Of a DNA stretch of 64,000 nt, positions 1-64,000 are shown piece after piece (within the stretch, counting starts at the first letter, position 1; every line of letters begins with the position of its first letter). This stretch comes from a bacterium (GTDB lineage: Bacteria; Zhuqueibacterota; Zhuqueibacteria; Residuimicrobiales; Krinioviventaceae). The stretch lies in the NCBI GenBank assembly GCA_029561455.1, contig JAKQIY010000074.1:1-64000 (forward strand), written 5' to 3'. The position numbers and the translations under genes are program-made. The notes under the pieces were generated by a model. It searched no databases. It had not been told where the DNA came from and saw nothing but the letters and a program-made list of their open reading frames with translations.

Positions 1-226
1 GTTTCGTATATTACAAATTGGCAAAAGCGTTAAGAATTATTTTATCCAACATCAATCTAAGAAAATTAAAGAATTATTATAAGGTCAAGAATAAAATGCA
101 GTTGGCTTTTGCCTTCGAATAAAAAATCGGGGGTACCATGAAAAATGCAAATACTTGATTATTATAGATATTTTTTTTAAATTATAGTTTAACTATTTTT
201 AATCATTCAATAATTCAGGATTTTCT

Positions 227-1078
227 TTGCAAAATGAGCCGATAACAACCGTTGCTTTTCAGGGCGCCCGCTATGCGTTTAGTGAAATTGCCGCCAAACA
301 ATTTTTCGGCGCTACGATTACCTGTATCCCCTGTAAATCTTTTGATAATGTATTTGAAACTGTGGTAAATAATCAAGCTGATTTCGGCATAGTACCTGTC
401 GAGAATTCACTCACCGGCAGCATTCACCGTAATTATGATTTGCTGCTGGAACATGAGCTGCTTATTGTCGGTGAAGTACGGTTGCGGGTCGAGCAGCATC
501 TCATCGCCAATCCCGGTATTACTTTGGATGAAATAAGGACAGTCTATTCACATCCGCAGGCGCTGGAGCAGTGCCGGTTGTTCCTGGCCTCTTTGCCGAA
601 TGTAGAGCCGGTCGCCAGTTACGACACCGCCGGCAGCGTGAAAATGATTCGCGACAATAAAATTATGAACGCTGCGGCCATCGCCAGCCGGTTGGCAGCC
701 GACACCTATCAAATGCAGATCATCAAAGAAGTGATCGAAGACATTCCGGAAAACTTTACCCGCTTTTTAATTCTGGCTGTGGCGGATAAAAAGCTGGGTC
801 CGGCCGATAAAACTTCGATCGTCTTTTCCATGAAAAATATTCCCGGGGCGCTGTTTAAAGCGCTGAGCGTGTTTGCCCTGCGGGATATTGATTTACTGAA
901 AATTGAATCCAGACCCTTGCGCGGCAAACCCTGGGAATATATCTTTTATCTCGATTTTGCCGGCAATATGCAGCAGGAGGGCCCGCAAAATGCCATCCGT
1001 CATCTCAAAGAGATGACCAACCTGTTAAAAGTGCTGGGTTCATATCCATCCGGTCGTTCCGGGGAAAACAATAAATAA
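227..1078 (+). CDS. pheA: Prephenate dehydratase with C-terminal ACT domain
   Basis: Converts prephenate to phenylpyruvate in phenylalanine synthesis (cytoplasmic). The 283-residue protein has the usual monofunctional layout: a periplasmic-binding-like PDT catalytic domain (about 8-185) with the catalytic TRF motif at 178-180, then an ACT regulatory domain (about 196-270) carrying the ESRP motif at 227-230 that binds phenylalanine in this family, so feedback inhibition is expected. No chorismate mutase domain is fused. The start is TTG, chosen because the conserved VAFQG motif begins eight residues later and an AGGA sequence lies 6 nt upstream (217-220). The next gene, a phosphofructokinase, follows 33 nt downstream on the same strand, so co-transcription is plausible. 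Function is sure; the exact start is less so. Confidence 0.95.
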   Translation: MQNEPITTVAFQGARYAFSEIAAKQFFGATITCIPCKSFDNVFETVVNNQADFGIVPVENSLTGSIHRNYDLLLEHELLIVGEVRLRVEQHLIANPGITLDEIRTVYSHPQALEQCRLFLASLPNVEPVASYDTAGSVKMIRDNKIMNAAAIASRLAADTYQMQIIKEVIEDIPENFTRFLILAVADKKLGPADKTSIVFSMKNIPGALFKALSVFALRDIDLLKIESRPLRGKPWEYIFYLDFAGNMQQEGPQNAIRHLKEMTNLLKVLGSYPSGRSGENNK

Positions 1079-1111
1079 CGAATAAAGCAAGCAAACAAAG
1101 GAGCCAATAAA

Positions 1112-2401
1112 ATGAGCAGTGAAAACAAAGATGCATTGGGTATCCTGGTAGGCGGAGGGCCGGCGCCGGGACTGAATGGAGTTATTGCCGCCGTGACCAT
1201 CGAAGCGAGACGCCGGGGTTTGGAAGTGTATGGATTATATGATGGTTATAAATGGCTGGTACAGGACAATGAAAAAGCCTTTATGGATCATGTGCAGAAA
1301 TTACATATCCGCGATGTGTCCCGCATCCATTTTGACGGCGGATCCATTTTACGCACCTCGCGTACCAATCCCGCCAAAGTGCCCAATGGCATAACCAACA
1401 GCGTGGCCAATTTACGTAAATTGAATATCAAATACATGGTCACCATTGGCGGCGATGATACCTCCTACGGCGCCAGCAAGATCGCTGAAGGCGCCGGCGG
1501 TGAAATCAAATTTGCCCACGTTCCCAAAACAATTGATAACGATCTGCCCATTCCTGAAAACACCCCAACTTTTGGCTATCAAACCGCCCGCGATCTCGGT
1601 TCCATGCTCATCCGTAACCTGATGGAAGACGCCAAGACCACCGGCCGCTGGTATATTGCCGTGGCTATGGGCCGTCATGCCGGACACCTGGCGCTGGGTA
1701 TAGCCAAATCTGCCGGCGCAACGGCTGCTATCATTGCTGAAGAATTCGGCGATGTCGAACACATTGAATTAAGCAAGGTTTGCGATATATTTGAAGGCGT
1801 GGTGATCAAACGCCAGGCGATGGGCAACAACCACGGTGTGCTGGTGATTGCCGAAGGCGTGGCGGAAAAGTTCCGCAGCGAAGAGTTGGAAAAAATTCCC
1901 GGCGTTAAAGTGGAATATGATGGTTTTGGACATTTGCGTCTTGCCGAAGTTGATCTTGGCAAACTTGTCAAAGATGAACTGAAACGACGTTTTGAAGCCA
2001 GAAAACAGAGCCTGACCATGGTCGAAACCAACCTCGGTTATGTGCTGCGCTGCCATCCCCCGATTCCCTATGACCAGGAATACACCCGCGACCTGGGTTA
2101 TAATGCCGTGCGTTATTTGCTGAGCAAAGAACCGGCGCACAAGAAAAACGCCCTGATCTGCGTGATCAACGGCGAACTGCGCCCGTTGTACTTTGACGAT
2201 ATGATCGATCCCAAAACCGGCAAAACCCAAATCCGCTATGTGGATATTAAAAGTGAAAGTTATAAAATCGCCCGCAGCTATATGGTTAGACTGGAAAAAC
2301 GCGATCTCGATGACGCCGAATTTCTTAAACAACTGGCTGCCACTGCGAAAATGTCGGAAAAGGAATTTCTCGATAAATTTGGCTGGACGACAGAATTCTA
2401 A
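1112..2401 (+). CDS. pfp: PPi-type 6-phosphofructokinase
   Basis: Phosphofructokinase family, interconverting fructose 6-phosphate and fructose 1,6-bisphosphate. The 429-residue protein shows the N-terminal GGGPAPG loop, GGDDT at 113-117, PKTIDND at 138-144 and MGR at 186-188. The second Asp in GGDD (Gly in ATP enzymes) and the Lys of PKTIDND (Gly in ATP enzymes) are the two family markers of pyrophosphate use, so I infer a reversible PPi-dependent enzyme serving both glycolysis and gluconeogenesis. A good ribosome site (AAGGAG, 1098-1103) precedes the ATG. It follows pheA by 33 nt. A second, more divergent PFK lies at 8285-9568 inside the hexuronate operon, so the two probably have different substrates or regulation. 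Confidence 0.92.
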   Translation: MSSENKDALGILVGGGPAPGLNGVIAAVTIEARRRGLEVYGLYDGYKWLVQDNEKAFMDHVQKLHIRDVSRIHFDGGSILRTSRTNPAKVPNGITNSVANLRKLNIKYMVTIGGDDTSYGASKIAEGAGGEIKFAHVPKTIDNDLPIPENTPTFGYQTARDLGSMLIRNLMEDAKTTGRWYIAVAMGRHAGHLALGIAKSAGATAAIIAEEFGDVEHIELSKVCDIFEGVVIKRQAMGNNHGVLVIAEGVAEKFRSEELEKIPGVKVEYDGFGHLRLAEVDLGKLVKDELKRRFEARKQSLTMVETNLGYVLRCHPPIPYDQEYTRDLGYNAVRYLLSKEPAHKKNALICVINGELRPLYFDDMIDPKTGKTQIRYVDIKSESYKIARSYMVRLEKRDLDDAEFLKQLAATAKMSEKEFLDKFGWTTEF

Positions 2402-2571
2402 TATATTGGCAAGGTGGAATTTATTTAACTACTAAATATGCAACGGTCGTCGAGTAGTCCCGCTCCCGCATAGCGGGACGGGACGTATCGAGACGATCTT
2501 TGCAGGCGAAAACAAGTATGTTGGGATTCTATCCCACCATTTCTAAAGTGAGTTTGCCGCTCACAAAATTA

Positions 2572-2604
2572 AAAGCCCGGTAAATGCCGGGCTTTATTGT
2601 TTTT
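2572..2604 (+). terminator. Rho-independent terminator after pfp
   Basis: A 9-bp perfect stem (2572-2580 with 2587-2595, AAAGCCCGG/CCGGGCTTT) with a 6-nt loop, followed by ATTGTTTTTA. It lies 170 bp after the pfp stop. Confidence 0.7.
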
Positions 2605-2782
2605 AATCCACATTGATCGTCCGGAGTTTCCTAACTCCGGACGTATAATGATTACGGGTTTCCAATCCGTTAGAATCCAAATTATAATTGTAAAAATAAG
2701 TTGATCTGTGGTGGCGGGATGGGAATCCCGCCATTATCTGGCGCACGGGGATAGAGACCCCGCGCCAGCATTATATGGGTTG

Positions 2783-2812
2783 TGTAGAGACAAGGTATGC
2801 CTTGTCTCTACA
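2783..2812. repeat. 13-bp perfect palindrome, TGTAGAGACAAGG type
   Basis: The longest hairpin of the array: arms 2783-2795 and 2800-2812 pair perfectly around TATG, and flanking bases (TGGGTT near 2776, AACCCC near 2817) can extend the pairing. The GTAGAGAC...GTCTCTAC frame matches a palindrome type I recall from cyanobacterial genomes, where the inner stem varies from copy to copy. Confidence 0.75.
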
Positions 2813-3518
2813 AGTAAACCCCATTATCGTTCGATCTCGCGCCAAGTCTCTGGCTTGGCGCTAAAGGGCACAGCCTCCGGCTGAGTAACTGTGACAGGGG
2901 AATAGTTTTGAAATAACAAGTTTGCTGCAATTTCTGACTTGCTGCCTAGCCGGGGCTGAAGAATTCCAGACTGGGAGACCTGGAACCATGTTAAAAGAAG
3001 CAGATACAAAGCTTATGATATTATAAAAAATGGCTGGTCTTCAATATTTCCCGGCGGAGCCGAGGCCGTGAGGTTCCAAGCCAGAGACTTGGAACCAGGT
3101 AATAGTCCTGCCATTTATTGCGCACCGGGGTGCAACCCCGGCGCGATCGTCTTGTTTGATACAGCAGCTTTGTCGGGGCCTGCGGCCCGGCAGGTCGATA
3201 TGTCCTGCATTATTCTACGACCATGGGAACATCTCCGCCTGTGGCGGATCTTCGACCCAGGGCGAGCAGGACCAAATTTCTGGGTGCAACCCCGGCGCGA
3301 TCGTCGATTGTATCCCCGGCTGGAGCCTCAAAGATAATATGCTTTGTAGCTGTATATGCTTTTAAAAAACCACTTGAAAATAATAAATAAAATTATTAAA
3401 TAGAATAAAACTTCCATTCCCAAAAAGACAAAAGAAAGACAAGTTAGCTACTTATAAACCGGACTAGTGTGATTTTCCCGGTATATAAGGAGATTATCAT
3501 CATAATTTGGGAGCCGAT

Positions 3519-4013
3519 ATGCAAGAATCAAAAAAAGATGACTATTACTGCGAGCAATGCCGGGCTGTTGTAACGGAAGATGCCGACTATTGCAGCCGTT
3601 GCGGCAGCCTGTTCGTAGATCAGGTTATGTGTAATCACCATGCGATGACCCAGGCGGAAGGTGTATGTGTGATCTGCGGCGTTCCGTGTTGTGATAAATG
3701 CGGGGAAATGGTTAATAATACATTCCTCTGCCGCCAACATGCCGGTTATGAGATATGTCAGGGCATGGCGCGAGTTTACGGGCTGAATGATTCATCCCAG
3801 GCCGAATATATAATGAACATTTTAAAAGAACAGGGGTTGCATCCTTTTTTATATTCACGCAAAGCCACACCCCTGCACATGGGCGCCGTAGATGATGCGA
3901 TTATTCACCCGGCAGGTGAGTATTTCGGGCATACGATCAACGAGATAAAGGTCATGGTTCCGTTCCCGGAAGCGCTGGAAGCAGAAGCGATTCTTAAAGA
4001 TATGGAACTGTGA
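3519..4013 (+). CDS. Zinc-ribbon / B-box-like protein with putative signal-transducing C-terminus
   Basis: About 164 residues with two cysteine-rich modules. An N-terminal zinc ribbon (CEQC...CSRC, about residues 11-30) is followed by a B-box-like segment (CNHH...CVICGVPCCDKCG, then CRQH). The C-terminal half (about 85-164) has no metal ligands and looks like the DUF2007-type putative signal-transducing domain (SQAEYIMNILKEQGL, then a beta strand with VMVPFPEALEAEAIL). Such proteins are cytoplasmic and their role is unknown. A TTG at 3507 is in frame, but ATG 3519 has GGGAG (3509-3513) at a better distance; AAGGAG at 3487-3492 would suit the TTG. It is convergent with the permease gene, only 9 nt away. 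Confidence 0.7.
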   Translation: MQESKKDDYYCEQCRAVVTEDADYCSRCGSLFVDQVMCNHHAMTQAEGVCVICGVPCCDKCGEMVNNTFLCRQHAGYEICQGMARVYGLNDSSQAEYIMNILKEQGLHPFLYSRKATPLHMGAVDDAIIHPAGEYFGHTINEIKVMVPFPEALEAEAILKDMEL

Positions 4014-4022
4014 TAATTCTTG

Positions 4023-5345
4023 TCACCTTAATAATAACGCCAGAATCGCAAACACATCTATCACCAGCAAAACCGGGGAGAGTTCGTTAAATTTACCTTT
4101 AGCCAGCTTGATAACCGTCCAGCTTAGAAAGCCCCACACAATACCCAGGGTGATAGATGAGGAGAGCGGGATAATGATCATAGAGAGAAAAGCGGGGATA
4201 GCGTCATCAAACTGATGCCAGTTGATTTTGGTCACCGGTTTCATCATAAATACGCCCACCAGCACCAGGGCCGGGGCTGTGGCGATTTTGGGGATAACAG
4301 ATAATAGTGGCGACAGGAATAAAAACGGTAAAAACAACAAACCGGCGACGATTGCCGTCAACCCGGTGCGCCCACCTTCTTCAATGCCGGCGGCGGATTC
4401 AATATAGCTGGTGCCGGAACTGGTGCCCAGCAGTCCGGATATGGTTGTGGAGAAAGCGTCGACGATAAGCGATTGTTTGACATTGCGCGGCTCGCCGTCC
4501 GCATCGGTAAGGTCGGCAGCTTCAGCTACGCCGATGAATGTTGACAGGCTGTCGAACAGATCGGTGAATAAAAAGGCAAAGATGACCGGCCAGAGCGATA
4601 AAGCCAGGGAATGGAGCAGATCGACCTGCAAAAGCAAGCTGAAATCCGGTGCGGCAAAAAAGCCGTTCCAGGTTACCAGGGTTGGGGTGTTGAACAATGC
4701 TGTGGCATCGCCCCACCAGCGGCCGATAGGAATTGCCAGCAATGTGGTCAGGGTAATACCGGCGATCAGTGCGCCTTTGAATCCTTTTGCTACCAGGATA
4801 GAGGTAACCAGCAACCCGGCCAGGAAGGTAAGTGTAATGCTGTTCAGAGGGCCGGGCCCGACGACTGTAGCTGGATTGGCGACAATGAATTTTGCGTTAA
4901 ACAGCCCCAGAACGCTTATTAACAGACCGATGCCCGCCGCTACGGCATAGCGTAGTTGTTTGGGAATGGCTTTGAGAATGATAACCCGAACGTTAAATAC
5001 TGACAGCAGCAGGAAAATGATGCCCGACCAGAAAACCGCGCCCAGCGCTGTTTGCCAGGGCACATTCATACCCAGCACCACCGAATAGGTGAAAAACACA
5101 TTAATGCCCATACCCGGCGCCAGCACGATCGGGTTGTTGGCGTACAGCCCCATCATAATGCTGCTGAACGCGCTAACCAGGATAGTCGCCGTTAACACTC
5201 CGCTGAACGTCATGCCGGTTTGGTCGCTCAGAATACCGGGATTGACCACAATGATATACATCGTGGCCAGAAATGTGGCGCAGCCGGCAATGATTTCGGT
5301 TTTAACTGTTGAGCCATATTTTTGCAGTTGAAAAAAGTTGTGCAT
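4023..5345 (-). CDS. pbuG: NCS2/AzgA-type guanine-hypoxanthine permease
   Basis: A 440-residue inner-membrane nucleobase transporter of the AzgA-like branch of the NCS2 family, with about 12 hydrophobic segments. Family signatures visible are the N-terminal ATFLATMYIIVVNP helix, NPIVLAPGMGINVFF, the TDLFDSLSTFIGVAE segment, and LGTSSGTSYIESAAGIEEGGRTG, a hallmark of purine permeases. It probably imports hypoxanthine, guanine or adenine by proton symport. It is transcribed 21 nt downstream of the DUF5020 gene, giving an outer-membrane plus inner-membrane pair. ATG start with GAAAGGA upstream. The substrate is inferred from the family only. Confidence 0.9.
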   Translation of the reverse strand: MHNFFQLQKYGSTVKTEIIAGCATFLATMYIIVVNPGILSDQTGMTFSGVLTATILVSAFSSIMMGLYANNPIVLAPGMGINVFFTYSVVLGMNVPWQTALGAVFWSGIIFLLLSVFNVRVIILKAIPKQLRYAVAAGIGLLISVLGLFNAKFIVANPATVVGPGPLNSITLTFLAGLLVTSILVAKGFKGALIAGITLTTLLAIPIGRWWGDATALFNTPTLVTWNGFFAAPDFSLLLQVDLLHSLALSLWPVIFAFLFTDLFDSLSTFIGVAEAADLTDADGEPRNVKQSLIVDAFSTTISGLLGTSSGTSYIESAAGIEEGGRTGLTAIVAGLLFLPFLFLSPLLSVIPKIATAPALVLVGVFMMKPVTKINWHQFDDAIPAFLSMIIIPLSSSITLGIVWGFLSWTVIKLAKGKFNELSPVLLVIDVFAILALLLR

Positions 5346-5366
5346 AGCTCTATCCTTTCCTCATTA

Positions 5367-6047
5367 TTAAAAATCCCATTTCATTCCCAGGGTCGGCATA
5401 AACTGCCAGCCGTCGCGCGGTATAAAATTTTTACTGATCTCCACTTCGCCGCCCAGCGATAAATGGCCGGCAAGCCGATACCATAGCTGCGGTTCCATCT
5501 GGAAGACATGTAACTTTTTACCGCTGCTGTTAACCTGGGTCCAGTAATCAAAATAACCGGTAAACAGGAGTTTTTCTGTGAACAAATTTTCTGTCCAGAC
5601 AAAAGTGAATTGCATATCCGGGGCCGCCGAACCACGCGCCTGACGATACAGCAATTCCGTATTCAGGGTGATGATACCCAGGTCAAGGGGCCAGGTCACC
5701 CCCCCCAGCCAGGCTTGTCCAAGTGGAAACGCCGCGAGTTCGCCGGTTTCCATCGGCAAGGCCATAATGCCGTCATTGTATTGCACAGTTACGCCCAGGT
5801 TGGCAAGGCCGGGAATGGCGATATAACGGGCAATTTCCCAATAACCGGTCGACATGCTTTTGTTGCCCGGCATGTCATAATCCATATCCACAAAAAAGAA
5901 AAAGGCGCCGAATTCATCAGGTTTAAACATTTCCAGGGTTGTGGTTACATAGTCGCGGTCGCGGCCAAAATCATAATGAACCTGTAAATTCTGAGCGCAT
6001 AACATTGTTGGCAAAACCAAACAAATAAAGTAGAATATTTTTTTCAT
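5367..6047 (-). CDS. DUF5020 outer-membrane beta-barrel (Tsx-like), probable nucleoside or nucleobase channel
   Basis: A 226-residue exported protein. The open frame extends upstream to 6242, but a Sec signal peptide (MKKIFYFICLVLPTMLCAQ) begins at ATG 6047, so I start there. The mature part opens with LQVHYDFGRDRDYVTTT and alternates short amphipathic strands ending in a C-terminal aromatic (WDF), as in outer-membrane barrels. The pattern (YDFG, EMFKPDEFG, FFFVDMDY, GYWEIAR, PQLWY, LGGEVEISKNF, PTLGMKWDF) matches what I know of the DUF5020 family, which is related to the nucleoside channel Tsx. Its direct operon neighbour is a purine permease, which supports a role in nucleobase or nucleoside passage across the outer membrane. 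Confidence 0.82.
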   Translation of the reverse strand: MKKIFYFICLVLPTMLCAQNLQVHYDFGRDRDYVTTTLEMFKPDEFGAFFFFVDMDYDMPGNKSMSTGYWEIARYIAIPGLANLGVTVQYNDGIMALPMETGELAAFPLGQAWLGGVTWPLDLGIITLNTELLYRQARGSAAPDMQFTFVWTENLFTEKLLFTGYFDYWTQVNSSGKKLHVFQMEPQLWYRLAGHLSLGGEVEISKNFIPRDGWQFMPTLGMKWDF

Positions 6048-6445
6048 TTTTTTCTCGATACCGGTTAATGTTAAAATGAGTTTGCAGTAATAATTAAAGA
6101 ATTTTGTAAAAGGATAAAACAGGCTGAATGTTATAATGAATTTTACTAAATATTTTTTACAATATAAAGCGAAAAAGTAAATTATGTTACTTTTAGTGGA
6201 CAGTGTTGCCTCGATGGGGACGAAAAAGGGGCAATTGTCCATTTAATGTCACAGATATTCAAGTCCATTTCTTTTGACACATCAGCTTTACACCTTTTTA
6301 CAATTTTGTAATAAAATAAAATTTTAAATTTTTGTGCAGGATGCTTAAAGCATTGATTTGTTGGAATTTAACAATTTGTTAAAATATGCCTGATAATTCC
6401 TTAATCAGCTATTTCTTTGTTCGAATGAAAAATATTTGTGCTAAC

Positions 6446-6460
6446 TGGCATACTAATTGC
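6446..6460 (+). promoter_or_regulatory. Sigma-54 promoter (-24/-12)
   Basis: TGGCAT-N5-TTGC matches the sigma-54 consensus (TGGCAC-N5-TTGCA). GG lies at 6447-6448 and GC at 6459-6460, the required 12-nt phasing. A transcript would start near 6472, leaving a 5' leader of about 75 nt before the ATG at 6548. The rest of 6048-6547 is AT-rich and shows no gene. Confidence 0.72.
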
Positions 6461-6547
6461 CAAAGTGTAATTGACTGACAAAATTGTATACATGTATTTA
6501 TTATAAGAATAAAATGCGAGTCTGAAAACCCAGAATGGAGGAGAGAA

Positions 6548-7108
6548 ATGAATCGCAGATATTATGCAATGGCGTTTATGCTTGTCACTGTATTATTGTT
6601 CAGCATCCCGGCCTTTGCCAAAGTGTCCAGTATGCAGTTGTTCTTCCTTGTCAAACAGGCGTTCCCGGAGGCAAGTGAGGTAAATATTTTTATTTCCAAG
6701 GCAAATTTAGCTGAAGAAAAAGATAAAATTGCCCGTGCAACTGTACAGTTCCAGTTAAAAGCGCTGATTTACGATGTTGATAATGCAGCAGATATTGGCA
6801 ACGGCACAAAAAAGATAAGCGACAACAGTATTTTAATCGTTTATGACGATGAAGTTTTTGCAAACAAAACCAACAAGTTGTATATTCTTTCCAAATGTAA
6901 GGAAAAAAAGATTTCGCTGATCACTTCGTCGATGGATTATATTCAGTCCGGCGCACTGCTCGGTTATATTGAGGAAAACAGCGCTAAAAAGATTATTTTG
7001 AATATTACCCATTATGATTATTTAAAAGAAAAGTTTACCAACGATGTTGTACAAAAAATAGGAGTTGCTGAAGTAATCCCTCCGGATTTCCTGACGTCAG
7101 CACAGTAA
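6548..7108 (+). CDS. Small exported protein, weakly YfiR/DUF4154-like
   Basis: A 186-residue protein with a clear Sec signal peptide (about 1-24, cleavage after AFA). The remainder is alpha/beta, with an ISLITSSMDYIQSGALLGYIEENSAKKIILNI-type stretch (about 128-160), in which the last strand follows a short helix. This recalls YfiR/DUF4154 periplasmic proteins, whose C-terminal part has a similar glycine followed by a beta strand and 'K' helix, but the match is weak and I cannot name a ligand. A strong ribosome site (GGAGGAG, 6537-6543) precedes the ATG and a sigma-54 promoter lies about 90 nt upstream, so expression should depend on an enhancer-binding activator. Its last codons and stop are the first copy of a 30-bp repeat (7097-7241). 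Confidence 0.6.
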   Translation: MNRRYYAMAFMLVTVLLFSIPAFAKVSSMQLFFLVKQAFPEASEVNIFISKANLAEEKDKIARATVQFQLKALIYDVDNAADIGNGTKKISDNSILIVYDDEVFANKTNKLYILSKCKEKKISLITSSMDYIQSGALLGYIEENSAKKIILNITHYDYLKEKFTNDVVQKIGVAEVIPPDFLTSAQ

Positions 7109-7241
7109 GTTGACTGGCATGAATGATCGGGAGCCGGTTCTTACCGGGAAAGCGGCATCAGCACAGTGAGTTGACTGGCATGAATGACCTTCTTCTCCGG
7201 AACGACCGACATCAGCACAGTGAGTTGACTGGCATGAATGA
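7097..7241 (+). repeat. Three 30-bp direct repeats beginning in the 3' end of the upstream gene
   Basis: Copies at 7097-7126, 7158-7187 and 7212-7241 share TCAGCACAGTRAGTTGACTGGCATGAATGA; copy 1 differs from copies 2 and 3 by one base (TAA in place of TGA at the stop codon). Copy 1 includes the last three codons and stop of the exported protein. The intervals are 31 and 24 nt and unrelated except for GAGCCGGTT/GAACCGGTT fragments; a 5-bp hairpin (CCGGT-TCTT-ACCGG) lies at 7134-7147. Confidence 0.85.
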
Positions 7242-7281
7242 GCGGGAACCGGTTAATCATGAGATGGGATAACACTTAAAA

Positions 7282-7320
7282 AAGGGCTTTCCTGCCAGCA
7301 GGAAAGCCCTTGTTTTTTTT
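7282..7320. terminator. Bidirectional rho-independent terminator
   Basis: A 13-bp perfect stem (7282-7294 with 7299-7311) with a CCAG loop, followed by GTTTTTTTT on the plus strand and preceded by an A run. It ends the 6548 gene on the plus strand and the hexuronate operon, whose last gene stops at 7325, on the minus strand. Confidence 0.9.
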
Positions 7321-7324
7321 ATAG

Positions 7325-8212
7325 CTATAATTTCCAGGATGGGATTTCGGGTAATAATTGCTCAAATTCCGCGACAAGTTTTGCTTCATATTCCTGAGTA
7401 TAACTGCTATTTTTAAATTTGTTGGCCGCTTCATTGAAAAAGAATTCCCAGGATTCATCTTCATGGCCCGGTTTTATGGGGAAGAACAGGGCATTATTAC
7501 CGCGCGCGGCTTTCATATCGCCGGGAGCGTCGCCGATCATTAATATTTTGTCTCTATCATATTTCCCTTCAGCGGCATAATGGATGATCTCCTTTTTGCT
7601 GCCCATTTCCTGTCCGGCTATTACACGGGTATACCCGGAGATATTGTGCTCTTGCCATTCGCGGAGTAGCGCTTCACCCGGAGTAGCGGAACAAACAATG
7701 ACGTCGGCCCAGTTGGCAATCAGTTCCAGGCTTTCGCGCACAAAGGGAAAGGGCGGAACATTATAGACGATATTGGCCACTGAAGCATTGACGGCTTCAC
7801 TCCATTCCAGCGCCTGTTTCAGCACCGGATCGCCGGTTTTTTCCACTTCCGATTTAAGGGCGGGATTGCCAAGTTTGGTTTCCCTGGCGATCCAGTCCCG
7901 CAATGGCTGGGCCACCGGAATGGTGACTTGTCTTTTTTGTACGTCATGCCAGTCGCGTAACAGATCGAAGGTCATGGTAAGGGCGGGAAAACGGTTAATG
8001 CCGCGCCATTTTGAATAAAGGTTAACAAATTCAGCAGCGGCGCGGGCATATTTGGAAACAGGCTGAAGGTTCCAGTATTTTATGATATTGGGTATAAAAC
8101 ACTCTTTGTGTTTTATCTCCATCGTATCAAAAGCGCAGCCGTCCGAATCGATGGCGATTAAGAATTTGTGTTTGGGGACAAGATTGATCAATTCTGCATG
8201 AGCATCTGCCAT
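7325..8212 (-). CDS. HAD-superfamily hydrolase (phosphatase-like), last gene of hexuronate operon
   Basis: A 295-residue cytoplasmic HAD-fold protein. Motif I is IAIDSDGCAFDT with Asp22 and Asp24 (nucleophile and acid/base), motif II is the VCSATP segment (Ser/Thr), motif III is the Lys in GSKKEII, and motif IV is GDAPGDMKAA with the metal-binding Asp residues. A helical cap of about 150 residues lies between motifs I and II, as in phosphoglycolate-phosphatase-like enzymes. All catalytic residues are present, so a phosphomonoesterase is likely. The substrate is unknown; the position, 72 nt after a PFK homologue and within a sugar-acid operon, suggests a sugar-phosphate or sugar-acid phosphate. 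Confidence 0.8.
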   Translation of the reverse strand: MADAHAELINLVPKHKFLIAIDSDGCAFDTMEIKHKECFIPNIIKYWNLQPVSKYARAAAEFVNLYSKWRGINRFPALTMTFDLLRDWHDVQKRQVTIPVAQPLRDWIARETKLGNPALKSEVEKTGDPVLKQALEWSEAVNASVANIVYNVPPFPFVRESLELIANWADVIVCSATPGEALLREWQEHNISGYTRVIAGQEMGSKKEIIHYAAEGKYDRDKILMIGDAPGDMKAARGNNALFFPIKPGHEDESWEFFFNEAANKFKNSSYTQEYEAKLVAEFEQLLPEIPSWKL

Positions 8213-8284
8213 TGTTGATTTCCTTTTGTTATCTGTTCAATAATCTGATCAGTTTTATGACTATCCATGATAAATTCAGTTGAG

Positions 8285-9568
8285 TTATTTACCGGCTTGC
8301 AAGTTGTATTTTGGTAATTTTTGTCCGGCAAAGATTTGTTCAAACCGGGCAAAACGCTGTACGCCATTGATTACCGGCACGCTGACCCAGTCCTCGCCGA
8401 TCAGGGGTCTGGCGTATTTGACGAAATCATCGGTCACGTCCATCTTGTTGGCAGCGATCCAGTGTTTGGGGAACTCGCGTTCGGAATTGGCAACCACGTC
8501 CAGCGGGACTTTGTCGTAATCGACATTATAGATCAATCCGGGCCGGCGTAATATGGTCGACATGTATCCGGAACCGTGTTCCAGGGCGATGACGACCGCA
8601 TTTTGTCCCACTTTGTAGGCTTCATCAAGATCGACAGTGGAAGCATAGATCATGGTATCACGCTGGTCGGTGCCAACCACCTGGCCGCGCGCCATGCCTT
8701 TGGCTTTGATGCCGACTTTATTCAAATGATTGACGATAACCTGCTGAGCGGTGAACATGCTGGCGCTGAATTCGGTATGGCCGAATGAATCTTTGGCTTC
8801 ACCGATGTCGCCCACATCAAAACCTTCGCTGACGATAACCAGGCAGCGCTTGCTTTTGACCAGTTCGTCATTAACATTATCGGTCAGTTCAGCCAGGGAC
8901 AGTTTTGATTCCGGCATATAAATTTGCAGTGGCAACTGTCGTTTCGGGTCGGCCAACCTGGCAGCCGCGGGAATAAAGCCGATTTTGCGGCCCATAACCT
9001 GCATCACCAGTACCGGGTCTGCCGGTGATGAACCCAGGTTCTCTTCGTTGGCGTTTTGCACATTGTACGCCCAAAAACGCGCCACGCTGCCATAGCCGGG
9101 GGTGTGATCGACCAGTTTGAATTCCGAATCGCCAACATCATTGTCGATGGTTTTTGAACCGCCGACGGCGATCAATGCCAACCCGCGTTCGTGCGCCAGT
9201 TTGGCGATTTTATTGGCGGTATCCATAGAATCATTACCGCCGATATAGAAAAAGTAACCGACATTATGGGATTTAAGTACCTGGATTACCCTTTCCATGT
9301 CCTCGGTTTGAGCGGCTTTCAGTTTGTAGCGGCAGGTGCCGATCGACCCGGCTGCCGGGGTGGTGCGCAGCAGGCTGATCTCTTCTTCCTGCTGGGCGGA
9401 AAGATCGAGCAACTCTTCTTTCAGTACGCCTTCGATGCCATGCCAGCCGCCGTATATTTTTTCAAACTTGTCCGGGAACATTTTGCAGGTTTCAATGATC
9501 CCGCGCAGGGTGTTATTGATGACCGGCGACGGCCCGCCCGATTGTGCTATTATAACATTTTTGTTCAT
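8285..9568 (-). CDS. Divergent PPi-type phosphofructokinase-family protein
   Basis: A 427-residue PFK-family protein of the type with GGNDSMDT (110-117), KTIDND (139-144) and DHTPGYGS. The catalytic Asp of TIDND is kept, and Lys precedes it as in PPi enzymes, but Ser replaces the usual Pro (GGSKTIDND), and MGRKIGFIPAAA departs from the common MGRxAGxxA. I start at ATG 9568 (MNKNVIIAQSGG), which has GGAGG 13 nt upstream, rather than at 9592. It lies between a LarA-like epimerase and a HAD phosphatase, 36 nt after the former. A role on sedoheptulose 7-phosphate or fructose 6-phosphate downstream of 6-phosphogluconate dehydrogenase fits known families; another sugar-acid substrate is possible. 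Confidence 0.82.
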   Translation of the reverse strand: MNKNVIIAQSGGPSPVINNTLRGIIETCKMFPDKFEKIYGGWHGIEGVLKEELLDLSAQQEEEISLLRTTPAAGSIGTCRYKLKAAQTEDMERVIQVLKSHNVGYFFYIGGNDSMDTANKIAKLAHERGLALIAVGGSKTIDNDVGDSEFKLVDHTPGYGSVARFWAYNVQNANEENLGSSPADPVLVMQVMGRKIGFIPAAARLADPKRQLPLQIYMPESKLSLAELTDNVNDELVKSKRCLVIVSEGFDVGDIGEAKDSFGHTEFSASMFTAQQVIVNHLNKVGIKAKGMARGQVVGTDQRDTMIYASTVDLDEAYKVGQNAVVIALEHGSGYMSTILRRPGLIYNVDYDKVPLDVVANSEREFPKHWIAANKMDVTDDFVKYARPLIGEDWVSVPVINGVQRFARFEQIFAGQKLPKYNLQAGK

Positions 9569-9604
9569 TGTGATCTGTTTCCTCCACATCAAAATTTATT
9601 CAAA

Positions 9605-10882
9605 TCAAGCTTTAATTTCTTTCCTGAAAGGATCATTTTTCAGCCGGTAGAGCATTTCTCCCGCTTTGGCTACATAAAGAATACCTTCAGATTCCCGGTT
9701 CATAAAATCCTGTTTATTAATCGTTGCCGGATCGCGATAACCCATATTGATTTTATGGCATAAAGCTTCCGGTATTTGCGTAGCCAGTGTAACCCGTATG
9801 CGTGGTTTTTCCACACCGTTTATAAATTCACCAACCCCGCGCACATGGGTGGAATGAGCCATAACTCCGCCGGGTACATTTTTAAATTTATCCATTTGTT
9901 TAACATAATAATCGCGCACATGGTAACCTATTGTTTCGATCATTGCCCCATGAGTCACCGAAACCTCTTTAATATGCGGCGCATAGATAATTAACTCACC
10001 GCCATTGGCGACTACCGGTTCCAGCTTGTACATACATTTACCGCCGGTCCACAGGTCGTCGTACATTGCCGGGGCGCAGGACAATACGGTGTGAAATGGG
10101 TGATCCATATATTGTATATGCAGCTTTTCCGAAAGATCGGCGGCTTGTTCCCACGCCTCGCGGGGTTCGCCGATATACAGTCCCGCCAAGCCCTCGCCCT
10201 TCACCACCAGGCTGAGGCATATTTGCTGCGCCGGGATCAAACCTGCCGCAAGGTCCACAACCCGGCGCACCGGCGTATATTTCGTGCCTATTATTGCGGG
10301 ATTGGTGATCAGGGCGCCCAGCCAGTGAAACATGTCGATAATTTCCTTGCCGGCCAGGCCGGGGAAAAGATACTTGCTGCCGCCGGAGAAACCAACCACC
10401 TCATGGGGGAAAGTGGGGCCGATGATCATGATAACATCATAATCGAGAATCATTTTGTTGATAGTAACATTGACCTTTGCGGACATCCGGCCGCCGGAAA
10501 TTTCCTTAACCTGTTGTTCCGAAAGCGCGCCGATCGTTACCAGTTGCTGCGGGTCGTTCCAATGGTGGTTGAAAAACCGGGCCCGAGGGTATTTGCTAGT
10601 GCGTTCCTGTTGCGTAATACCAACCCGGTGATTGATGGCCTCATCGGACATGGGAGGATGCGTGCCGAGCGCTATGATAAAATCGAGTAATTTTACTTTG
10701 TCCGCCAGTTGATTGTATACCGTGCGGAACATAACATCTATCGGCGCAGTGCGCGAGTGATCGGGGATGACCACCAGTATTTTTTTATTGCTTAATGAAT
10801 AATTATTTAATCCTTGCTTGCAAAGCTCGGCAATTTGTTGTTCCGCAAGTAATGTTGTTGTTGATCCGTATCCTGTTACCAT
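9605..10882 (-). CDS. LarA-family (DUF2088) racemase/epimerase, probable aldonate C2-epimerase
   Basis: A 425-residue homologue of the nickel-pincer lactate racemase LarA. Recognisable pieces are the N-terminal VVIPDHSRTAP strand-loop, ALGTHPPMS with the conserved His, and GPTFPHEVVGFSGGSKYLFPG in the middle, a LarA signature segment; a C-terminal domain follows. LarA enzymes invert the C2 centre of alpha-hydroxy acids, and homologues in sugar-acid clusters (for example in Thermotoga, as far as I recall) act on gluconate-type aldonates. Mannonate and gluconate differ only at C2, so here it may connect fructuronate reductase to 6-phosphogluconate dehydrogenase. No larB, larC or larE cofactor genes are in the window, so the cofactor must be made elsewhere if it is used. 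Confidence 0.78.
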   Translation of the reverse strand: MVTGYGSTTTLLAEQQIAELCKQGLNNYSLSNKKILVVIPDHSRTAPIDVMFRTVYNQLADKVKLLDFIIALGTHPPMSDEAINHRVGITQQERTSKYPRARFFNHHWNDPQQLVTIGALSEQQVKEISGGRMSAKVNVTINKMILDYDVIMIIGPTFPHEVVGFSGGSKYLFPGLAGKEIIDMFHWLGALITNPAIIGTKYTPVRRVVDLAAGLIPAQQICLSLVVKGEGLAGLYIGEPREAWEQAADLSEKLHIQYMDHPFHTVLSCAPAMYDDLWTGGKCMYKLEPVVANGGELIIYAPHIKEVSVTHGAMIETIGYHVRDYYVKQMDKFKNVPGGVMAHSTHVRGVGEFINGVEKPRIRVTLATQIPEALCHKINMGYRDPATINKQDFMNRESEGILYVAKAGEMLYRLKNDPFRKEIKA

Positions 10883-10894
10883 AATAGTCCTGTA

Positions 10895-11659
10895 TTATAT
10901 TTGCGCCAGCCAGCCGCCGTCGACATAAATGGTTTGTCCGGTGATAAAATCGGCCTGCGCCGAAGCCAGAAACAAGGCGGCGCCGGTGAGGTCGCCCGGG
11001 GTTCCCCAGCGCTGCATAGGGGTTTTACTCAATACCCAGGAGGTGAATGGTTCGTTATTAACCAACGGTTCGGTAAGTTCCGTTTCAATATAGCCCGGGC
11101 CGATGGCATTGACATTGATATGGTATTGCGCCCATTCAACGGCCAGGGTTTGGGTCAATATCTTCAAGCCGCTTTTGCTGGCGGCATAAGCCGGAATGGA
11201 CGCCCGTCCCGCTTCCGCCAGCAGCGAGGTGATATTGATGATCTTGCCCGGTTTTTGTGCGGCCACGCGGTCGCGGGCAAAGCACTGGCACAACCGGAAT
11301 GGCGCTGACAAGTTGACGTTGAGAGCCTGCTGCCATTTATCCGCCGGAAAATCGAGCGATGCGGCGCGGTGTATCACCCCGGCGACATTGACCAGGATAT
11401 CCACAGGGCCGGTTTGCGCGGTAATCTGCGCATAAAACCCGGCAATGTCGTCAAGCTGCGACAGATCAAACGTCCTGGGCCAGGCTTGGCGACCGAAACC
11501 GGCAATCTCATCGGCGACCTTTTGCAACTCCGTCGCAGTGCGCGAAACCAGGATCACATCCGCTCCGGCCTGCGCAAAAGCCAGGGCAATGGCTTTGCCA
11601 ATGCCGCGGCCGGCGCCGGTGATCAAGGCGGTTTTATTTTCCAGCAATTGATTCTGCAT
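10895..11659 (-). CDS. Short-chain dehydrogenase, gluconate 5-dehydrogenase / KduD-like
   Basis: A 254-residue classical SDR with the TGAGRGIG nucleotide-binding loop, NVAG in place of NNAG, catalytic Ser (NITSLLAEAG), YAASK with the catalytic Tyr and Lys, and the C-terminal FITGQTIYVDGG. It resembles 2-keto-gluconate/gluconate 5-dehydrogenases and KduD, which interconvert ketoaldonates and aldonates with NAD(P)H. It is transcribed 12 nt ahead of the LarA-like gene. The 252 bp upstream, before gnd, hold a MITE-like inverted repeat, so the operon may be interrupted or attenuated here. The exact substrate is not determined by sequence. Confidence 0.8.
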   Translation of the reverse strand: MQNQLLENKTALITGAGRGIGKAIALAFAQAGADVILVSRTATELQKVADEIAGFGRQAWPRTFDLSQLDDIAGFYAQITAQTGPVDILVNVAGVIHRAASLDFPADKWQQALNVNLSAPFRLCQCFARDRVAAQKPGKIINITSLLAEAGRASIPAYAASKSGLKILTQTLAVEWAQYHINVNAIGPGYIETELTEPLVNNEPFTSWVLSKTPMQRWGTPGDLTGAALFLASAQADFITGQTIYVDGGWLAQI

Positions 11660-11749
11660 TTAATGCTCTATAGTTATTATCAAAGCTGCGTCAATAGTTT
11701 ATATTTGAGAGATACTACTTTGATACGCTAAAGCGCGTTACAATATACT

Positions 11750-11836
11750 TGTCATTGCGGGCGAAGCGGGAAATCTTGTTTTTCAATTTATTAGCTGTGA
11801 AAGATTTCTCGTTGCTTCGCTCCTCGGAATGACAAA
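11750..11836. repeat. MITE-like inverted repeat (TTGTCATT..AATGACAA)
   Basis: The left arm 11750-11778 (TTGTCATTGCGGGCGAAGCG then GGAAATCTT) pairs imperfectly with the right arm 11801-11836 (AAAGATTTCTCGTTGCTTCG then CTCCTCGGAATGACAA). The same sequence family occurs at 62999-63090. It has no coding content. It sits between gnd and the SDR gene of the hexuronate operon. Confidence 0.8.
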
Positions 11837-11911
11837 TATTGGTCTTTTTAATCAGGCTAAAAAGCACATTCCATAATTGAATGGTTTATGCTAGTCCTGA
11901 ATTTTTAGTTA

Positions 11912-13366
11912 TTATACTGTATAAGTCGAAGCGGAGGTCGAGCCGCCGCGGCCGGTCCAATTGGTGTGGAAAAACGCGCCGCGCGGTTTGTCCACACGTT
12001 CATAGGTATGGGCGCCGAAATAGTCACGCTGCGCTTGCAGCAAGTTGGCCGACAGTCGGGCGCTGCGATAGCCGTCATAATAGGCCAGGGCGCTGCTGAA
12101 CGCCGGCACCGGCACACCCAGTTCGACCGCCTTGGCGATCACTGTCCGCCAGGCCGCCTGGTTTTGCTCGATGATACTTTTGAAATAGGGATCGAGCAGC
12201 AGGTTCGCCAGGGTGGGATTTTTATCAAAGGCTTCCTTGATCTTGCCCAGGAACTGGGCGCGGATAATACAGCCGTTTCGCCACATCAGGGCAATATCGC
12301 CGTATTTTAAAGTCCATTTGTATTCGGCGGCGGCGGCGCGCATCAACTGGTAACCCTGGGCATAGGAACAGATTTTGGAAGCGTAAAGCGCCTTACGGAT
12401 CATTTCAATGAATTCTTGTTTGTCGCCGGTGAATTGCTGTTTCGGGCCGGCAAGCTCTTTAGAGGCGGCCACCCGTTCTTCTTTGATGGCGCTCATAGCG
12501 CGGGCGAATACCGCTTCGGCCACGGTTTGAGCGGGAATGCCTAAATCCAGGGCGGCTTCGCTGGTCCACTTGCCGGTGCCTTTTTGTCCGGCGGTATCGA
12601 GAATCACTTCCAGCATGGGTTGGCCGGTTTCTTCATCCATTTTAGCCATAATATCGCGGGTTATTTCAACCAGGTAGCTGTCCAGTTCGCCTTTGTTCCA
12701 TTCAGTAAATACATCGTGCATTTCTTTGTAAGAAAGATTGAGGATGTTTTTCATCAGCCAGTAGGCTTCGCTGATCATTTGCATATCGCCATATTCAATG
12801 CCATTATGCACCATTTTAACAAAATGTCCGGCGCCGTCGCGGCCCACCCATTCGCAGCAGGGCGATCCGTCCGCTACTTTGGCGGCAATACTCTGAAAAA
12901 TATCTTTAACATGCGGCCAGGCATCCGGCGAGCCGCCGGGCATGATGGACGGCCCCTTTAAAGCGCCTTCTTCGCCGCCGGAAACGCCGGTACCAATATA
13001 CAGTAAACCTTTGCTTTCCAGGTAAACGGTGCGGCGGATGGTATCCGGGAAATGGCTGTTGCCGCCGTCGATAATAATATCACCTTTGTCAAGATGGGGG
13101 AGTAGCAATTCGATGAAATCATCTACTGCTTGTCCGGCTTTGACCATGAGCATAACCCGGCGGGGTTTTTTCAGGCTGGCGGTCAGTTCCTCGATGCTAT
13201 AGCAACCTTTAATTTTTTTTCCTTTGGCGCGGCCGTTTACAAAAGCGTCTACCTTGCTGACGGTACGGTTGTAAACTGCCACTGCAAAACCATGACTTTC
13301 CATATTCAGGATCAAATTTTCGCCCATAACGGCTAGCCCGATCAGGCCTATATCATTGGTACTCAT
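11912..13366 (-). CDS. gnd: 6-phosphogluconate dehydrogenase, decarboxylating
   Basis: Oxidises 6-phosphogluconate to ribulose 5-phosphate and CO2 with NAD(P)+. The 484-residue length is that of the long Gnd form. Family motifs are [12 protein letters not shown] (Rossmann loop, about 6-17), [28 protein letters not shown] (substrate loop), [10 protein letters not shown] with catalytic Lys nearby (VKMVHNG), and the C-terminal tail HTYERVD...FFHTNWTG. All residues expected of an active enzyme appear present. Its position within a hexuronate operon suggests that this pathway enters metabolism at 6-phosphogluconate rather than at 2-keto-3-deoxygluconate. It starts 30 nt downstream of the fructuronate reductase gene stop. 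Confidence 0.97.
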
Positions 13367-13396
13367 AGTTATTCTCCTTCAGGTTAAATAATATAT

Positions 13397-14176
13397 TTAA
13401 ATTGTCATTGCCGTAAAACCGCCATCGACGCGCACAATGGAGCCGGTTACAAAAGACGAGGCTTTTTCAGAAGCCAGCCAGATGACCGCGCCGATCAGTT
13501 CCTGCGCTTCACCGAAACGGTTCATGGGGGTATGCTTCATAATAGAGGCGGTCCGTTCCGGAGTGAGGATTTTTCTGTTTTGTTCCGCAGGAAAAAACCC
13601 GGGCGCAATTGCATTCACCCGCACACCCTGTTCCGCCCACTCGCGCGCCAGGAATTGCGTGAGGTTATTGACGCCCGCCTTGCTGACGCTATAAGTAAAC
13701 ACTTTGGAAAGCGGCGGCCCGGATGAGGCGGAAGAAACATTAATAATACTGCCTTTGTTATTGTTTTGAATCATTTTTCCGCCAAATATCTGGCAGGCCA
13801 GGAACATGCTTTTCAGGTTCACATTCAAAATTTTGTCCCATTCCTGCTCGGGAATTTCCAGGAACGGAGTGCTGGAATTGATACCCGGCGCATTAATGAG
13901 AATATCCACGGCGCCAAGTTCGGCGCTGATCCTGGCTTCAGCTTTAGTCAGATCGTCTTTGCTGGTAGCGTCGACCTGAAGGGCCAGCGCTTTTACGCCC
14001 TGCCGCCGCACCAGGTCGGCATTTTTATTGGCGTTGTCCGGATTCAGATCCAGAATAGCTATATTTGCGCCGGCTTGAGCCAAGCCCAGCGCCATTTCCC
14101 CGGCCAGGACGCCGCCGCCGCCGATTACCGATGCGGTTTTGCCTTTCAGGCTAAATAGTTCTTCAATATAATTCAA
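13397..14176 (-). CDS. uxuB: SDR-type D-mannonate oxidoreductase (fructuronate reductase)
   Basis: A 259-residue SDR that reduces fructuronate to mannonate with NAD(P)H, by similarity to the Bacillus YjmF/UxuB type rather than the long-chain E. coli UxuB. Visible motifs are VIGGGGVLAG (cofactor loop, in which GGGGVLAG replaces TGxxxGIG), NAPG, NVSSASS with the catalytic Ser, YSVSK with Tyr and Lys, and the diagnostic NAIAPGFFPAEQNRKIL. It lies 12 nt before uxaE on the map, i.e. directly downstream of it in the transcript, matching the step after tagaturonate-fructuronate epimerisation. Tagaturonate reduction is an alternative. Confidence 0.82.
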   Translation of the reverse strand: MNYIEELFSLKGKTASVIGGGGVLAGEMALGLAQAGANIAILDLNPDNANKNADLVRRQGVKALALQVDATSKDDLTKAEARISAELGAVDILINAPGINSSTPFLEIPEQEWDKILNVNLKSMFLACQIFGGKMIQNNNKGSIINVSSASSGPPLSKVFTYSVSKAGVNNLTQFLAREWAEQGVRVNAIAPGFFPAEQNRKILTPERTASIMKHTPMNRFGEAQELIGAVIWLASEKASSFVTGSIVRVDGGFTAMTI

Positions 14177-14188
14177 AGTACCTCCAGA

Positions 14189-15730
14189 TTATTTTTTGTC
14201 GACCTGCAGGGCATCGAGATGGGCGCAGATCAGTTTATTCAGTATTTCATAATGGTCTTCTTCATGTTCATCGAGCACACCCAGCAGGTGGTTGCGAAAA
14301 CGATATTCCTCATCTTTGTCTTTGGCGGTCAGAATAGCGCCGTAGGTGATGTGCAACACCTGGCGGGCATTATTTTCAGAAAGCAGAGTTTCGAGGTCAC
14401 TATCCGCCAGTTTATTTACATCGGCAATTTTGGTGAGATCGGTGGTTACATGATAAGAAGAACGTTCTTTTGCAAAGCTTTTCAGGGCGTATTTAACTAT
14501 ATCCCGGAATAAAGATTTATCAAAGCGGCAAATAACCCGCAATGCTTCCAGGTAACTGGTGCCGGCAGTTTTTTCGTGGAAATAGCCGCCGGTGAGTTCA
14601 TGCACCGCGGCAAAAATAGAAAATTTATCGCTGCCGGAATGGATGCTGATCTTATAGCCGCCAAAGCGTTCGGCAATAGCGGCATGATCGGCAAGCGCAG
14701 CCCGGAATTCGTATAGATCACCAATATAATCGATAGCTTTTTGAAATTCGCCGGGAAAGCGTGGCGCCAGAGAGGTTAATTTTACACCGGCGGCGACCAG
14801 TTCGTTGGCTATAATATAATGGGCAGCAGCGGTCGTCGGCGATTCCGTTTCATCAACCGACATTTCAAAATCAAAGGGGTCGTTGCCGAAGACCTGTTTA
14901 ATAATATAAAAACATTTGATCGTATGGCGAATCGCCGGCAGGTATTTTATAGCCAGACGGGTAACAGCCACATCGTTTATAAAAAGGGTAAACGAATGGG
15001 TTTTACCCTTGACCAGGATATCTTGAGCGGAATATTTATCCAGAAATTCGCTGATCTCTTGCTCTTCATCGAACAATTCCGCCAGCGCTGCCGGCAGGGC
15101 AGAAATGTCCATAGTATCGGCGGCAGGGTTGAGATGAGCGGACGGATCAATGGTAAAGCCGGTAAAACCTGCGGCAACCAGGTTCCGTAAATCCTCTTCG
15201 CTTTTGATATGATCGGCGTCAGCGCCATAACCGCCGGTATAGCCTTCCTGAAATACGCCCCAGGTAACATCATCGAGCACCTCATCCGCAGAACGCAAGG
15301 TGCGGGTCATTTCCCGAACGGATTGCTGGGCTAATACCGGGGCAATACGGTATTTTTTCAGAGCGCGGATATGCCCGGCGGCAGCCAGACCGAGCCGGTC
15401 GCCGGCGCCGAAGGAAGGTTGCGCGCCGATATAGCGCGGCGCGGTCCAGGGAAATAACTGGCGAAGCGCATCAGCATTTTCGTGATTGCAGGGGCAGATT
15501 TGCACCACGAGCTTTTCGCCATCGCTCTTGACGGTGACGGCGTCGCCATGCAGTTTTTTATTTCTGGCAGACCCAAAGCAGAACAGTGTGCGCCCTGCCA
15601 GGGTTTTTATCATAATATAATACGAATCGCCGGTTTTTTGCAGAGACCCGGGATATACACTGATAATTTCCAGGCCTTCTTTCTGTACAGCCAGGGAAAT
15701 GATCTCGTTGATTTTGTTTTCAGTAAACAT
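14189..15730 (-). CDS. uxaE: Tagaturonate/fructuronate epimerase
   Basis: A 513-residue member of the UxaE family first recognised in Thermotoga, a TIM-barrel-like metal-dependent epimerase that interconverts D-tagaturonate and D-fructuronate, letting galacturonate and glucuronate share one downstream route. The family landmarks I recognise are FGAGDRLGLAAAGH, the VFQEGYTGGYGADADHIK segment, SVDETESPTT, SIHSGSDKFSIF, and HVTTDLTK near the C-terminus; His, Asp and Glu residues in these segments are probable metal ligands. It is cytoplasmic and full length. It follows lacI by 29 nt. The isomerase UxaC that would make its substrates is not in the window. Confidence 0.9.
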   Translation of the reverse strand: MFTENKINEIISLAVQKEGLEIISVYPGSLQKTGDSYYIMIKTLAGRTLFCFGSARNKKLHGDAVTVKSDGEKLVVQICPCNHENADALRQLFPWTAPRYIGAQPSFGAGDRLGLAAAGHIRALKKYRIAPVLAQQSVREMTRTLRSADEVLDDVTWGVFQEGYTGGYGADADHIKSEEDLRNLVAAGFTGFTIDPSAHLNPAADTMDISALPAALAELFDEEQEISEFLDKYSAQDILVKGKTHSFTLFINDVAVTRLAIKYLPAIRHTIKCFYIIKQVFGNDPFDFEMSVDETESPTTAAAHYIIANELVAAGVKLTSLAPRFPGEFQKAIDYIGDLYEFRAALADHAAIAERFGGYKISIHSGSDKFSIFAAVHELTGGYFHEKTAGTSYLEALRVICRFDKSLFRDIVKYALKSFAKERSSYHVTTDLTKIADVNKLADSDLETLLSENNARQVLHITYGAILTAKDKDEEYRFRNHLLGVLDEHEEDHYEILNKLICAHLDALQVDKK

Positions 15731-15759
15731 TGTTGGCGCTTTTCTCAGTTATCCGGTTA

Positions 15760-16806
15760 TTATAGGGTGATGTGACTGGTATTGGCGCCTTTTTTATTGG
15801 CGCCACAGGTTTCACGGATCATCAACTGGGTTTCGATAAGGATCTTTTGCGGCACATACTTTTTGGTTTTGTTTTTGATTCGGTTTATAAGCATTTCTGC
15901 CGCCATACGGCCGATTTTCTTGGTCGGCTGGGCAACGGTGGTCAGTGAGGTTTCCAGGTAGGATGAGACATGTGAATCATCAACGCCGATGACAGCCACA
16001 TCTTCCGGGACCCGTTTACCGTTTTCAACGAGCGCCCTGATAAAGCCTATTGCTACCGAGTCGTTATAACAAAACACCGCATCCGGCAAGTCGCTGCTTC
16101 GGGTAACGAGGTTAATCCCGGTATTATAGCCGTCAATATTACGCCACCCACCTTCCAGAACCAGGCGTTCATCGAATTCCAGGTTATTATCCAGCAGCGC
16201 CTGTTTATAGCCGTTTAAACGGCGGGTAGAGGCCAGGGCATTGACCGGGCCGCTGATATAGGCAATTTTTCGCCGCCCCAGTTTAATCAGATGAGTTGTG
16301 GCATTAAAAGAGCCGGTCTGGTCATCGGCGCGGATAATATCGGCGGAGACTTCGGGCAATTCAGCCAGCAGTACAAAGGGATATTTCTCTTTGACCATAG
16401 CGTGAAAATCATCCAGATCGGTCATGCGCTGCAAAGGAAAAATAATGAGGCCGTCCACGCGCCGCCGTTTGAGGATATTGATGTTTTTGATTTGCCGGTC
16501 ATAATCCACATGAGTGTTGCTGATAATCATACTGTAGCCGTGTTCATCGCACACCTCTTCCACCCCCAGGGCTATTTTATTGTACAAGGGATTGGAGATG
16601 TCTTTGACAATTAAACCGATCAGGCCGGTCTGGTTCAGCGCCAGGGCGCGGGCGATTTCATTGGGTTTGAAATTGTTTTCCTCGATTATAGCCAAAACTT
16701 TTTTACGGGTTTTTGCTCCCACCGTCGGGCTGTTGTTCAGCACCCCGGAAACCGTAGCGCGGGATACCCCTGCCAGTTTTGCAATGTCGCCTATTGTAAT
16801 AGCCAT
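15760..16806 (-). CDS. LacI-family transcriptional regulator of hexuronate operon
   Basis: A 348-residue LacI/GalR regulator. The N-terminal helix-turn-helix (ITIGDIAKLAGVSRATVSGV, residues 3-22) and hinge (NEIARALA) are followed by the periplasmic-binding-like effector domain (about 60-335), with typical DGLIIFPLQ, RRKIAYISGP, RLNGYKQAL and DAVFCYNDSVAIGF. It is encoded within the operon, between dctM and uxaE, so it is probably autoregulated. The likely effector is a hexuronate or keto-hexuronate. A palindrome of LacI type (AACCGGTT with central CG) lies just downstream of the dctP promoter at 19676-19683. Confidence 0.92.
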   Translation of the reverse strand: MAITIGDIAKLAGVSRATVSGVLNNSPTVGAKTRKKVLAIIEENNFKPNEIARALALNQTGLIGLIVKDISNPLYNKIALGVEEVCDEHGYSMIISNTHVDYDRQIKNINILKRRRVDGLIIFPLQRMTDLDDFHAMVKEKYPFVLLAELPEVSADIIRADDQTGSFNATTHLIKLGRRKIAYISGPVNALASTRRLNGYKQALLDNNLEFDERLVLEGGWRNIDGYNTGINLVTRSSDLPDAVFCYNDSVAIGFIRALVENGKRVPEDVAVIGVDDSHVSSYLETSLTTVAQPTKKIGRMAAEMLINRIKNKTKKYVPQKILIETQLMIRETCGANKKGANTSHITL

Positions 16807-16864
16807 CTAAAAAATCCTGTCTTGTTTAAATTCCCGGCATTCATATACCGGGAACACTCACTTT

Positions 16865-18160
16865 TTAAAAGCCAAATATTTTCGGTACAACCAGGGAAAT
16901 CCATGGTATGTAACTGATAATAAATAAAACGATCACCATTGCCAAAAAGAACGGCATGATGTGACGCATGACCTGGGTTATTGTTGTATTGGCAATGCCG
17001 CAGCCGACAAACAGGCATGAACCGACCGGCGGGGTGCAAATGCCGATGCACAGGTTCATAACCATAATAATACCAAAGTGAATGGGGTCGACGCCAAGAT
17101 TCATGACAATGGGTAAAAAGATCGGCGTAAAGATCAAGACCGCCGGGGTCATGTCCATAAATGTACCAATAAACAATAAAATCAAATTTATTAATAGCAG
17201 GATGATAATTTTATTACCGGAAATACCTAGTAACAGGTTGCTGATCATTTCCGGCAGGCGTAACTCGGCAAAAACTGCCGACATTGCCATGGAGGTGCCG
17301 ATCAACAGCATGACCACAGCCGTGGTGATGCCGGCCTGTAAAAAGATATCAGGTAATTCTTTGAGTTTCACTTCACGGTAGACCACCACTGAGAGCAGAA
17401 AAGCATAAATAACGGCAATAGCGGAGGCTTCGGTAGCGGTAAAGAACCCGGCGAGAATACCACCCAGTACAATGACCACCAACAGCAGCGCCGGAATTGC
17501 GGCGAAAAATTTTACCAGGCTTTCTTTAAGACCAAAAGTAGCGCCTTTGCCGTAATGGTTTTTAATAGAGATGATACCGCTCACCACCATCAGGCCGATG
17601 CCCATGAGAATGCCCGGCAGGAACCCGGCCAGGAATATTGCGGCGATAGAGACGGCGCCGCCGGTAGCCAGTGAGTAAACGATCATAACATTGCTGGGCG
17701 GGATCAGCAGTCCGGTTGTGGCGGCGGTTATGCTGACCGAGGCGTTAAAATCGCGGTGATAGCCCTCTTTATTCATCAGGGGGATCATAAACCCGCCGAC
17801 GCTGGACACAGCAGCCACAGCGGAGCCGGAAATGGCACCGAACAACATGCAGGTTAAAATGTTAACAAAAGACAGACCGCCGGGAAAACGGCCGACCAGC
17901 ACATTGGCAAAGTCGATCAGGCGTTTGGCAATACCGCCCCGGCCCATCAGTTGTCCGGCCAGGATGAAAAAGGGAATGGCCAGCAGTGCAAAACTATCGA
18001 ACCCGGTGGTTATACTGTGAGCTACACTTTGAAAGGGGGAAAAGCTGCCCATTGCAAACACGGTTAATAATGTTGCTATTCCTATGGAAAAAGAGATAGG
18101 AACATTGATCAGCAACAGTATTAAAAAGCTGGTTATTAAAACTATTAACGGCCAATCCAT
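16865..18160 (-). CDS. dctM: TRAP transporter large permease (DctM)
   Basis: A 431-residue inner-membrane protein with about 12 hydrophobic helices, the large ion-coupling subunit of a tripartite TRAP transporter. Family features are the N-terminal LINVPISFSIGIA, FFILAGQLMGRGGIAKRLIDFANVLVGRFPGGL, GSAVAAVSSVGGFMIPLM, and the C-terminal GIIMVMNLCIGICTPPVG. It works with DctQ and the DctP receptor encoded directly upstream (16 nt from dctQ). The cluster context of hexuronate enzymes points to uptake of galacturonate or glucuronate, driven by a sodium or proton gradient. Confidence 0.95.
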   Translation of the reverse strand: MDWPLIVLITSFLILLLINVPISFSIGIATLLTVFAMGSFSPFQSVAHSITTGFDSFALLAIPFFILAGQLMGRGGIAKRLIDFANVLVGRFPGGLSFVNILTCMLFGAISGSAVAAVSSVGGFMIPLMNKEGYHRDFNASVSITAATTGLLIPPSNVMIVYSLATGGAVSIAAIFLAGFLPGILMGIGLMVVSGIISIKNHYGKGATFGLKESLVKFFAAIPALLLVVIVLGGILAGFFTATEASAIAVIYAFLLSVVVYREVKLKELPDIFLQAGITTAVVMLLIGTSMAMSAVFAELRLPEMISNLLLGISGNKIIILLLINLILLFIGTFMDMTPAVLIFTPIFLPIVMNLGVDPIHFGIIMVMNLCIGICTPPVGSCLFVGCGIANTTITQVMRHIMPFFLAMVIVLFIISYIPWISLVVPKIFGF

Positions 18161-18176
18161 AAGCGTTCCTGTCGGT

Positions 18177-18665
18177 TTATTGTTTTTTCAGGGTCATTAA
18201 TAAAGTGATAAAAAATTCCAAACTATAAAAAGCGATGAAAAATCCGGATATCGGGATCGCCAGGTACACCCAGGCGACATTGATGCCCAGGGCCGGGGAG
18301 AGCTGGGGAACGGCAAAATAAAATGAGACGATATTCATGCCGCCTGCAATTAGAACTGTAATAGCAAAGAGTGCAATGCCCAGATAAACCAGCAATTCCA
18401 AATATGTTCGCTGCCTGATCTTTAACTTGCCGACAAAATAATCAATACCCAGGTGCGCCTTGCGATTTAGTGCTACTGCCGAACCGAGCATCCCCACCCA
18501 GATCATCAGATAAATCGCCAGTTCTTCCGTCCATGAACTGGGATTTTTAAGCAGAAAGCGGGTAATGACCTGCCAGGTGACAACAATGACCAAAATCGCC
18601 ATCGAGGCGGCGGTGATGGTTTCCAGAAATTTATCCAGGATCTTTTTAATGGTTTTCCATTTCAT
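18177..18665 (-). CDS. dctQ: TRAP transporter small permease (DctQ)
   Basis: A 162-residue inner-membrane protein with four predicted transmembrane helices. The signature NPSSWTEELAIYLMIWVGMLGSAVAL (around 38-63) is that of DctQ subunits. Its ATG overlaps the dctP stop codon (TAATG), a sign of translational coupling, and dctM follows after 16 nt. It forms the membrane complex with DctM. Confidence 0.93.
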   Translation of the reverse strand: MKWKTIKKILDKFLETITAASMAILVIVVTWQVITRFLLKNPSSWTEELAIYLMIWVGMLGSAVALNRKAHLGIDYFVGKLKIRQRTYLELLVYLGIALFAITVLIAGGMNIVSFYFAVPQLSPALGINVAWVYLAIPISGFFIAFYSLEFFITLLMTLKKQ

Positions 18666-19657
18666 TACTGTACCTCGGATATTTGTTTTGCCAAATCGCC
18701 TATTATGGTACCATCAAATTCTTTCCAGAGTTCCTTGCCTTTATCGAGAAAAGGCTGTTTGTCCGGGTGTAACACCTGCAGGCCCTTTTCTTGCATTTTC
18801 TCCAGGCAATCGCCGACAAATTCTTCCCATACCTGTCTTTGTACGATAACGGATTCATCAGCCGCTTCCTGCAGAATTCTTTTATGCTCAGCAGAGAGTT
18901 TGTTCCAGGTGAGCGTGCTGATCATGATGATGTCGGGCACTGCCGAATGTTCATCGAGGCAATAGTATTTGCTGATTTCGTGATGGTTGGCGGTATAAAC
19001 GCTGGGGGGATTATTCTCCGCGCCGTCGACCACGCCCTGCTGCAAGGCGGTATACAATTCGCCCCATGAAATTGGTGTGGCTGAACCGCCCAGGGCGGCG
19101 ATCATTTTCATGGCCATAATACTTTGCTGGGTACGGATTTTAAGACCTTTCAGGGAGTCCGGGTGCAGGATCGGCCGTTTGGTAGTATAAAAACTGCGGG
19201 CGCCGGCGTCATAATAAGCCAGGCCTTTTAAACGGGCAAAGGTTCCCGCATCGAGCAGCTTTTTGCCGATTGGGCCCTGGAATACCTGCCATTTGTGATC
19301 GGCGTCGCGAAACAGGAACGGCAGGGCATATACACCCAGTTCGGGAATGAAACTTTCCAGCGCGCTGCTGGATACTTTGGTAATATCGAGACTGCCGAAT
19401 TGCAGTTTTTCGATGCACTCTTTTTCATTGCCCAGCTGTTCATTGGGGTAAATTGTAATGACCAGGGTAGAGTCGGATTTTTCCAGGGCGCGCTGCGCCA
19501 TGAATAGTAAACCTTTATGCACCGGATGGGCTTCGTTAAGGCCGTGCGCCAGTTTCAAGCGGACGTGAGTATCTTTATTGCCAAAACAACCGGTGAACAC
19601 CAGGGAACAGGAAAAGAAAATAAAGCACACCACAGCGGGTATTCCTGTAAAACGCAT
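18665..19657 (-). CDS. dctP: TRAP transporter substrate-binding lipoprotein (DctP)
   Basis: A 330-residue receptor of the DctP/SiaP family that captures substrate in the periplasm for the DctQM permease. The N-terminus has a hydrophobic stretch ending in a lipobox (VFTGC), so it is probably membrane-tethered. Family motifs are RLKLAHGLNEAHPVHKG, FGSLDITKVSS, GLKIRTQQSIMAMKMIAALGG (the conserved Arg that binds carboxylates) and GVVDGAENNPPS. I choose ATG 19657 because GGAGG ends 5 nt upstream; the open frame begins at a TTG at 19669. First gene of the operon; preceded by a strong promoter (19695-19723). Confidence 0.93.
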   Translation of the reverse strand: MRFTGIPAVVCFIFFSCSLVFTGCFGNKDTHVRLKLAHGLNEAHPVHKGLLFMAQRALEKSDSTLVITIYPNEQLGNEKECIEKLQFGSLDITKVSSSALESFIPELGVYALPFLFRDADHKWQVFQGPIGKKLLDAGTFARLKGLAYYDAGARSFYTTKRPILHPDSLKGLKIRTQQSIMAMKMIAALGGSATPISWGELYTALQQGVVDGAENNPPSVYTANHHEISKYYCLDEHSAVPDIIMISTLTWNKLSAEHKRILQEAADESVIVQRQVWEEFVGDCLEKMQEKGLQVLHPDKQPFLDKGKELWKEFDGTIIGDLAKQISEVQ

Positions 19658-19675
19658 TCCGACCTCCAAAATTTA

Positions 19676-19723
19676 AACCGGTTCAAGTTTTGTTAATATA
19701 ATTAATTGACAAGTTATTGTCAA
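19676..19723 (-). promoter_or_regulatory. Sigma70 promoter with overlapping LacI-type operator
   Basis: On the minus strand, TTGACA (19718-19723) and TATATT (19695-19700) are separated by exactly 17 nt. Downstream, between the -10 box and the ribosome site of dctP, is AACCGGTT (19676-19683), a palindrome with central CG as bound by many LacI-family repressors. The site lies near +10, where bound repressor would block initiation or early elongation. Confidence 0.75.
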
Positions 19724-19758
19724 TATTTTTAAGCAGAATTTTTTATGCACTACCCCGT

Positions 19759-19789
19759 AAAAAAAATGGTCGACCTGAATCGACCATTT
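19759..19789 (-). terminator. Terminator of the ferredoxin gene
   Basis: A 10-bp stem (19764-19773 with 19780-19789, AAATGGTCGA/TCGACCATTT), followed on the minus strand by a run of T's (19759-19766). It lies about 37 nt after the ferredoxin stop codon. Confidence 0.75.
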
Positions 19790-19825
19790 ATAATAATATT
19801 TTGAAAAATATAGAGTTGACCAGGA

Positions 19826-20014
19826 TTACTCTTTAATGGTAATCGCTTCTGCGGGGCAGGATTCCGCAGCCTCTTTTGCCGCATCTTCGGCGTCGGCCGG
19901 AACCGGGCCTTTTTTTGCTGTGGCTACATCGCCATTCATTTCAAATACTTCCGGACAAGTGTCTACGCATAATTCGCAACCTGTACACAGATCGGGATCA
20001 ACTGAAGCCTTCAT
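19826..20014 (-). CDS. Single-cluster [4Fe-4S] ferredoxin
   Basis: A 62-residue acidic electron carrier. Cysteines are at 10, 13, 16 and 20 (CTGCELCVDTCP) with a distant Cys53 followed by Pro. In Thermotoga/Desulfovibrio-type ferredoxins the ligands are the first three plus the distant one, and the Cys20 position can pair with a cysteine that is absent here. I start at ATG 20014 because the ribosome site GGAGG precedes it and the ferredoxin fold begins at once; the open frame continues upstream to 20107. It is a stand-alone gene with its own terminator. Confidence 0.93.
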   Translation of the reverse strand: MKASVDPDLCTGCELCVDTCPEVFEMNGDVATAKKGPVPADAEDAAKEAAESCPAEAITIKE

Positions 20015-20223
20015 ATTATCCTCCAAATTCATATTTTTAATATTTAGCAAAAGAAATTTACAAACATTGTTTGAAGGAAACAAGTATTTTGTTTTGTTTA
20101 TTATCACATTATTGTATATTTTTATTCATATCATTGGCAGGTCTGTTTTATATTCAGGATAATTTGTTTTTGTTATGTTAATAATAGTTATTGATTACAA
20201 CTTGTAATGGGAGAACTGGTACT

Positions 20224-21441
20224 TTGCTCAATTATGTCTGGCTGGGTCTTGTCGCTATTTCGGTAATCGTTGCGGCGTTTACCGGGCACATGGAATCTTT
20301 AACTACGGCAGTGTTTGCCAGCGCCAAAACCGCGGTGAGTATTGCTTTGGATTTAATCGGTATTATGGCGTTATGGCTGGGGGTGATGAAAATTGCCGAA
20401 AAAGCCGGGTTCATTCAATTGCTGGCCCGGGCGGTTCGGCCGGTTACACGCTTTCTGTTCCCGGATGTGCCCGGCGACCACCCGGCGCTCGGCGCCATGA
20501 CCCTGAATATTTCCGCCAACTGGCTGGGACTCGGTAATGCGGCTACCCCGTTCGGTCTCAAGGCGATGGAGGATTTGCAGGAACTCAATCCTGTTAAAGA
20601 CACCGCTTCCAACGCTATGATCATGTTGATGGCGCTGAATACGTCCAGCATTACCCTGATGCCTATGACTATCATTGGTGTGCGCACGGGACTGAATTCG
20701 GCGAACCCCGTGGCGGTGATCGGGCCGACGATCTTTTCTTCGGTCATGGCGTCGATTGTGGCGGTGCTGGCGGTCAAGGTTTTCATTTCGGCAGGCTCCG
20801 GTAGTACTTTAAAAAGCCTCGGCAAAGCCCTGCCGGTAGTACTGGCGATTGTGGCGGTACTGGCGGGTCTGTTTTGGGCGGCATCGCGCTGGCTCGATCC
20901 CGTTGCTTTTAAAAACGGTGTGATGTTGGTTTCGACCTGGCTAATCCCGCTATTGCTGCTGGTTATCCCGGTACTGGCGTTTGTGCGCAAGGTGCGGGTG
21001 TTTGAAGAGTTTGTCGAAGGCGCCAAAGAGGGCTTTCAGGTGGCGCTCCGTATTATCCCTTACCTGGTGGGACTTTTGGCGGCTATCGGTATGTTCCGCG
21101 CTTCCGGGGCGATGAATTTTTTGGTAACGATCCTGTCGCCGCTGACGAATCTGATCGGCATGCCGGCTGAAGTTTTACCGGCGGCGCTAATGCGGCCGCT
21201 ATCGGCGAACGGCACGCTGGGCATTATCACCGAATTGATGCAAACGCACGGCGCGGATTCGTTCATTGGGATGCTGTCCTCTACGATTTACGGCTGCACA
21301 GAGACGACGTTTTACGTGCTGGCGGTGTATTTTGGCGCGGTGCAGATCAAAAAGACCCGCTTTGCCGTCCCGGCCGGGCTGCTGGCGGATGCGGCGGGCA
21401 TTCTGGCGGCGCTGTTCATTTGCCGGGTGTTGTGGGGGTGA
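20224..21441 (+). CDS. SpmA-SpmB fusion (nucleoside-recognition-type membrane protein)
   Basis: About 405 residues, made of two Gate/nucleoside-recognition domains: an SpmA-like half (about 1-190, with LTLNISANWLGLGNAATPFGLKAM) and an SpmB-like half (about 215-405, with PYLVGLLAAIGMFRASGAM and STIYGCTETTFYVLAVYFGAV). These proteins are multi-pass inner-membrane proteins. They are named for spore maturation in Bacillus, but they are common in non-sporulating Gram-negative bacteria, where the role is unknown. TTG 20224 is preferred, with GGGAGA at 20209-20214; TTG 20191 is an upstream alternative. Its last 103 bp reappear at 22052-22154, and a shorter diverged end at 22957-22993. Confidence 0.85.
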   Translation: MLNYVWLGLVAISVIVAAFTGHMESLTTAVFASAKTAVSIALDLIGIMALWLGVMKIAEKAGFIQLLARAVRPVTRFLFPDVPGDHPALGAMTLNISANWLGLGNAATPFGLKAMEDLQELNPVKDTASNAMIMLMALNTSSITLMPMTIIGVRTGLNSANPVAVIGPTIFSSVMASIVAVLAVKVFISAGSGSTLKSLGKALPVVLAIVAVLAGLFWAASRWLDPVAFKNGVMLVSTWLIPLLLLVIPVLAFVRKVRVFEEFVEGAKEGFQVALRIIPYLVGLLAAIGMFRASGAMNFLVTILSPLTNLIGMPAEVLPAALMRPLSANGTLGIITELMQTHGADSFIGMLSSTIYGCTETTFYVLAVYFGAVQIKKTRFAVPAGLLADAAGILAALFICRVLWG

Positions 21442-21442
21442 G
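21340..21442 (+). repeat. spmAB 3'-end repeat, copy A (in the intact gene)
   Basis: The last 103 bp of the intact SpmAB gene, including its stop codon. Copy B (22052-22154) matches at 100 of 103 positions. A hairpin (21451-21469) follows 9 nt later. Confidence 0.9.
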
Positions 21443-21450
21443 GGGTGTAA

Positions 21451-21469
21451 GGTGGGATTCTAACCCACC
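21451..21469. repeat. GTGGGATTCTAACCCAC hairpin
   Basis: GGTGGG (21451-21456) pairs with CCCACC (21464-21469); the inner A-A is a mismatch and the loop is TCT. The same unit is found at 2522-2536 and 23050-23068. It could end spmAB transcripts, but there is no T run. Confidence 0.6.
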
Positions 21470-21565
21470 AATTTGGTATAACAATTGAGTTTATTTGATT
21501 GATTTTAAACAAGAATGTTATATATTGTTTATGAGACAAGTATTTCAGTTAACAGGAGTACAATT

Positions 21566-21786
21566 ATGCAAAAGCATCTCACCGCAATTATCGAACGCGA
21601 AGGGGACGGCTATGTCTCATTTTGCCCGGAACTTGATATTGCCAGTCAGGGCGATACTATAGAACAGGCCCGGGATAATCTTAAAGAAGCTTTGCAGCTT
21701 TTTTTGAATGCGCCTCAAAAGATGAGATCAAAACGCGTTTACATGACGAGTTGTATGTAACCCATGTGGAGGTTGCTGTTGGGTAA
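21566..21786 (+). pseudogene. hicB: HicB antitoxin, frame broken at a T7 run
   Basis: ATG 21566 with AGGAG upstream opens a typical HicB (MQKHLTAIIEREGDGYVSFC, then PELDIASQGDTIEQARDNLKEAL). After a run of seven T (21699-21705) the frame runs into an unnatural tail and stops at 21760. In the frame one base over, the expected HicB C-terminus appears: FFECASKDEIKTRLHDELYV, then THVEVAVG with stop at 21784-21786. One extra T would restore it. Either the antitoxin is a recent pseudogene, the read contains a homopolymer error, or ribosomes slip on the T run. The natural HicB stop overlaps the hicA TTG start (TTGGGTAA), consistent with a coupled pair. Confidence 0.8.
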
Positions 21787-22000
21787 ACTCCGTGTGTTAT
21801 CCGGCAAACAAGTATGCGCCATACTGGTCCATCATGGATTTATAATGGTAAGGCAACACGGTAGTGATATTATTATGCAGAAACAATTTAGCGATACAAC
21901 GATTACAATTCCAATCCCTGACCATAACGAACTGCGCATTGGTACACTCCAATCCATAATTCGACAATCAGGTTTATCAAGAAGTGAATTTGAAGTATAA
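21779..22000 (+). CDS. hicA: HicA mRNA interferase toxin
   Basis: A 73-residue double-stranded-RNA-binding-like toxin that cleaves mRNA when not held by HicB. The start is TTG 21779, with GGAGG at 21767-21771. The protein opens MGKLRVLSGKQVCAILVHHG, contains the catalytic His in RQHGSDIIMQK (Gly-Ser-His is the usual form; here the order is QHGSD) and ends DHNELRIGTLQSIIRQSGL. The canonical GSH of HicA is GSD here, so the active-site His may be displaced or lost. This is worth noting because the antitoxin frame is also broken. It sits between copies A and B of the spmAB 3' end. Confidence 0.85.
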   Translation: MGKLRVLSGKQVCAILVHHGFIMVRQHGSDIIMQKQFSDTTITIPIPDHNELRIGTLQSIIRQSGLSRSEFEV

Positions 22001-22051
22001 ATTTTTAGTTATATTGAATCAAGGGGCATAAATTATTAATAATTTAAGGTA

Positions 22052-22154
22052 GTGCAGATCAAAAAGACCCGCTTTGCCGTCCCGGCCGGGCTGCTGGCTG
22101 ACGCGGCGGGCATTCTGGCGGTGCTGTTCATTTGCCGGGTGTTGTGGGGGTGAG
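22052..22154 (+). repeat. spmAB 3'-end repeat, copy B (displaced gene end)
   Basis: 103 bp matching 21340-21442, with three substitutions. Two are silent in the spmAB frame (GCG to GCT, GAT to GAC) and one changes Ala to Val. The reading frame and stop codon are kept, but there is no gene body upstream, only hicA. Confidence 0.92.
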
Positions 22155-22474
22155 AGATTGTTTATGCCACGGTTCGAACATGAATGTAAAGATGGGGGGT
22201 ACTCCAACCTGCGATTACGGCCAACAAAAAGTTGTATGGTAATTTTCCGCGAATACACGCGAATAAACGCTAATATGCATTTGCGTTCATTAGCGGGTTC
22301 TTCTCCTATTCGGAACTGATTGTAAGAAGGAGTCTTTGACCCATCCTAATACGAGTTAAACTGAAAAATATTGATTTTTACATATTTTCACTTTATTTTA
22401 AGCATAATTCATACTACCGCAAGGAATGTATTAGTATATAATTTTTATTAGTTGTTATCTTTGAAAGGTATGAT
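22155..22474. other. Intergenic stretch with dispersed-repeat fragment
   Basis: No supported gene. At 22240-22295 there is a CCGCGAATACACGCGAATAAACGC-type fragment ending in an inverted repeat (CGCTAAT 22268-22274 / ATTAGCG 22289-22295), of a kind often seen beside GxxExxY genes in other genomes. The remainder, up to the antitoxin start, is AT-rich and could hold its promoter. Confidence 0.5.
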
Positions 22475-22675
22475 ATGAAAAACATTGAGGAACTGGAAAC
22501 TATAATTGAAGCGCTACCGGAAGAAGAATTTCGGCGTTTTCGACATTGGTTTTTGGAAAAAGATTGGTCCAGGTGGGATGAACATATTGAAAAAGATTCA
22601 ACTACAGGAAAACTCGATTTCCTGGTCCGGGAAGCCAGGGAAGCAAAATACAATAATGATTTAAAAAAATTGTAA
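22475..22675 (+). CDS. Antitoxin partner of RelE/ParE-type toxin
   Basis: A 66-residue, very acidic helical protein (MKNIEELETIIEALPEEEFR, then RFRHWFLEKDW...), a type frequently encoded just ahead of RelE/ParE-superfamily toxins. The N-terminal half forms one or two amphipathic helices, and the C-terminal KLDFLVREAREAKYNNDLKKL is the probable toxin-binding tail. The ribosome site is AAAGGT upstream of the ATG. Its stop overlaps the toxin start (TAATG at 22673-22677). I recognise the arrangement rather than a named family. Confidence 0.75.
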   Translation: MKNIEELETIIEALPEEEFRRFRHWFLEKDWSRWDEHIEKDSTTGKLDFLVREAREAKYNNDLKKL

Positions 22676-22932
22676 TGCATAAAACATCCGAAAAATTCCG
22701 GGAAAGATATGCAAACCTGCCACATGATATTCAGGAACTTGCGGATAAGAATTTTCAATTATTGAAAAACGACCCCCGGAATCCCTCTCTCCATTTTAAG
22801 AAAATTGGGGATTTGTGGTCTGTAAGGATTGGATTAACTTATAGAGTACTGGCGGTTCAGGATGGCGATGATTTTATATGGGTCTGGATAGGCTCTCATG
22901 ATGATTATGAGAAAATTATTAGAGAATGTTAA
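22675..22932 (+). CDS. RelE/ParE-superfamily toxin
   Basis: An 85-residue basic protein with the RelE/ParE core: helical hairpin (KFRERYANLPHDIQELADKNFQLL), then LHFKKIGDLWSVRIGLTYRVLAVQDGDDFIWVWIGSHDDYEKII. The conserved WSVRIG...YRVLA strands and C-terminal GSHDDYEKI resemble the HigB/RelE type that cleaves mRNA on ribosomes. It lies between copies B and C of the spmAB 3' end and is coupled to the antitoxin by a 1-nt overlap. Confidence 0.85.
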   Translation: MHKTSEKFRERYANLPHDIQELADKNFQLLKNDPRNPSLHFKKIGDLWSVRIGLTYRVLAVQDGDDFIWVWIGSHDDYEKIIREC

Positions 22933-22956
22933 AATGAGTATATATAGCTTATTATA

Positions 22957-22993
22957 GGCATTCTCGCGGCGCTGTTTATTTGCCGGGTGTAAT
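22957..22993 (+). repeat. spmAB 3'-end repeat, copy C (short, diverged)
   Basis: Aligned with spmAB, this encodes GILAALFICRV followed by TAA. It is identical in protein to the end of copy A up to V, but with silent changes (CTG to CTC, TTC to TTT) and an earlier stop. Only about 37 bp are recognisable. Confidence 0.75.
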
Positions 22994-23006
22994 ATGGGTA
23001 GTTTTT

Positions 23007-23039
23007 TAGCCACTGATTGACACAGATGAAACACGGATT
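23007..23039. repeat. Solo TAGCCACTGATTGACACAGATG repeat
   Basis: A 33-bp sequence of the TAGCCACNGATNNACACAGATGAAACACGGATT type. Diverged copies flank the decayed GxxExxY gene at 48329-48352 and, inverted, 48563-48595. Here it stands alone, 13 nt after copy C of the spmAB end. Confidence 0.7.
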
Positions 23040-23049
23040 CCAAGCGTAG

Positions 23050-23223
23050 GGTGGGATTCTATCCCACCAATTCATGATCGCACCGGGTTTCATAACCCGG
23101 TTCGTCAAATGATAAGGGATTTCTAATCCCGATGGTTGCTACGGGATGTAAATTTTAACATGATAATAGTATTTCAGGGTTCGAAACCCTTGTTTATTTC
23201 CAGCACCGGGATGTGAATCCCGG
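23050..23223. repeat. Second stem-loop array
   Basis: Five short hairpins in 174 bp: 23050-23057/23061-23068 (loop TCT), 23082-23089/23094-23101 (loop TCAT), 23116-23121/23125-23130 (loop TCT), 23176-23181/23185-23190 (loop CGA) and 23206-23212/23217-23223 (loop GTGA). They are of the same family as the array at 2402-3506. The rest of 22994-23354 shows no gene. Confidence 0.8.
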
Positions 23224-23354
23224 CGCGATCTGACAGAGCCAATTTCCTCAAGTTTTTAAGTCGGAACATCTGGACAGAACGCCGCCGGGGTAAGATTTCT
23301 TGCCAATACAATATATACAGGCACCCGTAAAGGGCGCCTCTACTTTTTGGCCTA

Positions 23355-24458
23355 TTACACCAGGCTCACCCTGGCGCCGGTGCGCAAGGATTCGCGTACT
23401 GCTTCGACTATTTTTATATCCCGCAGGCCTTCTTCGCCGGGCACGCGCATGGGCTGCTTATTGGCAATGCACCAGGCCACTTCATCCATCTGCGCCGCCT
23501 GCTGGTTAATATCCGCCAGTTGTATGGGACCTTTATTGGTTTGCATTTTTATACCCCGGTACCCGGAGAACGGATTCAGTTGTATCCAGCCCTTGTCCGC
23601 GACGATGTGCAATATGTTGGTATTGATGGAAAACGAGGTCATAACATTGGCCAGCGCGCCGCCGGGGAATTCCAGTTGCATGGTAACGGTCTCGTCCACC
23701 TGAAAGCGTTCCGGGTCGGTTTTGTACTGCTGCGCGGTAACCGCCAGCGGTTCTGCGCCAATGGAATACCGCGCGCCCTGTATGCTGTACACGCCCATAT
23801 CCATCAACGCACCGCCGCCATAAGATTGCTGCAATTTCCAGTGGCTCACCGCCGAACGGTTTACGAATCCGGCTGCTGCGGTTACGTATTTGATCTCGCC
23901 AAACACCTTTTCCCGACTGTATCGCATCAACTCCTGGGTATGCGGTTCGAACTGCATGCGGTAGCCAATGGAGAGCTGGACATTGTTCTCGCGGCAGGCA
24001 GCGATCATGGCCTCGCATTCAGGGCTGTTCAGCGCCATCGGTTTTTCGCAAATGACATGCTTACCGGCCTGCGCTGCGCGGATGGTATACTCTTTGTGCA
24101 TGGAATTGGGCAATACCACATAGATAATATCGATATCCTGGTTTTCTGCTATACGATCAAAGTTTTCATAATTATAGATATTGTTCTGCGCTATATGGTA
24201 TTTTTCCGCCCATTGCTTTTCCTTTGCCGGGGTGCCGGTGACAATGCCCTTAAGGGCGATATTTTTCGTCTCTTGCAATGCCGGGGCCAGTATATCGGTA
24301 CTGTAATACCCTAATCCCACCAGGGCAATGCCCAGTTTTTTATCGAGCTGTGGGCCTGGCGCGGTATCCGCGTTTGCCACAGTAGCAGCTGTCAGCGCCA
24401 GGGCGCCGGCGCCAAGAGTGGTTTTAATAAAATCTCTGCGACTGGTTTCCGGATTCAT
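23355..24458 (-). CDS. Tat-exported Gfo/Idh/MocA-family oxidoreductase
   Basis: A 367-residue enzyme with a Tat signal (SRRDFIKTTLGAGALALTAA, residues 6-25), an N-terminal NAD(P)-binding Rossmann domain (GIALVGLGYYS, about 43-53; EKPMALN with the catalytic Lys) and the C-terminal alpha/beta domain (GGGALMDMGVYSIQGAR). Export by Tat with a pre-bound cofactor is typical of glucose-fructose oxidoreductase relatives, where NADP is not released, so a periplasmic sugar redox reaction is likely. The substrate is unknown. The ribosome site is GAGGCAACC before the ATG. Its 3' end faces the stem-loop array. Confidence 0.9.
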   Translation of the reverse strand: MNPETSRRDFIKTTLGAGALALTAATVANADTAPGPQLDKKLGIALVGLGYYSTDILAPALQETKNIALKGIVTGTPAKEKQWAEKYHIAQNNIYNYENFDRIAENQDIDIIYVVLPNSMHKEYTIRAAQAGKHVICEKPMALNSPECEAMIAACRENNVQLSIGYRMQFEPHTQELMRYSREKVFGEIKYVTAAAGFVNRSAVSHWKLQQSYGGGALMDMGVYSIQGARYSIGAEPLAVTAQQYKTDPERFQVDETVTMQLEFPGGALANVMTSFSINTNILHIVADKGWIQLNPFSGYRGIKMQTNKGPIQLADINQQAAQMDEVAWCIANKQPMRVPGEEGLRDIKIVEAVRESLRTGARVSLV

Positions 24459-24974
24459 GGTTGCCTCGTTATTATATTAAAAAGTGATTGGTTGTTTTCG
24501 GAGGTGGTTGCATCGACAAATCTCTATATAATTTGGTTTACTGTAATAACTGTTGAATCAGAATTTTCATTCCACAATTTTTGCAAAGGCAAGAGTTCAG
24601 GTTTGCCGCATTTTTCAAAAGGTCAGTGATTATAAAAACCCGGAACCTGCCGGAGTAATAGTCGTTTATATAAAGGCTGTCTTGTGCCGGCCCGCTATTT
24701 TTCAAACAATGATCTTTTTTTATCTGAATTATGGGACAAAAATTCAGGCAAGAGCGATAATTTATAAAATTTCATTTTAAAATAAATTTTCTGTATATTA
24801 AGACAAAACCACCTTCATTGCTGCTATTCGGGATATTTATCGGCGCACAGAAAAAAATCTTTCCTTAACCCCGCGCACAGCAAACAACTAGAGTCGATCT
24901 GTTAATGTTAATACCACCTATTAGCAGAAATTTTAAACCGACTTGACATTATATATAAGGAATAGAGGAACAAG
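24459..24974. other. Intergenic region between divergent genes
   Basis: 516 bp with no credible gene; a 75-codon open frame at 24553-24780 has no ribosome site and no family resemblance. It must hold the promoters of the exported oxidoreductase (minus) and the CotH protein (plus). GAGGAACAAG just before 24975 is the ribosome site of the latter. Confidence 0.6.
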
Positions 24975-27900
24975 ATGCAAAGAAACGGGTTATTCTACAA
25001 AGCGTTGCAGTCGATTATCATGCTCATGATATTTGCCGGTACAGTCTCAGCCAAAACCAAAACAGCGGTTAAATTTTCGCATGAGCATGGCTTTTATGAC
25101 GAGCCGTTCGAGTTAAGAATTACCTCGCCATACGATAACGCAGTTATTAAATATACGCTGGACGGCACAGAGCCGGCAACTTCATCGACTGCCATGAGCG
25201 GCGAGGCGCCGCTCAAATTTACGGTCGATCCCGCCAATACCACCGGCAGGGACACCGCGCCGGGATTTATTGTCCGCGCTTGCGCTGTGGTGAATGATTC
25301 GGCGCTGGGCGTATCGGTAACGCAAACCTACCTGTTTTTAAACCACATCGGCGACTTGTCGCCGGATGAAGTGCCGCCCGGACCCGGCTGGCCGGCGCGC
25401 AATACCAGCAATGAAGGCCGCCAGTTCATGGATTACGGCATGGATCCGAGTGTGCTGAACAGCGCTCAATATCGTAACAAAATAACCTCGGCGCTGTTGG
25501 ACATCCCGACTATATCAATGGTCACCGATTTAAAGAACCTGTTTGATACCAATACCGGCATCTATGTGAATGCCCAGCAAAGCGGCCGGGAATGGGAACG
25601 CCCGGCATCGGTAGAGCTGATAAGACCGGACAGCAGCGAGGGATTTCAGATCAACTGCGGGTTGCGCATCCGCGGTGGCTGGCATCGTAATAATTTCAAT
25701 CCCAAACACGGTTTCAGGTTGTTTTTCCGCGAAGAATATGGCTATGCCAAACTGGAATACCCGTTGTTTGAGGATGAAGGCGTTGACGAGTTTGATAATG
25801 TCGACCTGCGTACAGCGCAGAATTATTCCTGGGCGGCTTATGGAGATACCCGGCATACCGAAGTCCGCGAAGTTTTTAACCGCGATTCGCAGCGGGATAT
25901 GGGTCAGCCCTATACGCGCAGCCGTTATTATCATTTGTATATCAACGGCACCTATTGGGGAGTGTACCAGACCCAGGAACGTTCCGAGGCTTCATTTGCC
26001 GAGTCTTATTTTGGCGGTGATAAAGAAGAATATGATGTGATCAAACACGATAACAGCTCGGTCGTTGCTACCGACGGGAATGTGGAGGCCTGGCAGGAAT
26101 TATGGGCGATTGCCAAGGCCGGCTTTACCTCCGATGCCGCCTATTTTAAAGCGCTGGGCTGTAACCCGGACGGCACCCCCAATCCTGAATATAGAGTATT
26201 TTTGGATGAAGATAACCTGATTGATTATATGTTGAGCATTTACTATTCAGGCGATTTGGACGCCCCTATTTCAAACTTTATGGGCAACTCCGGCGTTAAT
26301 AATTTTTACGGAATATTTAATCGCAATGGCCGCGATGGTTTCAGGTTCTTTCGTCATGATGGTGAACATACCTTGTTGGATATAAATGAAAACCGCACCG
26401 GGCCGTATCCTGCCGGGCAGCAGGTCTATCAATTCAATCCCCAATGGCTGCACCAGCAACTGGTTGCGCACCCTGCTTACCGAATGCACTTTGCCGACCG
26501 GGCGTACAAGCATTTTTATAACGGCGGGGTATTTACACCGGAAGCGTGCCGGGAACGTATTCTGGCCCGCAAGGAACAGATCGATCAGGCGATTATCGCC
26601 GAATCCGCACGGTGGGGCGATGTGCGGGGAAATGCTGCTCTGACCCGCGATAACGCCTGGCTGCCGGAGATTAATTATCTTTTAAATGATTACCTGCCGC
26701 AGCGCACTGATATTGTACTCGGCCAGTTCCGCAACAAGGGCTGGCTTTCGCAGGTCGCCGCGCCGGTTTTCAGTCACGCCGGAGGAAAAGTAACTCCCGG
26801 TTTTGCTTTGAGTATGAGTGCAGCCGGCGGAACGATTTATTATACTACCAACGGCGAAGACCCGCTCGACACTCAAACCGGAATAATGCCTGATCCAACT
26901 GTACTGGTCTCACAAAATAATCCTAAAAAGATTCTGGTGCCCACCAAAACCCTTAGCGCTTCATGGCGCAAACTTGATGGTATTGACGATTCCGCCTGGC
27001 GGTCCGGAACCGGCGGCGTGGGATATGATACCAATCCCGATTACGATCCATATATTGCTATGGATGTTACTAATGAAATGTATAATGGCGTTAATGCGTC
27101 CGCCAACACCTCCTGCCTGATCCGGATTCCGTTTACGATCCCTGCCGGAGCATTGTCCAAATATGGTTACCTGGCATTAAAAATCCGCTATGACGATGGT
27201 TTTGTTGCCTGGCTTAACGGCGTCAAGGTTGCCGAGGCTAATGCGCCTTCATCACCGGTTTGGAATTCGGTAGCTAACGCTTCTCATGAAGCCACCGGGG
27301 AAGAACTCTTTGAAATATCCGAACATATTATCAGGCTTGATGAAGGCGAGAATATACTCGCTATTCAAGGCTTGAACGAGTCTTCCGGCAGCACGGATTT
27401 TCTGATTTTACCGGAACTCATTGTGGCCGAAATGGCCCCGGTCGGCAAAGTTTCAGCTTTTGCTCAGGCATATTCCAAACCGATCAGTATAAATACAACT
27501 ACCCATGTTAAAGCGCGTGCACTGGTGGGAACTGCCTGGAGTCCGCTTTGCGATGCAATCTATGCAATTGTGGAAGATTTCTCCGCGCTCAAGGTTACGG
27601 AAATCCATTATCACCCGCTCGATGAAGGCGATGTCGACGGGCGGGAATTTGAGTTTATAGAATTGCGTAATTGCCGTGAAACGCCCCTGAATTTAACCGG
27701 CGTAGCGTTTACAAATGGAATAGACTATGCTTTTGCGCCCAATTCCAAACTATGCGGCGGCTCGCTACTGGTTCTGGCCGCCAACAGCGCCGAGTTTTAT
27801 CACCGTTACAATTTTATGCCCTTTGGCGAGTATGATGGACAACTGGATAACAGCGGCGAAAGAATAACCCTGTTACAGGCCAGCGGCGATACTATAGTCA

Positions 27901-28358
27901 CATTTAAATATAACGACAAGGCGCCATGGCCGACCCTGCCTGATACTCTGGGATATTCCCTGGTCGCTTCTGATCGTCGTCCGACTGGCGATCCGGGACA
28001 GCCGGAATACTGGGTTACATCCAGCGCAGTACACGGCTCGCCGGGCCAGCATGACGCGTCCAGCGATGTTAAGGATAATGGCGATCCATTGCCGGTGAGT
28101 TATGCCTTGTACCAGAATTATCCGAATCCCTTTAATCCGGTAACTACAATTCGTTTTGATCTGCCGGTATCAGGTTTTGTGGAACTGAAAATTTATAATA
28201 TTGCGGGACAGGAAACCGAAACCTTGTTCCGGGGAGTAAAATCCGCCGGAGCGCATAGCCTGGAATGGAACGGCGCGCCTTTTGCCAGCGGCGTCTATTT
28301 TTATCGCCTCAAGGCCGGAGATATGACCCTGACCAGGAAACTGCTGCTGTTGCGATAG
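24975..28358 (+). CDS. CotH-kinase-domain T9SS-secreted protein
   Basis: A 1127-residue cell-surface or secreted protein. In order: Sec signal (1-26); a chitobiase/hexosaminidase C-terminal-like beta domain (about 33-125, YTLDGTEPAT); a CotH kinase-like domain (about 165-520, with RGGWHRNNFNPKHGFRLFFR, LYINGTYWGVYQTQERSEAS and FFRHDGEHTLLD); a second CHB_HEX-like domain (about 595-640, YYTTNGEDPLD); a beta-sandwich (about 660-810); a lamin-tail-like domain (about 860-955, EFEFIELRNC); and the T9SS sorting domain (about 1043-1127, NYPNPFNPVTTIRF). CotH proteins are atypical protein kinases; in bacteria with this architecture the target is unknown. A stand-alone gene. Confidence 0.9.
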   Translation: MQRNGLFYKALQSIIMLMIFAGTVSAKTKTAVKFSHEHGFYDEPFELRITSPYDNAVIKYTLDGTEPATSSTAMSGEAPLKFTVDPANTTGRDTAPGFIVRACAVVNDSALGVSVTQTYLFLNHIGDLSPDEVPPGPGWPARNTSNEGRQFMDYGMDPSVLNSAQYRNKITSALLDIPTISMVTDLKNLFDTNTGIYVNAQQSGREWERPASVELIRPDSSEGFQINCGLRIRGGWHRNNFNPKHGFRLFFREEYGYAKLEYPLFEDEGVDEFDNVDLRTAQNYSWAAYGDTRHTEVREVFNRDSQRDMGQPYTRSRYYHLYINGTYWGVYQTQERSEASFAESYFGGDKEEYDVIKHDNSSVVATDGNVEAWQELWAIAKAGFTSDAAYFKALGCNPDGTPNPEYRVFLDEDNLIDYMLSIYYSGDLDAPISNFMGNSGVNNFYGIFNRNGRDGFRFFRHDGEHTLLDINENRTGPYPAGQQVYQFNPQWLHQQLVAHPAYRMHFADRAYKHFYNGGVFTPEACRERILARKEQIDQAIIAESARWGDVRGNAALTRDNAWLPEINYLLNDYLPQRTDIVLGQFRNKGWLSQVAAPVFSHAGGKVTPGFALSMSAAGGTIYYTTNGEDPLDTQTGIMPDPTVLVSQNNPKKILVPTKTLSASWRKLDGIDDSAWRSGTGGVGYDTNPDYDPYIAMDVTNEMYNGVNASANTSCLIRIPFTIPAGALSKYGYLALKIRYDDGFVAWLNGVKVAEANAPSSPVWNSVANASHEATGEELFEISEHIIRLDEGENILAIQGLNESSGSTDFLILPELIVAEMAPVGKVSAFAQAYSKPISINTTTHVKARALVGTAWSPLCDAIYAIVEDFSALKVTEIHYHPLDEGDVDGREFEFIELRNCRETPLNLTGVAFTNGIDYAFAPNSKLCGGSLLVLAANSAEFYHRYNFMPFGEYDGQLDNSGERITLLQASGDTIVTFKYNDKAPWPTLPDTLGYSLVASDRRPTGDPGQPEYWVTSSAVHGSPGQHDASSDVKDNGDPLPVSYALYQNYPNPFNPVTTIRFDLPVSGFVELKIYNIAGQETETLFRGVKSAGAHSLEWNGAPFASGVYFYRLKAGDMTLTRKLLLLR

Positions 28359-28407
28359 AAAACAGTGGAATAAATTAGTCGAAAGAATTCTGGATGGCAA
28401 AGAGCAC

Positions 28408-29037
28408 ATGACTTTAAAAAATTTTATCAGCCGCCAGTTAAAAAAACCGTCGGGTTTTTTTGGCGAGGTATATATGTCGCGTTTTTTAAACAGGGTCAAT
28501 CGGATAATTAATGACAAAACCCTTGAATTGTTAAATGTAAAGCCGGGCGATCGTATTCTGGAAGTCGGTTTTGGCGGGGGAGACCTGCTGAATCGTATTT
28601 TGCCCTGTGTCCATAGCGGTTTTGTTGCCGGCGCCGATTATTCCCCTGCTATGGTTAGTTTTTGCCAGCAACGTTTTGCCGGGCTCGTAAAACAAGGCAA
28701 GCTGAATTTACAGTGCGCCCCGGCTGAACAGCTACCCTTTGCCGACGGGCATTTTAACAAGTTATGTACTGTAAACACTCTGTACTTTTGGGATAATCCG
28801 CATCTAGTTCTGACAGAATTTCATCGGTTATTGGGTAAAGGGGGGTTACTGGTTTTGAGTTTTGGGGATAAGGAATCTATGGAAAAAAATCCGCTGACAC
28901 AAAATAATTTTACATTGTATGATAAGGAACAAGCGGAGCAACTTTTAACCGGCGCGGGTTTCACAGATATTTGTATTATACCCCATAATTCCGGCAAAGA
29001 GATTTTTTATTGCGCTTGTGGGTATAAAAAGGATTGA
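28408..29037 (+). CDS. Class I SAM-dependent methyltransferase
   Basis: A 209-residue cytoplasmic methyltransferase of the UbiE/Methyltransf_11 type. Motif I ILEVGFGGGDLL (about 50-61) binds SAM; the acidic residue after strand 2 is in GADYSPAMV; motif II is LPFADGHFNKLCTVNTLYFW; LKGGLLVLSF-type strand (KGGLLVLSFGD) follows. The substrate is not determined; small molecules such as quinones or fatty acids are usual for this subclass. It lies 50 nt after the CotH gene, possibly co-transcribed. Confidence 0.88.
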   Translation: MTLKNFISRQLKKPSGFFGEVYMSRFLNRVNRIINDKTLELLNVKPGDRILEVGFGGGDLLNRILPCVHSGFVAGADYSPAMVSFCQQRFAGLVKQGKLNLQCAPAEQLPFADGHFNKLCTVNTLYFWDNPHLVLTEFHRLLGKGGLLVLSFGDKESMEKNPLTQNNFTLYDKEQAEQLLTGAGFTDICIIPHNSGKEIFYCACGYKKD

Positions 29038-29106
29038 GTTTTTTCCGGGATTAGAGAAAATAGAGTGAGATATTTCCTGCTATTCTGATATTAAATGTAT
29101 TATATT

Positions 29107-29349
29107 TTACCAACCAGGTTTCCCGGAACATTCTATGATGGGCGTATCAATTCCGTTTTTTATGGATTCTCTCATCCCGGGTATGGACAGCAGATACAGG
29201 GTTTCCTGAATGGATAGCCACTCCTCTTCAACAATTAGTATTGCATGTTTGTATTTTCCGGTTATTAAAACAGGCTCGCGGCTTAATGCGATTTCATCGA
29301 CTAATTGGGTCAAGTTGGCTTTTGCATTGGTAACAGAAACTGATTTCAT
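29107..29349 (-). CDS. Phd/YefM-family antitoxin (orphan)
   Basis: An 80-residue protein with the Phd/YefM fold: MKSVSVTNAKANLTQLVDEI (dimerisation and DNA-binding N-terminus), EPVLITGKYKHAILIVEEEW, and the helical tail SIQETLYLLSIPGMRESIKNG. The start is set at ATG 29349, where the family begins; the frame runs on to 29415. The usual RelE/YoeB-type toxin would follow on the minus strand, but only 69 bp remain before the methyltransferase gene end at 29037, so none is present. It may be a solitary repressor or a remnant. Confidence 0.85.
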   Translation of the reverse strand: MKSVSVTNAKANLTQLVDEIALSREPVLITGKYKHAILIVEEEWLSIQETLYLLSIPGMRESIKNGIDTPIIECSGKPGW

Positions 29350-29657
29350 AATGATACTCCAGATTGTTCTATATAAAGTTGCATAAAGTATTGTTAAAAA
29401 GCAATAAAATATCAAGCATGAAAAAATTGAATTAATCTGCGCTCCAATTGTAAAAAATTGTTATTTCCCTTTCATCTCTGCCTGTAATCATCCACTGTAA
29501 AAAAAACTTGTGGCTTTTAAAGCGGTTTTCTTTTAGATTGTCTTTAACGAATCTTTCGATACGGCATTTTAATAAACTGGAACAGGTGTATTGTACGGGC
29601 AAGCAAAGATGAACCGTGCCATTCAATAGACCGGGAACTAACATGGGAGAAATTCCA
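29350..29657. other. Intergenic region
   Basis: About 308 bp between divergent genes. A 96-codon minus-strand frame (29432-29722) overlaps the next gene's signal peptide and resembles nothing I know, so it is not annotated. GGGAGA (29645-29650) is the ribosome site of the next gene. Confidence 0.5.
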
Positions 29658-30632
29658 ATGCGAACAATAAAAAATTGGAATGCTGGTTTTATACGTAACA
29701 TTCTACCTTTATTAATGACCATTTTATTTTTGGCAGTATGCGTTGGGTGGGTAACGCCGGCGCCGGCGGTGGATATTGCCTCGCAGGAACTGGTGCAGTT
29801 CTATACCGGCGAATGGCAGGGCGAGCGGCTGGCGGACGGTCGCCCCAAGGTGGCGGAAGATATTCTGGAACGGATGAAAAATGTTTCCATCGAGGAAGCC
29901 TGGGGCCTGCTGCGCAATGACGGCTATCGCAACCAGTTTGCCGGGGACTGGAAAATGATCCATGAAAATGAAACCCTGGTTGGCCGCGTATTGACCGCCC
30001 AGTATATGCCTGCGCGCCCGGATGTGAGTAAAAAAATTCTGGACAAGGGACATGCCGAAGGCCGCGTTGCCGGGATGAACTCATGGCCCATCGATATGCT
30101 GCAAAAGGGCGATGTGTACGTGGCGGACTGTTTCGGCAAAATAGTCGATGGCACGCTGATTGGCGATAACCTGGGTAATTCCATTTTCGCCAAATCCGGC
30201 AACGGCGTTATATTTGACGGCAGTTTGCGCGACCTGGAGGGCCTGGAAGAGATCGAAGGTTTTAATGCTTTTGTGCGCGGCTGGCATCCATCGTATTTAC
30301 AGGAGACGATGCTGACCGGTATTAATGTGCCGATCCGCATCGGCGAAGCCATTGTTATGCCCGGCGATGTAGCGCTGGCCAAGCGGGAGGGAGTCATTTT
30401 TATCCCCGCGCACCTGGCGGAAAAAATCGTCAAAAAAGCCGAGGTCATCATGCTACGGGATAAATTCGGGCACCTACGCCTTAAGGAAGGCAAGTATACT
30501 CCGGGGCAGATCGACTCGCAATGGAGCAAGGAGATTAATGATGATTTTTATCAATGGCTTAAAGAGAATGTCGACAAATTACCCATTCCTAAAAAAGCCA
30601 TCGAAGAATTAATGGAGACCCGTACCTGGTAA
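29658..30632 (+). CDS. Exported RraA-like protein (putative aldolase/decarboxylase fold)
   Basis: A 324-residue member of the RraA / 4-hydroxy-4-methyl-2-oxoglutarate aldolase family with an N-terminal signal sequence (about 1-36, ending TPAPA), which is unusual because characterised members are cytoplasmic. The core (about 95-240) shows GDVYVADCFG, LIGDNLGNSIFAKSGNGVIF and DGSLRDLEGL (DGxxRD metal/substrate site). An extra C-terminal region of about 80 residues follows. ATG 29658 is preferred over 29616, with GGGAGA 8 nt upstream. It is 31 nt upstream of the enolase-superfamily gene and so very probably shares a periplasmic pathway with it. Confidence 0.85.
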   Translation: MRTIKNWNAGFIRNILPLLMTILFLAVCVGWVTPAPAVDIASQELVQFYTGEWQGERLADGRPKVAEDILERMKNVSIEEAWGLLRNDGYRNQFAGDWKMIHENETLVGRVLTAQYMPARPDVSKKILDKGHAEGRVAGMNSWPIDMLQKGDVYVADCFGKIVDGTLIGDNLGNSIFAKSGNGVIFDGSLRDLEGLEEIEGFNAFVRGWHPSYLQETMLTGINVPIRIGEAIVMPGDVALAKREGVIFIPAHLAEKIVKKAEVIMLRDKFGHLRLKEGKYTPGQIDSQWSKEINDDFYQWLKENVDKLPIPKKAIEELMETRTW

Positions 30633-30663
30633 TTTACTAAAAATTTTACAGGGAGAATAAAGT

Positions 30664-32064
30664 ATGAAAAAGAACTGGTTTTTATATGATACTCAGGCCA
30701 AACCGGTTACCGGTAATTCGCGGCGTGATTTTGTGAAAAGATCGCTGCTTGGCGGCGTCAGTCTCGCCATGATGATGGACGCCTGTATTGGCGATCAGGT
30801 TGCCTGCGCCACTCAGAATGTCAACAAAAACTCGGCTCCTTCGGAATTGAAAATAACCGATGTGCGAATTGCGCATATCAAAGACGCCCCCATGCGCGTC
30901 CCTTTGCTGCGCATCGATACCAACCAGGGTATCTGCGGGTATGGCGAAGTGCGCGACGGTGGCAGCAAGAATTATGCGCTCATGTTAAAGAGCCGCATTC
31001 TTAATGAGAATCCCTGCAATGTTGAGAGAATATTTAAAAAGATCAAGCAGTTTGGCGGCCATGCCCGGCAGGGCGGCGGCGTTTCCGGCATCGAAATGGC
31101 GTTGTGGGACCTGGCCGGCAAGGCGTATGACGTGCCGGTTTACCAATTGCTGGGAGGCAAGTATCGGGACAAGATCCGCTTATATACCGACACCACCCAA
31201 TCCAACGACCCCGAAGCTTTTGCCAAACGGCTCAAGGAAAGAGTTGATAAGGGTTATACCTTTTTGAAAATGGACCTGGGTTTAAATCTTGTCAGTCAAA
31301 ACCCCGGCGCTGTTAATGCGCCGCTCAACTATGACTGGCGTCAATACTGGCAGACTATGCATCCTTTTACCGGTGTACAGCTAACCGACAAGGGTATAGA
31401 AATGATGGCTGCTTATGTGGCTAAAGTGCGGGAATTGATCGGTTATGAAGTGCCTTTGGGTGCAGATCATTTCGGGCATATCAATGTAAACAGTTGTATC
31501 CGCCTCGGTAAAGCCCTGGAAAAATATCAAATGGCCTGGCTGGAAGACATGGTTCCCTGGCAATATACGGATATGTGGAAAGAAATAACTCATGCAATAG
31601 ACGTGAATACACTGACCGGTGAAGATATATTTGGCAAAGAAGAATTTAAAAAGCTGATCGATGCTCGCGCTGTAGATATGATCCAACCGGATTTGGCGAC
31701 AGCCGGCGGCATTTTAGAGACCAAAAAGATCGGTGATTACGCGGAAGATAATGGCGTGGCGATGGTCATGCATTTTGCCGGTTCACCAATTGGCTTTATG
31801 GCAAATATTCATTGCGCTGCCGCCACCCAAAATGTGCTGGTGCTTGAACACCATTCCGTTGATGTGCCCTGGTGGGAAGACCTGGTTACCGGCATTGCAA
31901 AACCGCTCGTTAAAGATGGCTTTGCAATTGTGCCGAACGCACCCGGTCTTGGCGTGGAATTGAACCTGGAAACAGTTAAACAGCACCTCATCGAGGACGA
32001 AGGACTGTTCGAGCCCACCCCGGAATGGGATGTTGATCGTACCAATGATCGTTTGTGGAGCTGA
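30664..32064 (+). CDS. Tat-exported mandelate racemase/muconate lactonizing enzyme family protein
   Basis: A 466-residue enolase-superfamily enzyme. A Tat motif, SRRDFVKRSLLGG (about 19-31), is followed by the N-terminal capping domain (from ITDVRIAHIK) and the barrel. Metal-binding and catalytic positions visible are KMDLG (after strand 2), GADHFGH (Asp), WLEDM (Glu), TGEDIFG (Glu) and MHFAGSP (His). The Lys-x-Asp in place of Lys-x-Lys suggests an acid-sugar dehydratase or a less usual subclass. The reaction would abstract a proton alpha to a carboxylate, as in sugar-acid dehydratases. Being exported is unusual. It is the middle gene of an RraA, MR/MLE, BASS cluster. Confidence 0.88.
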   Translation: MKKNWFLYDTQAKPVTGNSRRDFVKRSLLGGVSLAMMMDACIGDQVACATQNVNKNSAPSELKITDVRIAHIKDAPMRVPLLRIDTNQGICGYGEVRDGGSKNYALMLKSRILNENPCNVERIFKKIKQFGGHARQGGGVSGIEMALWDLAGKAYDVPVYQLLGGKYRDKIRLYTDTTQSNDPEAFAKRLKERVDKGYTFLKMDLGLNLVSQNPGAVNAPLNYDWRQYWQTMHPFTGVQLTDKGIEMMAAYVAKVRELIGYEVPLGADHFGHINVNSCIRLGKALEKYQMAWLEDMVPWQYTDMWKEITHAIDVNTLTGEDIFGKEEFKKLIDARAVDMIQPDLATAGGILETKKIGDYAEDNGVAMVMHFAGSPIGFMANIHCAAATQNVLVLEHHSVDVPWWEDLVTGIAKPLVKDGFAIVPNAPGLGVELNLETVKQHLIEDEGLFEPTPEWDVDRTNDRLWS

Positions 32065-32086
32065 GTCTCTTGCAGAAAGGCGGATT

Positions 32087-33370
32087 ATGCTGCGGTTAAA
32101 AAAGGCTTTTGATTTGCTGAAATATATTACGCTGCTGGCGGTTGTGCTGCTGGCGGCAACCCTGCTGTTCGGTATCGGTTTACCTGTCGGTTTGTTGGTG
32201 ATTATCGCTACAGTATCGTTTGCGTTGTATTGTATGGGTAACCCAAAACTAAAAGGGAATGCCTTTACCGCCTGGGTGTTTGTGTCTGTGTCCATAGCCA
32301 TGATTTGTCCTCCTGCCTTTGGCACGTGGTTTGGTTTTGATCTGAAATATTTAATGACGCCGTTGATCCAGACCATCATGTTTGGTATGGGGACAACCCT
32401 GAGCGTGCAAGATTTTTCACGGGTCATTGCCATGCCCTGGCCGGTATTTGTCGGTTTCTTTTTGCAATATACAGTCATGCCGTTTGTTGGATTGGGATTG
32501 GCGATATTATTCGGTTTTGAACCGGAAATAGCTGCTGGCATTGTGCTCATCGGTTCGTGTCCCGGTGGGGTGGCATCCAATCTTATGGCATACCTGGCCG
32601 GCGGCAATGTGGCATTATCTGTGACCATGACCTCCTGTTCAACGCTGCTCTCCCCGGTGATGACGCCGTTCTTGATGAAATTCCTGGCCGGCAGAATGGT
32701 GCCGATCAATTTTATGGAAATGATGCTGTCGATATTGAATATGATCATTGTGCCGATTGTTGCCGGGTTGATAGCCAACCGGATATTATATGGCAAGAAC
32801 GCCCGGTATGGAGCGATTAAATTCTTGTTACCGCTGGCCCTGGGTTGCCTGACGGCCGGTTTTGGGGTTATTTATATCGATGCCGGGTTGTTTGGTTCGC
32901 TGGCGGTTTTAAAAACCGGTATAATTATCGGCTTGTTACTGGTTGGAATAGTCGCCCTGTTGAAATTGATTATCACTGAATGGCTGCATGGGCCGGCAAA
33001 CTGGATGGATAAAACTTTGCCGGTGGTTTCCATGACTGGAATCTGTTTTATCATTGGTATCATTACGGCGCGATCCAGCGAAAAACTGTTATCGGTAGGT
33101 TTGTTATTAATTTTAGCGTCCGTATTGCATAATACTATCGGCTATACCCTTGGCTACTGGTTATCGCGTTTCTTAAAGCTGAATGTGATAGATTCTCGGA
33201 CGGTCGCCATCGAAGTGGGTATGCAAAATGGCGGCATGGCTTCCGGTCTGGCTATGGAAGTGCTGAAAAGCGCCAATGCGGCGCTGGCTCCGGCGATTTT
33301 CGGCCCCTGGATGAATGTTTCCGGTTCCATATTAGCGGCCTGGTGGCATCGCAAACCGGTGAACAAGTAA
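32087..33370 (+). CDS. BASS-family (bile acid:sodium symporter-like) transporter
   Basis: About 427 residues with 9-11 transmembrane helices, of the bile acid:sodium symporter family. The diagnostic GSCPGGVASNLMAYLAGGNV with TSCSTLLSPVMTP and EVGMQNGGMASGLA corresponds to the crossed helices 4 and 9 that bind Na+ and substrate. Bacterial members move organic acids (pantoate, 2-keto acids and others). An N-terminal extension gives three extra helices compared with the core. The start is ATG 32087 (AAAGGCGG upstream); the frame is open from 32030, but that would overlap the upstream gene. Likely imports the product of the two exported enzymes. Confidence 0.88.
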   Translation: MLRLKKAFDLLKYITLLAVVLLAATLLFGIGLPVGLLVIIATVSFALYCMGNPKLKGNAFTAWVFVSVSIAMICPPAFGTWFGFDLKYLMTPLIQTIMFGMGTTLSVQDFSRVIAMPWPVFVGFFLQYTVMPFVGLGLAILFGFEPEIAAGIVLIGSCPGGVASNLMAYLAGGNVALSVTMTSCSTLLSPVMTPFLMKFLAGRMVPINFMEMMLSILNMIIVPIVAGLIANRILYGKNARYGAIKFLLPLALGCLTAGFGVIYIDAGLFGSLAVLKTGIIIGLLLVGIVALLKLIITEWLHGPANWMDKTLPVVSMTGICFIIGIITARSSEKLLSVGLLLILASVLHNTIGYTLGYWLSRFLKLNVIDSRTVAIEVGMQNGGMASGLAMEVLKSANAALAPAIFGPWMNVSGSILAAWWHRKPVNK

Positions 33371-33430
33371 ATAGATAAACAGGATAAACCGGAATTCATA
33401 GGCATTTTTAATCCGGTCATTATTAATATT

Positions 33431-33460
33431 GAAAAAGGTGGAATATAACCCACCTTTTTC
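33431..33460. terminator. Hairpin with A/T arms, ggtggaatataacccacc family
   Basis: GAAAAAGGTG(G) pairs with (C)CACCTTTTTC around AATATAAC. Because the arms start with A's and end with T's, it can end transcripts from both the BASS gene (plus) and the T9SS gene (minus). Its core is a variant of the GTGGGATTCTATCCCAC hairpins. Confidence 0.7.
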
Positions 33461-33504
33461 AAGCGAATGTGCATAGTTAAAAGATTATATCCCGCCGCCA
33501 CTAC

Positions 33505-36339
33505 TTACTTTACCAGGCACAGTTTTTCAGTCATGGTGTAAACCGCGCCGTTGTTTTCAATTTGCAGGCGGCAGAAAAATATGCCACTGTTGAGCCGGTT
33601 ACCCTGGCTATCCGTTCCGTTCCAGGTAACTTGATAAATACCCGCTTCCTGCCTGGTATCCAGCAAATTACAGACCTGCTGGCCGGTAATATTGTAAATG
33701 GTGATATTCACCCGGCCGGCCGCGCCAAGTCGGTAGGAGATGACAGTTTGCGGATTAAATGGATTGGGATAATTTTGCAGCAGGGCATGGCTTTGCGGAA
33801 GAGATTGTGTATCTGTTATGCTAGAAGCGTCATCCCAGGCAGTTACTTTGGCGTAAATATCAAATCCTTTACTGCGGCGGTTATCCTGCCAGACAAAAAC
33901 TATTTTGTCCGGGTTGGCGGCAGCGGCGGGCAACAGACTGTACAGGCTCTCACTTATTACAAAATTCTCACCGTTGCGACTACCGTCGGCGTTGATATAT
34001 TGGCCGGTCAGCAGGGCAGTTTGCGGTTCAAGTCGTTCATCCGCCCAGATCAACACAAAATCACCGGAATTATTTAATACGACGGCAGGTGAATATGGCG
34101 CAGCTAGCCCACCGTTATCATTGGCTTTTTGATTGGCGCCGATTGCATTATTGTTAGCGTCATAACGCTGGAAAAATATATCCTGGGTACCGTTACGGTT
34201 ATCCTGCCAGGCGAGAACAAATTCGCCGACGTTGTTCATTGCCATTGCCGGCGCGCCGCGTTTGCCGGTTGTGACATCGTTAACTTTGCAGGCTTTGCCC
34301 AAGGGATTGCCCTCTGCATCAAAAATTTGCGTATAAACATCGGAAATAATTGTAACTACACCATTAATATCATAATATGCATCACGATACCAGGCAATTG
34401 CAAACCGACCTGAATCGTCCATTGCCACTGCCGGCCAATCGCCGCCGATACTATGCTCAATTGGGTGGTTATCACCAACCCGGCGTCCCCGGTCATCGAA
34501 CACCTGATATTGGATAACACAATCCCAGCCATAATAAAAAGTCCAGGCTATTACATAGTCGCCGCGCGGGTTCATGGCAATGGCCGGTGATCGTTCATCG
34601 CCGTCATAGTTGTCATCGTTATTGACCAGAGTATTTTCACCCAATGTTTCCCCGGAAGCGTTGTATCGCTGGCAGTAAATATCCCAGCTATGAACGCGGC
34701 TATCGGTCCAGGCGATAACGAAATTACCTTCCGCATCCGCCGCTACCGCCGGTGGGAAGGGATCACGGATGCTGCTGGCATTATCATTAACACGCCGGTT
34801 CGGGCCAAGCGGGTTTCCGCTCGCATTGTATTGCTGAAAATAGATGTCGTAAAGCTGGAAAGATTCCTGGCCGGCATTCCTTTCATCGACCCAGGCAATT
34901 ATATAGCCGCCTTGACCATCCACTGCCACCGCCGGCTGGAGTTGGTCGGCGCTGCCGGTATCATCATTGGCTTTTTGTGATAGTGTTACAGCAATACCGG
35001 CGGCGTCAAAATATTGATAATAAACATCCTGGTTTAATGCGCCATCCCGGCAATCCTGCCAGATGATGGTAAATTGCCCGGTTTCATTACTAATGACATG
35101 GGGGTTGGTTTGCGGAAGAGCGTTGTTGCCGGTATGAACAATACGGTTTACACCCCGGGCATTATTCTGCGCATCGTATTGTTGATAATATATTGCATCC
35201 TTGCCGCGTTCAAAGCGGTTATCTTGCCAGACAACAATCGCCTGTCCGTTAGCGTTTACAGCTACATCAGGATTGAATTGACCGACCATCGAGTTATCAT
35301 CGTTTACCAGGATATTAGTGCCAACCGCAGCGCCGGTGGAATCAAAACGTTGAAAATAAATGTCAAAGTAATCCACATCTGCGCCCTGACTGTTGCGAGC
35401 ATCCTGCCAGGTGACGATAAATTCTCCCTGTTCGTTCATTGCCAGAGCCGGGAAGACCTGTTCGCAATGAACGGTATCATCATTTGCAACCAGAGGCTCG
35501 CCAAGCGGCGCAGCGGCGGCGTCGAACCGTTGAATTAAAATATCCGGATCCCAGTTGTCATTTATTTGTCCCACCCAACTGATAGCAAAGCTGCCCATGT
35601 CATCCATAGCAATAACGGGGCCGCCCTGGTTGGTCCAGTTTTTTTCCACACTATTATTCACAGGTTGGCTTGCGCCTGAAGGAACGCCATCGGCAGAAAA
35701 TTTTCGTAACAGGATTTTAAAATCCCCCCAGTCTTCTGGTATATTTTGCCAGGTGATGATAAAGCCTCCCTGATCATCCATTGCAACAGCAGGAAATCGC
35801 TGCTGATCTGTTTCATCGTCTTCATTAGCCTTTTGATTTGGCCCCAAAGCTGAACCGTCGGCGTCAAAAATTTGAAAATAAATATCCTGTTTTATCGCCG
35901 GGCCCGGACGCAAGTCTTCCCACACTATAACAAACCGGCCGTTCTTGTTCATGGCTACAGACAGTGGATGATCTAAACTGCCTGCCAGGTATCCATTATT
36001 GTCATTAACCTTTTGATTAGCGCCCAGGGGATTACCGACAGCATCGAAACGCTGCATATAGATGTCCCAACCCCGGTAATAATAATTTCCGCCCCAGGAT
36101 CGGCCGTTGCGCATATCACCCCAAGCCATGACATAATTACCATTATCGTCCCTGGCAATGACCGGGTAAGCTTGTTGACAGCCGCCCTGAACATCGTCGT
36201 TAACAAGGAATTCCTGCGTTGATGAGTCGAGGAATTGCTGTTGTGCGAACAGTAGTGACGATAAAATGTTTTGCTCAGGCAATAATAGATTGGTTGTGAA
36301 CAGCAGTAGCGCGATATTGTACAAGTTACGTTGCGACAT
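33505..36339 (-). CDS. Large T9SS-secreted beta-repeat (propeller-like) protein
   Basis: A 944-residue protein with a signal peptide (about 1-32), about 14 tandem repeats of roughly 55-65 residues (about 55-850) and a T9SS sorting domain (about 858-944, NYPNPFNPQTVISYRL). Each repeat has the form AVAMDDxGxFVIAWxDxRNG followed by DIYxQRFDAxGxxLGxNxxVNDD; two to three strands per unit and conserved Trp and Asp suggest beta-propeller blades or a beta-solenoid. Fourteen units would allow two seven-bladed propellers. Asp-rich loops suggest calcium binding. Probably surface-exposed; function unknown. Some of the repeats are closely similar, so recent internal expansion is possible. Confidence 0.85.
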   Translation of the reverse strand: MSQRNLYNIALLLFTTNLLLPEQNILSSLLFAQQQFLDSSTQEFLVNDDVQGGCQQAYPVIARDDNGNYVMAWGDMRNGRSWGGNYYYRGWDIYMQRFDAVGNPLGANQKVNDNNGYLAGSLDHPLSVAMNKNGRFVIVWEDLRPGPAIKQDIYFQIFDADGSALGPNQKANEDDETDQQRFPAVAMDDQGGFIITWQNIPEDWGDFKILLRKFSADGVPSGASQPVNNSVEKNWTNQGGPVIAMDDMGSFAISWVGQINDNWDPDILIQRFDAAAAPLGEPLVANDDTVHCEQVFPALAMNEQGEFIVTWQDARNSQGADVDYFDIYFQRFDSTGAAVGTNILVNDDNSMVGQFNPDVAVNANGQAIVVWQDNRFERGKDAIYYQQYDAQNNARGVNRIVHTGNNALPQTNPHVISNETGQFTIIWQDCRDGALNQDVYYQYFDAAGIAVTLSQKANDDTGSADQLQPAVAVDGQGGYIIAWVDERNAGQESFQLYDIYFQQYNASGNPLGPNRRVNDNASSIRDPFPPAVAADAEGNFVIAWTDSRVHSWDIYCQRYNASGETLGENTLVNNDDNYDGDERSPAIAMNPRGDYVIAWTFYYGWDCVIQYQVFDDRGRRVGDNHPIEHSIGGDWPAVAMDDSGRFAIAWYRDAYYDINGVVTIISDVYTQIFDAEGNPLGKACKVNDVTTGKRGAPAMAMNNVGEFVLAWQDNRNGTQDIFFQRYDANNNAIGANQKANDNGGLAAPYSPAVVLNNSGDFVLIWADERLEPQTALLTGQYINADGSRNGENFVISESLYSLLPAAAANPDKIVFVWQDNRRSKGFDIYAKVTAWDDASSITDTQSLPQSHALLQNYPNPFNPQTVISYRLGAAGRVNITIYNITGQQVCNLLDTRQEAGIYQVTWNGTDSQGNRLNSGIFFCRLQIENNGAVYTMTEKLCLVK

Positions 36340-37255
36340 AACGGTTCCTCCTGTAATAATAGCCCGTAGCAGGGCCCTGAAGCCTGAATTGTGTAATACT
36401 TGTAACTTGACATTTTAAGCAATGTTCCTTTTAAACGGCTTTTAACAGGTTAATTTTGAGATTTTATTATAATTTTTACTTAATTATAAGATTTGTCACA
36501 GGGGAAAGAACGTTCATCGAGCCGGCGCTAGATTATGTAAAGCGAGGTAAGTATTTTTCTGGACAAGTAAATTATTGTAAACGTAAAAAGGTATTGACAT
36601 CACAACCTGATTTGATTATATTCCTTGTGGAAATTATAAAAAGCCCTGCAAACCCCTGACGACCTGATTTTCCCTGGGCGTTAATCTGGGCGCGCAGAGG
36701 ATAGTTATATATGATAGCAGCATAAAGTCCTGAGATGGATTAAATCAAATTCATTTTTTTTGTAAAAATTGCAGATGAACCAGGCTTTGGTTCGCACTTT
36801 ATTCAAAACAAAGGTTACCGGGGAAAAATCGGTATGGCCGGTTTGGTATATCAAAACCCTTTGACAGTAAATATTAATTCAGGGGAACGGGGCAGGGATT
36901 GTATTTCAGGGCGTTTGACAATTTACGGGAATGGCGTTGAATTGCTCTTCTACAGAGCACGGAACCGCAGTCTATATCATTCAATCAAATCGGAGCCGGA
37001 GACGGAACCGGTTAACTGGCCCGACTGGCCGAATATTATTTTTATTGCCTGGTTATTACGAACAAACAGATCGCGGCGAAATTTTCTAACGTGCCACCGG
37101 TATACGGCGCTGCGCAGGCACAAACTATGAGAATGGAAAAAAAGGAATTGTTAACAAGTTACCGGTTGTTATTACAACAGATTGAAACAAATTTTTTCAA
37201 AAATTGTAACATGCTTAATACGAAATAGAGAATACCTAAAATTAAGGAGAAAATA
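36340..37255. other. 916-bp region upstream of serC
   Basis: No gene is supported; open frames at 36456-36659 and 36834-37130 lack ribosome sites and family resemblance. An AACCGGTT palindrome occurs at 37006-37013, identical to that in front of dctP but without a clear promoter around it. TTGAAA-N17-TGTAAC (about 37184-37212) is a weak promoter candidate for serC. AAGGAG (37243-37248) is the serC ribosome site. Confidence 0.55.
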
Positions 37256-38338
37256 ATGGGCAGAGTATACAACTTTTCGGCAGGACCGGCCATATTGCCG
37301 GAATCGGTGTTAAAGAAAGCAGCCGCAGAAATAATGGATTACCAGGGCACAGGCATGTCCGTTATGGAAATGAGTCATCGTTCCAAGCCCTATGAAGCGA
37401 TCAACGATGCCGCCGAGGCCTTGCTGCGGGAGTTGATGGGTATTCCTGATAATTACCAGGTGATTTTTATGCAGGGAGGCGCATCTAGCCAATTTGCCAT
37501 GGTACCGCTCAACCTGTTCCATAAAAGCAACAAGGCGGATTATGTGAATACCGGTGAATGGTCGAAAAAGGCGATTGCCGAAGCCAAAAAATACGGCGCT
37601 GTGCGGGTGGTCGCTTCTTCGGAAGACAAAATGTTCAGCTATATACCCAGGCTGAATAAAAGCATGTTCGACCAGGAGGCCGATTATGCTTACATTGTTA
37701 CCAATAATACAATTTTCGGCACCCTGTATCCCGAACTACCGGACGTGGGCAAGTTACCTTTGGTAGCGGATATGTCCTCCAACTTTTTGTCCCAGGTTTA
37801 CGATGTAAGTAAATTTGCGCTGATTTTTGCCGGAGCCCAAAAAAATGTCGGCCCGGCCGGCGTAACAGTAGTCATCATTCGCAATGACATGCTGGGGCAT
37901 GCCAAAGACATTACCCCGACAATGTTCAATTACAAAATTCAGGCCGATGCCAAATCATTATATAACACTCCGCCCTGTTATACAATATATATTGCCAAGC
38001 TGGTATTTGAATGGTTAAAAGAAATGGGTGGTATCCCGGTCATTGAAAAGATCAATCGTGAAAAGGCTGCTATACTATATAATTTTTTGGATAATTCAAC
38101 ATTATTCAAGGGCACGGTAAATCCACAAGATCGTTCCCTGATGAATGTGCCTTTTGTGCTGCCCAGCGAAGAACTGAATGAAAATTTCATCAAAGAAGCA
38201 ACACAAAATGGTTTTGTGCAACTCAAAGGGCATCGCTCCGTAGGCGGTATGCGCGCCAGTATTTACAATGCCATGCCGATTGAAGGGGTTAAAAAATTGG
38301 TCGAGTTTATGAAAAAATTTGAAATGGCAAACAAATGA
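37256..38338 (+). CDS. serC: Phosphoserine aminotransferase
   Basis: Catalyses the PLP-dependent transamination of 3-phosphohydroxypyruvate to phosphoserine. The 360-residue class V aminotransferase has FSAGPAILP at the N-terminus, MSVMEMSHRSKPYE, the MQGGASSQFAMVPLN cofactor/substrate loop, DMSSNFLSQ, the PLP lysine in GAQKNVGPAG (about 200), and the C-terminal GHRSVGGMRASIYNAMP. It is complete and of normal length. serA follows 12 nt downstream, so the two form the first steps of serine synthesis as an operon. AAGGAG lies 7 nt before the ATG. Confidence 0.97.
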   Translation: MGRVYNFSAGPAILPESVLKKAAAEIMDYQGTGMSVMEMSHRSKPYEAINDAAEALLRELMGIPDNYQVIFMQGGASSQFAMVPLNLFHKSNKADYVNTGEWSKKAIAEAKKYGAVRVVASSEDKMFSYIPRLNKSMFDQEADYAYIVTNNTIFGTLYPELPDVGKLPLVADMSSNFLSQVYDVSKFALIFAGAQKNVGPAGVTVVIIRNDMLGHAKDITPTMFNYKIQADAKSLYNTPPCYTIYIAKLVFEWLKEMGGIPVIEKINREKAAILYNFLDNSTLFKGTVNPQDRSLMNVPFVLPSEELNENFIKEATQNGFVQLKGHRSVGGMRASIYNAMPIEGVKKLVEFMKKFEMANK

Positions 38339-38350
38339 AAGGGAATGGTT

Positions 38351-39523
38351 ATGTTTAAAGTTCAAACTTTGAATAAAATTTCCCCAATCGGGTTGAGAGA
38401 ACTACCGCGTGATATATACGATATTTCTCCCGATATGAAAGATCCCGATGCAATTATCGTGCGCAGTTTTAATATGTTAGATATGGAATTACCGTCATCG
38501 CTAAAGGTGATCGCCCGCGCCGGCGCTGGTGTGAACAATATTCCCCTGGAAAAATGTTCGGAAAGAGGCATCATTGTTTTCAACACCCCCGGCGCCAATG
38601 CCAATGGCGTTAAGGAAATTGTATTGGCAGGCTTGTTATTGTCGTCGCGTAAAGTTGTTGATGGCATTACCTGGACTAAAAGTTTGATTGGCAAGGGCGA
38701 AGAGATACCGCAACTGGTAGAAAAAGGTAAAGCTCAGTATGATGGTCCGGAAATAACCGGCAAAAAGCTGGGTGTGATCGGTTTGGGTGCGGTTGGCGTG
38801 CTGGTGGCAAACGATGCTATTGCCCTGGGCATGAATGTGATCGGTTATGATCCTTTTATTACAATCGAGCATGCCCTGGCTTTATCACGATCTGTTAAAA
38901 TGGCGCCATCCCTGGATCAGTTATTGGCTGAGGCCGATTATATCAGCCTGCATGTGCCGTTAACTGATGAAACCAAAGGGATGATCAACCAGGATAAATT
39001 CAGCCTGATGAAAAAAGGCGCGCGGCTACTTAACTTTGCCCGCGGCGGATTAGTTAATAATAAAGATCTGCTGGCGGCCATAGACGCCGGGATCATATCG
39101 GTATATGTTACCGATTTCCCGAATGAGGAATTGTTAAAAAGCGACAAGGTTATCGGTATTCCGCATCTGGGCGCCTCAACCCCGGAATCGGAAGATAATT
39201 GCGCTGTTATGGCAGCATTACAATTACGGGGTTACCTGGAACGCGGCAATTTAAAAAATTGTGTCAATTTCCCGGATTGTGAAATGCCGTTTTCACAAAG
39301 CAACCGTTTATTAATTATTAACAAAAATGTTCCCAAAATGGTGGGACAAATAACCGCTATCATTGCAGATAAAAATATCAATATCACCGATATGCTGAAC
39401 CGCAACCGTGATAATTATGCTTATAATATTATCGATATCGAAGGCACGTTTGATATGGATGATATTAAAAAACTGCTGGCCATTAACGGCGTTATTATGG
39501 TGCGCTATATAAATTGTAATTAA
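38351..39523 (+). CDS. serA: D-3-phosphoglycerate dehydrogenase with ACT domain
   Basis: Oxidises 3-phosphoglycerate with NAD+ to 3-phosphohydroxypyruvate, the first step of serine synthesis. The 390-residue protein has the substrate domain (RSFNMLDMELPSSLKVIARAGAGVNN), the NAD Rossmann motif GVIGLGAVG (about 142-150), ARGGLVN with the catalytic Arg region, and PHLGASTPESEDN with the catalytic His. A short C-terminal ACT domain (about 315-390, VPKMVGQITAIIADKNINI) probably gives serine feedback control. ATG 38351 has AAAGGG at a better distance than ATG 38345. It is transcribed with serC. Confidence 0.95.
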   Translation: MFKVQTLNKISPIGLRELPRDIYDISPDMKDPDAIIVRSFNMLDMELPSSLKVIARAGAGVNNIPLEKCSERGIIVFNTPGANANGVKEIVLAGLLLSSRKVVDGITWTKSLIGKGEEIPQLVEKGKAQYDGPEITGKKLGVIGLGAVGVLVANDAIALGMNVIGYDPFITIEHALALSRSVKMAPSLDQLLAEADYISLHVPLTDETKGMINQDKFSLMKKGARLLNFARGGLVNNKDLLAAIDAGIISVYVTDFPNEELLKSDKVIGIPHLGASTPESEDNCAVMAALQLRGYLERGNLKNCVNFPDCEMPFSQSNRLLIINKNVPKMVGQITAIIADKNINITDMLNRNRDNYAYNIIDIEGTFDMDDIKKLLAINGVIMVRYINCN

Positions 39524-39582
39524 CTAATACCCCACAGGCAGCCGACGCTGCCTGTGATAAATTATGCATATAGTTTACCAGC

Positions 39583-39888
39583 ATGAGAATATTGGCTCTT
39601 GAACAAACTGTCCCCGGCATTATGGGTGAACAGTTTACGCCATTTTTAAAAGATGAAGCAAAAAGGGTGTGGGAACTGAACCAACAAGGTATTATCAGGG
39701 ATATCTGGTTTCGCGCCGACCGCCGTGATGCGATTGTGATGCTGGAATGTCATGATGTTAAAGAGGCTCAAGAGTATCTCGCTACTTTGCCCCTGGTCGA
39801 AAACGGCCTGATTCGTTTTGAGGTTATTCCGCTGGCGCCCTATACCGGTTACGCCCGATTATTCAACGATCCGGCCATCAAGCCGTGA
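39583..39888 (+). CDS. YCII/muconolactone-isomerase-like small protein
   Basis: A 101-residue protein predicted to have the dimeric ferredoxin-like alpha/beta-barrel fold (MRILALEQTVPGI..., VWELNQQGIIRDIWFRADRRDAIVMLE, then KEAQEYLATLPLVENGLIRFEVIPLAPY). That pattern of strand, helix and strand matches the muconolactone isomerase/YCII group of single-domain proteins. No catalytic residue can be assigned. It follows serA by 59 nt on the same strand and is convergent with the U32 gene. Confidence 0.7.
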   Translation: MRILALEQTVPGIMGEQFTPFLKDEAKRVWELNQQGIIRDIWFRADRRDAIVMLECHDVKEAQEYLATLPLVENGLIRFEVIPLAPYTGYARLFNDPAIKP

Positions 39889-39918
39889 GCGCTGTGACTG
39901 GTGGGCGCTGTTTAAAAA

Positions 39919-41196
39919 TCAGGTCTGTTCCTGTAAATCATTACGTACTGCGAATATATACAATTTATCATGGCGGCGTACTTTTTCCGGTACAGGAATA
40001 GTGGCATACGTGCCTTTTCCTGCATTAGGAACCGGTTGATCGTCGACCAGCAGGCTGGTTATGCGGGTCTCCACATAACCGGTAGTAGGTCCGCTGATTA
40101 TAATCGTATCTCCCCGAGCGATGCCGTGACTTTCGATAGCCAATTCGGCAATCCCGGCTTGAGGAAAATAATTTTTAACATAGCCTGCATAGATTTTTTG
40201 TTTGCTTGCCTGTGATCCATAGGACCGGCTCCATTCATCAATATGCCTGCCCATGTAATAACCGCCATGCCAGAACCCCCGGTTAAAAACCCCGGCAAGT
40301 TCCGTTTCCCAACGGCTGATTTTTTCAGGCGTATAATTATTTGTTAGACAAGCGGAAATAGCTTCACGGTAGACCCGGGTAACGGTATAGACATATTCTT
40401 CCCGCCGGCCGCGGCCCTCGATTTTCAATACGGATGCGCCTGATTCTATTAACTTGTCCATAAATCCGATGGTACACAGATCACGAGGAGACATGACAAA
40501 GTGATTATCGATAACCAGTTCGTCGCCGGTAACATCATCAACCACTTTGTAGCTGCGCCGGCAGGTTTGGAAGCAATCGCCCCGGTTGGCGGAATGACCG
40601 GTTAAACTCAGGCTCATGTAACATTTGCCGGATATGGAAACGCATAAAGCGCCGTGTATAAACAATTCAATTTTTACCAGATTACCTGATGGACCGATTA
40701 TATTTTGTTCCCGGATGGCATCGCATATATATTTTACCTGGGCAATGGTCAATTCTCTGGCTAGCACAATAATATCGGCATAGCGGGCAAAAAATTTCAC
40801 GGCTTCAAAGTTGGAGACGTTCGCCTGTGTAGAAATATGCACTTCAAGGCCAAGCTGATGGGCGTATTGTATTGCCGCCATATCGCTAGCTATTACTGCG
40901 TCAACACCGGCTGTTTGGGCGGCATTGCATATAGCCTGCATTTCGCATATTTCATTATCATAGAGAATGGTGTTTAAAGCCAGGTAACAACGCACATTTT
41001 TAGAATGGCATATTTCCACAATCTGCGGCAATTCTTCCGGGATAAAATTTTGTGCGGCGCGGGCGCGCATATTGAGTTTGCCTACTCCAAAATAGATCGA
41101 GTCGGCTCCGGCTTTTATTGCCGCCTGTAGCGAGGTAAAAGAACCGGCCGGGGCGGTCAATTCGATAGGGATTATATCTTTTTCTGGTACCGGCAT
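39919..41196 (-). CDS. Peptidase U32-family protein, probable tRNA hydroxylase (TrhP-like)
   Basis: A 425-residue TIM-barrel U32 protein. Members once called collagenases are now known as hydroxylases of tRNA or rRNA (TrhP, RlhA) or of ubiquinone precursors. Signatures are LTAPAGSFTSLQAAIKAGADS (N-terminus), VHISTQANVSN, and the cysteine-rich segment FIHGALCVSISGKCYMSL...NRGDCFQTCRRSY (about 185-220), which supplies cluster ligands; then KIEGRGRREEYV. A C-terminal beta domain (about 345-420) completes the TrhP-like length. Conventional protease activity is not expected. The gene is solitary. Confidence 0.88.
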   Translation of the reverse strand: MPVPEKDIIPIELTAPAGSFTSLQAAIKAGADSIYFGVGKLNMRARAAQNFIPEELPQIVEICHSKNVRCYLALNTILYDNEICEMQAICNAAQTAGVDAVIASDMAAIQYAHQLGLEVHISTQANVSNFEAVKFFARYADIIVLARELTIAQVKYICDAIREQNIIGPSGNLVKIELFIHGALCVSISGKCYMSLSLTGHSANRGDCFQTCRRSYKVVDDVTGDELVIDNHFVMSPRDLCTIGFMDKLIESGASVLKIEGRGRREEYVYTVTRVYREAISACLTNNYTPEKISRWETELAGVFNRGFWHGGYYMGRHIDEWSRSYGSQASKQKIYAGYVKNYFPQAGIAELAIESHGIARGDTIIISGPTTGYVETRITSLLVDDQPVPNAGKGTYATIPVPEKVRRHDKLYIFAVRNDLQEQT

Positions 41197-41358
41197 TCTT
41201 TTTTATGAAATCCTGTGTTTTTTTGCGGGGGTATTTTACTCTTACCCGGATGGTATTGTGATAGTGGAAATGAATGACTAATATGTTAGCGTTTTGATCT
41301 TTCCCCTGATAGAGTCAGAGTCAGGCTATACCATAGCAGCGGTTATGTAGAAACAGCA

Positions 41359-41550
41359 TCAGGTGTTATTCGTTTTGTTGTCCCTGTAAAACTGCAAAAG
41401 TTTTTCCGCTTCAAATGGATTTAAATCGAACCGGGTGATCGCTTCTTCCTCCAGTTTCCAGAGAATGAGGTCGGGATTGTCTTGCAGCATTGAAGAAATC
41501 CAGCGTACGGATTTTCTTATCCCTTCACCTTCCGGCATGATCCCGGTCAT
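41359..41550 (-). CDS. Small conserved protein of unknown function
   Basis: 63 residues, mostly helical: MPEGEGIRKSVRWISSMLQ, then DNPDLILWKLEEEAITRFDLNPFEAEKLLQFY. Short proteins of this pattern (MPEGE...RKAVRWIS...LIEEA..RFDLSP..EEFL..F) are familiar to me from deltaproteobacterial and FCB genomes, with no known function. The true start may be M5. It sits between the U32 gene and the foldase gene, same strand. Confidence 0.65.
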   Translation of the reverse strand: MTGIMPEGEGIRKSVRWISSMLQDNPDLILWKLEEEAITRFDLNPFEAEKLLQFYRDNKTNNT

Positions 41551-41612
41551 ATCGTTATCCTGTTTTACTTACAACACTTGAGCGTAATTACTTGCTGGGT
41601 TTTATATATTGG

Positions 41613-41643
41613 AAAAAAGGCCGACTCAGCGCCGGCCTTTTTT
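41613..41643 (-). terminator. Terminator downstream of PpiC-type foldase gene
   Basis: AAAAAAGGCCG (41613-41623) pairs with CGGCCTTTTTT (41633-41643), an 11-bp stem with a 9-nt loop and T-rich flanks on either strand. It lies 5 nt past the foldase stop. Confidence 0.85.
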
Positions 41644-41648
41644 ATTTT

Positions 41649-42674
41649 TTACAATACTTCTGAAAACAACTCTTTGTATTTATTATCGGCTTTTAATTTA
41701 TCCAGTAGTTGAACTTCTGCATTCTGTTGTTTGGTAGCCGCTAATTTACGACCCAGCATTTCTTTGATCTCTTCAAACGGACGGTCTTCTTTTTTACGGT
41801 CAACAACCTGAACAATATGGTATCCATAGCGGGTTTCTACCAGGTCGCTGATTGTGCCAATCGGCAAGTTAAATGAGGCATCTTCAAACGGTTCTACCAT
41901 CTGGCCGCGTTCAAAGTTTTCATACAAACCGCCTTTATCTTTGGAGCCGGGATCTTCGGAGTATTCTTTTGCCAGGGCCGCGAAATCTTCACCGGCGCGG
42001 GCTTTTTCAAGAACGGTTTCCATCTTTTTGCGAATTTCTTCTTTTTCCGCATCCGACTTGCCATTTGTCAGCATCAAAATATGGCGAACCGTTGCGAATT
42101 TATCTTTGTTATACTCGTCCAGTAATTCCTGTTCGGTGGGTTCCATGTTTTTATAGACAACCTGTTCCAGGTAATCTTTGATCATAATGCTCTGCCGTAC
42201 ATCTTCAATGAAATATTCCTTGGTCAAACCCATTTGGGCATTACGTTCATTGAATTTATCTTCGCCACCAGCCTGGGTATAATATTTTTGCAACAGGGCA
42301 TTCAGAGAATCTTCGGAGACTTTGATATTATTTGCTTCCGCATCCTGAACCAGTAATCTTTTTTCAGCCATGTATTCCGAAGTGCCTCTGATCAGTTCAT
42401 TAACATTGCTGCTGTCCAGAGCATCCATATTACTGGCAAATCTTTTTAGTCTGGCATATATAAAAGGCATAATATCGCCTGAATAAACATTGAATTTTTT
42501 AGTGCTGACAAGCGCAACGGACTTGGACGGATCCAGGGCCGGAACTTTTTCTGCCAGGGTTTTAAAGAATTGGTATTCCATAGAATCTGCCGCATAGGGA
42601 GGAGGCGGAGTTTTTTGGCCGCAGCTCATCACCAGTATAAACATTGCAGCAATGATAATTAAATTTTTTTTCAT
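41649..42674 (-). CDS. PpiC/SurA-type peptidylprolyl isomerase lipoprotein
   Basis: A 341-residue periplasmic foldase. A lipoprotein signal (MKKNLIIIAAMFILVMSCGQ, lipobox VMSC) precedes an N-terminal SurA-like chaperone helix region (about 30-195) and one parvulin domain (about 205-300) with VRHILMLTNGKSDAEK, FAALAKEYSEDPGSKDKGG and GYHIVQVVDR. All parvulin landmarks are present. It probably helps fold outer-membrane or T9SS-secreted proteins, which are numerous here. Single gene with its own terminator. Confidence 0.92.
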   Translation of the reverse strand: MKKNLIIIAAMFILVMSCGQKTPPPPYAADSMEYQFFKTLAEKVPALDPSKSVALVSTKKFNVYSGDIMPFIYARLKRFASNMDALDSSNVNELIRGTSEYMAEKRLLVQDAEANNIKVSEDSLNALLQKYYTQAGGEDKFNERNAQMGLTKEYFIEDVRQSIMIKDYLEQVVYKNMEPTEQELLDEYNKDKFATVRHILMLTNGKSDAEKEEIRKKMETVLEKARAGEDFAALAKEYSEDPGSKDKGGLYENFERGQMVEPFEDASFNLPIGTISDLVETRYGYHIVQVVDRKKEDRPFEEIKEMLGRKLAATKQQNAEVQLLDKLKADNKYKELFSEVL

Positions 42675-42818
42675 GAAAGTTGCTCCTGTTTTAAAAAATG
42701 TTTTTTTAGGTATTATAGTATTAAATTAATAAAAATTATTGATATTCCCTAATATTTTTTTGTAATCGATCTGCACTATTATCAACCGAATCCAAATGGT
42801 ACAGTTTAATTAAAATGT

Positions 42819-42843
42819 AAACCCGGCCAAAACCGGGTTTTTT
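42819..42843 (-). terminator. Terminator of the DUF4380-like T9SS gene
   Basis: AAACCCGG (42819-42826) pairs with CCGGGTTT (42833-42840), flanked by A/T runs. It is placed 13 nt beyond the stop codon at 42856 on the minus strand. Confidence 0.7.
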
Positions 42844-42855
42844 AATGCGAATTAT

Positions 42856-44424
42856 CTATTTCATTAGCAGCATTTTACCGACCTGCTCGCCGGCATCGCT
42901 CTGCAAGCGATACATGTATACTCCGCTGGCCAGATTACCGCCATCGAATTGATAATGATGTGTTCCGCTATCGAGGGCGCCATTAACGAGTAGAGCAATT
43001 TCTTTGCCGGTGATATCATACACGGCAAGCCGGGTTTTTCCGGCAACCGGCAATGAAAATTCTATGGTTGTAACCGGATTAAACGGGTTGGGGTAGTTTT
43101 GGTTCAATATAAATTTTGACGGCGTTTCGTTGTTGCTCTCGTTAATACCTGTGATCAGGGAAGTATAATCGACCGAATCCAGTACTCCGAGCTTGTTGCC
43201 GTTTGCATCATAAATCCACACTTCAACATTTGTTAGAATGCTTTCCGGGGGATTGAAATCTGTTTTTAAATTTAAAGTCTCTAACGGAGTAACTTCAATG
43301 GGGTCGCCCGAATTCACCACATGGTCACCATTAAGATAAACAAGTCGGGCAGTTCCCACATGGAAAACACCATAAACAGCTTCTAATTCCCCTTTGCCGT
43401 TGTTATGCAATTTAGTTTTGATTGCCCCGACATTGTTGACGTCAACTATCGGGCCATCCACTTTGGCAGCCCACCAGTTTTCCGTAAAGGTATATTCTCC
43501 GCCCTTGGCAGCCAGTTCCATAATCGGGCTGACCACTTCAACTTCCAGGTATTCGTTGTCAATCCAAACTTCAACATGCGCTCCCTGGTCAGGATATTCT
43601 GCACCTTCAAAAATTGTAAATGTTTTTGCATAAGCATAACCGTCAAGTTCATCAACATAGCAAATCCATCCCCGGTCGGAATCGGCAAAGATTTTTTTCC
43701 CTTCATTTTTGAATTGCACGCCATAAATACCGGGAGCCACCTCGCCAACCCAGGCTGCGGAATTGTTATCGTACCGGACTCCATCTTCTCCCCAAATACT
43801 GTTCGGATTGATAGGAAAATAAACCCAGAAATTGCTATAGTCTTTTTTGCCGGGATGCATGACAATGGCCTGGGTAATATCCCACATGCTCCAGTTTTGT
43901 TTAGAGTTACCTTTGTTAATCATAGTTTGATCGACTTTGACGCGGCTGCTGCCTTGGTATATTGTTAAAAGACGGGTAAATTGTAGATTGGGGGAATCCC
44001 ATTTTTCTATGGGACTAGTAACTTGAAGGGATACTGAATCCGGGGTATTGGCCATTACAGTGGCCGTAAATTCGCCATGATCGAGTGTCGGCGGCGGCGG
44101 CCAGTTCCACACGCTTTGCGGCGCCGGCCAGTTTTTAAACCCGCCAAAATTAGGCCAGTTATTATCATTTGCCGGTGTATACGTTTTTCCCAATTCTCTG
44201 CTGTTCACATAAATTGAGGGATGTCCACCCAGATCATATTGCATGGTTCGCCCGCCGATAACAGGCACAGTAGCGATGGTAATCAGGCCGTTTTCCATAA
44301 CCCAGGCATCCCAATTCCAGTCCTGGTATTTGTTAACTAGTGAAATTTGAGTGGAATCTACTGCCGCCAGAGCAGAACCGACGAGCAGCAGAATGAGCAA
44401 GAACCATAAATTTTTACGCATCAT
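42856..44424 (-). CDS. T9SS-secreted DUF4380-like (mutarotase-fold) protein
   Basis: A 522-residue secreted protein. A Sec signal (about 1-20) is followed by a beta-rich domain resembling the DUF4380/galactose-mutarotase fold (about 28-345: NGLITIATVPVIGGRTMQYDLG, then PSPQSVWNWPPPP-like region, and TFIFEGAEYPDQGAHVEVW-like segment in this type), a linker domain (about 350-430) and the T9SS domain (about 438-522, NYPNPFNPVTTIEFSL). Such proteins bind or remodel carbohydrates at the cell surface; no catalytic residue is proposed. I start at M5 (44424), before the signal peptide, with GAAAGG upstream. Confidence 0.8.
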   Translation of the reverse strand: MMRKNLWFLLILLLVGSALAAVDSTQISLVNKYQDWNWDAWVMENGLITIATVPVIGGRTMQYDLGGHPSIYVNSRELGKTYTPANDNNWPNFGGFKNWPAPQSVWNWPPPPTLDHGEFTATVMANTPDSVSLQVTSPIEKWDSPNLQFTRLLTIYQGSSRVKVDQTMINKGNSKQNWSMWDITQAIVMHPGKKDYSNFWVYFPINPNSIWGEDGVRYDNNSAAWVGEVAPGIYGVQFKNEGKKIFADSDRGWICYVDELDGYAYAKTFTIFEGAEYPDQGAHVEVWIDNEYLEVEVVSPIMELAAKGGEYTFTENWWAAKVDGPIVDVNNVGAIKTKLHNNGKGELEAVYGVFHVGTARLVYLNGDHVVNSGDPIEVTPLETLNLKTDFNPPESILTNVEVWIYDANGNKLGVLDSVDYTSLITGINESNNETPSKFILNQNYPNPFNPVTTIEFSLPVAGKTRLAVYDITGKEIALLVNGALDSGTHHYQFDGGNLASGVYMYRLQSDAGEQVGKMLLMK

Positions 44425-44436
44425 TTTACCTTTCAA

Positions 44437-44734
44437 CGCTTTTCACAAATGACACTTGATTATGTATACCCCAATTAATTGCCAAACCGGAAAAGGCAGA
44501 TTTTTTCGGTGATTATTTACTAACTTGTAAAATTATTACATTATCATCAAGAAAGCAAGAATAAAAATTGTCAGGAGAATCAGGAAAAAGCCCGATCACA
44601 GCTTTTATAATAACACCGGAATAGCAGCCAGAAGCTATCTTGACGATCCGCTTGGAGGTTATTATTCTAGTCGTTTATAAACATCCGCTTTCTGTATCTT
44701 TTTCTGGAATAACGTTTGGGGACTGGAAAAAAAT
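44437..44734. other. Intergenic region
   Basis: About 300 bp. No gene is seen. It presumably contains the promoter of the DUF4380-like gene and the 3' trailer of the DUF454 gene. Confidence 0.4.
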
Positions 44735-45136
44735 TTATAAAATTATCCGGGAACGGTTTTCCTCCGGCCTGTAAGTTTTTATCCGTACGATATGCAGGGT
44801 AACCGCCGCGGCAATAATGAGTAACATGACTTTCAGCCACCAATAGTGGATAAAAAAGCACACCGTGCTGCCGATACCTACCCAAAGCAGCAAAAGCGCC
44901 GTTACTTTGTGGCGCAGGGATATGCCCTTGCCTTCGCGATAATTGCGAATATAATGGCCAAACCAGCGGTTGGTTAATAACCAGTTGTACAGGCGTACAG
45001 AGCCCCGTGCATAGCAGGCGGCAGCCAGTAACAAGAATGGAGTAGTTGGTAAAACAGGCAGGAACAATCCTAATGAACCCAGGGCGACAAACAGGGTTCC
45101 CAGAACCAGTAATAATATGCGTAAAAAATTGTTCAA
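44735..45136 (-). CDS. DUF454 (YbaN-like) membrane protein
   Basis: A 133-residue inner-membrane protein. It has the characteristic GSLGLFLPVLPTTPFLLLAAACYARGS (about 20-46) followed by a cytoplasmic loop (LYNWLLTNRWFGHYIRNYREGKGI) and two further helices. This is the DUF454 family, including E. coli YbaN, of unknown function. The C-terminal TYRPEENRSRIIL is short and polar. Confidence 0.9.
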   Translation of the reverse strand: MNNFLRILLLVLGTLFVALGSLGLFLPVLPTTPFLLLAAACYARGSVRLYNWLLTNRWFGHYIRNYREGKGISLRHKVTALLLLWVGIGSTVCFFIHYWWLKVMLLIIAAAVTLHIVRIKTYRPEENRSRIIL

Positions 45137-45290
45137 TTAATCTCCAGTAATAAATATAATTCCGACAATGATCAAGAGCGGTAATACCGTAAATTTAATT
45201 TAGCTTGGAATTGTATAACCTGTATCCCGATATATCTTATTCCGCCGCTTTGCATCAATGCAGTAAATTTTATTTGCCGGGTAAAATTGC

Positions 45291-46235
45291 TCAACACACC
45301 AGGAACAAACGCTCTGTACCCAATCCACCGATGAGACATCGTTCCTTGCGATTGTTCAACAGCTTTTGCGTCCAGTCCGTAAACCCGCCGTCGCATATAA
45401 AAAATTCCTCGTCCTGTTTGTTGGTGATAAATATCTGGTAGCGGGCGGTGTTATAATAGTTATGTTTTTCTGCCGGGGTTTGGACAGCGATGCTTACGCC
45501 GGGATATAATGCAGAGAGTTGTGCCTGTAACGGGGTAGAGATAGCGGCAAACTGGGCGTCAAAAAGAATGAACAAAATACGTATAGATGCTATTTCGAGA
45601 TTGATACTTTTTAGCTGTTGTAAAAGGCGAATATAGTAAGAGACCTGTTCCTGTAGTTCTGACAGTTCAAAGGAATACGAACCGGTATCCCGGCCGGCGC
45701 TGCACAGCGCCAGCAGGCGGAAATGGGGCACGGTATCCCTGGCTGCGATAAACTGGGTGCGCAACAACCGGTGGCTGGCAGCCAGTTTTACCGGAACCGG
45801 GTTGCGCTTTCCGGCGCGGTACTGCTTTTCACGGCGGCGGGCGCATTCCAGGGCCAGCACATCGGTCGAGTCGGCCACCACCTCGGTAGTGCGGATAGTG
45901 GTCAGGACGTTGTTTTGATCGACCGGGCCCAGCAGCGAGCAGCTACCCAACGGCGCGACCGGGGAGAGTTCCACGAGTTCATAATTATGTGGCAGCAGGG
46001 AAAAGGCCAGGCGGTCAAATTCAGCCAACCTTTTCGGATCGATCCCGGCTGGCTGGACGAAACGGTTGTTCTTGTATTGCGAAAATAACTGGTTGGCATC
46101 CAGTTGCACTACCCGGCGGCGATAGACTTCCAGCAGCAGGGATTGCAAGTCGGCCAGGCTCAATTTTTCGCTTAAAGCCTCAAAAAGCGGGGTATTGGCG
46201 GCAGCAGCGAGAATGCGGGCAAGGATTTTGTTCAT
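45291..46235 (-). CDS. Class II aminoacyl-tRNA-synthetase-like protein (HisZ/HisS-related?)
   Basis: A 314-residue protein that I do not firmly recognise. An internal part (about 85-130, SLLGPVDQNNVLTTIRTTEVVADSTDVLALE) and the C-terminus (CDGGFTDWTQKLL, then GGLGTERLFL) recall motif 2- and motif 3-like elements of HisS/HisZ, in which a GGRYD..L loop and GxGIERL close the active site. If so, it may be a paralogue without tRNA binding, since there is no anticodon domain. Synthetase motif residues such as the motif 2 Arg appear as TIRTTEV. Neighbours do not help. Low certainty. Confidence 0.4.
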   Translation of the reverse strand: MNKILARILAAAANTPLFEALSEKLSLADLQSLLLEVYRRRVVQLDANQLFSQYKNNRFVQPAGIDPKRLAEFDRLAFSLLPHNYELVELSPVAPLGSCSLLGPVDQNNVLTTIRTTEVVADSTDVLALECARRREKQYRAGKRNPVPVKLAASHRLLRTQFIAARDTVPHFRLLALCSAGRDTGSYSFELSELQEQVSYYIRLLQQLKSINLEIASIRILFILFDAQFAAISTPLQAQLSALYPGVSIAVQTPAEKHNYYNTARYQIFITNKQDEEFFICDGGFTDWTQKLLNNRKERCLIGGLGTERLFLVC

Positions 46236-46267
46236 AAAAATGTATTATTACGGATGGTATAACTATA

Positions 46268-46945
46268 TTATGAGATTTTATATTTTTTCTTATTATCATA
46301 TAATCTTAATTGAGTAACTGCATTTTCATTTTGGGAGTTGTACTGATAAGTTGGCCAATCAGGAATATAATTTTCTGTTTGATTGCCCCAAACTGCCCAG
46401 CCTTCTCTTTTCCCGCGCGCAAATAATTCCAGGTATGGCCCAGGACTGCAACTTTCAATAATATCGTATAGCTCATCCGGTTTTCGTGAATGTTCTCTTT
46501 TGCGGGAGCTAATAATGTTTGTTTGTGTTCTTCCCGGTTTCAGAGTGCGCATTTTCCCTTTTGTGCCAAATAAAATCAGTTCCGTAACGTTCCTGAAATA
46601 GAACCCCACGCCTCTACCATCCGGGCCGCCATCTTTACGAATTTTGTACCAAACAATATTGGTTTTGTATTTAAAACCCCACTTTTGCATCACTTCCAAG
46701 CCTTCAGCAAGAAGGGCATTGGGAACCCATAAATACAAATGTGCATCATTACATGCTACAGTATTTACCGGAATATCTAATATTTCCTGTAAAGAAAGGG
46801 TAGGATAGCGGCTTAATCTTTTATGCTCAGGGGCCATTTTCCCGGTAGAGTTTTGAAACCGCCATGGCGGATCTGCGAGAATCGTTTGATATTTGCCCTG
46901 TACCTCTTTAATAAAGTCTTTAGCTACGGATAGCGAGTCTTGCAT
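46268..46945 (-). CDS. MT-A70-family DNA N6-adenine methyltransferase
   Basis: A 225-residue methyltransferase with the catalytic motif DPPW at 25-28, the SAM-site residues in NIVWYKIRKDGGPDGRGVGFYFRNVTEL, and SRKREHSRKPDELYDIIE (typical of MT-A70 DNA enzymes). It methylates adenine N6. Its gene starts 5 nt after the stop of a BglII-family nuclease gene, so it is the protective partner of a type II restriction system. The specificity-determining part is not obvious, and the recognition sequence cannot be predicted. Confidence 0.88.
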   Translation of the reverse strand: MQDSLSVAKDFIKEVQGKYQTILADPPWRFQNSTGKMAPEHKRLSRYPTLSLQEILDIPVNTVACNDAHLYLWVPNALLAEGLEVMQKWGFKYKTNIVWYKIRKDGGPDGRGVGFYFRNVTELILFGTKGKMRTLKPGRTQTNIISSRKREHSRKPDELYDIIESCSPGPYLELFARGKREGWAVWGNQTENYIPDWPTYQYNSQNENAVTQLRLYDNKKKYKIS

Positions 46946-46950
46946 ATTTA

Positions 46951-47541
46951 TTAATCCTCAATATAAAGCGATTTTTTAATACCGAAAACCAGAATGGGAC
47001 AACCACCACCGCCTCCGCCCTGAATTTTAGGTAAGAGTTTGCTAATATGAGTTGTTGAAGCGCCAAAGGATTGCCCTCTGCCGATAGAGGCAAATATTTC
47101 CTGTAATTCTTCAGTTCTTGTGATAATTATACCCACACTGATTGCTCTTAACTCAAATAGCAGCCGGAAATTGTTCAAATCTCTATCGAAAAACGGATCT
47201 TTATTATTCCATTCTACTTCCAGGGCAATTCTATTCTTATAACAATCAATTTTATGAGTTGGGGAAAGGTATTCTGTATTATCAATGAGCATTTTTGTAT
47301 CGAATGCTTTTTCTTCCCATTTTTTTTCTTTGATTAGCCGATCATCAATCCATTCCGCAATATGCGATTTTTGACCGCCGCCAACGGTTATCCAGCTTTT
47401 TCTCAATCGGAAATCGGTGAGGGTTTGGATAATATCATTCCATTCATTTGGGAAATCACCATGAAGGATTGTGGTTGCATGTTTCCACTCATGTATTTCA
47501 TAGTTCTCTTGAATAAATTTGGATAGTAACTCAATCGACAT
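46951..47541 (-). CDS. BglII/BstYI-family type II restriction endonuclease
   Basis: A 196-residue protein of the BglII-type PD-(D/E)xK fold. Asp99 (KIDCYKNR), Glu108 and Glu110 (ALEVEWNN) are spaced like the active-site Asp, Glu and Gln of BglII (here the last is Glu). The NKDPFFDRDLNNFRLLFELRAI segment following the active site is a family feature. A run of glycines (GGGGGG, near 178) precedes CPILVFGIKK at the end. The start is placed at ATG 47541 (AAAGGA upstream). It forms a two-gene R-M system with the MT-A70 methyltransferase. Confidence 0.85.
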   Translation of the reverse strand: MSIELLSKFIQENYEIHEWKHATTILHGDFPNEWNDIIQTLTDFRLRKSWITVGGGQKSHIAEWIDDRLIKEKKWEEKAFDTKMLIDNTEYLSPTHKIDCYKNRIALEVEWNNKDPFFDRDLNNFRLLFELRAISVGIIITRTEELQEIFASIGRGQSFGASTTHISKLLPKIQGGGGGGCPILVFGIKKSLYIED

Positions 47542-47611
47542 TACGAAATCCTTTATAACAGGGAAATCATTTAATAAAATATAATGCAAAATTATCAACA
47601 ATCAAAAAAGA

Positions 47612-48301
47612 TTATTGGCTGCTACTCTTTTTAAGTATCTTTTCGCTTTCGATTTGCTTGAACAGATCATGCAAAAACTCCACATAGATCTCTTCTTTTT
47701 TCCGTTGTTCGGGATAAAAAGGATATGCGAAAAGCAATCCGGCCTGTACCCATTTGGTTAGAGAAGCATTTCTGCTATAATTTTTCAGCAAGCGCCCCTG
47801 CCGGTCATAAAGATCGGCAGTGAGCGAGTATGAATAACGGTAAGGCACAGGCAAAATAGTAATGCTGATGGTAGAAGCAAATTTTGCCAAAAAGCTTTTG
47901 GCAAAGGATTTTTCGCGCATGAATTTGATCTTTAATACATAATCGTGACGTTGCATCAGGCTGTCCTTTTCCAAACGCCGTTGCGGTTTATTAACATCCG
48001 CGGCGTATTCGGTAAAAGTTGAGTAAGAGCCGATATTGCTGAACTCGTTGAGGGCGTCGCCGAAAAAATCGTCAAAGCCGCGTATCTTTTCATAATCATT
48101 ATCCATTTTAGGTATCGCATCCCAGCCTTTGGTTTGTCTATAGTGACTGAAAATGAATAACACGCTCACCTTGTCCGCATTGTAATTTTTTGCTGCCGGT
48201 TGGGCGAATTTGCCGCCCAGATCGGATTTAAAGGTCGCGCAGTTGGTGAAGAGTACTGATAATATAAGCAGTACAAGTGTTGGAAAATGATTTTGTTTCA
48301 T
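47612..48301 (-). CDS. Lipoprotein of unknown function
   Basis: About 229 residues from ATG 48301. An N-terminal lipoprotein signal (MKQNHFPTLVLLILSVLFTN, then CATF) would place it on a membrane. The remainder has no domain that I recognise; there is a SFAKSFLAKFASTISITILPVPYRYSYSLTADLYDR-type stretch (about 135-170) that could form paired beta strands, and a basic C-terminus. It lies just upstream, on the map, of a decayed GxxExxY gene. The frame is open to 48337, but the signal peptide decides the start. Confidence 0.6.
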   Translation of the reverse strand: MKQNHFPTLVLLILSVLFTNCATFKSDLGGKFAQPAAKNYNADKVSVLFIFSHYRQTKGWDAIPKMDNDYEKIRGFDDFFGDALNEFSNIGSYSTFTEYAADVNKPQRRLEKDSLMQRHDYVLKIKFMREKSFAKSFLAKFASTISITILPVPYRYSYSLTADLYDRQGRLLKNYSRNASLTKWVQAGLLFAYPFYPEQRKKEEIYVEFLHDLFKQIESEKILKKSSSQ

Positions 48302-48324
48302 AATATTACCTCGGGAATTATGGA

Positions 48325-48597
48325 CTTTTTTAGCCACGGATGAAACACGGATTAAAAGACAAATCTTTTATACTTTATTTTTTCACTTCCGGAATTGACA
48401 AACATTCCAAATTCTTTTTCTGTTGAATATTCAAAAAAATCAATTCTCCATGTATTGCTTTTTAGTAAACTTTTTCAAAAAAGCCATAGCCAAGAGTATT
48501 ATAAATTTCAAAAGCAGCGCCAATAATATTTCTGGTAATTTCTTCGTGCTTTAAACTCGTTTTTATCCGTGTTCAATCTATATTAATCAGTAGCTAA
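48325..48597 (-). pseudogene. Decayed GxxExxY-family gene with flanking inverted repeats
   Basis: On the minus strand, codons from about 48560 read TSLKHEEITRNIIGAAFEIY, then NTLGYGFFEKVY, the signature beginning of a GxxExxY protein. There is no start codon, and a TAA follows at 48462-48464. The end of the protein (GMFVNSGSEKIKYKRFVF, stop at 48352-48354) is found in another frame about 60 bp later, so roughly half the usual 125 residues are gone. Flanks are TAGCCACGGATGAAACACGG at 48331-48350 and, inverted, ATCCGTGTTCAATC...CAGTAGCTA at 48565-48596, forming imperfect terminal inverted repeats. The gene is non-functional. Confidence 0.8.
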
Positions 48598-49608
48598 TTA
48601 TTTATTGGTTATTTCAAATTTCCCCTCCCCATAATGCCTCACCGGCTGCAACTCGTGGCTGGTTACTCCCGCTTTGTTGACGAGGAAAAAGCGGATTTCG
48701 GCGCACAGTTCGCACTTGTGCGCATAAGCGGTTTTGGCAGGCGTGTAATTGTAATGATCCCGCACATAATCCAGCAGGCCGCCAATGCCATGGTTATACA
48801 GCACAGTGAGCAATGGATACTCTGTTTCATCAAGCGGCGCGTCCAGGTCCTCGCGGCGAATGGCCAGACCGGCGCACAGTCCCGGTATGTAATTGCCGTA
48901 CAGGTCGATATGAAAATGGCTGGTATTGGCCAGTTCCGGGCAGCAGCCATTGCTGTGCTCGATAATAGTTGCCACCGGATGGGAGGGATAATGCTCCGCC
49001 AGCAGCTCCAGCGCCCGGCCGCCAGCGGAAACCCAGTAACGGTGCAAAATACTGTTTTCATAATCCACTCCATACAGCGCCTTGTACTCTTCCAGGGAAT
49101 GTTTTTTACGGTCGTCCAGGGCGTCTATTTCCGGAAAGAAAGCGGAAATCCAGGGAAACACAGCAATGCCCAGTTCGCGGCAGGTTTTGATGACGCTTTT
49201 CACTTTGTAAAAGGGTATATGTTCATTATGGAACGGACTGATCGAGATGAGCAGGGTAGAGAGACCGTTATCGGCCAGGCTGCGCAGAATGGCGCGGGCG
49301 GATTCGTAATTCTTAAACCATGCGGAATTGGTTTCCACATATTCGATATGCAAACCCATATCATTGGCAATTTCCAGCACCCGCAACAAGCCTTCCGGGT
49401 TGAGCAGCGGCTCGCCGCCGCCAATGTGTATGGACTGACACTGCATCTTTTTCATGGTTTCCAGGTTGCTGCACGTAACCTCCGGACTGATATAATCCTT
49501 TGGCCATTGCGGACTACAACGGTACAGGCAGTGCCGGCAGCGGGAGACGCAATAATAGTTGGTAATCAGTCCGCCGGACATGAGAAAGGTAACAGCGAGT
49601 TTTTGCAT
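48598..49608 (-). CDS. Radical SAM protein
   Basis: A 336-residue radical SAM enzyme. The cluster motif is CxxxCxxC with Cys20, Cys24 and Cys27 (YYCVSRCRHCLYRC), GGGEPL follows at about 64-69, and SAM-binding strands (VETNSAW, LISISPF) come later. Near the C-terminus, CCPELANTSHF and HKCELCAE contribute further cysteines, as in SPASM-type auxiliary cluster regions. The reaction is unknown; the type is similar to peptide-modifying or small-molecule-modifying members. ATG 49608 is preferred to 49617. The 3' end lies right against the GxxExxY remnant. Confidence 0.88.
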   Translation of the reverse strand: MQKLAVTFLMSGGLITNYYCVSRCRHCLYRCSPQWPKDYISPEVTCSNLETMKKMQCQSIHIGGGEPLLNPEGLLRVLEIANDMGLHIEYVETNSAWFKNYESARAILRSLADNGLSTLLISISPFHNEHIPFYKVKSVIKTCRELGIAVFPWISAFFPEIDALDDRKKHSLEEYKALYGVDYENSILHRYWVSAGGRALELLAEHYPSHPVATIIEHSNGCCPELANTSHFHIDLYGNYIPGLCAGLAIRREDLDAPLDETEYPLLTVLYNHGIGGLLDYVRDHYNYTPAKTAYAHKCELCAEIRFFLVNKAGVTSHELQPVRHYGEGKFEITNK

Positions 49609-49824
49609 AACTACCACCCCGTAAATTAATACCGTGTTCCCGGCAATTGTCGTAATTGGTTAAGAATTATACGTTACTGCACCGGAAAACGCAGATAAAT
49701 GAAGATCCTACACTCTTTCACATATATCAATATACCTGCCAGGGCGTTTAAATTTGGCCCTGACAGGATTGAAAATTTTTAATGATGTTCCTTATACCCC
49801 TTCTGCTATCCCATGCAGATCGTG

Positions 49825-50847
49825 CTATTTTTTCAGCTTGTAATTCGCCGGAACCTCAAACAACGCCGCATCCACATCTTTGGCATGGATGGCTTTAACT
49901 TCCGATGTCGCCTGGTATAGCTCTTTGGCGGAAGATTTTTTCTTTTCGGCATTTTCAGTAGCCTTTTTAGCCAGCTTTTTGCCCAACATGCCGCCCAGCG
50001 AACCTTTAAGATCATCCAGTGCTACCTGTTTGTCCTCTTTTTGAGCTTCACCGGATTGCGCCTGTTGCGCTTGCATGGCATGAGTGGTCATAATGAAACT
50101 CATATCCGTTTTAATCGGGTAGCCTTCAATCTTTTTCAACTCTTGCATCATCGGTTCGGTTTGTTCCTTGAACTGCGCCGCCAGTTGTGAAAATCCCGGA
50201 ATAGCGGAGGGATTGATGCCCAGTTCCGCCAGCAGTTTTTGATCAAATTCTGCGGCGATCTTCATGGCATTCGGCATAGAGGGAATATTCCACAGATCGG
50301 TTTTGTAGAGCATGGTATCCAGAACACCGGTTTGCTTGTGCTTGCCAATGGTGGTAACAGTGAGAAGGTAATTATCGCAATTAAAACCGTTCAGATTTTG
50401 TTTGTCGCCGGTTTTTTTAACCTCAACTTTAGGTTCCTGCCATTCATATTCCGATTCGGTTTTTTCCTGCTGAGCGTTGTCGGATGGAGATTGCGACATT
50501 GAAGCCAAATCTGCCTGGCCTTTTTCCAGCATTTCTTTATATTCGGCAAATGTCATTTCCGTATATTTTTTATCTTTTTCATTGAACCGCCAGAACACTT
50601 TTTTATCCAGCCGGGTTATTTCAATTTGTGTGCCTTTGGGGCTGAGGTGTTTCATCAAGGAACCTGTGAATTGAAAATTCGTTTCGGTGCGTCTGGCATC
50701 GCCCTGGATATAGGTAACCATGCTGGAAGTGAATGCGCCGCTGCCATACAGGCCGTTGCTGGTAACAGCAGATTCGTAATCAACCTGGGCCATAATATAA
50801 GGAACCGCGGTAATTATCAGTAAAAATAATATATACCACTTTTTCAT
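49825..50847 (-). CDS. DUF4412-like exported protein
   Basis: A 340-residue exported protein with a clear Sec signal (about 1-20, ending IMAQ). The mature part is DUF4412-like (QGDARRTETNFQFTGSLM, VFWRFNEKDKKYTEMTFAEYKEMLEK, TDLWNIPSMPNAMKIAAEFDQKLL). An Ala/Gln/Lys-rich stretch near 265-310 is low complexity. Family function is unknown; it resembles periplasmic proteins of the FCB group that contain a GLP-like or redox-insensitive beta domain. The gene stands alone and is divergent from the NAT gene. Confidence 0.75.
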   Translation of the reverse strand: MKKWYILFLLIITAVPYIMAQVDYESAVTSNGLYGSGAFTSSMVTYIQGDARRTETNFQFTGSLMKHLSPKGTQIEITRLDKKVFWRFNEKDKKYTEMTFAEYKEMLEKGQADLASMSQSPSDNAQQEKTESEYEWQEPKVEVKKTGDKQNLNGFNCDNYLLTVTTIGKHKQTGVLDTMLYKTDLWNIPSMPNAMKIAAEFDQKLLAELGINPSAIPGFSQLAAQFKEQTEPMMQELKKIEGYPIKTDMSFIMTTHAMQAQQAQSGEAQKEDKQVALDDLKGSLGGMLGKKLAKKATENAEKKKSSAKELYQATSEVKAIHAKDVDAALFEVPANYKLKK

Positions 50848-50969
50848 TTTGTACTCCCTTTTGCTTTTTACATTTTACATGATTATATTAATAAAACACT
50901 GAATATATCAAAAATAATACATATTTTCTAAATTTTTTTTACAGTGGTTGAAATTTTCAAGATAAAAAT

Positions 50970-51857
50970 ATGCAGAATGATACCAGGCAAATCCTTGCAC
51001 CCGATACCCATAATGGGGCTGTGCAGCAGTTTTTAACATATTTTAATATTACCTCGGAACCACCACATGCTGAATACCTGGTAAAACTGCTGGAAGCCTT
51101 TACCAACCTGCCCTATGAAAATATCAGCAAGATCATCAAGCTGAACCATGATTTTACTGCGGAGACCAGAGTCCGGTTGCCGGAAGAAGTAATGGAAGAT
51201 CATATCCGTTTTCATCTTGGCGGCACCTGCTTTTCCCTCACCTGGTTTTTACAGGCGCTGTTGTTGTCGCAGGGATTTATCTGCTACCCGGTCATTGCCG
51301 GAATGCGCAACCGCCCGAACTGTCACTGCGCCCTGGTGGTTCTGCAGGACGGCAAAAAGTACCTGGTTGATCCGGGTTATTTACTGACCAGTCCTATGGA
51401 GATCAATAAAGATCAACCGCGTATTTACCGAACCTCACATTCCGGGGTGGAACTGGTGTTCGACAAGACCCTGGAACAATATTTTCTGTGCACATTTACC
51501 CGGCACGAATCGAAATGGCGCTATTTTTTTCAGGATATGCCCGTGCCGCCGGAAAAATTTCTGCACTACTGGCTCGATTCTTTTTACCAAAGCACCATGC
51601 ACGGCCTGTGTTTAACTAAAATCCGTAAAGATGGCCTGGTTTTCCTGCATAAGGATTTTTTGCAAATATCAAATTTTGAAGGTAAGGAGAAGCTAAAAGT
51701 AAAGCAGAATTATCATACAATCGTCCAGGAAATTTGGGGTATCGATCCGGAACTGGTGGAACACGCCCTGGCCGCCATACCGGAAAATATTCAGCAACAA
51801 AAAGAGTTGGGTCTGTTTTATAAAAATAAAAGGAGCCTGACAATTGAAACCGAGTGA
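50970..51857 (+). CDS. Arylamine N-acetyltransferase-family protein
   Basis: A 295-residue member of the NAT/transglutaminase-like superfamily. The catalytic triad is visible: Cys87 in GGTCFSL, His119 in NCHCALV and Asp134 in LVDPGY. LPYENISKI (about 48-56) near the N-terminus is the family signature. NATs transfer acetyl from acetyl-CoA to arylamines or, in biosynthetic variants, form amides. The C-terminal third is diverged, so the substrate may be unusual. The start is ATG 50970; no good ribosome site is seen. The stop overlaps the start of the DUF4416 gene by 14 nt, so the two are translationally coupled. Confidence 0.88.
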   Translation: MQNDTRQILAPDTHNGAVQQFLTYFNITSEPPHAEYLVKLLEAFTNLPYENISKIIKLNHDFTAETRVRLPEEVMEDHIRFHLGGTCFSLTWFLQALLLSQGFICYPVIAGMRNRPNCHCALVVLQDGKKYLVDPGYLLTSPMEINKDQPRIYRTSHSGVELVFDKTLEQYFLCTFTRHESKWRYFFQDMPVPPEKFLHYWLDSFYQSTMHGLCLTKIRKDGLVFLHKDFLQISNFEGKEKLKVKQNYHTIVQEIWGIDPELVEHALAAIPENIQQQKELGLFYKNKRSLTIETE

Positions 51858-52371
51858 ACCGGTACCGGTGAAATTATTCTGCGGCGTTTTATACAGCGAT
51901 GAGGAGTTGCTGAAACGTGCCCTGGATTTGATGCAGGAAAAGTATGGCGAAATTGATTTTACCGGTAAAACCCAAAAATTCGATAGCACCGGTTACTATA
52001 ACGCGGAAATGGGCGGGCCGATTTTCCGGATTTTCTATGCCTTTGCCCTCCTGGTCAGCCCCGGGCGGCTGGCAAAAATCAAGATCGAATGTAATGAGAT
52101 CGAGGATTTGCTGGCTATACAGCAGCAGCGCAAGATCAATCTTGATCCCGGTTATATGGATTACGACAAGGTTGTGCTGGCTTCGGCAAAATACAAGGGG
52201 CATAAAATATACCTGGATTATGGTATATATGCCGATCCCACCCTGCATTATGTTAAAGGTCATTATCTGCCTGGGGAATACTGCTTTCCCGATTTTAAAA
52301 ACGGACGCTATGAACAAGAGTTCCTGGAAATACGCGCTTTATATAAAAGGCAAATACGAGCGATAGAATAA
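51844..52371 (+). CDS. DUF4416 protein
   Basis: A 175-residue cytoplasmic protein of the DUF4416 family: PVKLFCGVLYSDEELLKRAL at the N-terminus, FTGKTQKFDSTGYYNAEMG, RKINLDPGYMDYDKVVLASAK and GEYCFPDFKNGRYEQEF. Biochemical function is unknown. The start is TTG 51844, with AGGAG about 8 nt before, overlapping the NAT-like gene, which suggests a functional link or just compact organisation. Confidence 0.88.
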   Translation: MKPSEPVPVKLFCGVLYSDEELLKRALDLMQEKYGEIDFTGKTQKFDSTGYYNAEMGGPIFRIFYAFALLVSPGRLAKIKIECNEIEDLLAIQQQRKINLDPGYMDYDKVVLASAKYKGHKIYLDYGIYADPTLHYVKGHYLPGEYCFPDFKNGRYEQEFLEIRALYKRQIRAIE

Positions 52372-52587
52372 AGTCTATTATATCATGGGGTTTTTTAATT
52401 TGTTGCTATCCGGTGGAATAATTATTGCTGTTTATATTTATGAACTTTAGAGCTGTATTATGGTTGTTTTTCAAGTAATTGTTTTTATTTTAATTGGAAA
52501 AGTCAGCCTATTGCGCAACTGTATCACTCTGTGACATAAATGGGTTATCTTTTCCAAAAATGTAATCAGTATAAACGGGATAGCATT

Positions 52588-53973
52588 ATGAGGATAAGTA
52601 AAATATTTTCAACATCAAACCTGGTATTAATCTTGTTATCGGCTGTAGTTATGGTAAAAAATGTACCGGCGCAGGAACAAGTTATCCAGAGTCCGCTTTT
52701 TAACAGCGCCAATATCGAGTTGGAGCAATCGGCTGATGATTTGTATGAGAAGTCTGAAAAGTTGTTTGATGAACAAGAATATTGGGAATGCGCCCGGAAT
52801 CTGATCATACTTTTGGATGTTTACCCAAATTATTCGAAAATTGATCAGACTGTTTATATGTTGGGAGAATGTCTGTACGAGACCGGTTTGCTCGACGGTT
52901 CCAAAAAGATACTGGCCTTTTTTGCCACTCGTTATTACAAAAGCACACTATTGCCCGATGGTCTGTGCAGTTTGCAGCGCATTGAGTATGACAAGGGTAA
53001 TTATGATATTTCTTTGAAAATTAACAGCCTGGTTTTGAAATGTAAACCGTCCCCATCACAGTCGATTCTGGATTATACCAATTACTATGCCGGCCTGGCA
53101 CATTATCAACTCGAACAAAATCAAAATGCTCTCGATTCATTCAATGCGATCAGTGAAAAGAGTCCCTATTACAGTCATGGTTTGTACCAGGGCAGCCTGG
53201 CGTTGTTAAAAATGACCAAAATAAACGAGGCGTTTGCCCGATTCCATAAAATACTGCGTCTGCCGGTATATACATCGGAGCGGCAGCAATTACTAAACGA
53301 AACCCATTTAACCCTGGGTTACCTGTATTACGAAATGGAAAGTTATGCGGCGGCGATAAAGCAGTTTAATGCAATCTCCCGCGAGTATGAGAATTATCAA
53401 AACGTTTTATTAAGTTCTGGGTGGACGGCCAGTAAAATGGGCGATTACAAGGAAGCCGTGTTGTACCTGACTGATTTTATCAGCAATTACGAACAGAGCC
53501 ATAAAACGCCGGAAAGTCTGTTTTTACTGGGCAGATGTTATTTAAAGCTCGGATTGTATGCGGAAGCGTTGCAAAGTTACGACTATTTAATTGAAATTTT
53601 ACCGGAAAATAATTATTTGCCGGAAACGTTAAGCGAGATAAACAATTCATTAGAGATGCAACTGGCAGAAATTGAAAAGACCAAGATGGATGTGTTGGTC
53701 ATGGAAAGCAAGTTTGTCAATGAGCTGCCTTTGAATGCCAAACAAGACCTGCCTGGTTATGTTAAGGAAGAAAAAAGTCAAATTGATGCCCGGCGCGTCG
53801 AATTATTTAGTAAAATTCGCCAGGAGCACCAGCAGTTGAATGAATTGAGCAGCAAAATACGACAAATTCAAAACCTGAATTCGGTGACCGATCAACAGAG
53901 AAGCTGGCGGGCATTTGCTGAATACGGAAAATCGCGGGCCATGTTTTTATATAAAGGCCGGCAGTTACAATAG
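52588..53973 (+). CDS. Exported tetratricopeptide-repeat protein
   Basis: About 461 residues from ATG 52588. A signal peptide (about 1-29) is followed by repeated helix pairs of TPR type (LYEKSEKLFDEQEYWECARNLI, LNETHLTLGYLYYEMESYAA, SLFLLGRCYLKLGLYAEAL) between about 45 and 355. A coiled-coil C-terminus follows (EIEKTKMDVLVMESK through SSKIRQIQNLNS). It resembles the periplasmic TPR proteins (YbgF- or BamD-like) used as scaffolds for envelope assembly. No binding partner can be named. It converges with priA. Confidence 0.8.
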   Translation: MRISKIFSTSNLVLILLSAVVMVKNVPAQEQVIQSPLFNSANIELEQSADDLYEKSEKLFDEQEYWECARNLIILLDVYPNYSKIDQTVYMLGECLYETGLLDGSKKILAFFATRYYKSTLLPDGLCSLQRIEYDKGNYDISLKINSLVLKCKPSPSQSILDYTNYYAGLAHYQLEQNQNALDSFNAISEKSPYYSHGLYQGSLALLKMTKINEAFARFHKILRLPVYTSERQQLLNETHLTLGYLYYEMESYAAAIKQFNAISREYENYQNVLLSSGWTASKMGDYKEAVLYLTDFISNYEQSHKTPESLFLLGRCYLKLGLYAEALQSYDYLIEILPENNYLPETLSEINNSLEMQLAEIEKTKMDVLVMESKFVNELPLNAKQDLPGYVKEEKSQIDARRVELFSKIRQEHQQLNELSSKIRQIQNLNSVTDQQRSWRAFAEYGKSRAMFLYKGRQLQ

Positions 53974-53974
53974 C

Positions 53975-56473
53975 TTACATGATAGAACCGGGATCAACAT
54001 CAATTGTAATTACTACATTGCGCGAGCTGTGATGCTTTTTTAGTTCCTGCATCGCATTGTGGATGAGTTGTTTGATATTTTTACCGCCGGCGTCGGATTG
54101 TTTGATGCTTTTAAACAAAATATGCCAGCGATACTGATTTTGAATTTTTGCCAGGGGAGCGGGAACCGGGCCCAACATTTCAAAACTTTCATCCACATTA
54201 ATTAAGGAAGCAAACTTTTGCGCAGTTTTTTCCACGAGCGGGGACACAGGCCCGCGAAACAGTATCTGGATCAACCGGCTATAAGGGGGATAAAACTTGC
54301 GGTGCCGGTCAAACAATTCCGAGCGGTAGAAATTACGGTAATCATGGTTCCTGGCATAATTCAAACTGTAATGACCTGGGTCATAACTTTGCACAATTAC
54401 TTCACCAATTTTATCTTTACGCCCGGCGCGTCCGGCGACCTGGGTTACCAGTTGAAAGGTTCGTTCCGCCGCCCGGAAATCGGGCAGGAACAGTTCCGTA
54501 TCGGCCGAGATCACTCCGACCAAAGTTACGTTAGGAAAATCGAGTCCTTTTGCCACCATTTGTGTGCCCAGTAATATCTGGTATTCACCGCTGCCAAATT
54601 TGCTTAGTAACTGGTCATGCGCCATGCGGCCCCGGGTGGTATCCAGATCCATACGGATTGCTTTAACTCCGGGGAAAAGCTGGTGTAATTCCTCCTCAAC
54701 CCGTTGTGTGCCCATGCCGCGGAAAATCACATCCAGACCGCCGCATTGCGGACATTTATCCGGAGCCCGGCGTGTATAACCGCAATAATGACATTTTAAA
54801 ACATATCCTTTGATATGGTAGGTAAGGGTAATATCGCAATGGGTGCAGGTGGCGGTATAGCCGCAATTTTTGCACTTGAATAAAGTAGCAAAGCCCCTGC
54901 GGTTTAAAAATAAAATGATCTGTTCGCCTTTGCTCAGCTTTTCATCGATTTTTTCCCGCAATACACGGGAGAAAACCACCGGGGTGTCCCGGCCAATGAT
55001 TTTAGGTTCGCGCCGCATATCTACCAGTTCCACAACCGGCATGGGTATATTGTCGATCCGGCTCGGAAGTTCCAGTAACTTGAATTTATTGATTTGGGTG
55101 TTGAAATAGGTCTCGATGGAAGGCGTGGCCGAGCCGAGCACAACCACTGCTTTATCGAGCACCGCCCGCACTACTGCGACATCGCGGGCGTTATAGCGGG
55201 GCGTCAGATCGGATTGCTTGAACGAGGGCTCGTGTTCTTCGTCGATAACGATTAGTCCGACATTTTTCAACGGCGCATAAATTGCCGAACGCGGGCCGAT
55301 GACGATTTTATGATGACCTTCCCAGATCATCCGCCAGGAATCGTAACGTTCGCCCGGCGACATGCGGCTGTGGAAAACCGCCACCTGTTCGCCAAAATGC
55401 GCCCGGAAGCGGCTGACCATTTGTGGAGTTAAAGCGATTTCCGGCACCAGTATGATAGCGGTACGGTTTTTTGCCAATACATTATAGATGGCTTCAATAT
55501 AGACCTGGGTTTTACCGCTGCCGGTAACGCCGTGTAATAAAAATGTGGTAAACTCTTTATTGTTCACATGCCGGTTAATTTCCTGTAAAGCGGAAAGTTG
55601 ATCCGGGTTGAGGGTAACCGCTTTGGGTTTTTCCGGGACCGAACCGGCATAATAATCCCGCAGCACTTCATTAACTTCCAGTTCCAGGTAGCCTTTGTCG
55701 ATGAGGCTGTTGACCGAGTCCAACGTCGTTTCAGCCTGGCGGGCCAGGGCTGTGCGGGAGTATTCCCGGTTATGCGCTTCAAGCATTACCTGTAAACATT
55801 TTGCCTGGCGGGGCGCTTTGGTCTCCAGTTCGGTAATGAATACTTCCATATCTTCGTGAGTGTATTGTTCCGGCAACTTTACCAGGGTTTCATACTTTTT
55901 CCCTACTTTAGCGCGGGGCAGGAACAATTCTATGCGCACATGACCTTCTTCACGTAATTTCTTGAGCGCGGAATAAAAGGAGCCTTTGGGAAACAGGCTT
56001 TTTAATTTTGTATAGACAACAGGATTGTTTTGCGCCAACCGTTGGACAATTTCCGCCTGGCGTGGGGAACGGCTGGCCAGGGAATCGGCCAGTTCAAATG
56101 GAGAGGGATGTACCAGGCGAATGACCCGTTCCGAGTTTAAATGAATGCCGGCCGGCAGCGCCGCTTTGAGCACCTCGCCCCAGCCACACAGGTAATATTC
56201 GGCGATCCAGCGGGCCAGTTCCAGCACTTCGGGAGTGAATAAAGGAACCGGATCAAGGACTTCTTCAATGCTTTTAAGGTCGGCCAGTTCGGAAACATCT
56301 ATCCTGTTGACAATAAAACCGGTCAGCTTGCGGTGGCCAAACGATGCCAGCGCCCGCGCCCCCGGCACTGCGTCTTCGTCAAATCTTTCCGGAACTAGAT
56401 AGGTAAAAGCATGCTGAACGGGAACCGGGAAGACAATTTCGGCGTATGGTTTAGAGAGGTTGCTTTTTTCCAT
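53975..56473 (-). CDS. priA: Primosomal protein N' (PriA helicase)
   Basis: An 832-residue replication-restart helicase. In order: a 3'-DNA-binding domain (about 1-110); a winged-helix-like region; helicase core with Walker A GVTGSGKTQVY (about 305-315), DEEH box, and motif III GSATPS; four pairs of zinc cysteines in KCKNCGYTATCTHCDITLTYH...KCHYCGY...CPQCGG (about 520-560); then motifs V and VI (LGTQMVAKGLDFPNV, QVAGRAGR) and the C-terminal domain. PriA reloads the replisome at collapsed forks. The sequence is complete. It is divergent from the cyclophilin gene. Confidence 0.97.
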   Translation of the reverse strand: MEKSNLSKPYAEIVFPVPVQHAFTYLVPERFDEDAVPGARALASFGHRKLTGFIVNRIDVSELADLKSIEEVLDPVPLFTPEVLELARWIAEYYLCGWGEVLKAALPAGIHLNSERVIRLVHPSPFELADSLASRSPRQAEIVQRLAQNNPVVYTKLKSLFPKGSFYSALKKLREEGHVRIELFLPRAKVGKKYETLVKLPEQYTHEDMEVFITELETKAPRQAKCLQVMLEAHNREYSRTALARQAETTLDSVNSLIDKGYLELEVNEVLRDYYAGSVPEKPKAVTLNPDQLSALQEINRHVNNKEFTTFLLHGVTGSGKTQVYIEAIYNVLAKNRTAIILVPEIALTPQMVSRFRAHFGEQVAVFHSRMSPGERYDSWRMIWEGHHKIVIGPRSAIYAPLKNVGLIVIDEEHEPSFKQSDLTPRYNARDVAVVRAVLDKAVVVLGSATPSIETYFNTQINKFKLLELPSRIDNIPMPVVELVDMRREPKIIGRDTPVVFSRVLREKIDEKLSKGEQIILFLNRRGFATLFKCKNCGYTATCTHCDITLTYHIKGYVLKCHYCGYTRRAPDKCPQCGGLDVIFRGMGTQRVEEELHQLFPGVKAIRMDLDTTRGRMAHDQLLSKFGSGEYQILLGTQMVAKGLDFPNVTLVGVISADTELFLPDFRAAERTFQLVTQVAGRAGRKDKIGEVIVQSYDPGHYSLNYARNHDYRNFYRSELFDRHRKFYPPYSRLIQILFRGPVSPLVEKTAQKFASLINVDESFEMLGPVPAPLAKIQNQYRWHILFKSIKQSDAGGKNIKQLIHNAMQELKKHHSSRNVVITIDVDPGSIM

Positions 56474-56679
56474 AGTTTAATGTAAAGAAAAATGACGCGA
56501 ATTTCAATGCTTAAAACAATCCGCCACAGTTTGGAAAGTGAATTTGGCTTGAAATTATATGTTGATTTTATTAACTTTGTTTTGCTAACGATAACTTTTG
56601 CCGGTTTGAAAAGAAAAAAATTATCCGGCAAGTTAACTTAATTGTTAAAAATGAGTCAGGTTATTTTAAGGAGACAACA

Positions 56680-57408
56680 ATGCGATTTAAATTACTGATT
56701 TTATCCCTATTGGTATCATTATTAATTTCCTGTAAAACATTTGATCCTTATGTTACACTAGAGAGCAAACAAATCGAAAATTTATTAAAAAAAGCTCCGG
56801 CAACTACAACCCAGGAAACGGATTGTAAAAAGCTGTCTGTTGGAGAAATAAACACCCTCTTGCAAAACATCGCTTCAATACCCGAAGAGCCGGTTGATTT
56901 TAAAGAAGTAGCGGTTCTGGAAACCAATTTTGGTCCAGTCATTCTGGCTTTTTACCCGGACAAAGCGCCCAGGCATTGCGCCGCCTTTAAAAGACTGGTC
57001 AAGGCAGGCTTTTACGATTGCACCCGCTTCCACCGTATCATCCCGGAATTTGTTATTCAGGGCGGCGATATATTGACCCGTGATGACGATCCGTTCAACG
57101 ACGGCACCGGCGGTCCCGGTTACAACCTGCCGGCGGAATTTAATGATCTTCAGCATGGTGCGGGTATGCTGTCGATGGCGCGTGCGCAGGATATCAACAG
57201 CGCCGGCAGCCAGTTCTTTATCTGCTTGTCCCGCGAACGAACCAGCTTTTTAGATGGTAAATATACCGTGTTTGGCAAAGTGATTGGCGGACTGGAAAAC
57301 GTATTAAAAATAGCCGCAGTGCAAACCGCGCCGTTACAGCCAGGCGGCGAGCCCTCGTACCCGGTGCAGGAGGTCTATATCAACCGGGCGTACATGTTGA
57401 AAAGATAG
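56680..57408 (+). CDS. Cyclophilin-type peptidylprolyl isomerase lipoprotein
   Basis: A 242-residue protein with a lipoprotein signal (LLVSLLISCKTF, about 8-19), a variable N-terminal part (about 20-80) and a cyclophilin domain (about 82-240). FHRIIPEFVIQGGD carries the catalytic Arg and Phe/Gln, with GMLSMAR (Met and Arg), SAGSQFFICL and LDGKYTVFGKVIGGL following. It catalyses prolyl cis-trans isomerisation in the periplasm. It is the second foldase of the window, distinct in family from PpiC at 41649. Confidence 0.93.
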   Translation: MRFKLLILSLLVSLLISCKTFDPYVTLESKQIENLLKKAPATTTQETDCKKLSVGEINTLLQNIASIPEEPVDFKEVAVLETNFGPVILAFYPDKAPRHCAAFKRLVKAGFYDCTRFHRIIPEFVIQGGDILTRDDDPFNDGTGGPGYNLPAEFNDLQHGAGMLSMARAQDINSAGSQFFICLSRERTSFLDGKYTVFGKVIGGLENVLKIAAVQTAPLQPGGEPSYPVQEVYINRAYMLKR

Positions 57409-57515
57409 TTAATAAAAAGTGATGTTTCAAGTTTTTTATGCAATTATTTTGCAAGATATGTTTGTTTTAATATTAAAACAGTGTAACTAATTATCTGTTT
57501 ATTGATGGTGCCCTC

Positions 57516-59213
57516 GTGAAGAAAACCGTAATATCTTTATTGACGCTGGTTATTGCAATGAGTATTACCGGCGACAGCTTGTATGCCGGGACGGACAAAC
57601 CTGCCAAATACTGGTTTTTTTTACGTGATAAAGGGCCGGCGGTGGAACACCAGCGATTGGATAAAGCCGCATCGCTGCTCACCCCGCGCGCCCTGGCCCG
57701 CCGCGCCAAAGTTTTTACCGGCGCTGCTTTATGTGATACAACGGATTTGCCGGTCTATGCCGGGTATATTGGCTCCCTGCGGCAAGCCGGCATCGAATCG
57801 GTCACCAGGTCCAGGTGGTTGAATGCAGTCAGCGCCTGGGCCACCCCACAGCAGGTTAAACGGGCCGAACAGATGGCTTTTGTTACGCAGGTGATTAAAG
57901 TGATGCAGGGCCGACGCCGGCCATTACCGGATGACGGCAATGAATTGCTGAAAAATAATGGCGCCGGGAACAGCTATACCCTGGATTATGGTTTTTCACT
58001 GGCGCAAAACGAGTTGAGCGGCATTCCGGCAGTGCATAATTCAGGCTATTTCGGCCAGGGGGTGCTCATTGCCGTTCTGGACGACGGATTTCATCTTGGG
58101 CACCGGGCTTTTCGCAACCTTGCTGTAATCGATAAATACGATTTTATTTTTCAGGATGATAATGTTGATAATGAGCCGGGTATAGATGTTGATAAACAAA
58201 ATGTACATGGCACCTATATTCTTTCAATTTTAGGGGCTTTTGATCCCGGCTACTGTATAGGTCCGGCTTTTGGCGCCGAGTTTTTACTGGCCAAAACCGA
58301 AGATGAGCGAGGTGAAACCGCGGTTGAAGAAGATTACTGGGTAGCCGCCGCTGAGTGGGCGGACAGCCTGGGCGCCGATATTATCAGCACCAGCCTGGGT
58401 TACATCGATTGGTACACCACTGCCGATATGGACGGCAAAACTGCGCCGGTAACCCGCGCCGCGGATATGGCCGTAGGCAAAGGGATTGTCGTCGTGGCAT
58501 CCGCCGGCAATGAGGGTAATAGCGAGTGGCAAATTGTCGGGGCGCCGGCGGACGGCAAACAGGTTATCAGTGTGGGCGCGGTAAACCAGTTTGGTACTAT
58601 AGCCCGGTACAGTTCACGCGGACCCACCGCCGACGGTCGTTTAAAACCGGAAGTCGTGGCTATGGGCGACGGCAACAGCGCTGCCTCCGTAAACGGCAAT
58701 GAATACAGCCGTGTTTCCGGAACGTCGGCAGCTTGTCCCATGATTGCCGGAATAGTTTCGCAAATGTTGTGCGCTCATCCCGGCTTGACGCCGTCGCAGG
58801 TGCGGGAAGCGCTGTTCCATGCTGCGGACCGCTTTGAAACGCCGGATAATACCTATGGTTATGGTCTGGTTGATGCGGTTAAAGCGATCAATTATTGGGG
58901 TGCAACTGTCGATACTAGTTCCGGTGGGGATCTAGTACGCGGCTATCCTAACCCGGTGCATTTTGCCGACCAGTCCCGGTTAAGATTTGTATTTGACCTG
59001 GCTGCAGAGTCACACATAAAGATAGAGATATTTAATTTATCAGGTCAAAAAATAGTAACGGTATGTGATCAAATTCGTCCCCCCGGCGCTAGGCAGCATA
59101 TTTTTTGGGATGGAACCACTCATACCGGTCATGCGGTTTGTTCCGGAATTTATTTTTGCAGAATAACAATCGGCAGCCATGAACAAATAATGAAAATTAC
59201 CGTGATCCGTTAA
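57516..59213 (+). CDS. Subtilisin-family (S8) serine protease with T9SS-like C-terminus
   Basis: A 565-residue secreted protease. Signal peptide 1-25 (SLYAG), a propeptide-like region (about 26-165), the catalytic domain with Asp189 (LIAVLDDGFH), His231 (NVHGTYILS), oxyanion Asn332 (SAGNEGN) and Ser404 (SGTSAACPMI), then a FlgD/T9SS-like C-terminal domain (about 476-565). The latter has YPNPVHFADQSRLRF instead of NYPNPFNP, so its sorting efficiency is uncertain. The start codon is GTG with a weak ribosome site. The patatin gene follows 15 nt downstream. Confidence 0.9.
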   Translation: MKKTVISLLTLVIAMSITGDSLYAGTDKPAKYWFFLRDKGPAVEHQRLDKAASLLTPRALARRAKVFTGAALCDTTDLPVYAGYIGSLRQAGIESVTRSRWLNAVSAWATPQQVKRAEQMAFVTQVIKVMQGRRRPLPDDGNELLKNNGAGNSYTLDYGFSLAQNELSGIPAVHNSGYFGQGVLIAVLDDGFHLGHRAFRNLAVIDKYDFIFQDDNVDNEPGIDVDKQNVHGTYILSILGAFDPGYCIGPAFGAEFLLAKTEDERGETAVEEDYWVAAAEWADSLGADIISTSLGYIDWYTTADMDGKTAPVTRAADMAVGKGIVVVASAGNEGNSEWQIVGAPADGKQVISVGAVNQFGTIARYSSRGPTADGRLKPEVVAMGDGNSAASVNGNEYSRVSGTSAACPMIAGIVSQMLCAHPGLTPSQVREALFHAADRFETPDNTYGYGLVDAVKAINYWGATVDTSSGGDLVRGYPNPVHFADQSRLRFVFDLAAESHIKIEIFNLSGQKIVTVCDQIRPPGARQHIFWDGTTHTGHAVCSGIYFCRITIGSHEQIMKITVIR

Positions 59214-59228
59214 AGGAGGTAAACACCA

Positions 59229-60101
59229 TTGTTTGCAAAAAAAGGACTATCGGTTGCATTAGGAGGCGGGGGAGCGAGGGGATTGGCGCATATCGGGGCG
59301 CTGCGGGTATTGCAAAATGAAGGCATACCTGTTGCACAACTGGTGGGCGTCAGTATGGGCGCAATTGTTGGCGGGGCCTATGCCCAGCTTGGCGATATCG
59401 ATGCCGTCGAAAAAAAATTCCGAATGCTTATGGAAAGTGGGGAATACAAGGCAAACGGCATGTTATATACCGGCATCAACAAGGTAGCCAGCGGCTGGTT
59501 TGAGCATATTGCCTGTCATATCCGCGAGCAAACGGTAATCAATGTTGCCAATTTTAAAGAATCAGTCTTTCCTTCCCAACGGTTATATAAAATATTGGAA
59601 ATGGTACTGCGGGATGAAAAGATCGAACACACCGGAATTCCCTTTGCTATAGTTGCTACCGATCTTTACCAGGGTAGGGATGTGATAATTGACAGCGGGC
59701 CGATGATAGAGGCCGTTATGGCCAGTTCGTCGCTGCCCGGCTATTTTCCGCCGGTCAAGGTTGGCGAAAAATTATTGATCGACGGCGCCTTTACCTTCCC
59801 GGTGCCGATAGAACCGGCCAAAGCACGTATGCCCGGGCGCAAGGTCGTGGCAATAGATGTTTCCGATACCATGCCGGCAAACCCTGTTTTAGAATACAGT
59901 ATCGATATCGTGCTTCAGAGTTATAATATTACAGCGCGGCGATACCATGACCTGCAGGTAAAAAACGCCGATGTGTTGATTGAACCGAATGTGGGGCATT
60001 ATCACTGGTCGGAGTTTGATAAAATTGATTATTTTATTCAGGAAGGTGAAAAAGCTACCCTCAAAAAACTTGCCGATATTAAAAAGTTGCTCCGTCGCTG
60101 A
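59229..60101 (+). CDS. Patatin-like phospholipase (RssA-type)
   Basis: A 290-residue patatin-like protein. The oxyanion loop LGGGGARGLAHIG (about 11-23), nucleophile Ser42 in GVSMG and the catalytic Asp in IDGAF (about 180) are all kept. Bacterial RssA-type members hydrolyse acyl esters of phospholipids or lysophospholipids. The start is TTG 59229, with AAAGGAGG 8 nt earlier. No signal peptide, so it is cytoplasmic. It is possibly co-transcribed with the subtilase upstream. Confidence 0.9.
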   Translation: MFAKKGLSVALGGGGARGLAHIGALRVLQNEGIPVAQLVGVSMGAIVGGAYAQLGDIDAVEKKFRMLMESGEYKANGMLYTGINKVASGWFEHIACHIREQTVINVANFKESVFPSQRLYKILEMVLRDEKIEHTGIPFAIVATDLYQGRDVIIDSGPMIEAVMASSSLPGYFPPVKVGEKLLIDGAFTFPVPIEPAKARMPGRKVVAIDVSDTMPANPVLEYSIDIVLQSYNITARRYHDLQVKNADVLIEPNVGHYHWSEFDKIDYFIQEGEKATLKKLADIKKLLRR

Positions 60102-60104
60102 TTT

Positions 60105-60659
60105 TTACCTGACGTTTCGGGTCGCCCCCAGATACCGGAACAGGGATTGATAGGAATTTTCCCGGGTCTCTTCAGGGTTGACACGGATTAAAAAATTATA
60201 CAATTCATCTCGCAGGGGATGGTTAAACCCAATCCGCAGGCAGGCCTTGCTTTCCCAAATGATGGAAGTATTGATAAAACAAAAGGCAATACTAAGATCA
60301 ATGGCTATATCGAAAGAACTCTTGATAATTATTTCTTTAACAGGTTTAGGCAGTAATCCAAAAGTTGACATTTCCAGGGGATTGTACTGAATCACATTAT
60401 ATTTTGTTAATAATTTTGTATCAATTGAAGAGGCAGCATTATATACCAGGCTGATTTTGGCGTTGGGAAAAATTTCTTTGAATTTGTCCAGCGTCAACAG
60501 TTCCATTTGCGAGCCATTTAAATTCTCCGGTAAGCAGAGTAATATATTGTTGGCTTTGGCGATTTGATCAAAAATATTTACCGCAGCCGGGCGGTGACCA
60601 AATCTTGAAAAGATCTTGTAAAATGTTAAAGCGTAATATTGGCCAAGTTTTTTCAGCAT
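60105..60659 (-). CDS. Glycosyltransferase-9-like fragment or small protein of unknown function
   Basis: A 184-residue protein with an alternating alpha/beta pattern (ANNILLCLPENLNG, KISLVYNAASS, SFDIAIDLSIAF). The phrasing recalls the N-terminal halves of heptosyltransferase-type GT9 enzymes or of DUF6913-like proteins, which also have a Rossmann-like fold, but no catalytic or nucleotide site is visible and the length is too short for a full GT9 enzyme. The assignment is weak. It is convergent with the patatin gene, with a 3-nt gap. Confidence 0.5.
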   Translation of the reverse strand: MLKKLGQYYALTFYKIFSRFGHRPAAVNIFDQIAKANNILLCLPENLNGSQMELLTLDKFKEIFPNAKISLVYNAASSIDTKLLTKYNVIQYNPLEMSTFGLLPKPVKEIIIKSSFDIAIDLSIAFCFINTSIIWESKACLRIGFNHPLRDELYNFLIRVNPEETRENSYQSLFRYLGATRNVR

Positions 60660-61279
60660 ATCAGGTTCTGAATGTGTAAGGTTATGTAATTTATATTATT
60701 TTTGTAGCATTAATATAGTAATCTGTGCTAAAAAGGTCAACATCAATTTCAATAATTGTAAAAATTATAACCGGGTGTCTTGTCCAGTCACATATTTATT
60801 AATCTTACACAATTATACTCAAATGTTTGTGACCCGGCTCTGGTTATCGCTCCTCATCTAAATCGGGAGCATAGTAATGCCAGGTTTGAGTTTTTATTCA
60901 TTTTCTGTTGTTAAGAATACCAAAAAAAATCTAAACTGCTTAAAAAAATGTTTGTTTTTTATTTTTTTTTATTTTATTATTGGTTGGGAGAATATTTACA
61001 ATAATATTACCCCAAATAACAGGCAGAGATTATATAATTGCACATCCCGGAAACCGAATGTTGGGTTACAGAAAGAAATATTTTTTAAAACAAGTATTAA
61101 AGATGTGAAAAACCCACAGACCTCGTTCTATTATTATTGTAAATTTTCTTTTCACCCCCGTTTTTTTGATCTAGTAGTGATATAAAAGCCGTAAGGTTAA
61201 AGCAATATTTAGACCCTTACCCATAGTGTTTAAGAACAAGAAAATTTATTAGCAATTGTATCAATAAAAGGAGTATAAC
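60660..61279. other. AT-rich intergenic region before pckA
   Basis: 620 bp, very AT-rich with homopolymer runs. A 102-codon frame at 60877-61185 has no ribosome site and biased Lys/Asn/Phe content, so I do not annotate it. AAAGGAG (61267-61273) is the pckA ribosome site; promoter boxes are not clear. Confidence 0.5.
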
Positions 61280-62923
61280 ATGCAGAATCATCACCAGATC
61301 GTTCAGGACCTTGTAAAGGAATATAAAAAAGTATTGAACAATCCGTCGCGGGAAACGTTGATAGAGGATTCGGTACAAAAAAAATGCGCAATTGTTATGA
61401 AAAACGGCACCCTTGCTACCTGGACTCCATCGGAATCCACCGGCAGAAGCCCCAAAGATACCTATATCGTCAAGCGGGCATCAACTGATAAGAATATCGA
61501 CTGGACTTCTCCCAATTGCGTCCCCATGGATGCGGATACATTTGAAATGATATTTGCAGATGCTATGATTACTTTGAAATCAAAAAGTACAGTATATGCT
61601 ATGGAACGGGTCGTCGGCGCCGATTCCACTTATGCTTTACCCATTCTGGCGGTAAGCGATAATCCACTCAGCGGGTTGTTCCTTGATAATATGTTTCGTC
61701 CTGTTCCCCAGGATATTCATAAAAGTATATTTGCTGAAAAGCCGTTTATGTTAATTTCATTGCCCTACAATAATGTTGATGCTAAAAAATATGAGGGGAA
61801 ACTGCGCAAGTTGCCGGATGGTAAAACCTCCGACCTGGTCGTAACCATTGATTTTGAAAAACGGGTTGGCATAGTTTATGGTTCCGCTTATATGGGCTCT
61901 ATGAAAAAGCTGATCTTTACGGTAATGAATTATTACCTGCCGGATGAGGGCATTTTACCGTTGCATTGTTCCGCCAATGAAGGCGTTAAAGGCGATTGCG
62001 CCCTGCTGCTGGGCCTGTCGGGAACCGGCAAGACAACTTTGTCCGCCGACCCGGAGCGGGCATTGCTTGGCGATGATGAACACGGCTGGAATGATACCGG
62101 CGTAGCGAATTTTGAATATGGCTGCTATGCCAAACTGATCAACCTGAATCCTGCCAAAGAACCGGATATCTATAAAGCGACTTTTCACCCGGATCATTAC
62201 TTAAAGCACGGCGCTATTGTGGAAAATTTGATGGTCTATCCCGATGGTTCTTTTGATCTGGACGACGAACGTTACACTCCGAATTCCCGCGGTTCTTACC
62301 CATTGCGTTATAATTCGAATGTTAAGGAATCAGCGGTCTCCGGCCATCCAACAACTATATTATTTTTAATGGCGGACGCTACCGGTGTTCTGCCGCCCGT
62401 GAGTAAAATGACCCCGGAACAGGCAATGTTCTGGTTTATTATGGGTTACACCTCTAAACTGGCCGGCACCGAAACCGGCATTACCGAACCGCAGGCGACC
62501 TTCTCCCGGTTTTTTGGCGCACCTTTTATGCCCAGAAATCCCGGAGATTATGCCGACTTGTTGGGTAAAAAGATGAAACAACACAATGTTCAGGTTTATG
62601 GGATCAATACCGGTTGGAGCGGCGGTTCATTCGGCGTCGGTAAGCGGATGGATATTACCCTGACCAGGGCAATGGTGCGTGCTGCCCTGAATGGTGATTT
62701 AAAGAAGGTGGAATATGTTAAAGATCCGATCTTTAAAATTTATATTCCCAAAGCCTGCCCGAATGTGCCGAACGAAGTTTTAAATCCGGTTAATACCTGG
62801 GCGGACAAAAACGCTTTTGCCGAAACCGCCAAAAAGCTGGCAAAGCAATTCAAAGATAATTTTGACAAGAATTTCCGCGGCAAAGTCGATGAAAAAATTG
62901 CCGCCGAATGCCCTGAAGCTTAA
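61280..62923 (+). CDS. pckA: Phosphoenolpyruvate carboxykinase (ATP)
   Basis: Converts oxaloacetate and ATP to PEP, CO2 and ADP, the entry step of gluconeogenesis, or runs in reverse for CO2 fixation in fermenters. The 547-residue protein has the expected length and motifs: the kinase-1a P-loop GLSGTGKTTLSADP (about 245-258), LGDDEHGW metal site, FEYGCYAKLINL and the Arg in NSRGSYPLRYN. The N-terminal SPKDTYIV is the conserved substrate Arg/Lys region (TGRSPKDTY, about 54-62). It pairs with the PPi-type PFK to give a PPi-economical, reversible glycolysis. Confidence 0.97.
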   Translation: MQNHHQIVQDLVKEYKKVLNNPSRETLIEDSVQKKCAIVMKNGTLATWTPSESTGRSPKDTYIVKRASTDKNIDWTSPNCVPMDADTFEMIFADAMITLKSKSTVYAMERVVGADSTYALPILAVSDNPLSGLFLDNMFRPVPQDIHKSIFAEKPFMLISLPYNNVDAKKYEGKLRKLPDGKTSDLVVTIDFEKRVGIVYGSAYMGSMKKLIFTVMNYYLPDEGILPLHCSANEGVKGDCALLLGLSGTGKTTLSADPERALLGDDEHGWNDTGVANFEYGCYAKLINLNPAKEPDIYKATFHPDHYLKHGAIVENLMVYPDGSFDLDDERYTPNSRGSYPLRYNSNVKESAVSGHPTTILFLMADATGVLPPVSKMTPEQAMFWFIMGYTSKLAGTETGITEPQATFSRFFGAPFMPRNPGDYADLLGKKMKQHNVQVYGINTGWSGGSFGVGKRMDITLTRAMVRAALNGDLKKVEYVKDPIFKIYIPKACPNVPNEVLNPVNTWADKNAFAETAKKLAKQFKDNFDKNFRGKVDEKIAAECPEA

Positions 62924-62936
62924 ATAATAATACACA

Positions 62937-63140
62937 GGCTGTATCAAAAGTACTTATTAAACAAAGGTCACTTGAAATACTAAAGCACACAAAATAAACT
63001 TGTCATTTCGAGCGAAGCGAGAAATCTTGTTTCTACAATATATTAAATACGAAAGATTCCTCATCGCTGCGCTCTTCGGAATGACAAGGATAGTTTTTTA
63101 CATAAGCAAAATCCCTCAATTTTTGACTTTTGATACAGCC
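62937..63140. mobile_element. 204-bp MITE-like element with 15-bp terminal inverted repeats
   Basis: GGCTGTATCAAAAGT at 62937-62951 is perfectly inverted at 63126-63140 (ACTTTTGATACAGCC). The inside holds the TTGTCATTTCGAGCGAAGCG / CGGAATGACAA inverted repeat (62999-63090) that also occurs at 11750-11836. The ends resemble those of some IS families (GGCTGTNTCAAAAG). No transposase is present and no clear target duplication is seen. Confidence 0.7.
62999..63090. repeat. TTGTCATTTCGAGCGAAGCG inverted repeat, second copy
   Basis: The arms TTGTCATTTCGAGCGAAGCG..AAATCTT and AAAGATTCCTC..TCTTCGGAATGACAA correspond to the repeat at 11750-11836. The inner portion differs. The rest of 63141-63596 shows no supported gene. 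Confidence 0.8.
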
Positions 63141-63596
63141 CTTAATGTTTTAGCGCCGTTATTATTTAAAAAGAAACCAGGGACTTTTATCCGGCTATCC
63201 TTTCTTAAAAAACTGTTGAACTCGCGGGGTTTACGTAAATTTTCTAGTGTGGCACATTTATTGTACATAATTACCCGGCAGGTAAATCAGGCCGGCGCTA
63301 TTTTTATTGCAAATTATTGAAATATTTAAAATTAAATTGCAAACCCCGGCTGGTGACTGTTGCTTGAAATGGGCGAAATATTATTGTCCAGTTATCAAAT
63401 GTGGCAGTTTGTATCTGGTCCCTGTCGGTTTTTATAATAAAACAGTGAGGAACTTTTTCAAGAAAAAGTTGCATCGCGGCCGCCATTCCCGGAATTGTAT
63501 TAAAAAGAATGAACCAGTTATTTGTTCTGAATAATTATGCTGCTTGAAAATGAGTGCCCTGTTTTGAACAGTATGTTCTAAATTATGAGGTAATTT

Positions 63597-63992
63597 ATGG
63601 GACAAACACAAATGCTTTTGCTGGTGCTGGTTCTTATTCTTATTGCCGTTGCTACTTTTGCCGGTATTGAGATGTTTAAATCCTGGGCGGATACCTCCAA
63701 CCTGGAGGCGGTAACCAATGATTTGCTTTATATGGCATCGCGGGCGCAGGAATATTATATGAAGCCGGCAGCCATGGGCGGCGGCGCCAATAGTTTTAAT
63801 GGGCTGACAATAGCGATTTTAACCGACAGACCGGAGAATGAAAACGGCGCCTATAGTATTGTGTCGGCAGATGATGATATCGTGGTGATCAAGGGCGAGG
63901 GCAACCGCGATTCGGACAAAGACGGTACCAATGTTATTGTGCACGCCAATGTTTTTGCCGACAGTGTGGGGGTCGAGTTCATAAACAAGTAA
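63597..63992 (+). CDS. Pilin-like / single-helix membrane-anchored protein
   Basis: A 131-residue protein beginning with a hydrophobic helix (MLLLVLVLILIAVATFAGIE, residues 5-24) right after a short polar start, followed by an alpha-helical part (TSNLEAVTNDLLYMASRAQEYYM) and a beta-rich C-terminus. That is the layout of type IV pilins or of Calditrichota-type pseudopilins, but the typical GFTLIE cleavage motif is absent (MGQTQM instead). GAGG is at 63586-63589, upstream of the ATG. It is complete, close to the window edge. Confidence 0.6.
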   Translation: MGQTQMLLLVLVLILIAVATFAGIEMFKSWADTSNLEAVTNDLLYMASRAQEYYMKPAAMGGGANSFNGLTIAILTDRPENENGAYSIVSADDDIVVIKGEGNRDSDKDGTNVIVHANVFADSVGVEFINK

Positions 63993-64000
63993 TCGACGGT

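Follow-up and report, generated by a model that had tools for sequence, protein, structure and literature searches.

A mixed cluster of probable REP hairpins downstream of a phosphofructokinase gene in a KSB1 bacterium, and the linkage of most of its hairpin families to RAYT genes elsewhere in the genome

The intergenic region between the stop codon of the 6-phosphofructokinase gene (pfk, stop at 2401) and the next gene (3507) contains an array of short hairpins that is a REP (repetitive extragenic palindrome) cluster of unusual diversity, the kind of repeat being known and the families being new. The array is very probably a composite cluster whose hairpins are moved or copied in trans by RAYT/TnpA_REP proteins encoded elsewhere in the genome. 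It is located in a window of 64,000 nucleotides (contig C19:1-64000) of a genome of 5.85 Mb, and its elements are listed in the table. About 15 stem-loops at 2458-3320 had been proposed by a sequence-only reading of this DNA, and such an array is indeed found: between 2401 and 3500, there are 8 strict non-overlapping hairpins, as compared with 0.43 ± 0.67 (maximum 3) in 100 dinucleotide shuffles, and the number increases to 10 at a slightly looser cut and to about 17 when decayed copies are included. The span of the array is better given as about 2450-3310, with hairpins spaced by 20-100 bp. One of the hairpins in this stretch, at 2572-2595, is not an array repeat but the intrinsic terminator of pfk. 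The variable stems of that reading are also confirmed, whereas its single set is not, as the hairpins belong to at least six families, each with its own variants.

Table. Genes, array elements and a further repeat discussed in the text (positions in the window unless a contig or locus is named)
Position	Strand	Feature	Evidence or remark
1112..2401	+	6-phosphofructokinase gene (pfk), upstream neighbour of the array	PF00365, E 2.3e-54
2445..2492	+	REP-like, family 7 (cgagtaGTCCGTCCCGC..GCGGGACGGACgtatcg), core hairpin 2457-2479	12 family-7 members elsewhere above shuffled maximum
2514..2540	+	REP, family 8, GTAG type (GTAG-GGTGGGAT-TCT-ATCCCACC)	7 members above null; foot decayed to GTAT
2549..2567		Weak hairpin GTGAG TTTGCCG CTCAC	Fold -7.2 kcal/mol; matches no family above null
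2572..2595	+	Intrinsic terminator of pfk, not an array repeat	AAAGCCCGG..CCGGGCTTT; ortholog in congener
2618..2643		REP, family 0 (CGNNCNGGNTTTCNTAANCCNGNNCG)	Proposed cognate RAYT region C28:68456-69043
2650..2674		Weak hairpin around ACGGGTTTCCAATCCGT	Fold; no family match above null
2712..2733		REP-like, family 0 side branch (TGGCGGGAT GGGA ATCCCGCCA)	Weak: 3 family-0 members just above null
2740..2770		Hairpin CTGGCGCACGGGG ATAGAGA CCCCGCGCCAG	Fold -19.4 kcal/mol; best family score below null
2783..2812		REP, family 6, 'double foot' (GTAGAGAC..GTCTCTAC)	13 members above null; RAYT region C68:111008-111640
2839..2861	+	REP, family 2 (CGYRCCAAG TCTCYGG CTTGGYRCG)	Cognate RAYT region C36:362946-363479
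2864..2890		Small hairpin CAGCC TCC GGCTG	Fold; no family match above null
2960..2992		Decayed REP, family 2 (TTCCAG..CTGGAA)	1 family-2 member above null
3072..3096	-	REP, family 2 (GGTTCCAAG TCTCTGG CTTGGAACC on minus strand)	7 members above null
3121..3145		REP, family 0 (CGCACCGGGGT GCA ACCCCGGCGCG)	12 members above null
3166..3198	+	Decayed REP, family 11, GTAG type (GTAG-GTCGGGCC-TGT-GGCCCGAC)	2 members above null; RAYT C46:57776-58330, flank enrichment
3210..3270		Decayed family-0 REP (CGACCATGGG..CCCAGGGCG)	Fold -23.6 kcal/mol; weak family match
3276..3310		Half-copy (family 0) that repeats the 24 nt of 3128-3151 exactly	2 members above null
3507..4013	+	Downstream gene, small zinc-ribbon-like protein with many CxxC pairs	No Pfam match
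L044:7133; L099:12769-13463; L109:7701		Two-level palindrome repeat	

The array families recur outside the window, as seen in a 2.46 Mb sample, 42% of this genome. The hairpin density in this sample is 1.89/kb in intergenic and 0.33/kb in coding DNA, a 5.7-fold difference, and clustering of the hairpins gives about 17 recurrent families, plus terminators, with moderate copy numbers of 10-80 per family. Twelve array hairpins score higher against families 7, 8, 0, 6, 2 and 11 than any of 60 shuffles; those at 2712, 2963, 3170 and 3210-3270 count as weak matches or decayed copies, and for those at 2549, 2653, 2740, 2869 and 3230, no match to the genome's hairpin families above shuffles is found. 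Family 8 (core GGGATTCTATCCC) has 24 copies in the genome (11 on the plus and 13 on the minus strand), family 6 has 12 copies and the core of family 2 has 14 copies, with 0 matches of the reversed control pattern for each of these; the pattern CGNNCCNGGNTTTCNTAANCCNGG, which is one base too long, has 0 matches everywhere and is uninformative. A restriction of the copies to the window, which would have spoken against the earlier reading, is therefore not observed. A 5' GT[AG]G foot at the stem base, a further trait of REPs, is present in the consensus of families 5, 6, 8, 11 and 15 and absent from families 0, 2, 1, 4 and 9, and families 0, 2 and 7 have no clean GTAG foot. Since the members of the array split into separate families, a single structured RNA or a one-family array is ruled out. 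REPs are palindromes of 20-40 nt with many, mostly intergenic, copies; they have sub-families with alternative complementary residues in the stem and a cognate RAYT gene that is flanked by the same hairpins. The array families are palindromes of this size and distribution, complementary stem alternatives are seen as covariation in two families, and a cognate RAYT flanked by the same hairpins is found for families 0, 2, 6 and 11. Apart from the pfk terminator, the array hairpins look like REP repeats.

The pairing of the stems is preserved while their sequences change. The loop TTTCNTAA, present in the array at 2627, recurs in the 2.46 Mb sample in 10 more paired copies, whose stems differ, and other recurring loops of the array are ATTCTAT (loop TCT) at 2526 and TCTCYGG at 2847 and 3081. 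When searching with the loop only, all three lie between paired, differing arms at a higher rate in intergenic DNA than in coding DNA, in agreement with the earlier claim that loops recur while changed stems still pair. The covariation score, which is guarded by shuffle and slide controls and includes the kinship of the copies, is 0.413 for the TTTCNTAA family, as compared with 0.137 ± 0.036 when shuffled (reached by 0 of 500 shuffles), and the signal is lost once the partners are slid by 1-3 columns; for the TCTCYGG family, the score is 0.360, as compared with 0.139 when shuffled (also 0/500). Members were admitted when 6 or more of the 8 pairs were formed, by which the percentage paired is biased and the alignments are partly recruited by pairing. 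Compensatory change in excess of chance, on which the sequence-only reading depended, is thus present in both families, and its suggestion of structured single-strand elements under pairing constraint is supported by this covariation together with the genome-wide copies.

Among relatives, the outer arms GTAGAGAC/GTCTCTAC are kept and the inner stem is swapped whole, being AAGG, AGGTC or GCCCG under the shared GTAGAGAC arms. These whole-stem differences, and also the often perfectly matched arms, are what is expected when stem variants are made by template switching (quasi-palindrome correction), such that pairing is kept by copying and not by selection. This is an unlikely explanation, as it leaves the fixed loops, the fixed stem positions and the linkage to RAYT genes unexplained, and template switching may operate alongside selection. 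If the hairpins are REPs handled by RAYTs, then the stems would change in matched pairs because the element must keep folding for recognition, and the loop and certain stem positions would stay constant as the features read by the cognate enzyme. Short hairpins would form when the DNA is single-stranded and would be copied or moved in trans by RAYT/TnpA_REP proteins, a group of Y1 (HuH) tyrosine transposases, with a different one for each hairpin family. By analogy with the mechanism of binding, cleavage and transfer of studied RAYTs (PMC8266576), the cognate HuH enzyme would bind the stem-loop and the foot, cut, and transfer the strand of the folded hairpin. We infer that the array elements have been mobile in this way and that the relation between hairpin family and RAYT is a biochemical cognate pairing.

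As stated in the sequence-only reading, no RAYT or other Y1 transposase gene is found in the window. Elsewhere in the genome, there are seven Y1_Tnp genes over the PF01797 cut-off (Pfam) and about a dozen loci matching NCBIfam NF047646, six of them over the cut-off; the HuH and catalytic tyrosine motifs, together with the profile cut-off, identify these loci as RAYTs, and most of the approximately dozen RAYT/TnpA genes are flanked by their own hairpin family. Many copies, compensatory pairs and a Y1 transposase, the combination by which the earlier proposal was to be supported, are therefore all found in this genome. According to motif readings after PMC6006769, and not to a tree, C68, C67 and C51 are of subclass 2.4, C28 and C36 are 2.6-like, C36:316532 and C46:57776 are 2.2-like, C46:8550 is tentatively 2.8-like, C78 is of subclass 1.2, and C61 is of a divergent type with a YIRYNRRKH motif. 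C68 and C51 have REPs within the RAYT reading frame, a published hallmark of subclass 2.4 (PMC6006769). At C51:6900-8000 (L249/L253), the C-terminal part of the subclass-2.4 RAYT is in tandem repeat, with GTAG hairpins (GGGCGCCC, GGGCAGGG) within and between the repeated parts. The contigs of the assembly often stop near REPs and RAYTs (C38:17618 of 17784, C49:7802 of 7968), with many RAYT loci near contig ends, and assembly gaps probably hide further REP/RAYT copies.

The linkage of hairpin families to these genes is shown when counting the copies of each family that are no more than 1 kb away from its assigned RAYT, without ORF mask. Family 2 has 8 flanking copies, summed over two RAYT loci of which one is interrupted by a stop, as compared with 0.015 expected, the family 0/10 variants have 7 (0.006 expected), family 6 has 3 (0.010 expected) and family 11 has 3 (0.022 expected), such that four array families correspond to four different RAYT regions, with Poisson P values of 1e-6 to 1e-20. 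The non-array families 9 and 1 have 4 (0.027 expected) and 6 (0.054 expected) copies at RAYT flanks, respectively. Family 0 is linked to the C28 gene through single-linkage clustering with a loose cut, and the particular family 0 variants of the array differ from those flanking this RAYT. For family 8, the RAYT link (C67) is weak, one-sided and single-copy; for family 7, no cognate RAYT is found when considering the hairpins near the genome's RAYT loci; and the 2.2-like gene at C36:316532 (L002) has no flanking hairpins. The linkage is also seen when 436 predicted genes of 130-260 aa are scanned blindly for matching hairpins on both sides: six genes are picked, four of them being RAYTs (Fisher P 1.5e-7, taking about six RAYTs in the scanned set). 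One of these, at C36:362946-363479, is missed by Pfam and has an NF047646 score of 93.9 bits, over the cut-off. The other two picked genes are a HAD-type phosphatase gene and a probably spurious ORF, both located between dispersed hairpin copies. A simple blind flank test, searching for the same hairpin on both sides of a gene, recovers RAYTs that are overlooked by Pfam.

The C78 gene (L001, C78:217664-221002) encodes a protein with the Y---Q--HH motif of subclass 1.2, and the gene is flanked six times by family 1 (CCACG...CGTGG), of which the sample contains about 60 copies. Among KSB1 relatives, 5 of 14 subclass-1.2-type genes have matching hairpins on both sides, as compared with 2 of about 430 control genes. 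TnpA genes with this motif and their own hairpin families are L001, L226, L230, L234 and L235, examples of the flanking hairpins being CCACGATC taaa GATCGTGG and TTGTCCC taac GGGACAA. At L024:6525-7528, tandem units of 328 bp with family-1 (CCACG) and CGCGCCGGGAT hairpins form a REPIN-like array. IS200/IS605 insertion sequences carry transposase genes that are nearly identical and present in high copy, together with subterminal hairpins and often tnpB. The Y1 genes of this genome are divergent single copies and do not classify as such elements; the L001 protein, for which IS200/IS605 elements and subclass 1.2 TnpA (PMC6006769) are the nearest known systems, has the motif of subclass 1.2. These data suggest that subclass 1.2 TnpA proteins are also REP-associated, and this association is the point most worth following because the published summary of the TnpA classification lists no REP for subclass 1.2 (PMC6006769). 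A further Y1 protein, in which YIRYNRRKH replaces Y---NP, is encoded in both congeners (at the C61:320905 end, L004, and in G001:C117, L219) by a gene flanked by CAAGGGG..CCCCTTG hairpins, and is possibly of an unlisted RAYT group.

Hairpins of different families tend to be neighbours in this genome: 140 different-family pairs are found within 300 bp, as compared with 38 expected (maximum 61 in 500 shuffles), an excess of 3.7-fold, and within long intergenic regions, there are 102 such pairs, as compared with 42 expected. Similar mixed clusters are seen at L136, L072, L068 and L011. This clustering would also agree with the earlier suggestion of hairpin-targeted mobile units; in such a process, each element would insert into a hairpin already present, at its loop or foot, and arrays would grow by nesting. 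REPs inserted into palindromes are reported from three other genomes (PMC3733652). In the array, the loop of the 3210-3270 hairpin contains a second hairpin, TCCGCC TGT GGCGGA (3234-3248), a single case of a possible nested insertion. However, only 6 of 569 hairpins are located inside an outer interrupted stem, with 5.5 expected, and five of the six belong to one unrelated repeat. The clustering is equally well explained by tolerant intergenic space, though the excess persists within long regions, and growth by nesting is very unlikely. A two-level palindrome, with CTCTGCGGTT..AACCGCAGAG inside and CTCTGCG..CGCAGAG outside, is part of a long repeat that is unrelated to REPs. In a REP cluster handled by RAYTs, the elements would have piled up between the pfk stop, the terminator and the next gene because this stretch tolerates insertions; the simplest cause of the clustering is that insertions are tolerated in the space downstream of genes, and a shared target preference behind the mixed clusters is possible. 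It is conceivable, though rather doubtful, that insertion preferences are common to the REPs of unrelated RAYT subclasses, which would actively build mixed hairpin arrays at shared sites, and that TnpA subclass 1.2 and the YNRxKH group (C61, CAAGGGG) are further unrecognised REP systems.

The pfk site provides a comparison with relatives. In a congener (G001:C98, annotated as candidate division KSB1), where the phosphofructokinase is 90% identical, the distance from the pfk stop to the start of the orthologous terminator AAAGCCCGGTGTTACCGGGCTTT is 26 bp, and in another member of the bacterial family, this distance is 16 bp. Here, it is 170 bp and includes elements of families 7 and 8, and the REPs between stop and terminator are, as judged from these sequences, a lineage-specific gain. 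Beyond the terminator, the gene order differs from that of the congener, and gain can therefore not be polarised there. Hairpin density is highest between convergent genes (1.80 per kb), lower between tandem genes (0.88) and lowest between divergent genes (0.46), the same ranking as for known REPs (PMC3733652). This ranking, the position of the array 3' of a gene and the presence of one true terminator would also fit RNA elements (terminators, attenuators or mRNA stabilisers) multiplied for regulation, with an incidental proximity to RAYTs, but this is hardly credible, as a T tract is present only at the pfk terminator, near-identical units of the families are concentrated around RAYT genes far above chance, families 8, 6 and 2 drop from 24, 12 and 14 copies to 0, 0 and 1 in the congener, and no Rfam covariance model matches the window over its gathering cut-off.

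Integron attC arrays carry gene cassettes between attC sites, plus an integrase, and the spacing of the hairpins here leaves no room for cassettes. The GTAG foot of families 8, 11, 5 and 6 is that of the GTAG-type REPs associated with subclass 2.4/2.2 TnpA_REP proteins (PMC3733652, PMC6006769); family 6 has their 'double foot' form, C68 and C51 carry in-frame REPs as in subclass 2.4, and each RAYT here likewise tends to have its own family. Unlike in the GTAG-type systems, the stem and loop sequences are new, the host belongs to the candidate phylum KSB1, and many families and RAYTs of several subclasses are mixed in one intergenic region. Families 0/10 and 2 (CGNNCCGG.., CGYRCCAAG..) are without GTAG foot, like the 'atypical' REPs of subclass 2.6 TnpA of Bacteroidetes (PMC6006769), and they flank genes with NHLH and YIH[DY]NP motifs, as in subclass 2.6; this likeness is read from the motifs and the foot, and the REPs of subclass 2.6 and class 3 are also without GT[AG]G foot (PMC6006769). 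The BIMEs and REPINs of Escherichia and Pseudomonas (PMC3116915, PMC2817692) are likewise intergenic clusters of REP hairpins in both orientations, but they consist of one REP type, whereas the cluster described here mixes about six. In a literature search, GTAGAGAC returned primers only, and no earlier report linking KSB1 with REPs or RAYTs was found among the papers searched.

REP systems are hereby extended to an uncultured phylum. New details are that REPs of different families adjoin each other more often than expected and that subclass 1.2 has its own hairpins here. The RAYTs of this one genome, about a dozen from several subclasses, together with their readable hairpin families, form a natural set of enzyme-substrate pairs, which are useful for understanding how domesticated Y1 transposases recognise hairpins.
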